Source: a virus. From it: a DNA stretch of 37,004 nucleotides. The notes beneath the pieces were generated by a model, which ran no database searches, had not been told where the DNA came from, and saw nothing but the letters and a program-made list of their open reading frames with translations. Numbering within the stretch: position 1 is the stretch's first letter; every line of letters begins with the position of its first letter. Shown one piece after another: positions 1 through 37,004 of the stretch. The position numbers were made by a program, and so were the translations under genes. Location of the stretch: IMG/VR virus record IMGVR_UViG_3300047300_000238, positions 1 to 37,004 of that record; one strand, given 5' to 3'.

Positions 1-70
1 TTTGTAGAAAGACAAAGTTAGGGGGGGTTATTAGGTTGCTAATACACAACAAACCGTTTAAGATAAAAAA
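1..70. other. Non-coding leader before terminase small subunit, with G7 tract and dyad
   Basis: This stretch precedes the terminase small subunit gene. It holds a run of seven G at 21-27 followed by a perfect 6-bp hairpin, TATTAG-gttg-CTAATA, at 29-44. An A-rich stretch before the ATG replaces a strong Shine-Dalgarno. Phage packaging (cos or pac) sites usually lie beside terminase small subunit genes, so the G tract and dyad are candidates for such a site. Nothing in the sequence proves it. Confidence 0.3.
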
Positions 71-442
71 ATGAAAAAAGCACCGAAACAAATCATTGGC
101 TTTTTGCGTAATCCTGAAACATGGGACGCAAATGTTTTTGAAACCGCCATCAGAAACGAAGTTGAAAATTCGACTGGTGCGTTGACCGCATCTGATGAAC
201 TGCTAGTTGGTTCGTTGGTGTTGGTGGTTGATACTTTAATCCAATCGCATATTGGGTTACAGGAACATGGCGCGATTTACCACTACAACGCGGGCGATGC
301 GCCTAGCCCACATTACAAGATAAGAACCGAATCTATGGATAAAGCCATCAAGATTCTTGCCGAACTAGCATTAGTGGCAAGGGGCAGACCAAAGATTAAA
401 AATAAAGTATCCGAAGTAGATGAATTATTCGCAACTGCTTGA
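71..442 (+). CDS. terS: Terminase small subunit (P27-like)
   Basis: A 123-residue protein directly upstream of, and overlapping by 23 bases, the large terminase gene. Small terminase subunits bind the packaging site on phage DNA and hand it to the large subunit at the portal. The length, the helical N-terminal half and the C-terminal segment with the RGRPKIKNK basic patch near residues 104-112 fit the P27/HK97-type small subunit family as I recall it. Assignment rests mainly on context, because small terminases diverge strongly. An A-rich leader precedes the ATG with only weak Shine-Dalgarno character. Confidence 0.72.
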   Translation: MKKAPKQIIGFLRNPETWDANVFETAIRNEVENSTGALTASDELLVGSLVLVVDTLIQSHIGLQEHGAIYHYNAGDAPSPHYKIRTESMDKAIKILAELALVARGRPKIKNKVSEVDELFATA

Positions 443-2099
443 ACCCGCTTTTCAATACGCTAGGGGCGTAACCCTTGGTGACATTAACGCGTGCGAAGAT
501 GTAAAGTTAGCCGCCCAACGATTCCTAGATATGGTGGAACGTAAGGATGCGCCTTACGAATTCGTACCTGAAAAAGCCGAACACATCCTAAAGTTTGCCA
601 AGTTCTGCCGCCATGTAAAAGGCGCGGATGCGGGCAAGCCTATCCAACTGCAACCTTTCCAAGTTTTGTTTTTGGCGGCTATCTACGGGTTCAGGGATAG
701 GAAAGATAGAACCGTTCGTTGGGTAACGGATGTAATCCTATTTGTGCCGCGGAAATCGGGTAAGACAACCCTAGCATCAATCATTGCTTTATACGAATTG
801 CAGTTTGGGGACGCGGGCGCGGAAGTGTTTACTTTGGCTACCAACCGCGAACAGGCAAGCATTTGCTTTGATTCATCTAAGGCCATCATTGAAAACATGG
901 TTGCGGAATTTCAACAAAAGTTTGTTGTTTACCGTAGTGAACTAAAGAAGGCGGGCGATTCCACTTCTACCTATCGTGCGCTATCGCGTGAAAACAGGAA
1001 AACGGGCGATGGTAAAAACCCATCATGCGCAATGATTGATGAAGCGGCGCAGATTGTGGAACGCGGCTCAATCGAGGTTTTACATTCGGGTATGGGTGCG
1101 CGTAAGAACCCTTTGCGGATGTACCTAACTACCGCATCGTTTACCAAAGAAACCAAGTTCTACGAAGATTTAAACCACTTGCGCAATGTGCTACGCGGTG
1201 CGGCAGAAGATAACTACCGTTGGTTTGGTTTACTGTATTCCATCGATGCGGGCGATGAATGGTCTAACGAAGAAACATGGGGCAAAGCAAACCCTATGCT
1301 TGGCGTGTCGGTTACTGCCGAACACATTAGGCACATGGCACAGGAAGCGCAAGCCAAGCCCGCAAGCCTAAACGAATTTCTATGCAAGCAACTGAACATT
1401 TATGTTTCAGCAAACAGCGCGTGGGTTGACCGCCGATATTGGGATGATGCCGTAAGCACCATGCCCGCAGATAAACCCGAATCAACCTTTATTGCATTTG
1501 ACTTGGCATATAGCCGCGACCTGAACGCGGTGTGTACTTTGCACCGATACGGGGAAGAAAAGTTCTTTGCAGAATTCCAATTTTTCTTACCGATTGAAAG
1601 CCTAGACCTAATCCCCAATCACTACAAATCAATCTTTTCACAAGCGCATCAAAGCGGCATCTTGCGGTTAACGCAAGGCAATGTGACCGACCTAAACGAA
1701 GTGGAAGCGTACATAAAACAGCAATGCTTAAAGTACGATGTGAAAGAAATTGGCTATGACCCGTACAACGCCGCGTCATTGGTGGCTAATTTGTATGCCG
1801 AGGGTTTACCCGTAAAGAAAGTTGGTCAGGGCATGGCGGTTCTATCGAACCCATCTAAAACCGCTGAACAATTGATTCTTAAAAAGGGCATCATGCACGA
1901 TGGCAACCCTTTTGTTGGTTGGCAACTAGGAAACGCCGAAGTTTACACGGATGTAAACGGAAATGTCAAAGTTCGCAAGAATGAAGCCGATACATCCGCA
2001 AAAGTTGACGGAATTATTGCAATGATTATGGCTTTGCATTGCCATCTAGACAATGTTTTTGTTTCTGATACATTTGGGTTTAGAAGTTTTGAATGGTAA
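420..2099 (+). CDS. terL: Terminase large subunit (HK97 gp2 / Terminase_1 type)
   Basis: DNA packaging motor: an ATPase pumps DNA into the prohead and a C-terminal RNase H-fold nuclease cuts the concatemer. The 559 residues show an N-terminal ATPase with Walker A PRKSGKTT at about 110-117 and Walker B AMIDEA at about 204-209. The nuclease half begins with FIAFDLAYSRD near 357-367, whose first Asp (361) is a likely metal ligand. Other acidic residues follow around YDP (about 443) and KVDGI (about 528). Length is normal for the family. The start overlaps terS, as expected for translationally coupled subunits. Confidence 0.95.
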   Translation: MNYSQLLEPAFQYARGVTLGDINACEDVKLAAQRFLDMVERKDAPYEFVPEKAEHILKFAKFCRHVKGADAGKPIQLQPFQVLFLAAIYGFRDRKDRTVRWVTDVILFVPRKSGKTTLASIIALYELQFGDAGAEVFTLATNREQASICFDSSKAIIENMVAEFQQKFVVYRSELKKAGDSTSTYRALSRENRKTGDGKNPSCAMIDEAAQIVERGSIEVLHSGMGARKNPLRMYLTTASFTKETKFYEDLNHLRNVLRGAAEDNYRWFGLLYSIDAGDEWSNEETWGKANPMLGVSVTAEHIRHMAQEAQAKPASLNEFLCKQLNIYVSANSAWVDRRYWDDAVSTMPADKPESTFIAFDLAYSRDLNAVCTLHRYGEEKFFAEFQFFLPIESLDLIPNHYKSIFSQAHQSGILRLTQGNVTDLNEVEAYIKQQCLKYDVKEIGYDPYNAASLVANLYAEGLPVKKVGQGMAVLSNPSKTAEQLILKKGIMHDGNPFVGWQLGNAEVYTDVNGNVKVRKNEADTSAKVDGIIAMIMALHCHLDNVFVSDTFGFRSFEW

Positions 2100-2123
2100 A
2101 CCATCAGGAAATTGGGTAAAAAC

Positions 2124-3521
2124 ATGGCTATTTTCGACATTTTCAAGCGCAATAAAGACCAAAAAAATGAATCAAATGTGCTATTTGGTCAATCTGCGCT
2201 AGGTAATAACATTGTTTATCAGGGGCAAAACAAAGCCCCGAATGTCAATACCCAAATTCTTTATGTAACCACAGGCGCGACCAATAACGCGGGTCGCCCC
2301 GTGGATATGTCGCTACTTACGCGCAATTCAACCGTGATTGCTTGCGTTGCGGCAAAGGCTAGGGCGCTTTCCCAACTGCCTATTCGCGTGGTTAGCCAAG
2401 CCGAAGATGGCACTTATGTGGATGCCATTAAATCCGATTTGGTTGGCGCACGGGACAAGGCTAAAGCCAAGCAAGTGGCAAATCTTTTGGCACAACCTAA
2501 CCATTTCCAAAGCACTTACGAATTTTGGTATCAATGGTTGATGTGGTACGAACTTGCGGGCGAAGCATTTACCCTTTGGTGGAGAAAAGACCAAAAGAGT
2601 ACAACGGAAACCCCGTTGGAAATGTACTTGCTTGATTCAACCCTGATTGCCGTAACAATCACCCCTGCGCGTTACCCATCGTATCGTTTGAGTACGCCAA
2701 GTTACGGTTTTAACCGTGATGAACCGCTGAACTTTAACCAAGTGATGCACATTAAAGAAATGAACTGGCAAGGTTCTGCGGGTTTTAACAAAGGCATTTT
2801 GGCGGCAGAACTTGTATCGCTAGACCAAGATATTGATTTGTACGCAAACTACATCATGCAGAACGGCGCAAAGCCAAGCGGTATGTTTACTAGCGAACAA
2901 GTTATTTCTGATGCCAAATATAAAGAAATTGCCGCCCGTTTGAAAGAAGCATGGTCGGCAATGGTTTCTAGCAAGCCAAGTGACCCAAGCAAAGCGGGTC
3001 AAGGTATGTTACTTGACCAAGGCATGAAGTACACGCCTTTGGATATGCTGACCCTGCAAGATACGGACGCGGCTAAATTGAAAGAACAAACCATGAAGCG
3101 TATTTGCGGTTTGTTTGGCGTACCCGCGGCAATGATTGGTATTGGTGATTCAAAGTACAACAATACACAAACAATGATGGATGAATTCTATAAATCCACA
3201 ATGTACCCAACGCTGATTAACATTCAGCAGAAATTAAAGCAACATTTGTTTGTTGGCTACCCCAATTTGTCAATTGAGTTTGATACGCGCAATTTCTTGA
3301 AAGGCGCACCATTAGACCAAATGAATTTTGCTACCGCGGGCGTGACAAATGGAATTATGACCCCCAACGAAGCCCGCGAATATTTGGGTATGCCGAATAT
3401 CGAAGGCGCTGATGAACTGATTGATAAGGGCGGCAAAGATAAACCGATTGCGGGAACATCACCCCAAGATACAGGCGGCGGCGGTGGAAATCAGACCCGT
3501 AAAATGAATATCGGCAAGTAA
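2124..3521 (+). CDS. Portal protein (HK97 family)
   Basis: The dodecameric ring at the capsid vertex through which DNA passes; it nucleates head assembly and binds the terminase and connector. The protein has about 465 residues. The N-terminal region with RNSTVIACVAAKARALSQLP and the central MKRICGLFGVPAAMIG motif are hallmarks of HK97-type portals. The C-terminus is a low-complexity Gly-rich tail. I chose ATG 2124 (MAIFDIF) because AGGAA lies 13 bases upstream and portal proteins commonly begin this way. A TTG at 2112 would add four residues. It sits between terL and the prohead protease. Confidence 0.95.
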   Translation: MAIFDIFKRNKDQKNESNVLFGQSALGNNIVYQGQNKAPNVNTQILYVTTGATNNAGRPVDMSLLTRNSTVIACVAAKARALSQLPIRVVSQAEDGTYVDAIKSDLVGARDKAKAKQVANLLAQPNHFQSTYEFWYQWLMWYELAGEAFTLWWRKDQKSTTETPLEMYLLDSTLIAVTITPARYPSYRLSTPSYGFNRDEPLNFNQVMHIKEMNWQGSAGFNKGILAAELVSLDQDIDLYANYIMQNGAKPSGMFTSEQVISDAKYKEIAARLKEAWSAMVSSKPSDPSKAGQGMLLDQGMKYTPLDMLTLQDTDAAKLKEQTMKRICGLFGVPAAMIGIGDSKYNNTQTMMDEFYKSTMYPTLINIQQKLKQHLFVGYPNLSIEFDTRNFLKGAPLDQMNFATAGVTNGIMTPNEAREYLGMPNIEGADELIDKGGKDKPIAGTSPQDTGGGGGNQTRKMNIGK

Positions 3522-3528
3522 AAATAAA

Positions 3529-3741
3529 GTGTCACACATTTTTAAGATTGTGATAGCATCGTTGGCAACTTACAAGCCAAATCAAGAACCGCCCCCGAAA
3601 AGAGGGCGACCGCCTAAAACAATATATGACATCGACCGAACTAAAGTTGATGAGGTAATTCACGATGACAAAAAACCTGCTGATGGTTTGCGAGGCCAAA
3701 CTAGTTTTGGAAAAGCAAGGCGAAAAAACAGGCAAAATTGA
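3529..3741 (+). CDS. Small basic protein with AT-hook-like motif, unknown function
   Basis: A 70-residue reading frame starting at GTG just after the portal stop and overlapping the 5' end of the protease gene by 77 bases in another frame. Residues about 21-30 read PPPKRGRPPK, an AT-hook-like RGRP core. The rest is Lys/Arg-rich, ending RRKNRQN. There is no convincing Shine-Dalgarno before the GTG. The gap between portal and protease would otherwise be 143 bases, unusually long for this genome, which favours a real gene. The long overlap argues for caution. Function is unknown; minor-groove DNA binding is only a guess from the motif. Confidence 0.45.
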   Translation: MSHIFKIVIASLATYKPNQEPPPKRGRPPKTIYDIDRTKVDEVIHDDKKPADGLRGQTSFGKARRKNRQN

Positions 3742-4441
3742 AGCTACAGTTACTACTTGGGGTGCGCGTGAAGGCGCTGATGGTAGGCGCTTTAACTACC
3801 AACCCGAAGGCTTCATGCAATGGGCAGAAGATTTCTCTAAATCGGGTCGCCCCCTACCAATGTTTGTAAATCACGATGCGGATGCAATCCCCGTTGGTGA
3901 ATGGACTGCATTTGAGTTTGACGATACAGGAATGAAAGCCGAAGGGCGCTTGTATGTCAATACTACGATGGGTTCTGACCTTTACAAAGTTATGCAAGAA
4001 TCGCCCCAAATGTTTGGTGGCGTTTCCGTTGGTGCATACGCTGAAGAATACCAAATGGTAAATGCTGATGGCGAACCCGACCAATCTGATGAAGCATATT
4101 TCCAAATCACCAAAGGCGGTTTGCGCGAAGTATCTGTAGTTATGTACCCCAACAACCCACAAGCTGAAGTTAGCAAGTTGGAATATTTCCGACCTGATGG
4201 CACAGCAGATTTAAAAGTTTTGGAACAAGCCTTGCGTGAAGTTGGGCTATCTAAAAAGGATGCGGTAGCCGCCGCATCTACATTCAAGAAAGTTTTGGAA
4301 TTGCGTGATGCAACGCCAACGCCTATTGAAATTGCGCCTATTTTGAGTGATTCAAATGCGGAGGCTACCGAAGCGGAAATTCTTGCGGCTCTCGAAGCCC
4401 GTGAACTTCTAAAATTACTTGATACCAAACTTAAAGGTTAA
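3665..4441 (+). CDS. Prohead protease (HK97 gp4 / peptidase U35 family)
   Basis: Maturation protease of the prohead, which cleaves the delta/scaffold part of the capsid protein and itself before DNA packaging. In 258 residues it shows the family's serine-protease signature: His70 in FVNHDAD, Ser121 in FGGVSVGA and an acidic residue near 153 in LREVSVV. The YPNNPQA segment that follows is typical of the family. A helical, acidic C-terminal tail (about 175-258) probably acts as a self-removed targeting segment. GAGGT sits 8 bases before the chosen ATG. The gene lies directly upstream of the capsid gene, as in HK97. Confidence 0.93.
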   Translation: MTKNLLMVCEAKLVLEKQGEKTGKIEATVTTWGAREGADGRRFNYQPEGFMQWAEDFSKSGRPLPMFVNHDADAIPVGEWTAFEFDDTGMKAEGRLYVNTTMGSDLYKVMQESPQMFGGVSVGAYAEEYQMVNADGEPDQSDEAYFQITKGGLREVSVVMYPNNPQAEVSKLEYFRPDGTADLKVLEQALREVGLSKKDAVAAASTFKKVLELRDATPTPIEIAPILSDSNAEATEAEILAALEARELLKLLDTKLKG

Positions 4442-4444
4442 ATC

Positions 4445-5785
4445 ATGTCTACAGCAATCATTGAAAAATTGGATGCTATCGAAGCCAAGCAAAGCGAAAG
4501 CATTGCCGCCGTTGAAGCAAAAATCCCCGCCGCCGTTGAAGCGGTTAAAGCTGAATTCAGCGAACTGGTTTCTTCTTTGGAAGCCAAAGTAGCATCTATT
4601 CAAGCCCCCGCAATTGTCAAGCCCGCTACATCCGTGCGCGGCGATGTGAACCGCAATGTTCGCGAACAATTGTCTAACTTCTACAAAGGTAACAACCGCG
4701 TAGAAAAAGAACTGCAAATCTTTGCCGATGAATCACAAATGCAAGCGTATTTGAACGAAGCATCAGCATTGACAGGTTCAGGTAATAACCAAGGTGGTCG
4801 CACCGCTTATGACCCCGTGTTTGCCGCTTTGCGTTTGGCTAATCCCTTGCGCGGCGTGTCACGCACAGTAGCAACTGATGGTTCTTCTTATCAATTCCGT
4901 GTCAAAACTGGTAATGCGGGTGCGGCATGGGGTTATGCAATTCAGAACAACGGTTCAGCTACTACTGAAGATACAACCATTTGGCAAATCGTTTTGCAAG
5001 ACCTGAATGTTCAGTTCCCAATTCGTACCGCCGCATTGGATGACATTGATGGTTTGGAAGCCAATGTTGTTGACGATATGTTGATGGAGTTTTCACAAGC
5101 TGAAGCCTTGTCAATGATTCAGAACAACGACCAAGGTTCTACATCTTTGCCTTACGGCGGTTCTAACGGTTTGCGTGGCCTTGACCAATACGCGGGTGCT
5201 AACAGCACTTACGCGGGTGGTACTTGCTCTACAGCGGCATTTGGTACTAGCGGTACTGGTTCTACAAGCGGTTTGCATAGCCTTGCCACTTATGACCAAT
5301 TGACCACTAACGCTAACACCGTTGGCGCTAACAACATCACTTACGCTGATGTTATTAACTTCATCTACCAATTGCCACAACAGTACTGGACTGCAAACGC
5401 TAAGTTTGTTGTTAGCCCAATCTTGTTGAACGCTATTCGCGCATTGCGTGATGACAACGGCGCACCTATCTTCAACCGTAACGAAGGTTTGTCGGTTGAC
5501 GGTATCGTTGGCACATTGTTGGGCTTTGATGTTGTTGTTAACAAGTATGTTGACACACCATCACAAACCACAACAGGTTCTGCGGGTACAAACAGCTTGT
5601 ACCCAATGTACTTTGCTGACTGGTCGCGTTTCCACACAATCGTTGATCGCTTGAACATGGTTATGCGCCGCTATGACCAAACAGCCCCCGGATTTATCAC
5701 ATTCTTCGGTGAAAAGCGTTTGGCTACATCGGTTCGTGACCCATTCGCGGGTGTGCGTTACCGTTCCACAGGCACAGCTACCTAA
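4445..5785 (+). CDS. Major capsid protein 1, HK97 fold with N-terminal delta domain
   Basis: Principal shell subunit, 446 residues. Residues 1-55 are an Ala/Glu/Lys-rich coiled coil (repeated AAVEAKIPAAVEAV-type segments), the scaffold-like delta domain. Basic and linker sequence follows to about 105. The mature HK97 fold begins around EASALTGSG (105-113). Near the C-terminus are the conserved GFITFFGEKR and VRDPFAGVRY segments. The upstream protease presumably removes most of residues 1-100, though the exact cut cannot be read. An intrinsic terminator follows at once, and then a shorter paralogue at 5847-6863. Confidence 0.94.
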   Translation: MSTAIIEKLDAIEAKQSESIAAVEAKIPAAVEAVKAEFSELVSSLEAKVASIQAPAIVKPATSVRGDVNRNVREQLSNFYKGNNRVEKELQIFADESQMQAYLNEASALTGSGNNQGGRTAYDPVFAALRLANPLRGVSRTVATDGSSYQFRVKTGNAGAAWGYAIQNNGSATTEDTTIWQIVLQDLNVQFPIRTAALDDIDGLEANVVDDMLMEFSQAEALSMIQNNDQGSTSLPYGGSNGLRGLDQYAGANSTYAGGTCSTAAFGTSGTGSTSGLHSLATYDQLTTNANTVGANNITYADVINFIYQLPQQYWTANAKFVVSPILLNAIRALRDDNGAPIFNRNEGLSVDGIVGTLLGFDVVVNKYVDTPSQTTTGSAGTNSLYPMYFADWSRFHTIVDRLNMVMRRYDQTAPGFITFFGEKRLATSVRDPFAGVRYRSTGTAT

Positions 5786-5801
5786 TAGTTGCGTTGCCAT
5801 T

Positions 5802-5831
5802 AGCGGGGGGCGAAAATCCCCCGCTTTTTTT
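5802..5831 (+). terminator. Rho-independent terminator between the two capsid genes
   Basis: AGCGGGGG (5802-5809) pairs with CCCCCGCT (5818-5825) around an 8-base A-rich loop, followed by a run of seven T to 5831. This is a strong GC-stem plus T-tract terminator. It lies 17 bases after the stop of capsid gene 1 and 16 bases before capsid gene 2, so it should stop part of the late transcription and set the ratio of the two products. It is the only strong stem-plus-T-run terminator I noticed within the late gene block. Confidence 0.88.
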
Positions 5832-5846
5832 AAATAGGAATTCAAA

Positions 5847-6863
5847 ATGTCAATCACCGAAAAAATCTTGGACGGAATCAAAAAGGCCATCACCGAAGGC
5901 GGCAAAGTAAACATCGACTTGCGTGAAGCAAGCGCAATTACTGGTTCGGGTTCGGGTGTCGGTGGTAATGTTGTTTTCGATGATGCGTTTGCGGCTTTGC
6001 GTCAAGCAAACCCATTGCGTCAAGGCTCACGCCAAATCGCGGTTAACGGCTCTGACGCCCAATTCGTTGCTAAAACTGGTAACGCCGCAAATTCTACAAA
6101 CCCTTGGGGTTACACATTCACGCCCAATAACGGTTCGCCTAATGTCGATACTTCTATTTGGCAATTACCCGTTCGCGTATTGGTCGCACAATTGCCCATC
6201 AGAACGGCGGTGCTAAGTGATGTTAATGGACTTGATGCAACATTGGTTGAAGATTTGGCGCTTGAATTTGCGCAACTCGAAGGCCAATCAATGGTTACAA
6301 ACAATGACCAAGCGGGTAGCACAACTACATCAACTGGCGCTACTAACGGTTTGCGTGGTTTGGATAGTTACACTAGCGGCGCTACTAGCGATTTCGGTAC
6401 TAGTGGTACGGCTATTACAAATGGCATACATACTATCGCTACGGTTAGTAACGGCGGCGTTGCGGTGACATACAACAAGATGACCAACATGGCTAACGCC
6501 CTGCCCGCACAGTATTGGTCGCTAGAATCTACCGCTTGGCACATTAGCCCCGCAATGATTCAAACATTGCGTCAATTGAAAGATAGCCAAGGCTTGCCTT
6601 TGTTCTTGGAAATTGGCGATGCTGATGGTGCGGCGGTTGGTCGCGTGTTTGGTTGGCCCGTTATCCCCAACCCATACCTTTCTACAGATTTCCCGATTTA
6701 CTTGGCAAACTGGAATCGTTTTTTGACGATTGGCGATACAGAACAAATGTCGGTGCAAATGTTTGAACAAACACAAGCGGGCTTTGTAACCATGTATGCA
6801 GAAAAACGAATGGTTAGTACCGTGCGCGACCCGTTCGCGGGTGTTCGTATGAGTGCCGCCTAA
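5847..6863 (+). CDS. Second, delta-less major capsid protein paralogue
   Basis: A 338-residue protein clearly homologous to the preceding capsid gene across the whole mature fold. Shared segments include FAALR-ANPLR, SR-IAV/VAT-GS-QF, TNGLRGLD-Y, NNDQ and the C-terminal VRDPFAGVR. By eye, roughly half the positions match in the first 120 aligned residues. EASAITGSG lies at residue 27 here but the equivalent at 105 in copy 1, so about 78 residues of delta/coiled-coil domain are missing. AGGAA 6 bases before the ATG gives it its own good ribosome site. It could be a pentamer-specific or minor shell subunit (compare T4 gp24 and gp23) or a decorating copy. The reading frame is intact. Confidence 0.88.
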   Translation: MSITEKILDGIKKAITEGGKVNIDLREASAITGSGSGVGGNVVFDDAFAALRQANPLRQGSRQIAVNGSDAQFVAKTGNAANSTNPWGYTFTPNNGSPNVDTSIWQLPVRVLVAQLPIRTAVLSDVNGLDATLVEDLALEFAQLEGQSMVTNNDQAGSTTTSTGATNGLRGLDSYTSGATSDFGTSGTAITNGIHTIATVSNGGVAVTYNKMTNMANALPAQYWSLESTAWHISPAMIQTLRQLKDSQGLPLFLEIGDADGAAVGRVFGWPVIPNPYLSTDFPIYLANWNRFLTIGDTEQMSVQMFEQTQAGFVTMYAEKRMVSTVRDPFAGVRMSAA

Positions 6864-6875
6864 AAGGGGGCTTAA

Positions 6876-7547
6876 ATGTCAGTAGATAGCCAATTACTTG
6901 GTGCGCCCTACGGGGCGGCTACCCGCAATCCGTTTAACTATGTAAAGTTTGAACAGATTGGGCGCGATGTTGTTACGCCTTGGTTAACCTTGGATGAAAT
7001 CACGAATCAAATTAACTTGTTTCAAGATGAATCACAAGATGGCTATTTGCAAGCATTGGAACTAGCCGTTCGCCAAGCGATTGAAGATTACTTAGGGCTT
7101 TCTATTTTTTCTGTTACATACCGTGTTTGGTACGGCGCAGAAAACTTAGCCAATTCGCCCGTGTGTTTGGATTTGCCCGAAGTATCGCAAAACCAATATG
7201 CCGATATGTCAGGCGTTACGGTAAATCGCGTAGCGTATTGGGACAACAGCACACCGCCCGTTTTAAATGTAATTGCGGCAAACCAATATTACTACGATGC
7301 AAGCGGCAACAAGGTAATCATTCAATCATTGCCTACAAGCATCAATAGCGAGATGACCGCACCGATTATTTGCGAATACACAACCGCACCTAATCCGTTG
7401 CAAACATATCCCGTTATTAAGCAAGCGGGCTTGCTTTTGTTTACCCACTTGTATAACAATCGTAGCAATACAACTGACAACCAATTGAAAGAAATTCCTT
7501 TTGGTGTGGCTACCCTTTTGCGACCATATAAGCCGCTTGTAATGTGA
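6876..7547 (+). CDS. Head-tail connector protein (HK97 gp6 / phiE125 gp8-like)
   Basis: Probable connector (adaptor) ring that attaches beneath the portal after packaging. The 223 residues include a helical N-terminal part with LTLDEITNQINL and LQALELAVRQAIEDYLG (about 40-75), a pattern typical of gp6-like connectors. A beta-rich middle follows, then a C-terminal helix with VIKQAGLLLFTHLYNNR. Position straight after the capsid genes and before a head-closure candidate supports the role. AGGGGG 6-11 bases before the ATG is a good ribosome site. Confidence 0.75.
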   Translation: MSVDSQLLGAPYGAATRNPFNYVKFEQIGRDVVTPWLTLDEITNQINLFQDESQDGYLQALELAVRQAIEDYLGLSIFSVTYRVWYGAENLANSPVCLDLPEVSQNQYADMSGVTVNRVAYWDNSTPPVLNVIAANQYYYDASGNKVIIQSLPTSINSEMTAPIICEYTTAPNPLQTYPVIKQAGLLLFTHLYNNRSNTTDNQLKEIPFGVATLLRPYKPLVM

Positions 7548-7555
7548 GTAACTAA

Positions 7556-7900
7556 ATGGCTATTGCACGGTTTGAACAAATTGAGGTTAACAACCTTGCG
7601 TTTGCTAAAAGTGATTTTGGCGAACAAAGCACGGCGCAAACGCTTTGGTTTAAAACCCGTGCGCGTGTTCATTCCGTTGCAAACAGTTTAAAGATTTCTG
7701 AAAAGTACCGCCTTTATCAAGATGTGGTTAATTTCACTTTGAACTACACGCCTAACACGCGTGAAATGGTGCGTAACCAAAACTTGTACTCAATCACCTA
7801 TAACGGGTTTGATTGGCGCATTGACAACATCCGTGAATCTGACGATAGGATGATGGTGGTTATTATTGCTTACAGAACTGACCCAGTTACGGCGGTATAA
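7556..7900 (+). CDS. Head closure / head-tail joining protein
   Basis: A 114-residue, beta-rich protein in the slot usually held by the head-closure (stopper) protein of the SPP1 gp16/HK97 gp7 type. The pattern of NQNLYSITYNGFDWRIDNIRES followed by a hydrophobic final strand (MMVVIIAYR) matches the DWRI-core of head-tail joining proteins as I know them. Such proteins plug the connector until the tail docks. The gene begins 8 bases after the connector gene and is followed without gap by the next ATG. Family assignment is from pattern and synteny. Confidence 0.62.
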   Translation: MAIARFEQIEVNNLAFAKSDFGEQSTAQTLWFKTRARVHSVANSLKISEKYRLYQDVVNFTLNYTPNTREMVRNQNLYSITYNGFDWRIDNIRESDDRMMVVIIAYRTDPVTAV

Positions 7901-8320
7901 ATGGCAACGCAACAAAATCCCGTTCAGTACGGCAAAGCGATTCAGTACCAACTGCAAAGCATTGTTACGCCCGTACCCGTTTACGCCGCGTTTAACCGTA
8001 ACTTTGCGACCGAACCTAAGTTCATTGTTTGGATGCTACGAAATGTGCATCAGGATGTTTATACAGGTCCAGTTCAATCCGTAAAAGGTATTGACCGCCC
8101 AACATTTCAGATAAGTATTTTCACCCAACAGATAGAAGATGGTTTCACTATTTCCAATCAGATACTACAATCCCTACACGGATATAGTGGTTTGTTTGGC
8201 GGTGCGACCAATGGGTTTCAAGTGTCTAAAGCCGATGTTTTTTGGCTCTACAACACTTACGACAATGATGAAAAACTTGCACAGGTTTTTCTTGATTGCA
8301 CACTAGATATACCAACCTGA
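7901..8320 (+). CDS. Putative tail terminator / tail completion protein
   Basis: The 139-residue product begins with the base right after the previous stop. It lies between the head-closure candidate and the tail tube gene, the normal place for the tail terminator that caps the tube and joins it to the head. Residues about 60-80 (SVKGIDRPTFQISIFTQQ) resemble the central strand region of DUF3168-type terminators, where the chain reads as a sandwich sheet. No catalytic motif is seen. A divergent minor head protein is the alternative. Confidence 0.5.
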   Translation: MATQQNPVQYGKAIQYQLQSIVTPVPVYAAFNRNFATEPKFIVWMLRNVHQDVYTGPVQSVKGIDRPTFQISIFTQQIEDGFTISNQILQSLHGYSGLFGGATNGFQVSKADVFWLYNTYDNDEKLAQVFLDCTLDIPT

Positions 8321-8360
8321 CAAGATAGTTCGATTAACCATTCTTTTTAAGGATACAAAA

Positions 8361-8882
8361 ATGGCTCTCCCAAATAAAGTACTACCCGGATTTTCTGCCG
8401 CCCTTTGGATGCAAACAGGCGCTACGCCTACTGCCGTTCCCGTTGCTGACTTGGACACATGGACAGGCACAATTGGCGACATTGTAGGTACTGCCGCTAA
8501 CGGTACTGGTACTGATGGCATCTTAGTTCCCGTTGAAGCCGTACCCGCATTTGGTCAAGATGATGCGGTTGCAAATTTCAGCGTTGCGGGTTCGCGTCAA
8601 TCTGACAAAATCCCAACGCAATCAGCACCTACATCACTTAGCATTACCGCCGCTTGGAATCCTAGCGATGCGGCTTTGTTGTTGATTCGTGGCGATGCTG
8701 AATCAGGCGTTATTGACCGCACTTTTGTAGTGACTGCTACAGCGGGCGCTAATACCGTGGCTTATGCTTTTAACGGTCGCGTTTCTCAATTCACAATTGA
8801 TGCAAGCCCAAGCGCTGAAGCAAAATGCAATTTCACGGTTCACCCCCGTGGCAATCAATACGGTTGGTCAAACAACACTTAA
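8361..8882 (+). CDS. Major tail tube protein
   Basis: A 173-residue, Ala/Gly/Thr-rich beta protein with its own strong ribosome site (AAGGAT, 8 bases before ATG) after a 40-base gap, which fits a highly expressed product. The middle (ADLDTWTGTIGDIVG, then ITAAWNPSDAALLLIRGDAESG) and the closing strand FNGRVSQFTIDASPSAEAKCNFTVHPRG resemble siphophage tube proteins. The phrase about surveying strands for a stack of rings is family knowledge, not seen here. The position before the chaperone and tape measure supports it. Confidence 0.75.
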   Translation: MALPNKVLPGFSAALWMQTGATPTAVPVADLDTWTGTIGDIVGTAANGTGTDGILVPVEAVPAFGQDDAVANFSVAGSRQSDKIPTQSAPTSLSITAAWNPSDAALLLIRGDAESGVIDRTFVVTATAGANTVAYAFNGRVSQFTIDASPSAEAKCNFTVHPRGNQYGWSNNT

Positions 8883-8883
8883 T

Positions 8884-9114
8884 ATGACAAACACAACAAT
8901 AAAAGACAGTAGCGACTTATTGAGTTTCCTAGTAACCCAAACCGATACCCGAAAGGATTGGTTTGGGTTTACTCAACAGAAACTAACCGCAATTACATTG
9001 GCGCATGAGATAGCCGCAAACCATGCGGATAAGTTCACGCCTAACGAAATTGTTGATTATGTGCAAACGCTGAATAACGCGTTGTACCAAAAGATTATCA
9101 AACCGATGGGTTAA
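8884..9114 (+). CDS. Small tail-region protein, unknown
   Basis: A 76-residue protein starting at ATG 8884 (MTNTTIKDSSDLL), two bases after the tube protein gene, with no obvious Shine-Dalgarno of its own, suggesting translational coupling. It is helical and acidic/polar, with TLAHEIAANHADKFTPNEIVDYVQTLNNALY in the middle. A reading from the TTG at 8764 would overlap the tube gene, so I reject it. I do not recognise the family. Placement between tube and gp10-like genes suggests a tail or joining accessory role. Confidence 0.7.
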   Translation: MTNTTIKDSSDLLSFLVTQTDTRKDWFGFTQQKLTAITLAHEIAANHADKFTPNEIVDYVQTLNNALYQKIIKPMG

Positions 9115-9116
9115 CT

Positions 9117-9677
9117 ATGTCGGGCGTTACCTACAAAATCGAAGGCTTGAAAGATGTACTAGCCGCTTTTGGGGAACTAGCCGAAGAAATTGGCGACAAG
9201 AAAGCCCGAAGTTCTATTCTTGTCCCTGCCGCACGGGAAGCAATGAAACCCGTGTTGTTGATGGCAAAGATGAACGCGCCAAAAGACACAGGCGATTTGG
9301 CTAGTACCATGCAAGTGGAAGCCCGCCGCCCAACCAAGCGCGACATTCGTTCAAAATACATCAGCGATAAAGATGCCGTTATTGCGGTGGTCACAACAAA
9401 AGCGTTTAAGAAAAAACTGAAGAAAGAGTTTTACGAAGCAAACGCATCGTTGTATGAAACCGACAAAGCCGCTTACAACCGCAAGTTAAAAGAAGCAAAA
9501 CGGCAAGTGGGTGTTTTATCGGATGCCCGTGCAATAGCACAAGAATTTGGCACGGCTAGAAATGGTGCGCAACCGTTCCTACGCCCTGCCTTAGAATCCC
9601 AAGCCGACCAAACCGCCAAGCGGCTAGGGGAAATTTTGGCAAGGCGTATCAGTAAATACAGGATAAAAAATAAATGA
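9117..9677 (+). CDS. HK97 gp10-like head-tail/tail component
   Basis: A 186-residue basic protein matching the HK97-gp10 pattern: MNAPKDTGDLASTMQVEARRP near 58-78 (the conserved P-DTG-L motif), and EFGTARNGAQPFLRPALE near 142-159 (the family's G-PFLRPA ending). A Lys-rich helical insertion (about 95-125) separates the two. Family members are minor head-tail joining or tail-completion components. Its place after the tube gene rather than before it is slightly unusual. The stop overlaps the chaperone start by four bases (ATGA). Confidence 0.8.
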   Translation: MSGVTYKIEGLKDVLAAFGELAEEIGDKKARSSILVPAAREAMKPVLLMAKMNAPKDTGDLASTMQVEARRPTKRDIRSKYISDKDAVIAVVTTKAFKKKLKKEFYEANASLYETDKAAYNRKLKEAKRQVGVLSDARAIAQEFGTARNGAQPFLRPALESQADQTAKRLGEILARRISKYRIKNK

Positions 9678-10156
9678 CAAAACTAGGTTCGGCATTTGGT
9701 GAAAAATACCAAGCAAAACGAAAAGACCTTTTAACGCGTTCGTTTGTGTTGAACGGGCATACCTTTAAAGTACGCATACCTTTGGTTGCCGAATCGGATG
9801 CCATCTATAAAAAGGTTTCTGACCCTGCTGAAGAAATGGTAGAGAAAATTTACCAAGAAATCACAGCGCCATTGCGTCAGTTTGAAAACAATCAAACCGA
9901 AGATTTTGAATTTACCGATGATGACATTTTGGTTGAAGGGCGTTCGATGCGTGAAGCCGCTAAAAACAAAGCCATCACCGAAGCCCGCATTACAGAATTT
10001 TTCAAGTTGCTAGTTCCTGAAATGGAAGGCGTAACGCTTGAAGATTTGACCTACGCGGATATTGAAGAAGAATTCCCAATTGCCGTGCAAATGCTAATCG
10101 TAGAAAAGATTGGCGAAGTTATTAGCCCAACCTACAGGGAAGCGCGGGGAAACTAA
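9674..10156 (+). CDS. Tail assembly chaperone, short form (gpG-like)
   Basis: A 160-residue acidic protein (many EE, DDD runs) immediately upstream of the tape measure gene, in the place of lambda gpG. Such chaperones coat the tape measure during tube growth. The N-terminal part has FVLNGHTFKVRIPL, and the C-terminal part VEKIGEVISPTY. The final codons before TAA form the slippery heptamer GGGAAAC (10147-10153), so a fraction of ribosomes should shift -1 into the next frame and make a longer form of about 281 residues. Confidence 0.85.
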   Translation: MTKLGSAFGEKYQAKRKDLLTRSFVLNGHTFKVRIPLVAESDAIYKKVSDPAEEMVEKIYQEITAPLRQFENNQTEDFEFTDDDILVEGRSMREAAKNKAITEARITEFFKLLVPEMEGVTLEDLTYADIEEEFPIAVQMLIVEKIGEVISPTYREARGN

Positions 10157-10518
10157 TAGGCTCGTTGAAAAGCCAATGCCTAGCGGCTATGATTTTCAAC
10201 GGGCATACCCTAGAAACAATTGAAGAATTAGACGATGTGACATTGGCAAACATCCAAACAATGTATGCCGATGGGATGATTGGGAATTACGGAATTCTTA
10301 CGCAAATAGCATCCCTAACCAACGGGGTGTTTAACTATATGCGCCCTGCAAATTCCCCGCCTTATAAACTAGCCAACATTTTAGGTAGTGCGTATGATTA
10401 CATCTACCCGCCTTTGACCGAAGAACAACAAAAGGCGGCAGTAAATGATAGCCTTTTGGCCTTTATGTCACAGGCAAACGGATTTGACAAAACAAAGTTT
10501 GGGGTAAAAGATGGCTAA
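10126..10518 (+). CDS. Tail assembly chaperone -1 frame extension (gpT-like part of gpGT)
   Basis: This open frame begins after a TAG at 10123-10125 and is -1 relative to the gpG-like gene. It lacks a credible start: no ATG exists near its beginning and TTG 10165 has no Shine-Dalgarno and lies inside a hairpin. After a shift at GGA-AAC, reading continues from CTA at 10153 and adds about 121 residues (MKSQCLAAMIFNGHTLETI-like segment and onwards) to give a 281-residue fusion. In lambda the T part contacts the tape measure and tube subunits. Its stop overlaps the tape measure start by eight bases. Confidence 0.85.
   Translation, partial: PNLQGSAGKLIGSLKSQCLAAMIFNGHTLETIEELDDVTLANIQTMYADGMIGNYGILTQIASLTNGVFNYMRPANSPPYKLANILGSAYDYIYPPLTEEQQKAAVNDSLLAFMSQANGFDKTKFGVKDG
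10147..10204 (+). promoter_or_regulatory. Programmed -1 ribosomal frameshift signal
   Basis: The slippery heptamer G-GGA-AAC occupies 10147-10153 in the gpG frame, immediately before TAA at 10154. A six-base spacer (10154-10159) leads to a 12-bp stem: 10160-10171 pairs with 10193-10204, with eleven Watson-Crick pairs and one G-U. Inside the 21-base loop, AGCC and GGCT can add a short inner stem. X-XXY-YYZ heptamer, spacer of this length and a downstream stem are the standard elements of tail chaperone frameshifting. Confidence 0.9.
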
Positions 10519-12511
10519 TATGATTGCCCGCCTTGGCGTAGCCCTAGGTATAGATACCGCGGAATTCAATAAAGGTATTGAAGCCGCGGGCAAAAAGTTA
10601 GAAAAGTTTAGCGAATCCGCAGAAAAGTTTGGAAAGATTGGCGCGACCGCATTGGTTGCCGCTAGTGCCGCCGCACTTCAATACGCCGATGAACTAGCCG
10701 ATGTAGCCGAAGCCAACGAAGTAGCCATAGGCACGGTTTTACAGCTATCTAACGCCCTTGCTAATTCAGGTGGTAAAGCCGACAACGCGGGGAAGATGCT
10801 ATCCGCGTTTGCCAAATTTATTGACGAAGCCGCGGGCGGTTCAGAAAAGGCACAAAAAACCGCCAAAGCGTTGGGCATTACTTTGCAAGACTTGGGCAAA
10901 CTTTCCCAAGAAGAATTGCTAAATAAGTTAGCTACTAATCTAGCCGCCGTTCAAGACCCGATTACCCGCAACGCCAATGCAATGGAGGTTTTTGGCAAAG
11001 CCGCCAAAGGCGTTGATATGGTTGGCTTTGCCGACAAAATGGCGCAAGCCAATCCGCTTATTGCAGAACAAGAAAAAGCAATCAAAGCCGCGGCAGATAC
11101 TTATGATTTGTTAGCGCAAACATCCCGCGATGTAATGTTAGTGTTGGCTACCGAACTTGGGCCAATTCTAAAAACGACTATTGATTACATTAAAACAATG
11201 AGTGATTACGGTGTGTCACTTAGTGGCATTTTTAAAACTGTATTCCAAACAATTGCGGTTCTTGGTGCTAATGTTGCGTTTGTTTTTAAAGGTATTGCTG
11301 ATGAAATTGAACATACCTTTAACAATGCCGTTACCTTGGTTACTAAAGGCGTTCAGGCGGCAATTGATGCCAATAAAAAATATGATGCCTACCGCGCATC
11401 GCAACGCCAAAACTTAGATTTTTTTGAAGCCCAAATAATGGGTACAAGTTACGGGCGTAGTAGTGTTGATGAACGCCGCGTAGATAACAAATCACCCGCC
11501 GCTAGTGTGGGTAGAAAAGTAACAGAAGCGCGTAATAAAGATGCTGAAGAAGCTGAACGCCGTAGATTAAAAATGATTGCGGATTTAAACCGCGAAGCAC
11601 AAAAGTATGCAAAAACACTTTTTGACATTGAGGGTCAACAAGTGGCGGCATATACAAACGCGGCAAAGCGTATTGAGAAAGAACAACGCGAACTAGATAT
11701 TAAAAATCAATTGCTATTCATTGACCAAAAAACAATGGATATGCGTTCGGAAGATGCGCAACTGGCAAAAGATTTGTATTTAGCAGAACAAAAGCGTTTA
11801 GACGCTATTCAAGAAATCAACCGCAACAATCTTTTAGATGCTGATGCAAAGAAAGAATTAGTGGACCGTGAAAACGCATTAGCCGATGCTACCGAACGCT
11901 ACCTACGCGCACAAAACCAAGCGGTTAAAGCGCAACGCGAAGGCACGGGCGAACAAGGGTTCTTAAAAGAAGGCGCTAAGTTTTTCCGTGATATGCCTAC
12001 CGATTTGGAAAACGGCGCAAAGGCTTTCCAATCCGTAATGGGCAACATGGAAAGCGCGTTGGATAACTTTGTTCGCACGGGCAAGTTATCGTTTAAATCT
12101 TTGGCGCGTAGCATCATTCAAGATTTGATTGCCATTCAATTAAAGGCATCGGCAACAAGTTTGTTTAAATCTTTGTTCAGTATGTACGCGGGCGGTGGCT
12201 TTGGTACTGGCAACGCTTTTGGCAATCAAGACCTTGGCGGCTTCTTAGCCGATGGCGGTTCTGCTAGTGCTAATACGCCTTACATCGTTGGCGAACGCGG
12301 CCCTGAACTGTTTGTTCCCCGTTCATCAGGCACGGTAATTCCAAACCATGCTTTAGCGGGTGCGGGCGGCACTACGATGGTTACAAACAACTACATTAAC
12401 GCCATTGATACTAAATCGTTTGAAGAACGTTTGTACGGTAGTTCTAATGCGATTTGGGCGGCAAATCAGTACGCTAATAAATCATTGGCGGTTAACAGGG
12501 GTCGCGCATGA
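10511..12511 (+). CDS. Tail tape measure protein
   Basis: At 666 residues this sets tail length; at the usual ~0.15 nm per residue the tail would be about 100 nm (inference). The N-terminus GVALGIDTAEFNKGIEAAGKKLEKF and the hydrophobic segment about 220-260 (FKTVFQTIAVLGANVAFVFKGI) are typical of tape measures. Long charged helices fill 340-490. The C-terminal FLADGGSASANTPYIVGERGPELFVP block (about 578-603) is a very common tape measure ending. No peptidase or lysozyme domain is visible. It overlaps the chaperone extension by eight bases and the next gene by four. Confidence 0.93.
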   Translation: MANMIARLGVALGIDTAEFNKGIEAAGKKLEKFSESAEKFGKIGATALVAASAAALQYADELADVAEANEVAIGTVLQLSNALANSGGKADNAGKMLSAFAKFIDEAAGGSEKAQKTAKALGITLQDLGKLSQEELLNKLATNLAAVQDPITRNANAMEVFGKAAKGVDMVGFADKMAQANPLIAEQEKAIKAAADTYDLLAQTSRDVMLVLATELGPILKTTIDYIKTMSDYGVSLSGIFKTVFQTIAVLGANVAFVFKGIADEIEHTFNNAVTLVTKGVQAAIDANKKYDAYRASQRQNLDFFEAQIMGTSYGRSSVDERRVDNKSPAASVGRKVTEARNKDAEEAERRRLKMIADLNREAQKYAKTLFDIEGQQVAAYTNAAKRIEKEQRELDIKNQLLFIDQKTMDMRSEDAQLAKDLYLAEQKRLDAIQEINRNNLLDADAKKELVDRENALADATERYLRAQNQAVKAQREGTGEQGFLKEGAKFFRDMPTDLENGAKAFQSVMGNMESALDNFVRTGKLSFKSLARSIIQDLIAIQLKASATSLFKSLFSMYAGGGFGTGNAFGNQDLGGFLADGGSASANTPYIVGERGPELFVPRSSGTVIPNHALAGAGGTTMVTNNYINAIDTKSFEERLYGSSNAIWAANQYANKSLAVNRGRA

Positions 12512-13104
12512 GTTTCCAAACCATCTTTAACATTCAGCAATCGATGACGGTAAACAACCGCCGCACGGTTGGACAACAGGTAGCGCGTTCAGGTTACATC
12601 ACCGTTGCACAGTATTTAACCGCCGTGCCTTGGGTGTTTACTATCACGCCGCATAACTATTTGTATTACCCACAGGTTCGCGATGTAATCCAAACCATTG
12701 ATAACCTTGATAGGCAATTGCCCGAAACAATTACCTTTAATACATCTAACCTTTCTTGGTTTACCGAAATGCGCGGCACGGCTACAGCGGCTACGCTGAA
12801 TGGTGCGCCCGCGGCTAATACGCAAACGCTTGCTTTGACTTCTAACGGAACATTTAAAGCGGGTGATTTCATTATGATTAACGGTTACACCTACAAAGTG
12901 ACCGCGGATAGTGCGGGTTCATCAGTAGGAATTAACCGCCCGCTGATTGGCACACCCGCATCAGGCACAACGGTTTATTTGGGTAATGCTTGTACATTTA
13001 CAGTAGTTGCTGAATCTTGCCCAACATATACTCTTAACCCTATGACGGATGGCGCGTTTGTCCAATGGGATGCCCCGTTTGTTTTCCGTGAGTACATAAC
13101 ATGA
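12508..13104 (+). CDS. Tail tip / distal tail protein candidate
   Basis: A 198-residue, beta-rich protein directly after the tape measure gene (ATGA overlap), the slot of distal tail or lambda gpM-like proteins. Residues 30-65 include AVPWVFTITPHNYLYYPQVRDVIQ. A Gly/Ala/Thr-rich insertion near 95-150 (TLNGAPAANTQTLALTSNGTFKAGDFI) looks like a small exposed beta domain. It probably forms part of the ring that closes the tail tube and anchors the tip. I assign it by position and composition only. Confidence 0.6.
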   Translation: MSFQTIFNIQQSMTVNNRRTVGQQVARSGYITVAQYLTAVPWVFTITPHNYLYYPQVRDVIQTIDNLDRQLPETITFNTSNLSWFTEMRGTATAATLNGAPAANTQTLALTSNGTFKAGDFIMINGYTYKVTADSAGSSVGINRPLIGTPASGTTVYLGNACTFTVVAESCPTYTLNPMTDGAFVQWDAPFVFREYIT

Positions 13105-13748
13105 CAACTATCAATGCCGTAACTGGTTCACAAATCAATCATGCGGAATTTGTAAAACTGACCGTTGGCACAGCGGGAACGGTTTACACATTCTGCAACG
13201 CCGCCGCACCTATCACGGTTGGCGGCATTACCTTTTCCAACCTTGGCGCGTTGCTAAGTGTTGGTGATGTTCAGCGGGACATTAAAGGTACTTCTGATGA
13301 CATGACCATTGCATTAACAGGTATTGACCCAACCAATGTTTCATTGATTCTTAGCAACGATATTAAAGGTTCGTTGGTAGAGGTTTGGCGGGGCTTCTTT
13401 AATTCAAACAACGAAATCATTACTACGCCTACAACGCAGTTTTTTAAACGCTACCAAGGCATTATTAACAGCGTTGCAATTACCGAAGATTTCAACACCG
13501 AAGCGCGTACACGCATTGCAACTTGTTCTATTTCTTGTTCATCAATGCGCCGCGTTTTGGAAAACAGATTGTCGGGCGTAAAGACCAATCAAAACAATTG
13601 GCAATTTATTTATGCGGGCGATACATCAATGAATAGGGTAAGCGAAATTTCTAACCAATACTTTGATTTTGGCGCACCGCCTAAAACACAAACACAAGCA
13701 AGCGAAACTACAGTAACAGAAAATACATCGGGTGGCGATGCACCATGA
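13101..13748 (+). CDS. Tail tip / baseplate hub-associated protein
   Basis: A 215-residue beta-rich protein with four-base overlaps on both sides. The region LGALLSVGDVQRDIKGTSDDMTIALTGI (about 48-75) followed by VEVWRGFFNSNNEIITTPTTQFFKRYQGIINSV resembles the DUF2163-like or gpL-like hub components found next to J-like proteins. A Cys pair occurs in TCSISCSS near 148-155; lambda gpL carries an iron-sulphur cluster, but four Cys ligands are not present here. The Thr/Glu-rich tail is disordered. Role is inferred from synteny. Confidence 0.58.
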   Translation: MTTINAVTGSQINHAEFVKLTVGTAGTVYTFCNAAAPITVGGITFSNLGALLSVGDVQRDIKGTSDDMTIALTGIDPTNVSLILSNDIKGSLVEVWRGFFNSNNEIITTPTTQFFKRYQGIINSVAITEDFNTEARTRIATCSISCSSMRRVLENRLSGVKTNQNNWQFIYAGDTSMNRVSEISNQYFDFGAPPKTQTQASETTVTENTSGGDAP

Positions 13749-14191
13749 TAAGACAAGCGACAAGATACGACATACCTAGATTGTTAGAAATTGTAGAGGC
13801 TTACGCTTATGAAAACCCAATTAAAAAACTTGGTGAATCGCATAACCACTTTCCCCGCTATGTTGAAGAACTATTGTTCAGCATCATTCAAGGGCGCGGT
13901 TTCATTTATGTCGATTCGCATTTGCGCGGCGCGATTGTGGCTTATAAAAGTTCTAACATTTGGTCGCCAAAAGTAAAAGAGTTAAACGAACTTTTGTGGT
14001 GGGTAGAACCTAAATATAGAAACGGTACGATTGGCGGTAGGCTTTGGAAAGCGTTTGATGAACGCGCACAAGCCATGTTAAAAACAGGCGATGTAGATTT
14101 TGTTTGCACATCAATTTCTGCAAATGGCCCGTTGATTGATTACACGCGCCGCGGATACAAACCGCTTGGCGCAACTTTTGTTAGGGAATGA
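13745..14191 (+). CDS. GNAT-family N-acetyltransferase-like protein
   Basis: The 148 residues follow the GNAT fold: MIRQATRYDIPRLLEIVEAY (strand 1 and helix 1), GRGFIYVDSHLRGAIVAYK (strands 2-3), ELLWWVEPKYRNGTIGGRLWKAFDERAQ (strand 4, then the acetyl-CoA loop where RNGTIGGRL stands for Q/R-x-x-G-x-G/A) and the late IDYTRRGYKPLGATFVRE ending. Enzymes of this fold move acetyl groups from acetyl-CoA to amines. It sits in the middle of the tail tip block, four bases overlapping the gene before and one base short of the gene after. Substrate unknown; a structural or morphogenesis role is possible. Confidence 0.78.
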   Translation: MIRQATRYDIPRLLEIVEAYAYENPIKKLGESHNHFPRYVEELLFSIIQGRGFIYVDSHLRGAIVAYKSSNIWSPKVKELNELLWWVEPKYRNGTIGGRLWKAFDERAQAMLKTGDVDFVCTSISANGPLIDYTRRGYKPLGATFVRE

Positions 14192-14192
14192 A

Positions 14193-17100
14193 ATGGTAAC
14201 TAGTTTAATCCTTGGGCTTGAATTCATTGGGTTTTCGACCGCAATGGCAACCTTTGCCGTTAACTTTGCCCTTTCGTATATTGTTACCCGTGTGTTTTCT
14301 GACAATCCTGAAAAACAGCAGGATATGGGCGTTCGCCAACAAACCCCGCCAAGTTCAGTTAACGCCATTCCTATCGTTTACGGTGATGCGTACATGGGCG
14401 GCACATTTGTTGATGCGGTGCTGACAACTGACCAACGCAAAATGTACTATGTGTTGGCTATTTCTAGCATTAGCCCTAATGGTCAATTTGCGTTTGACCA
14501 AACCGATATGTACTACGGCGATAGGCTTATTGGTTTTGACCCAAGCGAACAAGGCAAAGTTATTACGCTAACCGATGAAGCGGGTAATGTAGATACAAAG
14601 ATTAGCGGCAATCTATTTATCTATTTGTTCACATCAAATCAAGCGGGAACGATTACAGCTATTAACAGTTCAGGCACATTGCCTAGCGGCATCATGGGCG
14701 GTTCTGATATTGCCGTTGCACAAAGATGGCCTACAAGCGGTCGCCAAATGAATGGCTTGGCCTTTGCTATTGTTGTATTGAACTACAACCGCGATGCCAA
14801 CACTACGCAACTTTCACCCGTTACATTTAAAGTTAGTCACACACTAAACGGCACGGGCGTAGCCAAAGCGGGCGATGTTTGGTATGACTACATCACAAAC
14901 CCCGTTTACGGTGGCGCAGTAGATTCATCGTTTGTTAATGCAACAAGCGCAACGGCATTGAACGCTTACGGCGACCAACTAATTACATTTACTGATTCAA
15001 GTGGCAATCCATCTACACAACCGCGTTACCGAATCAATGGCGTTTTAGATGCGGGCAATTCGGTACTTTCTAATATTGACCGTGTTATGTCATCGTGTGA
15101 TTCATGGATGACATATAACGCCGCATTGGGTCAATGGTCGGTGGTGGTCAACAAAGCCGAATCTACCGCGTATGCGTTTGATGATGACAACATCATTGGC
15201 GAAATTCGCGTTAGTGCAACCGACATTACATCGTCAATTAACCAAGTTGAAGCGCGTTTTCCGTTCAAAGAAAACCGCGACCAAGCCGCGTTTGTAAACA
15301 TTGAAACACCTAGCGGGTTATTGTATCCCAACGAACCCGTTAATAAATATTCTGTTACTTATGACATGGTTAACGATTCGGTGCAAGCACATTACCTTGC
15401 CAATCGTTTATTGGAACAAGCCCGCGAAGATTTAATTGTTTCTTTCAGCACTACTTATTACGGCATCCAAGTTGATGCGGGCGATGTGGTTAGCGTTACC
15501 AATACTGACTACGGATGGAACAATAAACTTTTCCGCGTGATGAAAGTTAACGAAGCATCTTTGCCTGATGGTTCATTGGGTGCAAAGTTAGAACTTAGCG
15601 AATACAACGCGCAAGTTTATGATGACCAAGACATTACGCAATTTACACCCGTACCTAATTCGGGTTTGCCATCGCCTACTTATTTTTCGCCTTTATCCGC
15701 ACCAACTGTAACGGGCTTTGCATCGGCATCATTCCCGCATTTTGATGTGCAAGTTTTTGTGCCTACAACGGGTCGCGTATTGTTTGGTAATTTGTTTTAT
15801 ACAGATTCACCAAGCCCATCGGCATCCGATTGGAAATTGTTGGCTAACGCATCAACAAGCAATAGCCAACCCGTTACCAATGGAACTTATTACACATTTG
15901 CAAATCAAGTTCTTGGCGCGGGTACTTATTATTTTGCGTACTTGGTTGGTAATGAAATTAGCCAATCAGCACTAAGCCCAATTAGCGCATCTTTTGTTTG
16001 GTCGCCTATTGGCGCGGCAACAGGCCCAACAGGGGCAACTGGCCCGACAGGTTCAGGAACAACAGGCGCAACTGGTTTGGCGGCTATTACGGCTTACAAA
16101 CAACAAAGCCAATCATTACCCGCACCAACATTTACAACGCCCACATCGGGTTCTGCCGCACCTAGCGGTTGGTCATTAACTGCGCCTAGCGTTACCGTTG
16201 GTCAAGTTCTTTGGTACATCCAAGGTAAATACAACAGTTCGTCAATTACGATTGATGGCGTTGCGCCAAACACAACCGCTTGGACAGGTCCAGTAGCGGC
16301 AAGCATTTTCCAAGACATTCGTTCGGATAACTGGAATGGTTCTAACCCGCCCGTTTACGGTTCATCAGGAACATACGGCACACAAGGTTATTACATTCAG
16401 CAAAGCACAGGCGATGTATTTTTTAACAGCGGGATTTTTCGCGCTGACATTAGTACAAATGGCGATGCGGTGTTTGAAGGGCAAAACCCATCTACAGCGT
16501 TTCCAATTATTGTTAACGGCATTACATACAGCGTAGATTATTCATCATATAGCCGCGGTTCTACAGTACCTACATCGGGTGCAATTCGCGTAGGTGTTTA
16601 TGGAACTGCTACGGCTTTGGGCGGCGCATACAATGTTGGCGTTTTAGGTTACGCGCAAAACGGTTTGGGTGCAAAAGGCGTAGGCGTTGTTGGGTCAGGT
16701 TGGCAAACAGGCGTTTACGGTTCAGGCGATGAATATGGTTTGATTGGCGTAAGCGGCGGCGTTGTTCCCGTTGGCTTATGGATTCAATCGGGTTATTTCA
16801 AATGGGGTGGTTTTAATATTGATGCCCCTGCGGGTTCAACTTCTACATTCTTGCGCAACGACGGGACATGGGCAACCCCTGCGGGCGGCGGTAGTGGCAC
16901 GGTTACTAGCGTAAGCGGCACGGGTTCTGTTTCAGGAATTACTTTAAGCGGCACAGTTACTACATCAGGTAGCCTAACCCTTGGTGGTTCTTTATCTGTT
17001 ACACAAGCCAACTTGATTGCATCAGCGCCATCAACTGCTTATTATTTAAGTGGTAGTGGTTGGGTATCAACTAGCCCCGTTATGAGTTTGGCGGGAACTA

Positions 17101-17546
17101 ATAGCGGCACGGCTACGGTTTCAGGCAACACCCTTAACATTCTTGGTTCAACTTCTACAGGCATTGCGGGTGCTTATGTTGGTTCTGCGGGTTCAGGCAA
17201 CACCGTTACTTTGGATGTGCGAACAACAAGCCCATCTGATGTTCGCCTTAAAGAAGAAATTGTAGATAGCGATTTGGGTTTAGATTTTGTTAAACAATTA
17301 CGCCCCGTATCCTATAAACTTATTGCCGACCCCAAGCACCAAAAAGGCTACGGCTTTATTGCTGATGAAGTAGAAGAAATTATCCCGCTTGGTTCATCTT
17401 TAGTTTATGAAGAACCCGATTGGAAAGTTGGCGATGAAGTTGGTTTTAAAACAATTCACTACCCATCGTATGTAGCGGTTTTGACTAAGGCGATTCAAGA
17501 ATTGACCGCCAAGGTAGAAGCCCTAGAAGAAAAATTGAAAGGTTGA
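14193..17546 (+). CDS. J-like tail tip protein fused to fibre and S74 intramolecular chaperone
   Basis: About 1117 residues from ATG 14193, chosen over earlier TTG because AGGGA precedes it by 6 bases. A hydrophobic N-terminal segment (about 1-33) is followed by a hub region (about 50-500) with the phage tail-tip pattern IPIVYGDAYMGGTFVDAVL, then VWYDYITNPVYGG and INQVEARFPFKENRDQAAF. After a fibronectin-like stretch, a short collagen-like [10 protein letters not shown] linker occurs near 609-626. A Gly/Ser/Thr-rich beta fibre continues to about 1010. The end is a peptidase S74 chaperone: SDVRLKE with likely nucleophile Ser1015, GYGFIADEV, HYPSYVAVL and a final coiled coil. The chaperone would trimerise the fibre and cut itself off. 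Confidence 0.88.
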   Translation: MVTSLILGLEFIGFSTAMATFAVNFALSYIVTRVFSDNPEKQQDMGVRQQTPPSSVNAIPIVYGDAYMGGTFVDAVLTTDQRKMYYVLAISSISPNGQFAFDQTDMYYGDRLIGFDPSEQGKVITLTDEAGNVDTKISGNLFIYLFTSNQAGTITAINSSGTLPSGIMGGSDIAVAQRWPTSGRQMNGLAFAIVVLNYNRDANTTQLSPVTFKVSHTLNGTGVAKAGDVWYDYITNPVYGGAVDSSFVNATSATALNAYGDQLITFTDSSGNPSTQPRYRINGVLDAGNSVLSNIDRVMSSCDSWMTYNAALGQWSVVVNKAESTAYAFDDDNIIGEIRVSATDITSSINQVEARFPFKENRDQAAFVNIETPSGLLYPNEPVNKYSVTYDMVNDSVQAHYLANRLLEQAREDLIVSFSTTYYGIQVDAGDVVSVTNTDYGWNNKLFRVMKVNEASLPDGSLGAKLELSEYNAQVYDDQDITQFTPVPNSGLPSPTYFSPLSAPTVTGFASASFPHFDVQVFVPTTGRVLFGNLFYTDSPSPSASDWKLLANASTSNSQPVTNGTYYTFANQVLGAGTYYFAYLVGNEISQSALSPISASFVWSPIGAATGPTGATGPTGSGTTGATGLAAITAYKQQSQSLPAPTFTTPTSGSAAPSGWSLTAPSVTVGQVLWYIQGKYNSSSITIDGVAPNTTAWTGPVAASIFQDIRSDNWNGSNPPVYGSSGTYGTQGYYIQQSTGDVFFNSGIFRADISTNGDAVFEGQNPSTAFPIIVNGITYSVDYSSYSRGSTVPTSGAIRVGVYGTATALGGAYNVGVLGYAQNGLGAKGVGVVGSGWQTGVYGSGDEYGLIGVSGGVVPVGLWIQSGYFKWGGFNIDAPAGSTSTFLRNDGTWATPAGGGSGTVTSVSGTGSVSGITLSGTVTTSGSLTLGGSLSVTQANLIASAPSTAYYLSGSGWVSTSPVMSLAGTNSGTATVSGNTLNILGSTSTGIAGAYVGSAGSGNTVTLDVRTTSPSDVRLKEEIVDSDLGLDFVKQLRPVSYKLIADPKHQKGYGFIADEVEEIIPLGSSLVYEEPDWKVGDEVGFKTIHYPSYVAVLTKAIQELTAKVEALEEKLKG

Positions 17547-17547
17547 T

Positions 17548-17820
17548 ATGCCAAGACAAATTGACATCCCCGCACAAGTAATTTATGAGGTGATTTCTTA
17601 CATTGAAGAATTGCCAAATACTTGGGTTCGCGCAAGCGTTAGCAAGACCGATGAAAATGGCGTTGTTATTGCTAATCAAATGCCCGAAAGATATACCATT
17701 GAAGGCGACAACCTAACCGAACTTTTGTCAGGTAATCCATCATGGTCGCCTAACAAACCCGCGGGAACTTATGCCAACGATGATTTGTGGCATTTCATTG
17801 ATTTATTTAGACAACCTTGA
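17548..17820 (+). CDS. Small protein after the tail tip gene, unknown
   Basis: A 90-residue acidic protein beginning two bases after the J-like/fibre gene, with AAGG in the preceding gene's tail as Shine-Dalgarno. It reads as an alpha/beta fold: VIYEVISYIEELPNTWVRASVSKTD, then ERYTIEGDNLTELLSG, ending DDLWHFIDLFRQP. I do not recognise the family. Its linkage to fibre genes suggests a tail fibre accessory or assembly role. Confidence 0.72.
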   Translation: MPRQIDIPAQVIYEVISYIEELPNTWVRASVSKTDENGVVIANQMPERYTIEGDNLTELLSGNPSWSPNKPAGTYANDDLWHFIDLFRQP

Positions 17821-17896
17821 TAAGATAAACACAATACAAGACACCATTAGCCCGCAAGAAATGCGGATGTTCTGACTAAGTTTAGGGAACGCTAAC
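17821..17896 (+). other. Intergenic gap before fibre genes
   Basis: This 76-base gap contains only a weak CCGC-aagaaat-GCGG hairpin (about 17852-17866) and the ribosome site AGGGAA 8 bases before the next ATG. I see no clear promoter hexamers. Confidence 0.4.
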
Positions 17897-18385
17897 ATGG
17901 CGATTTTCAATAAGAATACCCTTGCGCAAGTAAGCGGGTTTGATAACCCAATCCTTGCGGGCGAATTGGTTTGGGATCAACAAACCTATTGGAATTTAAC
18001 ATTTACCAATTCTGCAACAGGCGACCCCGTAGATTTGACAGGCGCAACCATTGATGCGCAGATTGTTCGCCGCCAACTATCAAACATCATTGATACCCGT
18101 AACGGCTTAACTTTTGATATTGCCGATTACACGCCTACGCCTAGCGCAATCCCTTTGACCGTAACAAACATTGTTGCCGCGGCGGGTTCTTGCACATTGG
18201 TAATTGATGCGGGCGCATGGTCATTGATGACAACCGACCCCGAATTAGAAATTAACGCAACTGACCCCGTAGGCTATTCAGGTCGCGTTAAGGTTAGTTT
18301 TCCATCAGTAGGTTCTACGCCCGCTGATGATTCAATTATTTTCTTGTTGTTCTTGGTGCGTAGCGATGGGGTGATTGTCCTATGA
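17897..18385 (+). CDS. Baseplate/fibre adaptor-like protein (BppU-N-like pattern)
   Basis: A 162-residue beta-rich protein. The sequence [30 protein letters not shown] (about 30-60) matches the pattern of N-terminal domains in phage tail adaptor proteins of the BppU/DUF2479 kind, where a strand pair surrounds PxDLTG. A second half with [10 protein letters not shown] and [15 protein letters not shown] gives another sheet. It overlaps the collagen fibre gene by four bases (ATGA). I infer that it links fibres to the tail tip. A signal peptide is absent. Confidence 0.55.
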
Positions 18386-21195
18386 GCAACATCAAAGTTT
18401 CGGTTCAAGATGGCAACAATGTAAATTTACAGGTAACGCCACAACCCCGCATTGATTTGCGTATTGACAGGGCAATTAGCGGCGCTACAGGCCCTACAGG
18501 ACCGCAAGGTAGCGGCCCTACAGGTCCAACTGGACCTACAGGCGCACCTAGTACCGTTCAAGGCCCTACAGGTCCTACAGGCGCTACAGGCGCTTCTGTT
18601 ACAGGTCCTACTGGCCCAACGGGTGCGCCATCTACTGAAGTTGGCCCAACTGGCGCTACAGGACCTACGGGCGCACAAGGCGGTTCAGGAAATATTGGCC
18701 CTACAGGACCGCAAGGCGTACAGGGCATACAGGGAATACAGGGCGAAGTTGGACCTACTGGCGCACAGGGAAATGTTGGCCCTACTGGCGGTGTTGGACC
18801 TACTGGAAATGTTGGACCTACAGGAAGTCAGGGCAATGTTGGGGCAACAGGCCCTACAGGTCCTACTGGCGCAGATTCAACCGTTGCAGGACCTACAGGC
18901 GCAACTGGCCCAACTGGTGCGCAAGGTAGCCCGTCAACCGTTGCAGGGCCTACTGGACCACAAGGTATTCAGGGTATTCAGGGCGAAGTTGGGGCGGTCG
19001 GACCTACAGGCCCTACAGGCGCACAGGGCAACAGCATTACAGGCCCGACAGGCCCGACTGGTGCGCAAGGCAACGCAATCACAGGACCAACTGGCCCGAC
19101 AGGTGCGATAGGTCCAACGGGTGCTGATTCCACAGTAGCAGGGCCTACAGGTCCAACAGGCCCGCAAGGTGCTGATGGTCAATCGTCATCGTTCTATCAA
19201 TACGATGCGGATACTACGCAAACTACAGGCACACCGACCGCGGGTCATGTGTACTGGAATAACGCAACGCAAACATCAGCAACATCACTTGTTTTTAGTC
19301 ACCTAACAAGCAACAACATCGATGTTGATTTGTTCTTGGGAATTCTGAAAACCGGCGATAGCGTTGTTTTGCAAGATGCAACAAATTCAAACAACTATCA
19401 AAAATGGATTTTATCCGCTGATTCAGTTGTAGTGCCTAATACATCTATTACTTGCGCCGTTACTCTTTCTACATCTAGCGGAACGGGAACAACGGGCTTT
19501 GCCAACAATCACAATTTGATTGCAGTTATTCAATCGATTGGATTGGTTGGTCCTACCGGTGCAACAGGCGCAACCGGTCCTACTGGTGCGGCATCTACCG
19601 TAGCCGGTCCAACCGGCGCAACAGGACCAACGGGGGCAGATTCTACGGTTGCCGGACCAACTGGCCCAACGGGTGCGCAAGGCACACAGGGCATCCAAGG
19701 TATTCAGGGTATTCAAGGCGTAGCCGGTCCAACCGGCGCACAAGGTATTCAGGGTGACCAAGGTATTCAAGGCATCCAAGGCGTGCAAGGTCCTACAGGG
19801 CCAACCGGCGCACAAGGTATTCAAGGTGCAACCGGTCCTACGGGCGCGGATTCTACGGTAGTTGGACCGACTGGCCCAACGGGTGCGCAAGGCAATGTAG
19901 GACCAACAGGCGCACAAGGTATTCAGGGTAATACCGGACCAACAGGCCCACAAGGTATTCAGGGCGTGCAGGGTAATGTTGGCTCAACAGGACCGCAAGG
20001 CGATACGGGTGCGCAAGGTAATACAGGACCAACAGGGCCACAGGGTGTAGCCGGACCTACCGGCACACAAGGCCCAACAGGACCTACGGGTTCGCAGGGT
20101 ATTCAGGGCGATGTTGGACCTACCGGACCACAAGGCGTTCAAGGTATTCAAGGTATTCAGGGCGTAACAGGACCTACCGGCGCACAAGGCCCAACCGGTG
20201 CTGCGCTTAACGCAACATACACCCGCACAAGTTTTACGGCTACGGCGGGGCAAACAACATTTAGCGCAACTTATACGGTTGGCTTTATTGAAGTTTATTT
20301 GAATGGTGTGTTTTTGAATGGCACGGATTACACGGCTACTAATGGCACATCCGTTGTTTTAACTAGCGCGGCATCAGCGGGCGATATTGTTGAAACGATT
20401 GCCTACTACACAGTCAATGTTGCGCCTACAGGCCCTACAGGACCTACAGGGGCGCAAGGCGTTCAGGGCGTTACAGGTCCTACTGGTGCGGCAAGTACGG
20501 TTGCAGGGCCTACAGGTCCTACGGGCAATACGGGTTCTACGGGCGCACAAGGTCCTACAGGACCAACGGGCGCATCAGTAAGCGTTGCCGGTTCTACCGG
20601 TCAATTGCAATACAACAATGCAGGGGCTTTGGGTGCGGTTTCTGATGGCACATTAGGTCAAGTATTGACTAGCGCGGGTGCGGGTTCTGTACCTACTTGG
20701 GCTAGCCCCGCTAGTAGCGGTTATACGCTTGCAACACCAATAAATGTAAGTGGAAGTTCAGTTACTTTTACTGGAATCCCTGCAAATGTTCGTTCCATTA
20801 TTGTTCTTTTTAGCAATATTTGGATTTCATCAAATAATCTTTTTATTCAACTTGGTACAAGTGGTGGCATAGTTACTAGCGGATATTACTCATCAAGCAT
20901 GAAACACATTCCGGGTGGCTCACATTATTCTTTTGCAGGCCCTTATTCTGATTGTTTTGTTATGTATGTTTATGATTCTACCGCTGGAGTTACTGGGTCT
21001 TATGCTTTGAATTTGCAAAACGCCACTACAAATAATTGGATTGGAACTGGTTTAGCCACTATGCAATCTTCATTAAGTGGCACAGCAACTGGAAACGGGC
21101 GTATAGAATTAAATGGCACATTGACTCAATTAAAATTCTTTGTTAATTCAGGGCAATCATTTGATGCGGGTCAAATTAACATTATGTATTTGTAA
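18382..21195 (+). CDS. Collagen-like tail fibre with variable C-terminal tip
   Basis: A 937-residue fibre. Residues 1-34 form an adaptor ([16 protein letters not shown]). Gly-X-Y collagen blocks, mostly GPTGPTG and GIQGIQG, lie at about 35-265, 389-606 and 678-733. Globular beta inserts interrupt them: about 265-388 ([15 protein letters not shown] onwards) and 607-677 ([21 protein letters not shown], a known phage fibre repeat pattern). A linker at about 733-775 ([11 protein letters not shown]) precedes the 160-residue tip (about 778-937), the probable receptor-binding part. Base composition changes within the gene: CCGG is dense from about 19550 on and AT content rises in the tip. Confidence 0.88.
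18484..20583 (+). repeat. Degenerate collagen-coding repeat tract
   Basis: Short 9-base units encoding Gly-Pro-Thr and Gly-x-Gln dominate this tract in three blocks inside the fibre gene, separated by two non-repetitive globular inserts. Units differ mostly at third positions (aca/act/acg, ggc/ggt/gga), so the protein repeat is better kept than the DNA repeat. Such tracts support length variation by recombination between in-frame units. Confidence 0.9.
20591..20700 (+). repeat. 110-base fibre linker module, copy A
   Basis: This encodes [20 protein letters not shown] and continues to PTW. It aligns without gaps to 21631-21740 in the downstream fibre gene, and the last 20 bases of the LGQVLTSAG core are nearly identical. 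It separates the conserved stalk from the variable tip. Confidence 0.85.
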
Positions 21196-21206
21196 GGATA
21201 AAAAAA

Positions 21207-21470
21207 ATGTTACATACCATTTTTGATATATCTACTGGCCTTACAACAAAAGTGCCATTTACGGACGCGGAACGCGTTGAATTTGAAATGGCAAAAGTTA
21301 TTGCATTAGCAGAACAAGCCCAAAATGAATACAAAATGCAACGCGCCGCTGAATACCCGCCAATTACAGATTACATTGATGGTGTAGTAAAAGGCGATCA
21401 AGCACAAATTCAAGCATACATTGATGCGTGTTTAGCCGTAAAAGCCAAATACCCCAAACCAACGGAGTAA
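21207..21470 (+). CDS. Small fibre-associated protein (XkdW-like pattern), unknown
   Basis: An 87-residue protein between the two fibre genes, with a good AAGGATAAAAAA leader before ATG. The second half, AAEYPPITDYIDGVVKGDQAQIQAYIDACLAVKAKYPK, matches a pattern I associate with XkdW-like and other small phage tail accessory proteins. The first half is TGLTTKVPFTDAERVEFEMAK. It is probably a fibre chaperone or connector; no catalytic feature is seen. Confidence 0.65.
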   Translation: MLHTIFDISTGLTTKVPFTDAERVEFEMAKVIALAEQAQNEYKMQRAAEYPPITDYIDGVVKGDQAQIQAYIDACLAVKAKYPKPTE

Positions 21471-21476
21471 ATAGAA

Positions 21477-23162
21477 ATGAGCATCCCTCGCAATCTAGGC
21501 AACTTTGCCGACAATGTAAATACAAACGGTAAGGTAGAAGTTACCGGAATTAACGCTACCGGAACGCCAACAAGTTCTACCGCGCTTTTAGGTAATGGTA
21601 CTTGGGGTACTGTTACAACTGCCCCTGCGGGTTCTACTGGTCAAGTTCAATATAACAATGCGGGTGCATTTGGTGCAATTTCTAGTGGCACATCGGGACA
21701 AGTATTGACTAGCGCGGGAACGGGCGCAACACCAACTTGGGCAGATATTCCCGCATCTGCCGGAACAATTACTGCGGTTGCATCCGGTTCAATTGCCTCT
21801 GGAATTCCTGTTCAAATGAATAGTGATGGAACAGTATCTGCGCCAACAGTTTCATCAGCCCCTAACAATTTCACAACATCAGCATTGGTAATGAATTGCA
21901 ATACTAGTTATTCAAGCATTGTTTATATGCCAAGTTTGAATGTTTATGTTTGTTTTGCAACTGATCTTGCTACAAGTTATCTTGCCGCAAAGATAGGCAC
22001 GCCATCTAGCGATGGAACAGTATCATGGGGTTCAAATATTGTTTTAAATTCAAAAGTTGGTGATAACCAAATATGTGCAGTTAATTGTTCAAATCTTACA
22101 AATACAGTTGCTATTTACTTTTATAGCGCAAGTAATTCAAACGCATATTTATATGCAGCACAAATATCTGCAACAACTATTACTATTGGTACAGAAGTAG
22201 GACTTGGTATTCGGGGGCAAAGGGGTGCAATTGCATGGAATCCAACTGCAAGTAGGGGGTTATCTATAGGGCTTGATGGTGCTTCAAGTAATGGCTATGC
22301 AACTGCTTTTAGTATTTCCGGTACTACTGTTACGATAGGTAGTGGTGTAAATCTTGGCGGTACATATGAACCTAATGTTGAATATGATGCAACATCAGGT
22401 TATTTTTTAATGGTGTATAGAGGCCCATATAATGTTACCATTCAACCCGCTACTGTTTCAGGAACAACTGTTACAACTTATACCGCAGTTGGAAGTAATA
22501 GTTACACAATCCCAGCATCAAGCGCAGGAATGGGATATGTTGCTTCAGCGGGAAAAGTAATACTTGCACTCGCAAGCACTAGTTATGCCGATCTTATTAG
22601 TGTATATATTAATATGAGTGGCAGTACGCCATCTTTTGTTGGTGGCGCAACATTAACTGGAAGTACTATTTCTTATCCCTCAGTAGGTGTTGACAATACA
22701 AATAATGTTGTTGAATTTTTATATAAAGATGCCGGAACTACAAAGGTTGTAAGTTCACCGGTTTCCGGAACAACAATTACATATGGAACACCCGTTACAA
22801 CTGGTATGTTTTCCGGTCAAGGCGTTGCAGGATATACCGGAAAATTTCCATACAATACAGCACAAGGAAGAATGTTGGCATATGCAACAACTTCTTCATC
22901 CAATTTTCTTATATATTATGTAACATTTGCAACTGCATCTACATCTTTAACATCAGCAAATTATATTGGTGTATCAAATTCATCATATACAAACGGGCAA
23001 ACTGCTTCAATTACTACATTGGGTGGTAAAGCAACTTCTTTAACTGGAATTACTGCCGGTTCAATTATGTATGCTTCAGGAACAAGTTATACAACAACAA
23101 ATACAGGCATAGTTGCGGGACGAGGTTTATCAAGTACATCTATGTTAGTTTCATATTCTTAA
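21477..23162 (+). CDS. Second tail fibre with beta-propeller-like distal domain
   Basis: A 561-residue, Ser/Thr/Gly-rich protein. Residues about 1-50 have NINATGTP-type stalk sequence and a TALLGNGTWG motif also seen in the J-like fibre. The linker STGQVQYNNAGAFGAISSGT (about 52-90) duplicates that of the collagen fibre. From about 120 to 500, four to six related blade-like repeats occur, each with a motif like SGTTVTIGSGVNLGG followed by an aromatic strand and DATSGYFLMVY. The pattern suggests a beta-propeller, probably receptor binding. It is markedly AT-richer than structural genes. It could be an adhesin or a sugar-binding tip. Confidence 0.72.
   Translation: MSIPRNLGNFADNVNTNGKVEVTGINATGTPTSSTALLGNGTWGTVTTAPAGSTGQVQYNNAGAFGAISSGTSGQVLTSAGTGATPTWADIPASAGTITAVASGSIASGIPVQMNSDGTVSAPTVSSAPNNFTTSALVMNCNTSYSSIVYMPSLNVYVCFATDLATSYLAAKIGTPSSDGTVSWGSNIVLNSKVGDNQICAVNCSNLTNTVAIYFYSASNSNAYLYAAQISATTITIGTEVGLGIRGQRGAIAWNPTASRGLSIGLDGASSNGYATAFSISGTTVTIGSGVNLGGTYEPNVEYDATSGYFLMVYRGPYNVTIQPATVSGTTVTTYTAVGSNSYTIPASSAGMGYVASAGKVILALASTSYADLISVYINMSGSTPSFVGGATLTGSTISYPSVGVDNTNNVVEFLYKDAGTTKVVSSPVSGTTITYGTPVTTGMFSGQGVAGYTGKFPYNTAQGRMLAYATTSSSNFLIYYVTFATASTSLTSANYIGVSNSSYTNGQTASITTLGGKATSLTGITAGSIMYASGTSYTTTNTGIVAGRGLSSTSMLVSYS
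21631..21740 (+). repeat. 110-base fibre linker module, copy B
   Basis: The downstream partner of 20591-20700. Both copies are 110 bases with the same reading frame (QVLTSAG core, AGTGATPTW end). They flank about 930 bases that hold the fibre tip and the 87-residue accessory gene. Confidence 0.85.
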
Positions 23163-23174
23163 TATGGGGACAAA

Positions 23175-23426
23175 ATGAAAGCAGTAATTCAACTAGATAC
23201 AAATATGTGCGTTTTTTATTTAAGTGAAAATGCTGAAATTGATTTTTTTCCACATTTAAAAGTTTCAAATAATTCAACGGCAGTTGGAAATTTTGAAGCA
23301 CCATTTTTAAATGTAGAAAATACTAAAATCATTTCTAATATGCCTGAAATTGATTTCAATTATCAAAAAAATAATTATAAAATTGAAGAAGGCCAATGGG
23401 TTGTTTCAGACCTTATTATTGAATAA
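23175..23426 (+). CDS. Small AT-rich accessory protein, unknown
   Basis: An 83-residue acidic protein twelve bases after the propeller-like fibre gene, with GGGGA before its ATG. It starts MKAVIQLDTNMCVFYLSENAE and has no membrane segment. Its AT-rich codons (many aaa, aat, ttt) match the preceding fibre gene rather than the glycosyltransferase that follows. It probably travelled with the fibre as its chaperone or accessory protein. I do not recognise the family. Confidence 0.65.
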   Translation: MKAVIQLDTNMCVFYLSENAEIDFFPHLKVSNNSTAVGNFEAPFLNVENTKIISNMPEIDFNYQKNNYKIEEGQWVVSDLIIE

Positions 23427-23445
23427 ATCAATCACAATACAAAAC

Positions 23446-24561
23446 ATGACAAGAAAATTAAAGATAGCCGTTTACGCAATCAGCAAAAACGAAGAACAAT
23501 TTGTAAATCGTTTTTGCGATTCTGCTAAAGATGCCGACATAATCCTAATTGCCGATACTGGTTCAACTGATGGCACGGTTGCTAGGGCAATTGAAAACGG
23601 TGCGGTAGTGCATGACATTTGCATTAGCCCTTGGCGCTTTGACAAAGCCCGCGATACCGCCTTGGCGTTGTTGCCGCGTGACATTGATGTTTGCATTTCG
23701 CTAGACCTTGATGAAATTTTAGAAAAAGGTTGGCGCGAAGAAATCGAACGCGTATGGCAAGAAAATACAACCCGACTGCGATACAAGTTTGATTGGGGAT
23801 GTGGAATCAGTTTCTTCTACGAAAAAATCCATCACCGTCACGGCTACCATTGGCATCACCCCGTGCATGAGTACCCCCGACCTGATGGGCGCATCCAAGA
23901 AATTTACGCGCATACCGATATGCTATTGGTAAGCCATCACCCCGACAATACGAAATCACGCGGGCAATATATGCCTTTGCTTGAACTTGCGGTTCAGGAA
24001 GATAAGCATTGCCCCCGTAACGCGTTTTATCATGCACGCGAACTAACTTTCTATGCCCGTTGGCACGATGCCATTACCGCGCTTAATAAGTACCTTGCAA
24101 TGCCCGAAGCAACATGGCAAAACGAACGGTGTTATGCAATGCGTTTGTTGGGTAAAGCGCACGATGAATTAGGCCAATCTGCGGAAGCGCATAAATGGTA
24201 TCGATTAGCGATTGCCGAAGCGCCCAATACCCGCGAACCTTGGTGCGAATTGGCTATGTTCTGTTACCGCCGTAGCCTTTGGGTTGAATGTTATTCCGCG
24301 GCAAAATCGGCGTTAGAAATCAAAGATAAGGCTTTGGTTTACACAATGAACCCCGAAGTTTGGGGCGCACAACCTTGGGATTTGGCAAGTATTTCAGCAT
24401 GGAATCTTGGATTGAAACAAGAAGCAACACAACTTTTACAGGAAGCAATAAAATTAGCACCCGATGACCAACGGTTGAAGAACAATCTTCAGTTGATGGA
24501 TTCTAATTTTAAAACTTTTGATGTTGTAAACCATGAACGAAACGGATGCACGACTGAATAG
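23446..24561 (+). CDS. Family-2-like glycosyltransferase with TPR-like C-terminus
   Basis: A 371-residue cytoplasmic protein. The N-terminal GT-A domain shows AVYAISKNEEQFVNRF (9-23), IADTGSTDGTV (35-45, nucleotide-sugar site) and DLDE (87-90), the DxD metal motif. Residues about 125-150 hold a His-rich HHRHGYHWHHPVHEY segment seen in phage relatives. From about 190 to 355, helical repeats such as GKAHDELGQSAEAHKWYRLAIAEAPNTREPW resemble TPR units. ATG 23446 was chosen; an earlier in-frame ATG at 23350 overlaps the previous gene. Likely it glycosylates a virion or host surface component. Codon usage resembles the structural genes. Confidence 0.8.
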   Translation: MTRKLKIAVYAISKNEEQFVNRFCDSAKDADIILIADTGSTDGTVARAIENGAVVHDICISPWRFDKARDTALALLPRDIDVCISLDLDEILEKGWREEIERVWQENTTRLRYKFDWGCGISFFYEKIHHRHGYHWHHPVHEYPRPDGRIQEIYAHTDMLLVSHHPDNTKSRGQYMPLLELAVQEDKHCPRNAFYHARELTFYARWHDAITALNKYLAMPEATWQNERCYAMRLLGKAHDELGQSAEAHKWYRLAIAEAPNTREPWCELAMFCYRRSLWVECYSAAKSALEIKDKALVYTMNPEVWGAQPWDLASISAWNLGLKQEATQLLQEAIKLAPDDQRLKNNLQLMDSNFKTFDVVNHERNGCTTE

Positions 24562-24697
24562 CCATGAAGCCGTATGCGCGTTGCGCTATGAGCAGATTAA
24601 CGCCCGCTTAAAGCGTTTAGAGGGCATCCTAATCAAAACTGCGGGCGTTATGCTTGTATCAATGGCGGGGGTTATTTGGGTATCTTTGCCCAAATAA
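24533..24697 (+). CDS. 54-residue membrane protein, XhlA-like (lysis cassette)
   Basis: A short gene, overlapping the glycosyltransferase end by 29 bases. It has a helical N-terminal half (ALRYEQINARLKRLEGILIK) then one membrane segment, TAGVMLVSMAGVIWVSL. This is the layout of the XhlA haemolysin-like holin partners: coiled coil plus one C-terminal helix in the membrane. Just downstream come three more membrane proteins and the endolysin. No perfect Shine-Dalgarno, so coupling to the upstream gene is likely. Confidence 0.68.
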   Translation: MNETDARLNSHEAVCALRYEQINARLKRLEGILIKTAGVMLVSMAGVIWVSLPK

Positions 24698-24703
24698 AAG
24701 GCA

Positions 24704-25204
24704 ATGATTCCGATTGACCCGATAACCGCTTTAGAAGGGCTTGAAAAAGCGGTTAGCCTTGTTAAAAAGGCACAAGCCGTAGCCAACGATATAGGCGGTT
24801 TATCGGTGATGGTTGGGCGTTTATTTGACGCTCAAAGCCAAGCCACTAAATCCATGATTGCCGCCAAGCGTAACGGCGGTAAATCTAATTTTGAAATTGC
24901 AATGCGCATAGAAAATGCGCTGATGAATAGCCGCAATCTGCAAAAGCAAATTCAATTGCTCTATATGCAAACGGGCAATATTGATGTGTACAACAAGATG
25001 ATGGCCCGTGTAGCGGAAATGGATAGGGACGATGCCATTGAAGCCCGCAAGTTAAAGGAAGAAGAAAAACGCCGCAAAGAAGCCGAAGCCGAACAAATGG
25101 CTTGGGCTATTGCCATTGTTGTAATCGTTTTGTTTATTGGCGCTATTGGTTGGGGCATTGCCGAAATCCAAGATGTTTGCGCTAAAGCAAGGTGCGGGCG
25201 GTGA
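24704..25204 (+). CDS. Membrane-anchored helical protein, unknown (lysis region)
   Basis: A 166-residue protein. The N-terminal two thirds are helical and charged (LEKAVSLVKKAQAVANDIGGL, RIENALMNSRNLQKQIQLLY, then EEEKRRKEAEAEQ). One strong membrane segment follows at about 131-152 (MAWAIAIVVIVLFIGAIGWGIA), with a short Cys-containing tail. The topology suggests a cytoplasmic coiled coil anchored in the inner membrane. I do not recognise the family. Position within a run of membrane genes points to lysis control or a virion role at the membrane. Confidence 0.7.
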   Translation: MIPIDPITALEGLEKAVSLVKKAQAVANDIGGLSVMVGRLFDAQSQATKSMIAAKRNGGKSNFEIAMRIENALMNSRNLQKQIQLLYMQTGNIDVYNKMMARVAEMDRDDAIEARKLKEEEKRRKEAEAEQMAWAIAIVVIVLFIGAIGWGIAEIQDVCAKARCGR

Positions 25205-25350
25205 ATGAATACCAAAAACAATTTGATTTGTTTTTAAAAATATTTGTTCGCCTATGCGTTGCGTGGTGGGTGCTTGGATTGCTGAAATTTTTACCTGATG
25301 ATTTGTCTAACAAAATTGTTAATAAATTACTTGGAATGATTGGACTTTAA
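25201..25350 (+). CDS. 49-residue membrane protein (GTG start)
   Basis: The frame starts at GTG 25201, overlapping the previous stop, and ends exactly where the next ATG begins. It reads NEYQKQFDLFLKIFVRLCVAWWVLGLLKFLPDD, with one hydrophobic helix (about 13-30) followed by an amphipathic tail. The ATG at 25205 is in another frame and stops quickly, so GTG is the likely start. Packing without spare bases on either side supports a real gene. Possible holin or antiholin partner. Confidence 0.6.
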   Translation: MNEYQKQFDLFLKIFVRLCVAWWVLGLLKFLPDDLSNKIVNKLLGMIGL

Positions 25351-25869
25351 ATGTTAACTTTGCTTTCTACCCTTATTAGTTTCCTAATGTCAGGTACGCC
25401 TAAGTTCTTAGAATTTTTCCAAGATAGGGCAGATAAAAAGCATGAACTAGATTTGGCGCGAATTCAGATTGAACGCGAATTGGCGCTAAAGAAAGCGGGC
25501 TTAGAAGCGCAAGAACGCATCGAAGCAATCCATACCGACCAAATAGAAATGCAAACAACCGCACAAACAACACAAGCGGTTATTGGGGCACAACAAGCCG
25601 AAATGCAAGCCCTTTACGCGCACGATGTAGAAATTGGAAAAGGCGCATCAACTTGGGTAACTAACTTGCGTGCTGCTACCCGTTCATTGCTAACAATGGG
25701 ATTTTTCTTGTTATTGGTTTTAATTGATATTGGCATTTTCATTCACGGTTGGCGAACCGATGCACCGTTTAACGATATGGCTAATATGCTTTGGGATGAA
25801 GATACCCGCATTATGTTTGCAGCAATTATTACTTTCCACTTTGGTGGGCGTGCGTTTGGTAAAACATGA
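25351..25869 (+). CDS. Holin, GTA_holin_3TM-like
   Basis: A 172-residue protein. A helical, charged domain (about 22-100, DRADKKHELDLARIQIERELALKKAGLEAQ) lies between an N-terminal amphipathic segment and two C-terminal membrane helices, about 114-133 (LLTMGFFLLLVLIDIGIFIH) and about 152-164. The ending WDEDTRIMFAAIITFHFGGRAFGK is the pattern I know from the three-TM holin family. Holins let the endolysin reach the cell wall. The gene overlaps the endolysin start by four bases, which supports the assignment. Confidence 0.75.
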   Translation: MLTLLSTLISFLMSGTPKFLEFFQDRADKKHELDLARIQIERELALKKAGLEAQERIEAIHTDQIEMQTTAQTTQAVIGAQQAEMQALYAHDVEIGKGASTWVTNLRAATRSLLTMGFFLLLVLIDIGIFIHGWRTDAPFNDMANMLWDEDTRIMFAAIITFHFGGRAFGKT

Positions 25870-26342
25870 AAGTTTCAGATAAAGCCATTAAGATGGTGAT
25901 GCACCATGAAGGGGTAAGACAACGCCCCTATCGTTGCCCTGCTAAGTTATGGACTGTTGGAGTAGGCCATGTACTATACCCCGAACATGGCAAACTTAAA
26001 GTAGAAGAACGCGCCAACTTGCCTTTGCGCCCTGAAGATGAACGCATTTTTTCAATGGATGAAGTAAATGCAATTCTTAGAACTGATCTTGATAGATTTG
26101 AACGCGGTGTGGAAAAGTTTTGCCCCGTACCACTTACACAAGGGATGTTTGATAGCCTTGTTAGTTTTGCATTTAATTGCGGTTTGGGAACATTGCAAAG
26201 AAGTACGCTACGGCAAAAACTTTTACGGGGCGATAAAGAAGGCGCAGCGGATGAATTCTTAAAATATTCAATGGCGGGCGGCAAGGTCCTAAAAGGATTG
26301 CTAAACCGCCGCAATGATGAACGCGCTTTGTTTTTAAGTTGA
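25866..26342 (+). CDS. GH24 endolysin (T4/P22-type lysozyme)
   Basis: A 158-residue muramidase that cuts peptidoglycan between N-acetylmuramic acid and N-acetylglucosamine. The family's triad spacing E-8-(D/C)-5-T is met: Glu15 in HHEG, Cys24 and Thr30 in WTVGVGH. LTQGMFDSLVSFAFNCGLG (about 95-113) and the ending KGLLNRRNDERALFL are also typical. No N-terminal signal-anchor is evident, so release should depend on the upstream holin. It is the last gene of the rightward late block and overlaps the convergent MazG-like gene by nine bases. Confidence 0.93.
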   Translation: MKVSDKAIKMVMHHEGVRQRPYRCPAKLWTVGVGHVLYPEHGKLKVEERANLPLRPEDERIFSMDEVNAILRTDLDRFERGVEKFCPVPLTQGMFDSLVSFAFNCGLGTLQRSTLRQKLLRGDKEGAADEFLKYSMAGGKVLKGLLNRRNDERALFLS

Positions 26343-26642
26343 TTCTTTTACAAAGATGCCATCTTTATTTAGATAGCCTTTGCGGTGTTTGATTTCGTTG
26401 TATGCGCCTTTAAAACATTCAACCAAATCTAAATCAGCGCAAGCGCAACCCATTACAAGCGTAACCAAAATATCGCCGTAGGCATCTTTCATTGCGGCTA
26501 CATCTTTGTTTTCGATTGCTTCAAACAATTCGTTTAGTTCTTCTTGGGTTTTTAGGGCTTGGGCGTATGGCGTACTGTTTTGCACGATGCCGCGGGCTTC
26601 ACCCCATTGGATAACTTGAATTTCTACATTGGCGTATGACAT
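26334..26642 (-). CDS. MazG-like nucleotide pyrophosphohydrolase
   Basis: About 102 residues from ATG 26642 (MSYANVEIQV). This start leaves AGGGA six bases upstream, while the ATG at 26648 would be too close to it. The all-alpha NTP-pyrophosphohydrolase signature appears as EELNE (34-38) and DAYGD (53-57), the acidic Mg-binding residues. The ending AYNEIKHRKGYLNKDGIFVKE is very typical of this family. It hydrolyses nucleoside triphosphates to monophosphates and may adjust nucleotide or alarmone pools. It is the last gene of the leftward operon and convergent with the endolysin. Confidence 0.82.
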   Translation of the reverse strand: MSYANVEIQVIQWGEARGIVQNSTPYAQALKTQEELNELFEAIENKDVAAMKDAYGDILVTLVMGCACADLDLVECFKGAYNEIKHRKGYLNKDGIFVKEST

Positions 26643-26944
26643 TGCCATTCCCTTTCGTTTCTACCTGAATTTGATTTAACGGTGTTACCCGTAAGTTGAA
26701 TAAGACCCAAGATTTTCATTTCGTTTAATCGCCGCGCAACCTGATTGCCGTCAAGGTTAGTACGCGCCGCAATGCCATCTTTTCCAAGCGGGCCATGCTT
26801 GATTAAACAATTCAAAATTTCTTGGTGATGTTGCGATACAGATTCTTTAATTGATTCTGCCGCTTCAAAAGATGTTAACGGGTCATGCGCCCGAACCCTT
26901 GGAAAATCAGGAAGCATTTTGTTCAAAAACTTTTTGTAATCCAT
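26624..26944 (-). CDS. Winged-helix-like putative DNA-binding protein
   Basis: A 106-residue protein whose middle, EILNCLIKHGPLGKDGIAARTNLDGNQVARRLNEMKILGLIQLTG (about 43-88), reads as a helix, a turn with GPLGKDGIA, a recognition helix (NQVARRLNEMK) and a wing (LIQLTGNTVKS). That is a classical MarR/IclR-type winged helix. The C-terminus EREWQCH contains single Cys and His. The ATG is preceded by the operon's repeated GGATAAGACA leader. It could regulate late or leftward transcription, or bind DNA in replication. Target unknown. Confidence 0.7.
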   Translation of the reverse strand: MDYKKFLNKMLPDFPRVRAHDPLTSFEAAESIKESVSQHHQEILNCLIKHGPLGKDGIAARTNLDGNQVARRLNEMKILGLIQLTGNTVKSNSGRNEREWQCHTPM

Positions 26945-27154
26945 TGTCTTATCCTATAAGGCGGGGGTACTAGCGTTCGTCCGACATTTCTGCCCGCGTT
27001 CCCCCCTTTGTTTGGTCGGGAATTACCTAAGTATTTTGCTTGTCATTCGTGGCTTGCGACCATAGGCCAAGCGAATCATTAGGTCTATGCTTTCCAACTT
27101 GTTTATCCCGATACTGTTACAGTTTCCAAGTTTGGTTAGGGCGCTACCCCAACA
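26945..27154 (-). other. Leftward operon gap with imperfect hairpin
   Basis: This 210-base gap between the winged-helix and SSB-like genes contains an imperfect hairpin at 27045-27076 (ATTCG and CTTG pairing with CAAG and CGAAT), a C6 run at 27001-27006 and the candidate microprotein at 27023-27097. I found no clear promoter. Confidence 0.4.
27023..27097 (-). CDS. Candidate 24-residue microprotein
   Basis: A TTG-started frame reading ESIDLMIRLAYGRKPRMTSK and ending ILR. GGGATAA lies 8 bases before the TTG, resembling the GGATAAGACA ribosome site repeated in this operon. It fills part of an otherwise empty gap. Basic and possibly helical. It could be a chance frame; an internal ATG at 27079 would give 18 residues. 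Confidence 0.3.
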   Translation of the reverse strand: MESIDLMIRLAYGRKPRMTSKILR

Positions 27155-27400
27155 TCAAAACGGTATATCGTCCATATCATCAGGCATAGGCGCGGCTTGG
27201 CGTTGCGGTGTGCGCGGCTCAAGCGGCGGTTTAGCACTTAACCAACCGTCCCAACTAACGGGGATGTGGTCAATCTTTAAACTAATACCTTGTTGGCCTT
27301 TATCCCAAAGCGTACCAATTTTAGAAAAGCGTTTTTTGTTTTGCCCTTGCGCATCGGTGTATTCGCCTACTACCGCGATAAGGTCTAATTTAGTTGACAT
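27155..27400 (-). CDS. SSB-like single-strand DNA-binding protein (short)
   Basis: An 81-residue protein: IAVVGEYTDAQGQNKKRFSKIGTLW, then ISLKIDHIPVSWDGWLSAKPPL, reads as the strands of a small OB-like fold. A Pro-rich linker ends in the acidic-hydrophobic tip DDMDDIPF, the signature C-terminal peptide by which SSB proteins recruit partners. It is about half the length of typical SSB, so it may be a compact phage version. Located beside an exonuclease and an ERF annealase, it probably protects ssDNA during recombination-dependent replication. It overlaps the exonuclease gene by 11 bases. Confidence 0.68.
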   Translation of the reverse strand: MSTKLDLIAVVGEYTDAQGQNKKRFSKIGTLWDKGQQGISLKIDHIPVSWDGWLSAKPPLEPRTPQRQAAPMPDDMDDIPF

Positions 27401-28013
27401 GGTTCAATCTTTCGTTCAGTTTAAAAATTTTGTTATCAAGTTCAATTAAGAATATTTCTACTTCATGTTCAAGCGTTGTAATGTATTCTGAATACGCTTC
27501 AACGCGGCTTACAAACAATTGCAAGCCATCAGGTAAACGCGGGTCAAACGATACAAAATCACACCATCGGCGACCCGTACAGGCCATTTGCCATTGCATT
27601 TGTGTGATGTACTTTGAAGGCACTTTTTCACTAAGCAATGTTTCAATGTGCGTAGCGGTGTTTGGGCATTTAATTTCTAACAGGCCATCAGCACCTACCA
27701 AGCCATCAGGCGAAGCCCCTGCGCGGTTAATTACAGGATGTGGAACATAACCAACTTGGTCAACCAAAACATCCGCATACGATTCATACGCGGCACGGGC
27801 TAACGGTTCTGTTTCTGTACCCCATTGCATAGCCGCACTACTAAACGATTCTGCAACGGTGTTGGTCATGCGTTCGCAAATCAATTGCGCCATGTAGTTA
27901 TCGCGTGATGCTGAATAACCGCTTTTAGTTTTGGCGATTACATCAGCAACGCGGGAAGCCGTGACATTACCCAAGCGGGCGGCAAACCATTCAGGTGTAC
28001 CTTGTTCAATCAT
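27390..28013 (-). CDS. YqaJ / lambda-exonuclease-type recombinase nuclease
   Basis: A 207-residue 5'-to-3' exonuclease candidate of the PD-(D/E)XK superfamily. Visible motifs: TPEWFAARLGNVTASRV (6-22, the usual YqaJ opening), WGTETEPLAR (64-73), SPDGLVG with Asp103, then LLEIKCP with Glu113 and Lys115 as catalytic residues, and ITQMQWQM (136-143, the Q-motif). Such enzymes resect dsDNA ends to leave 3' tails for an annealing protein. It overlaps the ERF gene by four bases and the SSB-like gene by 11, indicating one translational unit. Confidence 0.92.
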   Translation of the reverse strand: MIEQGTPEWFAARLGNVTASRVADVIAKTKSGYSASRDNYMAQLICERMTNTVAESFSSAAMQWGTETEPLARAAYESYADVLVDQVGYVPHPVINRAGASPDGLVGADGLLEIKCPNTATHIETLLSEKVPSKYITQMQWQMACTGRRWCDFVSFDPRLPDGLQLFVSRVEAYSEYITTLEHEVEIFLIELDNKIFKLNERLNHVN

Positions 28014-28558
28014 AATTTGGCCTTTACTTTATCTTTGGCGGCAATCACTTTTTTTTGCCAATCAGAATTACCGTTACAAGCGGCATAGGCGGCTTTGTAG
28101 GCGTTCTTTAAACCATCTTGGTCGGTTGATGCGTCTATAGCGGCTAAGTGGTCTATAAGGACGCTTTCGTCAACATTCTTTGCAGGGATAGTTGCCATTG
28201 CGCCATCGTCATCTTCAGGTGCAATTCCACAAGCCGCCATCAACGAACCGCGGCGGGCGTAGGTCAATGCTGACATATACGCGGGCGGGTCATTTTTGAC
28301 TACGGGAAATTGCAAGATGCCACATTCAAGCATTTCGCCCGATTCGTGAACAAATACAGTTTCAACCATGATGCCGCCAGTACATTCACGGGTTTTTTGC
28401 ACAAGGGCAATGCCGTTATTGTTTAGCGCGTCTATAACCGCTTCAACACACGCGGCAAGGTCGGCGTACTTGTTTTTAAAATGCGGGTTATAGGCGTTCT
28501 TTAAAGCGGGTGCAAATGCTTTTTGTGCTTGCACCAATGCCGTGGCTATTTGTTTCAT
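28010..28558 (-). CDS. erf: ERF-family single-strand annealing protein
   Basis: A 182-residue recombinase. The core KNAYNPHFKNKYADLAACVEAV (about 20-41), the NNNGIALVQ strand and PAYMSALTYARRGSLMAACGIAPEDDDG (about 91-118) are very characteristic of ERF proteins. They bind and anneal complementary ssDNA left by the partner exonuclease. The C-terminal part is Asp/Lys-rich and variable. Ribosome site GGATTGAACA lies before ATG. Together with the neighbouring exonuclease and SSB-like gene it makes a Red-like recombination cassette. Confidence 0.93.
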   Translation of the reverse strand: MKQIATALVQAQKAFAPALKNAYNPHFKNKYADLAACVEAVIDALNNNGIALVQKTRECTGGIMVETVFVHESGEMLECGILQFPVVKNDPPAYMSALTYARRGSLMAACGIAPEDDDGAMATIPAKNVDESVLIDHLAAIDASTDQDGLKNAYKAAYAACNGNSDWQKKVIAAKDKVKAKL

Positions 28559-28713
28559 TGTTCAATCCTTTGGACTTGTTTAGCAACTAACCAGTTATCA
28601 CCCAAGCGGCGAACCGAACGAACCCATTGGCGTTGATAGGAACGAATTACTTCAGGTGGTGCATCGTAAGCGGCAAAAATGGCGCGAACGCGTTTAAGAA
28701 ATCGTGTGTTCAT
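28555..28713 (-). CDS. Small basic protein, unknown
   Basis: Fifty-two residues from ATG 28713 (MNTRFLKRVRAIFAAYDAPPEVIRSYQRQWVRSV), with GGAGGGG about 7 bases upstream. A longer frame would start inside the preceding microprotein gene, so the downstream ATG is preferred. Strongly Arg-rich, helical, with possible nucleic-acid contact. It overlaps the ERF start by four bases and is part of the leftward operon. Confidence 0.68.
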   Translation of the reverse strand: MNTRFLKRVRAIFAAYDAPPEVIRSYQRQWVRSVRRLGDNWLVAKQVQRIEQ

Positions 28714-28715
28714 GT

Positions 28716-28808
28716 TTAACCCCTCCAAGCCAACAGTACGCCCCAACCGCCAAAGATGACGATAGCCAAGGCACATTCGATAATTGTGGTGATGATTTTT
28801 TGTTTCAT
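28716..28808 (-). CDS. 30-residue single-span membrane microprotein
   Basis: From ATG 28808 with the repeated ribosome site GGATAAGACA directly upstream. Sequence: MKQKIITTIIECALAIVIFG then GWGVLLAWRG, a charged N-terminus with one membrane helix and a short RG tail. It ends two bases before the start of the next gene. Perfect ribosome site and tight packing favour a real gene despite its size. Possible roles include superinfection exclusion or membrane signalling (inference). Confidence 0.7.
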   Translation of the reverse strand: MKQKIITTIIECALAIVIFGGWGVLLAWRG

Positions 28809-28818
28809 TGTCTTATCC

Positions 28819-29025
28819 TTAAATGTTTAAAAATGTGTTATCGCGGATTGATTCATACATATCGACTAACGCACGGTATTCGCCGTAGGCTACAACGCGG
28901 TCAAAATCGTTTTTATCTTTGATTTGGTTTGTGCCATTGTCAGAAACAAAACCCCAAATTTGTTTCATCTTGGCAATTTGGTTTTGCAGTTCGTTAAGTA
29001 AATTTTCTTTGCTGAAGCGAATCAT
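28819..29025 (-). CDS. Small leftward-operon protein, unknown
   Basis: A 68-residue helical protein, MIRFSKENLLNELQNQIAKM onward, with VVAYGEYRALVDMYESIRD near its end. GGATAAGACA precedes its ATG. No catalytic residues or membrane segments are visible. I do not recognise it. Its stop lies 10 bases before the next gene, the membrane microprotein. Confidence 0.72.
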   Translation of the reverse strand: MIRFSKENLLNELQNQIAKMKQIWGFVSDNGTNQIKDKNDFDRVVAYGEYRALVDMYESIRDNTFLNI

Positions 29026-29041
29026 TGTCTTATCCTTTGAT

Positions 29042-29057
29042 GGGGGACTAAGCCCCC
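29042..29057 (-). other. Intercistronic GC hairpin in the leftward operon
   Basis: GGGGG-actaag-CCCCC forms a strong stem just after the first leftward gene's stop and just before the leader of the next. No T-run follows on the minus strand, so it is more likely an RNA stabiliser or weak attenuator than a full terminator. Confidence 0.5.
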
Positions 29058-29064
29058 GTTTGGT

Positions 29065-29328
29065 TTATTTAGTTTTAAGAACGCGTGAAATGCGTTTGCC
29101 CGCTTCAACATAAGCCCAATTGGTCGCGTGTTCTTGGCTAGTAAAACATTTAGAACGCTGACGAACGCCAAATTCTTTCCATTCGCCGTTAACCTTGCGC
29201 GTGTTTTGAACCCATGCGTAAAAATTTACCGTGTCATCACGCAAACCAACAACAAAACCAATTTCACGGTCGCTATTGTCAAATTTGTTAGTGGTGAGGA
29301 ATGTTTCTAAAGTTTCGCCTAATGTCAT
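29065..29328 (-). CDS. First leftward-operon gene, unknown
   Basis: Eighty-seven residues from ATG 29328 (MTLGETLETFLTTNKFDNSD). AGGAG sits 8 bases upstream, which decides this start over longer in-frame options at 29373. It has a compact alpha/beta pattern with NFYAWVQNTRKVNGEWKEFG and a basic end, GKRISRVLKTK. It is the first gene after the leftward promoter, where lambda-like phages place early host-takeover or antitermination genes. I do not recognise the family. Confidence 0.72.
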   Translation of the reverse strand: MTLGETLETFLTTNKFDNSDREIGFVVGLRDDTVNFYAWVQNTRKVNGEWKEFGVRQRSKCFTSQEHATNWAYVEAGKRISRVLKTK

Positions 29329-29373
29329 TTCAGTTTCTCCTAGTAGTCCCCAAGAAGTTCGGGGCATGGACAA

Positions 29374-29404
29374 AGTATAAGCGATTTTTAAATGTGTTCG
29401 TCAA
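29374..29404 (-). promoter_or_regulatory. Candidate leftward early promoter
   Basis: On the minus strand, TTGACG (29399-29404) is followed after 19 bases by TATACT (29374-29379). Hexamers match sigma-70 consensus in 5 of 6 positions each; the spacer is slightly long. It lies about 46 bases before the first leftward gene and its -35 box overlaps the inverted repeat at 29394-29407. Confidence 0.62.
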
Positions 29405-29407
29405 CAC
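29394..29407. promoter_or_regulatory. Candidate operator: GTGTT-cgtc-AACAC inverted repeat
   Basis: A 5-bp perfect dyad with a 4-base centre overlapping the leftward promoter -35 box. A second palindrome, TTTTGCAAAA, at 29441-29450 lies in the rightward promoter. They are plausible binding sites for the adjacent Cro-like protein. Confidence 0.45.
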
Positions 29408-29431
29408 TTTGTTTAAATTATTTTCAACGGA

Positions 29432-29462
29432 TTGTTTGTTTTTTGCAAAATGTTGTTATGAT
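29432..29462 (+). promoter_or_regulatory. Candidate rightward early promoter, leaderless message
   Basis: TATGAT (29457-29462) forms a good -10 box; TTGTTT at 29432-29437 (19-base spacer) or 29436-29441 (15-base spacer) may serve as -35. A start about seven bases downstream would fall on the A of ATG 29469, so the Cro-like gene would be translated without a leader. No Shine-Dalgarno is present. Confidence 0.6.
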
Positions 29463-29468
29463 GCAACT

Positions 29469-29654
29469 ATGACAAAACAAGACCAAATCCAAGCCGACAA
29501 GGAATTGATAGCCCTATTGGGCGGCACTACAGCGGTAGCCAAGCGCATCGGCATCAATTCACCCCAACGGGTTCATAATTGGTTGACAAGGGGAATACCC
29601 GCATCAGTTAAATTGGCGCACCCTAAACTTTTTTTAAAAGGTTTAAAGAAATGA
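29469..29654 (+). CDS. Cro/YdaS-like helix-turn-helix regulator
   Basis: A 61-residue DNA-binding protein. LIALLGGTTAVAKRIGINSPQRVHNWLTRGIPAS (about 14-47) forms a helix-turn-helix in which AVAKRIGI is the first helix and PQRVHNWLTRG the recognition helix and turn, as in Cro and YdaS relatives. It is the first rightward gene at the divergent early promoters. It most likely represses those promoters. The longer frame upstream, starting at 29301, runs through the promoter region and is unlikely to be used. No opposing CI-like gene is seen. Confidence 0.82.
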   Translation: MTKQDQIQADKELIALLGGTTAVAKRIGINSPQRVHNWLTRGIPASVKLAHPKLFLKGLKK

Positions 29655-29950
29655 ACTGCAACTTTTGCAATGATGAAATTGTGGGTAGGCATCATTTGGC
29701 TAAAACTTGTTTGCCGTGCGCTACTGGCAAAAACAAAATAGGAATGTTGGAAGCAATTGCCGCGGTTAACAAAGCGGTTAAAACTGGCGCTTTGGCATCA
29801 GTAAAAACCCTTATGTGCGTTGATTGCGGTAGCCCTGCACAATGCTATGAACATCGTGATTACAACAAACCGTTGGAAGTTGAACCCGTGTGCCGTAAAT
29901 GCAATTTCCGCAGGGGTTCTGCAAAACCTTTAACATTAGAAAGCGCGTGA
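29651..29950 (+). CDS. Zinc-finger / HNH-like small phage protein
   Basis: A 99-residue protein with two metal-binding knuckles. N-terminal: C3-x2-C6 and C20-x2-C23 with HH at 14-15. C-terminal: C56VDCG (C59), then YEHRDY (His68), and EPVCRKCN (C81, C84). The second half resembles an HNH fold stripped to its essentials, a pattern common in phage early regions. It may bind DNA or act as a nuclease, but a complete HNH catalytic set is not obvious. It overlaps both neighbours by four bases or one. Confidence 0.65.
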   Translation: MNCNFCNDEIVGRHHLAKTCLPCATGKNKIGMLEAIAAVNKAVKTGALASVKTLMCVDCGSPAQCYEHRDYNKPLEVEPVCRKCNFRRGSAKPLTLESA

Positions 29951-30147
29951 TGAAAAAAATAACAAATTACTTGCAGTACAAATCTTTTATGATGCAACAC
30001 ATGGCGTTTGCTACTGAAAACCAATCGCTGAAAGATTCGCTATACCACTTGGTTTTTTATCATTGGTACAAAGATGCGGCGCAACATGAGTATTGGACAA
30101 TGACACATGAGCAACGCAAAGATTTGCACACGCTAATGATTCTTTGA
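29950..30147 (+). CDS. Small early protein, unknown
   Basis: Sixty-five residues from ATG 29950, which overlaps the previous stop by one base. The sequence is rich in aromatic and His residues (LYHLVFYHWYKDAAQHEYW) and is probably helical. A longer frame from the TTG at 29899 is unnecessary. I do not recognise the family. Confidence 0.65.
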   Translation: MKKITNYLQYKSFMMQHMAFATENQSLKDSLYHLVFYHWYKDAAQHEYWTMTHEQRKDLHTLMIL

Positions 30148-30153
30148 TACAAT
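30124..30153 (+). promoter_or_regulatory. Candidate promoter before replication genes
   Basis: TTGCAC (30124-30129), an 18-base spacer, then TACAAT (30148-30153). It would start transcription about 30160, ahead of the hairpin and the DUF1376 gene. The -35 box is imperfect. Confidence 0.4.
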
Positions 30154-30169
30154 TTTTGAAACACGGCTA

Positions 30170-30191
30170 GGTTGGGAGTTGCTACCCAACC
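30170..30191 (+). other. 7-bp hairpin in the leader of the replication genes
   Basis: GGTTGGG (30170-30176) and CCCAACC (30185-30191) pair perfectly around an 8-base loop. No T-run follows. It sits in the 104-base gap before the replication gene, so it might be an RNA structural element, an antitermination site or a leftover of a gene-boundary module. Confidence 0.5.
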
Positions 30192-30251
30192 GAAAAGCGT
30201 ACTCCCCGCCTGCCGCTTGTTTCTTTTTGGGAGTTTTGCGGAGATGCAGAA

Positions 30252-30980
30252 ATGCACTACTATCAATTCAATATTTCCGACTATCGGTCGGCTACGGTTC
30301 ATCTATCAAACGATGAAGATTTGGCGTATCGGCGATTGCTTGATATGTACTACGATTCTGAAAACAAAATACCGTTGGATACCCAATGGGTTGCAAGACG
30401 GTTACGGTTGGATACCAAAACGGTTGAAACTGTACTGAATGATATGTTTGTTAGGCATGAAGATGGATGGTTCAATGCCCGATGCCAAGATGTTATTCAG
30501 CAATATCATGCGATGGCAGAAAAAAATAGGGCCAATGGGCGGCTAGGTGGTAGGAAAAAGAACCCAACCGCTAACCCAATCGGTAACGATTCGCAACCCA
30601 TCGTTAAGGCAACTATAAACCAAGAACTAGAAACTACTAACCAAGAACTAAATTCCGTATCTAAAGATACGGGCGTTAAAACGCCGCTAACGCCTGATGA
30701 AATTATTTTTGGTTATGGTGTTCCATTGTTGACCAATGCGGGTTCAACAGATAAAAGCGCCCGTTCATTTCTTGGTAGCCTAAGAAAAGCGCACGGCGAT
30801 GAATTAGTTGTGAACACTTTGCGCGAGTGCATCAGGGCTAAACCAATTCAACCTTTGGAATGGTTAGCCAAGGCATTACCGCCTGATGGCATAAAACCTA
30901 AACTAAACAAACAGGAATCATTGGAAGCATCAAACAGGGCCGTTGTAGAACGATTGTTGAAGAAAGAAGGTTTGGTATGA
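30252..30980 (+). CDS. DUF1376 / YdaU-like replication initiator
   Basis: A 242-residue protein. The N-terminal YYQFNISDYRSATVHLSNDEDLAYRRLLDMYYDSE (3-37) is the signature of the DUF1376 (YdaU) family found at the head of phage replication modules. A winged-helix follows (to about 75) with WVARRLRLDTKTVETVL. A Gln/Asn-rich linker lies near 90-135, and a C-terminal helical domain (about 140-242) resembles the DnaC/DnaD type interaction regions. CGGAG lies 9 bases before the ATG. It probably binds the origin and recruits the helicase loader encoded next. Confidence 0.8.
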   Translation: MHYYQFNISDYRSATVHLSNDEDLAYRRLLDMYYDSENKIPLDTQWVARRLRLDTKTVETVLNDMFVRHEDGWFNARCQDVIQQYHAMAEKNRANGRLGGRKKNPTANPIGNDSQPIVKATINQELETTNQELNSVSKDTGVKTPLTPDEIIFGYGVPLLTNAGSTDKSARSFLGSLRKAHGDELVVNTLRECIRAKPIQPLEWLAKALPPDGIKPKLNKQESLEASNRAVVERLLKKEGLV

Positions 30981-31573
30981 ACCACAATCAAAAATCAGAT
31001 TTTTACCAACTTGTTGGCGATGCCCTTGGTTACTGGAAACAAGATGTAAGCGAATTTACATTGAATGTTTGGTGGAACGGTTGCCAAGCCTATGAGTTTG
31101 AGCAAGTTGCACAGGCATTAAGCAATCATGCGACCGACCCCGACAAAGGCCATTTTGCGCCAAAGGTAGCCGACATTGTGCGTATTTTGGGCGGCACTAA
31201 AACCGACCGTTCTTTGCGTGAATGGGGGCGGGTGCATGAGGCTATGAGTTCTATCGGCGCTTACAGCGATGTTGATTTTGGCGATAGCGCTACCCATGCA
31301 ACTATTCGCGACATGGGCGGTTGGCCTAAACTTTGCCGTACAGAATTAAAAGATTTAAGTTATTTGCAACATCGCTTTTGTGAACTTTACAAAGCTAACG
31401 ATGGGCAAGTTGTTGATGTACCCGCGTTGATGGGCGATAGGTCGCCTGATGAAGTTTTTAAAAAGAAAGGATTGCAACCGCCTAAACCAAAGTTAATTGC
31501 GGGCGGCAATCCAAGTAAATTAAAACCGTTAAAACTGCATACCCAAATTACGCAAGCATTGGGGTACAAATGA
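30977..31573 (+). CDS. Replication protein, helicase-loader-like (DUF6475 pattern)
   Basis: A 198-residue protein overlapping the initiator by four bases. The N-terminal helical region FYQLVGDALGYWKQDVSEFTLNVWWNGCQAYEFEQVAQALSNHATDPDKGHFAP is a pattern I associate with phage replication P-like proteins. It has no Walker motifs, so it may act as adaptor rather than ATPase. The C-terminus is Lys/Pro-rich and probably flexible. As second gene of the replication pair it corresponds in position to lambda gene P. Confidence 0.66.
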   Translation: MNHNQKSDFYQLVGDALGYWKQDVSEFTLNVWWNGCQAYEFEQVAQALSNHATDPDKGHFAPKVADIVRILGGTKTDRSLREWGRVHEAMSSIGAYSDVDFGDSATHATIRDMGGWPKLCRTELKDLSYLQHRFCELYKANDGQVVDVPALMGDRSPDEVFKKKGLQPPKPKLIAGGNPSKLKPLKLHTQITQALGYK

Positions 31574-32235
31574 CATTGAAAGTTCTGCCCATCAACACTT
31601 TTGAAACCGAACCTTGGTTAATTGAAAAACACTATGCCAAGCGTATGCCATCAATTTCTTATGCGTTTGGCGCTTACATCAATGATGTATTGGTTGGCGT
31701 GGTCACATACGGCACATCAGCAAGTTCTACCCTACGCCAAGGCGTGTGCGGCAAGAAATGGGAAGAAAATGTAATTGAACTCAACCGCCTTGTTGTTGAC
31801 AATGATAAAAACAACATTGCTTCAGAACTGGTTGGTAAATCAATTCAAATGTTGCCCAAGCCCTGCATTGTGGTTTCTTACGCTGATACCGAACAAGGCC
31901 ATGTGGGTTATGTTTACCAAGCAACAAATTTTATTTACACGGGTTTAAGTTCAAAGTTTAAAGACCCAAAAGTAAAAGGCTTGGAACATTTGCATCACAC
32001 AACTTTTGCGCATGGAATGACTAACGCCGAAGTGATTGAAAAATACGGCGAAGAAAATGTTTACTTTGTCGAACGGGCGCGTAAACATCGCTATGTGTTT
32101 TTTGCGGGCAGTAAAACCCACAAGCAACAAATGCGGCGTGAACTAACCTATCCCGTGTTGCCATACCCCAAAGGCGAATCAAAACGCTACGATGCGGGCG
32201 GCAAAGTTAAAACCCAACAACTTTTATTTGTATGA
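31570..32235 (+). CDS. Mom-like adenine modification protein
   Basis: A 221-residue protein with a GNAT-like core. Recognisable segments: HYAKRMPSISYAFGAYINDVLVGVVTYGT (21-49), VIELNRLVV (67-75), PKPCIVVSYADTEQGHVGYVYQATNFIYTGLS (near 97-128). These match the Mom family, which in Mu converts adenine to N6-carbamoylmethyl-adenine and protects phage DNA from restriction. It lies in the early operon directly after the replication genes, so DNA could be modified as it is made. Mu's translational activator Com is not adjacent; see the zinc-ribbon gene at 34473. Activity is inferred from family. Confidence 0.78.
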   Translation: MTLKVLPINTFETEPWLIEKHYAKRMPSISYAFGAYINDVLVGVVTYGTSASSTLRQGVCGKKWEENVIELNRLVVDNDKNNIASELVGKSIQMLPKPCIVVSYADTEQGHVGYVYQATNFIYTGLSSKFKDPKVKGLEHLHHTTFAHGMTNAEVIEKYGEENVYFVERARKHRYVFFAGSKTHKQQMRRELTYPVLPYPKGESKRYDAGGKVKTQQLLFV

Positions 32236-32354
32236 ACAAAGAAATTGCAATGCGCATTTTGGATAAGGTCAAAGAAGGGGTTTCATATCCTGATTGGCTA
32301 ATTACGCGTGCATTGAAATTTACAGGCGATATTGATGGACATGGAACACTTTAA
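32232..32354 (+). CDS. 40-residue conserved-type small phage protein
   Basis: Starts at ATG 32232 overlapping the Mom-like stop and ends within the next gene. The sequence MNKEIAMRILDKVKEGVSYP continues DWLITRALKFTGDIDG, and its layout (hydrophobic helix, P-x-W-L-I, TGD-D ending) resembles tiny proteins I have seen in other phages' replication regions. Function unknown. Confidence 0.62.
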   Translation: MNKEIAMRILDKVKEGVSYPDWLITRALKFTGDIDGHGTL

Positions 32355-32547
32355 AGATTGCGAAGCGCGGGAATGGATAGCCCGTTACCGCAAAAAGCAA
32401 TTGGAAGAAGGCAAAGGCGAAGCAATCGAATGGTGGAACAAAACCATTAAAGACATTGCCGCCAAGCGTGGTCAAGATGCCGCAGAAGAATTGAAAAGAA
32501 GAATGAACGAACAAAGGGGAACAAATGCGATTCGCCGCAAGGGTTGA
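32335..32547 (+). CDS. Small charged helical protein, unknown
   Basis: Seventy residues from ATG 32335 (an ATG at 32341 is the alternative). It opens MDMEHFKDCEAREWIARYRK and continues as one long charged helix with KDIAAKRGQDAAEELKRRM. The pattern E-H-F-K-D-x-E-A-R-x-W-x-x-R-Y is one I associate with small phage proteins of unknown role. It overlaps the VRR-NUC gene by 23 bases. Confidence 0.65.
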   Translation: MDMEHFKDCEAREWIARYRKKQLEEGKGEAIEWWNKTIKDIAAKRGQDAAEELKRRMNEQRGTNAIRRKG

Positions 32548-32788
32548 TGCAAACCAAACACAAATCGTATCTGCCTTACGCGCCGCGGGTGCGTATGTTT
32601 GGATTATTGGCCTACCCGTTGACCTTTTGGTTGGCTACCGTGGTCACACTTTCTTGGTAGAGATTAAATCGGGGTCTAAAAGGCGTTTTACGGCCCTACA
32701 AGCCGATTTTTTTGAGAATTGGTCGGGAAGTACCTTGGCACGGGTTGATAGCCCTGAATCCGCACTACGAATGATTGGGGTAATTTAA
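32525..32788 (+). CDS. VRR-NUC nuclease, minimal
   Basis: An 87-residue nuclease of the VRR-NUC branch of PD-(D/E)XK enzymes. Visible residues are VDANQTQIVSALRAAG (7-22), IIGLPVDLLVGYRG (27-40) with Asp33, and FLVEIKSG with Glu46 and Lys48 as catalytic pair. A helix with TALQADFFENW follows. Phage single-domain versions act as structure-specific nucleases and may resolve Holliday junctions made by recombination. It belongs to the rightward early operon. Confidence 0.85.
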   Translation: MRFAARVDANQTQIVSALRAAGAYVWIIGLPVDLLVGYRGHTFLVEIKSGSKRRFTALQADFFENWSGSTLARVDSPESALRMIGVI

Positions 32789-33120
32789 TGAACGCGCCTT
32801 ACAAAACAGTAGATTTCATTTTAGAAAACGCGCCAAGGTACGCTAAAGCCAAAAGCGAACGCATCTACCTTGAAGAATTCCGTAAGACCAAAAAAGCATT
32901 GCTGATGAAGGTAGCGATGGAAATGGGCTACGAAAGCGCGGCGGCACAAGAACGCGAAGCCTACGCACACCCCGAATATCAAGAATTGCTAAAAGGTTTG
33001 GCGTTAGCCATTGAAGAAGAAGAAACGCTGAAGTGGAAATTAACCGCGGCGACAATTAAGGGGGAAATATGGCGCACCGAATCGGCTAACGAACGAAGTG
33101 GCATAAAAGCAACGGAATAA
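32788..33120 (+). CDS. Conserved-type phage protein, helical, unknown
   Basis: A 110-residue Glu/Lys/Ala-rich helical protein: ENAPRYAKAKSERIYLEEFRKTKKALLMK, then AAAQEREAYAHPEYQELLKGLALAIEEEE. I know this pattern from phage early genes but not its function. It shares one base with the previous stop. It is probably a coiled-coil protein, possibly a partner of the adjacent VRR-NUC protein. Confidence 0.72.
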   Translation: MNAPYKTVDFILENAPRYAKAKSERIYLEEFRKTKKALLMKVAMEMGYESAAAQEREAYAHPEYQELLKGLALAIEEEETLKWKLTAATIKGEIWRTESANERSGIKATE

Positions 33121-33128
33121 ACAATTTG

Positions 33129-33158
33129 TTGAAAAATGCGTATTAGTGAACTTATAAT
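33129..33158 (+). promoter_or_regulatory. Strong candidate promoter for the late-early small-gene block
   Basis: TTGAAA (33129-33134), 18-base spacer, perfect TATAAT (33153-33158). It sits in the only gap of this gene block, with a small CCGT-tacatc-ACGG dyad (33168-33181) at the expected start. It should drive the run of small genes from 33200. Confidence 0.72.
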
Positions 33159-33199
33159 TTGTGTACGCCGTTACATCACGGTCTTAAAGAAAGTAGCAA

Positions 33200-33292
33200 A
33201 TGTGGCCTTTTCCCCCATTCCCTAACCCCAAAGACAAGGGGACTAAGCGCCCTAAGTTCAACCCCGAAAACTTTGAGGATGCGCCGCTATGA
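33200..33292 (+). CDS. 30-residue Pro-rich candidate microprotein
   Basis: ATG 33200, overlapping the next start by four bases. Sequence MWPFPPFPNPKDKGTKRPKF followed by NPENFEDAPL. The AAAGAAAG before it is only a weak ribosome site. It is Pro-rich and unstructured. It is plausible because of the ATGA overlap and its position behind a strong promoter. Confidence 0.5.
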   Translation: MWPFPPFPNPKDKGTKRPKFNPENFEDAPL

Positions 33293-33528
33293 ATATTTAC
33301 TTAAGCAAAGAAGATTTTTTGCAAGCAATGGTAGATGAACTAAGCGTTATTTGGATTGTGCGTAAACATCCGCCTATGCCTTTGCGAATGATTGGTCATT
33401 TGGAATCATTCACAATTCATAAAATTTACCACAACCTTAAAAGCGCAAAAGAAGAAGCAAAAAAACGAAATCAAAAATCATCTTATTTGTTTACTGTTAA
33501 ACGAATAAATTTAAGAAAAAAAACATGA
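33289..33528 (+). CDS. Small basic protein, unknown
   Basis: A 79-residue protein starting MNIYLSKEDFLQAMVDELSVIWIVRK and ending with a Lys/Arg-rich tail (VKRINLRKKT). More AT-rich than neighbours. No family recognised. It overlaps the preceding and following genes by four bases. Confidence 0.68.
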   Translation: MNIYLSKEDFLQAMVDELSVIWIVRKHPPMPLRMIGHLESFTIHKIYHNLKSAKEEAKKRNQKSSYLFTVKRINLRKKT

Positions 33529-33668
33529 CTGATACACAAATATTAGCGATAGCGGCAACAATTTGGATTGCCCCTCATTTGCCCAAAACTATTAGTTTGA
33601 TATCAGGTTTGATTATGCTTTTGTGCGCAATTGCTTCAGGAATTTCTAAATCGATGGGGCAAGCATGA
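33525..33668 (+). CDS. 47-residue two-span membrane protein
   Basis: From ATG 33525, overlapping its neighbours by four bases on each side. Two hydrophobic stretches, ILAIAATIWIA and TISLISGLIMLLCAIASGI, are separated by PHLPK, giving a hairpin topology. Role unknown; membrane association is the only support. Confidence 0.62.
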   Translation: MTDTQILAIAATIWIAPHLPKTISLISGLIMLLCAIASGISKSMGQA

Positions 33669-33841
33669 CTAAAGAAGAAACAGAAGTAATGCGCATGGCT
33701 TTGGAAGCGTTGAAATATGCAGTAGATGGAAGCAATTGGCACATTGTTGACCCTGCCATCACAGCCATTGAGAAATTCCTAGCAAACGATGCCCTAGAAA
33801 AAAAGGCGGAAAACGCCCGCGAACTTGGATTGGAATATTGA
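33665..33841 (+). CDS. 58-residue helical protein, unknown
   Basis: [22 protein letters not shown], then [22 protein letters not shown], with ALEAL and I-AIEK-L repeats reminiscent of a small family common in phages. It overlaps the previous gene by four bases (ATGA). Function unknown. Confidence 0.62.
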
Positions 33842-33842
33842 A

Positions 33843-34088
33843 ATGAAAGATTACGAATTTACATTTAACGCCACAACAGGCGCGGGCGGCGAAACCGTCA
33901 CTTGCAAAATGTCATACGAACGCGATGAACATGGCCCGTACTTTGAAAACATTGAAGATGTGACATTTGAGGGCGTAAGCGTAAACGGGCTTATTTCTGA
34001 AGAACAATTTAGCGAATTGGAAATGATTGGCGTTAATAAATTGCGCGAACACATCGCAGGGGAAAAAGACAGGGCTTTAGAACCATGA
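33843..34088 (+). CDS. Small beta-rich protein, unknown
   Basis: Eighty-one residues from ATG 33843 ([26 protein letters not shown]); the TTG at 33825 lies inside the previous gene, so I prefer the ATG. Acidic, with strands in the first half and a helix ending [12 protein letters not shown]. No family recognised. Confidence 0.68.
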
Positions 34089-34174
34089 CAAATTACAAAA
34101 CATGGATGTTAATTTTGATGTTTTTGGTGGCCTTTTGGGGTTGGGTAATTTTTATAGTAAAAGGCGCAATATGA
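34085..34174 (+). CDS. 29-residue single-span membrane microprotein
   Basis: From ATG 34085 overlapping both neighbours by four bases. [20 protein letters not shown] is one complete membrane helix flanked by MTNYK and KGAI. It is too small for routine gene finders. The double ATGA overlap in an operon of such genes supports it. Confidence 0.66.
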
Positions 34175-34476
34175 CAAAAGAAGATGTTATTCGAATGGCA
34201 CGAGAAGCGTGGCTATCAGATAAAGAAGCGCAGTTAATTACTGAATTTGATGAAGCCTATATTTCATGCACTTATTTGCAAGACTTAGAAAAGTTTGCCG
34301 CCCTTGTTGCAGAACATGAGCGTAATCAAATTGCTAATGAATGGTGGTTGTGCTATCAATCAGACCTTGAAAATGGCGTGAAATCTTTAAATGAATATGA
34401 AGTCATGAAGTTTTTTACAAACTATCCTGAATTGGCAAAATTTGGTAAATGGATAGATGCAAGGGGGCAAGCATGA
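34171..34476 (+). CDS. Acidic helical protein, unknown
   Basis: A 101-residue protein: [20 protein letters not shown], then FAALVAEHERNQIANEWWLC. The AREA-WL and FA-LVAEHER segments recall a helical phage family with a short N-terminal module. Not annotated further. It overlaps the zinc-ribbon gene by four bases. Confidence 0.7.
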   Translation: MTKEDVIRMAREAWLSDKEAQLITEFDEAYISCTYLQDLEKFAALVAEHERNQIANEWWLCYQSDLENGVKSLNEYEVMKFFTNYPELAKFGKWIDARGQA

Positions 34477-34670
34477 TGCCATCCATTGATTTGGGCGCGA
34501 CACATTCAACCCATAAGTTTAAGTTATGCACCAAATGCAAAACCGCTAAACCCCCTGAAGGCGGCATCGAAATGGGTGCTAAATGGATTTGTCAGGCTTG
34601 TTGGAATAGGCGCATTACTGGCAAAAATTTGCAACAAAACCGCAAATCAAGAAATGCGAAAGCAAGTTAA
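34473..34670 (+). CDS. Small zinc-ribbon protein
   Basis: Sixty-five residues with C19-x2-C22 and C40-x2-C43 separated by a loop of 17 residues containing PPEGG, a classical zinc ribbon, then a basic tail (NRRITGKNLQQNRKSRNAKA). It most likely binds nucleic acid. The size resembles Com, the RNA-binding activator of mom in Mu, but the two genes lie 2.2 kb apart, so that link is only a speculation. It overlaps the next gene by 17 bases. Confidence 0.68.
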   Translation: MMPSIDLGATHSTHKFKLCTKCKTAKPPEGGIEMGAKWICQACWNRRITGKNLQQNRKSRNAKAS

Positions 34671-35112
34671 ACGCAAGCGGTACGCGCTGATTGACCCTAT
34701 CCAACATGGAATAATCGGCGCGGCAATCACACCTAGGCACATATTGGACAAATTGCGGTTTACCGAATATGCCGCGTTAGATGCCATAACCAAAGGCATG
34801 GGAACAATACACGATTGGCGCACTTTGGTGGATGTGCTAAACCTTGCCGAAATGATGGGCAAAAACGGGGTTGGCCCTGAAGTATTGCCAATATGCCACA
34901 AGGCACAGGAAAGCCTACACAAAGCCGCTTTACGCTTTCAGGAAACCAAGCGCATGGGGTTAGATGGTGTTGGCATCCAAGCCATTCGGGATTTGTTGGA
35001 GTACGCCGATTTACAGCAGGCAAGCGTAAGCCGTGCAGAATTTGAACGGTATGTAAAGAAAACCAAGGATTACATTAAATCAAACGGAAACCTAGTGGTA
35101 GAAATTGAATGA
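34654..35112 (+). CDS. Conserved-type phage protein, 152 residues
   Basis: A helical protein from ATG 34654 (MRKQVKRKRYALIDPIQHGI). The sequence LIDPIQHGIIGAA, TIHDWRTLVDVLNLAEMM, GPEVLPICHKAQESLHKAA and LLEYADLQQASVSRAEFER match a family I have seen in proteobacterial phages between replication and terminase genes. Function unknown; involvement in late-gene control is possible from position. It overlaps YbcO-like by four bases. Confidence 0.75.
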   Translation: MRKQVKRKRYALIDPIQHGIIGAAITPRHILDKLRFTEYAALDAITKGMGTIHDWRTLVDVLNLAEMMGKNGVGPEVLPICHKAQESLHKAALRFQETKRMGLDGVGIQAIRDLLEYADLQQASVSRAEFERYVKKTKDYIKSNGNLVVEIE

Positions 35113-35435
35113 GATTTCCTAAACATCAATACATTCGTAGCCAAACCCTTTTGCGCCACGCCCGCGAAATACCATGCCAACATTGCGGCGCTGACGATGG
35201 CACGGTAGTGGCGGCACACACGAACTGGCAAGGCGGCAAAGGTCGGGGAATTAAAGCCGATGACAACCTGATTGCAAGCCTTTGCCATTATTGCCACATG
35301 GAAATTGACCAAGGCGGCAAATTGGATAAAGCCGAACGGCAAAAGATTTGGCTTGCGGCACATAAGAAAACCGTGGGAAAATTACAAGCGTTGGGCTTAT
35401 GGCCCGTTGATGTTCCACTACCTGAAGGACTATGA
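35109..35435 (+). CDS. YbcO-like (DUF1364) nuclease
   Basis: A 108-residue metal-binding nuclease candidate. CQHCGADD (C23, C26), VVAAHTNW (His37), GKGRGIKADDN and CHYCHMEIDQGGKLDKAERQKIWLAAH (C59, C62, H63) follow the DUF1364/YbcO pattern, an HNH-like fold with two Cys pairs. Lambdoid phages carry YbcO in the nin region, just as here between replication and late genes. It may process recombination or branched DNA. Overlaps both neighbours by four bases. Confidence 0.82.
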   Translation: MRFPKHQYIRSQTLLRHAREIPCQHCGADDGTVVAAHTNWQGGKGRGIKADDNLIASLCHYCHMEIDQGGKLDKAERQKIWLAAHKKTVGKLQALGLWPVDVPLPEGL

Positions 35436-35830
35436 TGGTTAAATTCCGTGCCGAAGCGGTTAAATCCGACCCCGTAATGCAGTTTGTTCAATGCCTACTG
35501 CATAGCGTCACAAACGCCCACATCCTACATTTCCAAAGCCTAAGTTATTCACAACACATGGCCTTGGGCGCTTATTACGATGAAATTGGCGATTTAGTGG
35601 ATAGTTTTGTTGAAGCGTTCCAAGGTAAGTACGGGTTGCTAACCAAGTACAAAGCGGAATATGAACTGCCCGAATCAGACCCCGTTGATTACATGATTTA
35701 TTTAAAGGATGAAGTGGCAACCCTGCGCCGTATGCCCGAATTCCCCCAAGATAGCGAACTACAGAACGAAGTAGATACCATTGCTAACCTGATTAACAGT
35801 ACGCTTTATAAACTGCGCTTCTTAGCCTAA
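35432..35830 (+). CDS. DUF5856-like / ferritin-like helical protein
   Basis: A 132-residue, all-alpha protein: VMQFVQCLLHSVTNAHILHFQSLSYSQHMALGAYYDEIGDLVDSFVEAFQGKYG resembles the first helices of the DUF5856 or Dps/ferritin-like fold, in which H29, H33 (AHILHF) and E48/D51 positions would be on one face. A second half ends in helices with LRRMPEFPQDSELQNEVDTI. Possible DNA protection or structural role. It shares one base with the next gene. Confidence 0.6.
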   Translation: MMVKFRAEAVKSDPVMQFVQCLLHSVTNAHILHFQSLSYSQHMALGAYYDEIGDLVDSFVEAFQGKYGLLTKYKAEYELPESDPVDYMIYLKDEVATLRRMPEFPQDSELQNEVDTIANLINSTLYKLRFLA

Positions 35831-36261
35831 TGCCATCAGTACCAACTAACAGTAAGTGTTCATCGTTAGGATGTAAGAACCCTAGAAGTAAGCTGAACAC
35901 CTACTGCTTAGAACATGGGGGCATGGACAACATGGCAAGGCGTGAAACCGATAGCGCCTATCAAACACCGTTATGGAAAACAATTAGGGCGGCACAGATA
36001 AGCAAGCAACCCCTATGTCAAGGTTGCCTAGCGCGTGGGATAGTCACCGCGGCTAAACACATCGACCATTTATTTGCATGGAAGCACATAGGCGGGCAAG
36101 CCTTTTCACACAACATATTCCAATCCCTTTGCCACAATTGCCATAGCCAAAAATCAGGGCTAGAAAAGCAGGGCATTTACAGGCACTACGCACAAGGCGG
36201 CGTAAAAGACTACAGTAAGCACGACTACGCGTATATGGTGACAAATGCAAATAGGAACTGA
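35830..36261 (+). CDS. HNH endonuclease
   Basis: A 143-residue protein with a classic HNH core: IDH (78-80), an Asn in HNIF (95) and a zinc knuckle, C63-x2-C66 with C101-x2-C104. A second Cys cluster lies near the N-terminus (C10, C15, C26). HNH genes commonly sit beside terminase small subunits, where the nuclease aids packaging or cos cleavage in many phages. If the window ends join, only the GIY-YIG gene separates this from terS. It could also be a homing endonuclease. Confidence 0.85.
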   Translation: MPSVPTNSKCSSLGCKNPRSKLNTYCLEHGGMDNMARRETDSAYQTPLWKTIRAAQISKQPLCQGCLARGIVTAAKHIDHLFAWKHIGGQAFSHNIFQSLCHNCHSQKSGLEKQGIYRHYAQGGVKDYSKHDYAYMVTNANRN

Positions 36262-36967
36262 ACATCAACCCAAGGGCGCAAGTGTTGTTTATTGGATACA
36301 CAAGCCCGAACACACCGACATTACCAAACAAGGTTATGTAGGCATTACGCACAAGATGGCTAGGGATAGGTGGATTGACCATAAGAGTTCATCACGCCGT
36401 AACCCTGATGCCAATTGCGCCGTGGTTAACCGTGCTATCCGTAAGCACCCCGACTTGATATATGAGGTAGTTCTAGTAGCAGATACCCGCGAATACTGCG
36501 AACGCATAGAAGGATTGCTAAGACCAACTAACCGCATAGGTTGGAACATTGCCCGCGGTGGTATGCCCGTTGATACCATGATGGGCGGGGTAGCCAATAG
36601 GGAACGATGGATTAAATATTGGATAGATAACCCTATTGAAGCGGCTAACCGTTGGTGGGAAACAGAACGCAGATTGCTAAAAAAGCAAACAATTAAACAT
36701 CGTAAAGCAAGCAAACCAAAGCCATTTACAGTAGAAAGAAAGTTTAGCGCACGCAATAAATCAGGATATACAGGCGTTACATGGTTTGATAAGTACGGCA
36801 AATGGCGGGCGCAAATAGGCATCAAGCCTGAAGTAGTAACCCTTGGCTACTTTGATACAAAAGAACAGGCTTATGCGACCTACTTGGAGGCCAAACACAT
36901 ACGCTTGCAATATAGGCATGGCATACTTGGTTTTGATGATGCAATTGCTTTAATTCGGGCGTTATAA
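36245..36967 (+). CDS. GIY-YIG homing endonuclease with AP2 DNA-binding domain
   Basis: A 240-residue endonuclease. The N-terminal catalytic domain has YWI (16-18) and GYVGIT (30-35), the GIY-YIG equivalents, then R42 in DRWIDHK and Glu89 in CERIEG, the usual metal ligand. WNIARGG follows (100-106). A linker and basic region lead to an AP2/ERF-type domain at about 172-220 (SGYTGVTWFDKYGKWRAQIG, LGYFDTKEQAYATYLEA), frequent in homing nucleases. It overlaps the HNH gene by 17 bases. It is probably a mobile intruder beside the terminase. Confidence 0.88.
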   Translation: MQIGTEHQPKGASVVYWIHKPEHTDITKQGYVGITHKMARDRWIDHKSSSRRNPDANCAVVNRAIRKHPDLIYEVVLVADTREYCERIEGLLRPTNRIGWNIARGGMPVDTMMGGVANRERWIKYWIDNPIEAANRWWETERRLLKKQTIKHRKASKPKPFTVERKFSARNKSGYTGVTWFDKYGKWRAQIGIKPEVVTLGYFDTKEQAYATYLEAKHIRLQYRHGILGFDDAIALIRAL

Positions 36968-37004
36968 AGCGTTTTGAATACTTAAGAACTAAAAACAAAT
37001 GGAC
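36968..37004 (+). other. Terminal non-coding bases
   Basis: Only AT-rich sequence follows the GIY-YIG stop. No terminal repeat with the start of the window was seen by eye. If the molecule is circular or permuted, this joins the leader of the terminase gene. Confidence 0.4.

Follow-up and report, generated by a model that had tools for sequence, protein, structure and literature searches.

A gene of the Mom family in a freshwater phage currently fills a one-gene slot where the phage clade appears to swap DNA-modification genes. Its product is probably an enzyme of the Mom type that hypermodifies adenine in DNA and is synthesized along with the replication proteins. What is new here is the exchangeable slot; the contrast between predicted early expression in this phage and late expression in Mu is not unusual.

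The gene lies in a 37-kb virus record (37,004 nucleotides; hereafter, the window). Related contigs L009, L013, and L017 join the window's end (about position 36240) to its start, which shows the window to be a nearly complete genome in circular permutation. The homing-endonuclease-like gene at this joint (Table 1) is missing from L009 and L013, where the sequence passes from 36240 to base 1–3 of the window. The layout comprises terminase, portal, capsid, tail, and lysis genes; minus-strand genes for a YqaJ exonuclease and for Erf; and then a rightward early arm. Methylophilaceae phage P19250A is the closest isolated phage (TerL 61%, capsid 63%, same gene order), and its capsid is the only relative of the window's capsid among 50,697 records. 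An HMM search found no Mom in P19250A. Its GC content is 35% compared with 45% in the window, so the two hosts need not be the same, and it shows only mild depletion of GAG. Of two scans of genome contigs for the host, the first returned nothing, and all matches of the second were remote homologues from unrelated genomes, many of which were metagenome bins.

Table 1. Features of the mom region and the genome joint, in window coordinates
Feature	Position	Strand	Remarks
Putative transcription unit: HTH/Cro-like regulator, replication genes, mom, nuclease, 110-aa gene	29301..33120	+	Predicted
DUF1376 replication/primosomal-type protein, 242 aa	30252..30980	+	Upstream replication gene; primosomal PHROGs, E down to 1e-27
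198-aa gene	30977..31573	+	Left border of slot; PHROG 10105; DUF6475; weak helicase-loader match
mom, Mom-family GNAT-fold DNA modification enzyme, 221 aa	31570..32235	+	ATG start; profile, structure, residues
40-aa conserved ORF (anchor)	32232..32354	+	Right border of slot; ATGA start overlaps mom stop
71-aa DUF7696-like gene	32332..32547	+	Downstream slot border; found in almost every syntenic member inspected
Small nuclease	32525..32788	+	PHROG 93 endonuclease match; VRR-NUC-like PD-(D/E)XK motif by eye
Sigma-70-like promoter, TTGAAA-18-TATAAT	33129..33158	+	11/12; in gap behind mom unit; partly conserved in relatives
HNH/AP2 homing-endonuclease-like gene	36245-36967		At genome joint

Identity of the mom Gene

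The preliminary description had named a Mom-like gene at this locus from the motifs ELNRLVV and CIVVSYADTEQGHVGYVYQATNFIYTGLS. Both motifs are present in ORF 31570–32235, and profile, structure, and residue comparisons bear the assignment out. The sole Pfam-A match of the ORF was Mom (PF25680, E 1.1e-36), a full-length match over residues 4–201 of 221 with a score of 126.9 bits (cut-off, 27.1), and PHROG 1384 (“Mom-like DNA modification protein”) matched with E 1.1e-53; PADLOC and NCBIfam gave no match. A sequence search of the PDB returned Mu Mom (8bv8) as the best match (E 1.5e-9). The same structure, deposited as “inactive mutant S124A,” was the best fold match of an AlphaFold model of the protein (pLDDT 91; E 5e-11, TM 0.62–0.67), about 5 orders of magnitude ahead of the next, with general GNAT acetyltransferases as secondary matches; the rmsd of the model to 8bv8 was high (5.7–6.2), so the agreement is at the level of the fold.

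Window residues His-21, Tyr-22, Glu-70, Leu-71, Arg-73, Ser-85, Asp-106, and Tyr-116 correspond to His-58, Tyr-59, Glu-108, Leu-109, Arg-111, Ser-124, Asp-149, and Tyr-159 of Mu Mom. When 22 divergent Mom proteins, that of Mu among them, were aligned, window positions H21, Y22, G43, E70, L71, R73, G113, Y116, A118, N120, G125, and Y175 were invariant. Among 160 closer sequences, the position of Mu S124 was Ser in 159, and that of Mu D149 was Asp in 154 and Glu in the others. Besides Ser-124, the active-site residues Asp-149, His-58–Tyr-59, Arg-111, and Tyr-159 of Mu Mom are presumed to have a catalytic role. The dN/dS of mom against its relatives was 0.05–0.18, indicating that the gene encodes a selected protein and is not a chance ORF.

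The preliminary description had linked the protein to Mu Mom, and this held for the family. In a tree that has no non-Mom outgroup, and is therefore no proof of membership on its own, the protein fell within a large sub-clade of environmental and phage sequences that includes CRP-902, apart from the Mu group, which stood on a long branch of its own (length 2.49, support 100/100). ORF 31570–32235 is a complete Mom-family protein outside the Mu sub-clade, and for this reason N6-carbamoylmethyl-adenine as its product is a prediction carried over from Mu by homology. An enzyme of the same family and role that attaches a different acyl- or glycine-derived group, or prefers a base context other than Mu's, is a possibility that we regard as smaller but appreciable. 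It draws on the identity to Mu Mom of only ∼26%, on the separate Mu branch, and on four positions that are constant in the window's branch but different in Mu (H111/R154, Y123/F166, R169/K211, and K172/Q214), and GNAT enzymes in general vary widely in their chemistry (PMC8072286). Against it stand the near-invariant residues held in common with Mu, including Ser-124, whose mutation inactivates Mu Mom.

Gene Neighborhood and Timing

Placement of mom right after the replication genes was confirmed, since the DUF1376 gene and the 198-aa gene directly precede it. A 4-bp ATGA overlap joins the start of mom to the stop of the 198-aa gene, and a second one joins its stop to the start of the 40-aa anchor ORF. 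The overlap with the anchor was found in 93 of 94 mom loci, and in 108 of 149 scored loci mom overlapped a co-directional gene upstream. Several of these overlapping neighbors (10 were scanned with Pfam and 7 with PHROG) were DUF1376, DnaB-type, or other replication-initiation proteins.

The plus strand shows no terminator-like site from 29301 through mom, and the promoter-like site behind the unit may be the start of the next one. This site belongs to a conserved intergenic stretch (33121–33200) that is a candidate regulatory or structured element; it is followed there by GCCGTTACATCACGGTCT, with a short inverted repeat, CCGT..ACGG.

The mom locus was also compared with the control region of Mu mom. 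No com gene overlapping the mom start was found, the overlapping gene upstream being the replication-type gene of 198 aa; no stable structure was predicted at the mom start where an inhibitory hairpin was sought (z +1.05); and the control region contains no Dam (GATC) site, the nearest of six GATC sites being more than 5 kb away. These absences rule out com/mom control of the Mu type and show that the layers of late control known from Mu are missing at this gene. Taken together with the ATGA joins and the promoter-like site after the unit, they make early, replication-coupled synthesis of Mom the natural reading of the operon layout, and we consider this prediction well supported. Read-through into the late genes could instead produce Mom mainly late or throughout infection, with modification largely post-replication as in Mu, given that the plus strand carries the genes from 29301 onward, over the genome joint and as far as the lysis genes; the coupling of mom to the replication genes and the promoter-like site behind it, which may open a new unit, make this unlikely.

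An Exchangeable Slot for DNA-Modification Genes

Relatives of the window were fetched by Erf and by TerL, so that mom did not choose the loci. They have a common gene order, of which mom is not a constant part. For the census of the slot, we scored the gene just upstream of the anchor in 47 Erf-fetched syntenic loci with the 40-aa anchor ORF; the Erf set comprised the best 80 among 595 or more loci and includes some related contigs; the counts therefore do not represent independent events. The slot held Mom in 7 of the 47 loci and a C5-methyltransferase in another 7 (6 by clustering, plus L313 after its true frame was found). An N6/N4-methyltransferase, a TET-associated glycosyltransferase (TAGT), and a PAPS-reductase-like protein occupied two loci each, and single loci had a 61-aa ORF and a 337-aa protein. 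In 25 loci, a replication gene or other neighboring gene stood directly before the anchor. The slot is empty in L283 and L319, where a homologue of the 198-aa gene joins the anchor directly through the same ATGA overlap. Because more than half of the slots are without a modification gene, mom is dispensable.

Homologues of Mom, the methyltransferases, and TAGT were found nowhere else in the 591 kb of these loci, a partly circular result in that the queries came from the slot; three PAPS-reductase-like genes lay outside it. An independent motif search placed 9 of 11 methyltransferase-like ORFs inside the slot. The TAGT genes are at L294:3465–4322 (−) and L296:3251–4108 (−). The 337-aa protein (L320:4232–5242, −) has no Pfam match and is by its position a candidate new DNA-modification enzyme.

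Like Mom, the DNA methyltransferases (PF01555 and PF00145) and TAGT (PF20691) act in DNA base modification and sequence masking, but as enzymes and in their chemistry they are unrelated to it. The exchange of mom with other DNA-modification genes at the same place points to a DNA-modification role for the window's protein and is the best available evidence that it modifies phage DNA.

The small nuclease, ∼0.3 kb downstream of mom, raises the further reading of a phage-borne restriction-modification pair, in which Mom would mark phage DNA and the VRR-NUC-like nuclease would attack host or competing DNA. Such a function was proposed for jumbo-phage Mom domains fused to nucleases (PMC7824862), and in CRP-902 a VRR-nuclease overlaps mom, although it also adjoins a helicase. 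We rejected this pairing as very improbable because the nuclease stays where mom is absent: L283, L302, L319, and L358 retain it although their slot holds no modification gene, and it would there attack unmarked phage DNA. Least probable of all is a conventional GNAT acetyltransferase with proteins or small molecules as its substrates, misannotated as Mom: the overall fold is alike, GNAT structures appear among the secondary fold matches, and many phage homologues are annotated “acetyltransferase,” but a Pfam search up to E 1 returned Mom and no GNAT family, the lead of 8bv8 over the next fold match is large, and DNA-modification genes take the place of mom in the slot.

Avoidance of Restriction Sites

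The window contains 6 GATC sites where 60 were expected, and ACGT (2), AGCT (13), and CCGG (32) were likewise depleted. Across the window and its clade, ACGT, AGCT, GATC, CCGG, CCAGG, GGCGCC/GGTACC/GGCACC, CCATGG, GTGCAC, ATGCAT, and GCTAGC were depleted or absent, and several 6-mers such as CCATGG, GGCGCC, GGTACC, GGCACC, and GTGCAC were absent clade-wide. This purging of restriction-type sites indicates that the clade is probably under restriction pressure, and the number of depleted short sites suggests that the hosts possess many restriction systems. GATC depletion was not strong in some members (L210, L205, and L216), which may carry or meet a different methylation.

The trinucleotide GAG/CTC occurred 99 times in the window compared with 478 ± 19 expected from dinucleotide shuffles, and the depletion extended to both strands, all reading frames, and all flanking contexts. 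It was found in the window, L002–L017, L019, L201–L225, L283–L288, L302, L319, L321, and L358, and was strongest in the window's TerL clade (∼93% identity and up), independently of mom. Of 32 trinucleotides in the window, the five lowest included all four SAS trinucleotides, the presumed context of Mu Mom. Nevertheless, we ruled out that GAG depletion is a Mom footprint: clade members without mom showed full GAG depletion and the same site avoidance, and other mom-carrying phages, even L018 with a Mom 80% identical, showed none. We know of no type II enzyme with a 3-bp target such as GAG/CTC; a defense motif of a new type or a protospacer-adjacent-motif effect is possible.

Since avoidance is equal in members with and without mom, Mom has not lifted selection against these sites, and any protection must be partial, recent, or host-dependent. 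Mom may protect partially or against particular systems, or it may change hands too often to shape site content. An anti-restriction role, as put forward in the preliminary description, thus gains indirect support from the methyltransferases and the glycosyltransferase that replace mom in the slot, and is qualified by the strong site avoidance in members with and without mom.

Proposed Mechanism and Comparison with Known Systems

We propose that Mom would be produced alongside the phage replication proteins, presumably early, and would bind newly made phage DNA. It would add a carbamoylmethyl or closely related group to the N6 of adenine within a short sequence context, and the modified adenine would hinder cleavage by type I and type II restriction enzymes of the next host. 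For the clade as a whole, we think it likely that a widespread group of freshwater phages maintains a replication-coupled one-gene slot through which unrelated DNA-modification enzymes (Mom, C5- and N6/N4-methyltransferases, TAGT, and perhaps the PAPS-reductase-like enzyme) are swapped by ATGA-to-ATGA exchange. These phages would respond to heavy restriction pressure by changing the disguise of their DNA and by purging dozens of short sites, including GAG/CTC.

Closely related phages that differ by a single-gene cassette (Mom, methyltransferase, glycosyltransferase, or empty) constitute a natural experiment in which Mom stands in for other DNA-modification enzymes. To our knowledge, Mom function has been established essentially from Mu alone, and the slot allows direct tests of what Mom homologues do in phages other than Mu. 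Its content also offers a way to discover DNA-modification genes, for example the 337-aa gene of L320. Our literature search, in which most subscription papers were out of reach, found no report of such a modification slot and none of the product of a non-Mu Mom, this branch included.

In other phages, some observations concern the immediate neighbors of mom. Directly upstream of mom in L085, L087, L089, L093, L097, and L099, there are often ORFs of 74–80 aa or ParB-like genes, which may be partners of Mom. In Microbacterium phage Appa (L099), a tRNA-Gly(ccc) gene (3654–3728) lies directly after mom on the opposite strand; the Mu modification is glycinamide-like, which makes this single case worth noting.

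The window's protein has in common with Mu Mom the family, the GNAT-type fold, and the near-invariant residues including the equivalents of Ser-124 and Asp-149, and presumably also the modification of adenine at N6. The two genes differ in their setting. Mu mom is activated by the late factor C (PMC4461284). Its late promoter is at the genome end, whereas mom in the window lies inside a replication operon. The preliminary description had pointed to early timing as a departure from Mu, and the contrast with Mu is real, but the arrangement is not special to this phage. In eight other isolated phages of our sample (CRP-902, BarnCat, FSL SP-031, Alsa_1, Appa, vB_EauM-23, Jerm2, and RaK2), which belong to families other than the window's, mom is likewise in or beside replication modules, with DNA polymerase, primase, helicase, SSB, or DnaD genes as its neighbors. 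In some phages it is found elsewhere: beside the terminase in Riggi, between Q and holin in pAEv1818, and beside the integrase in PAN70.
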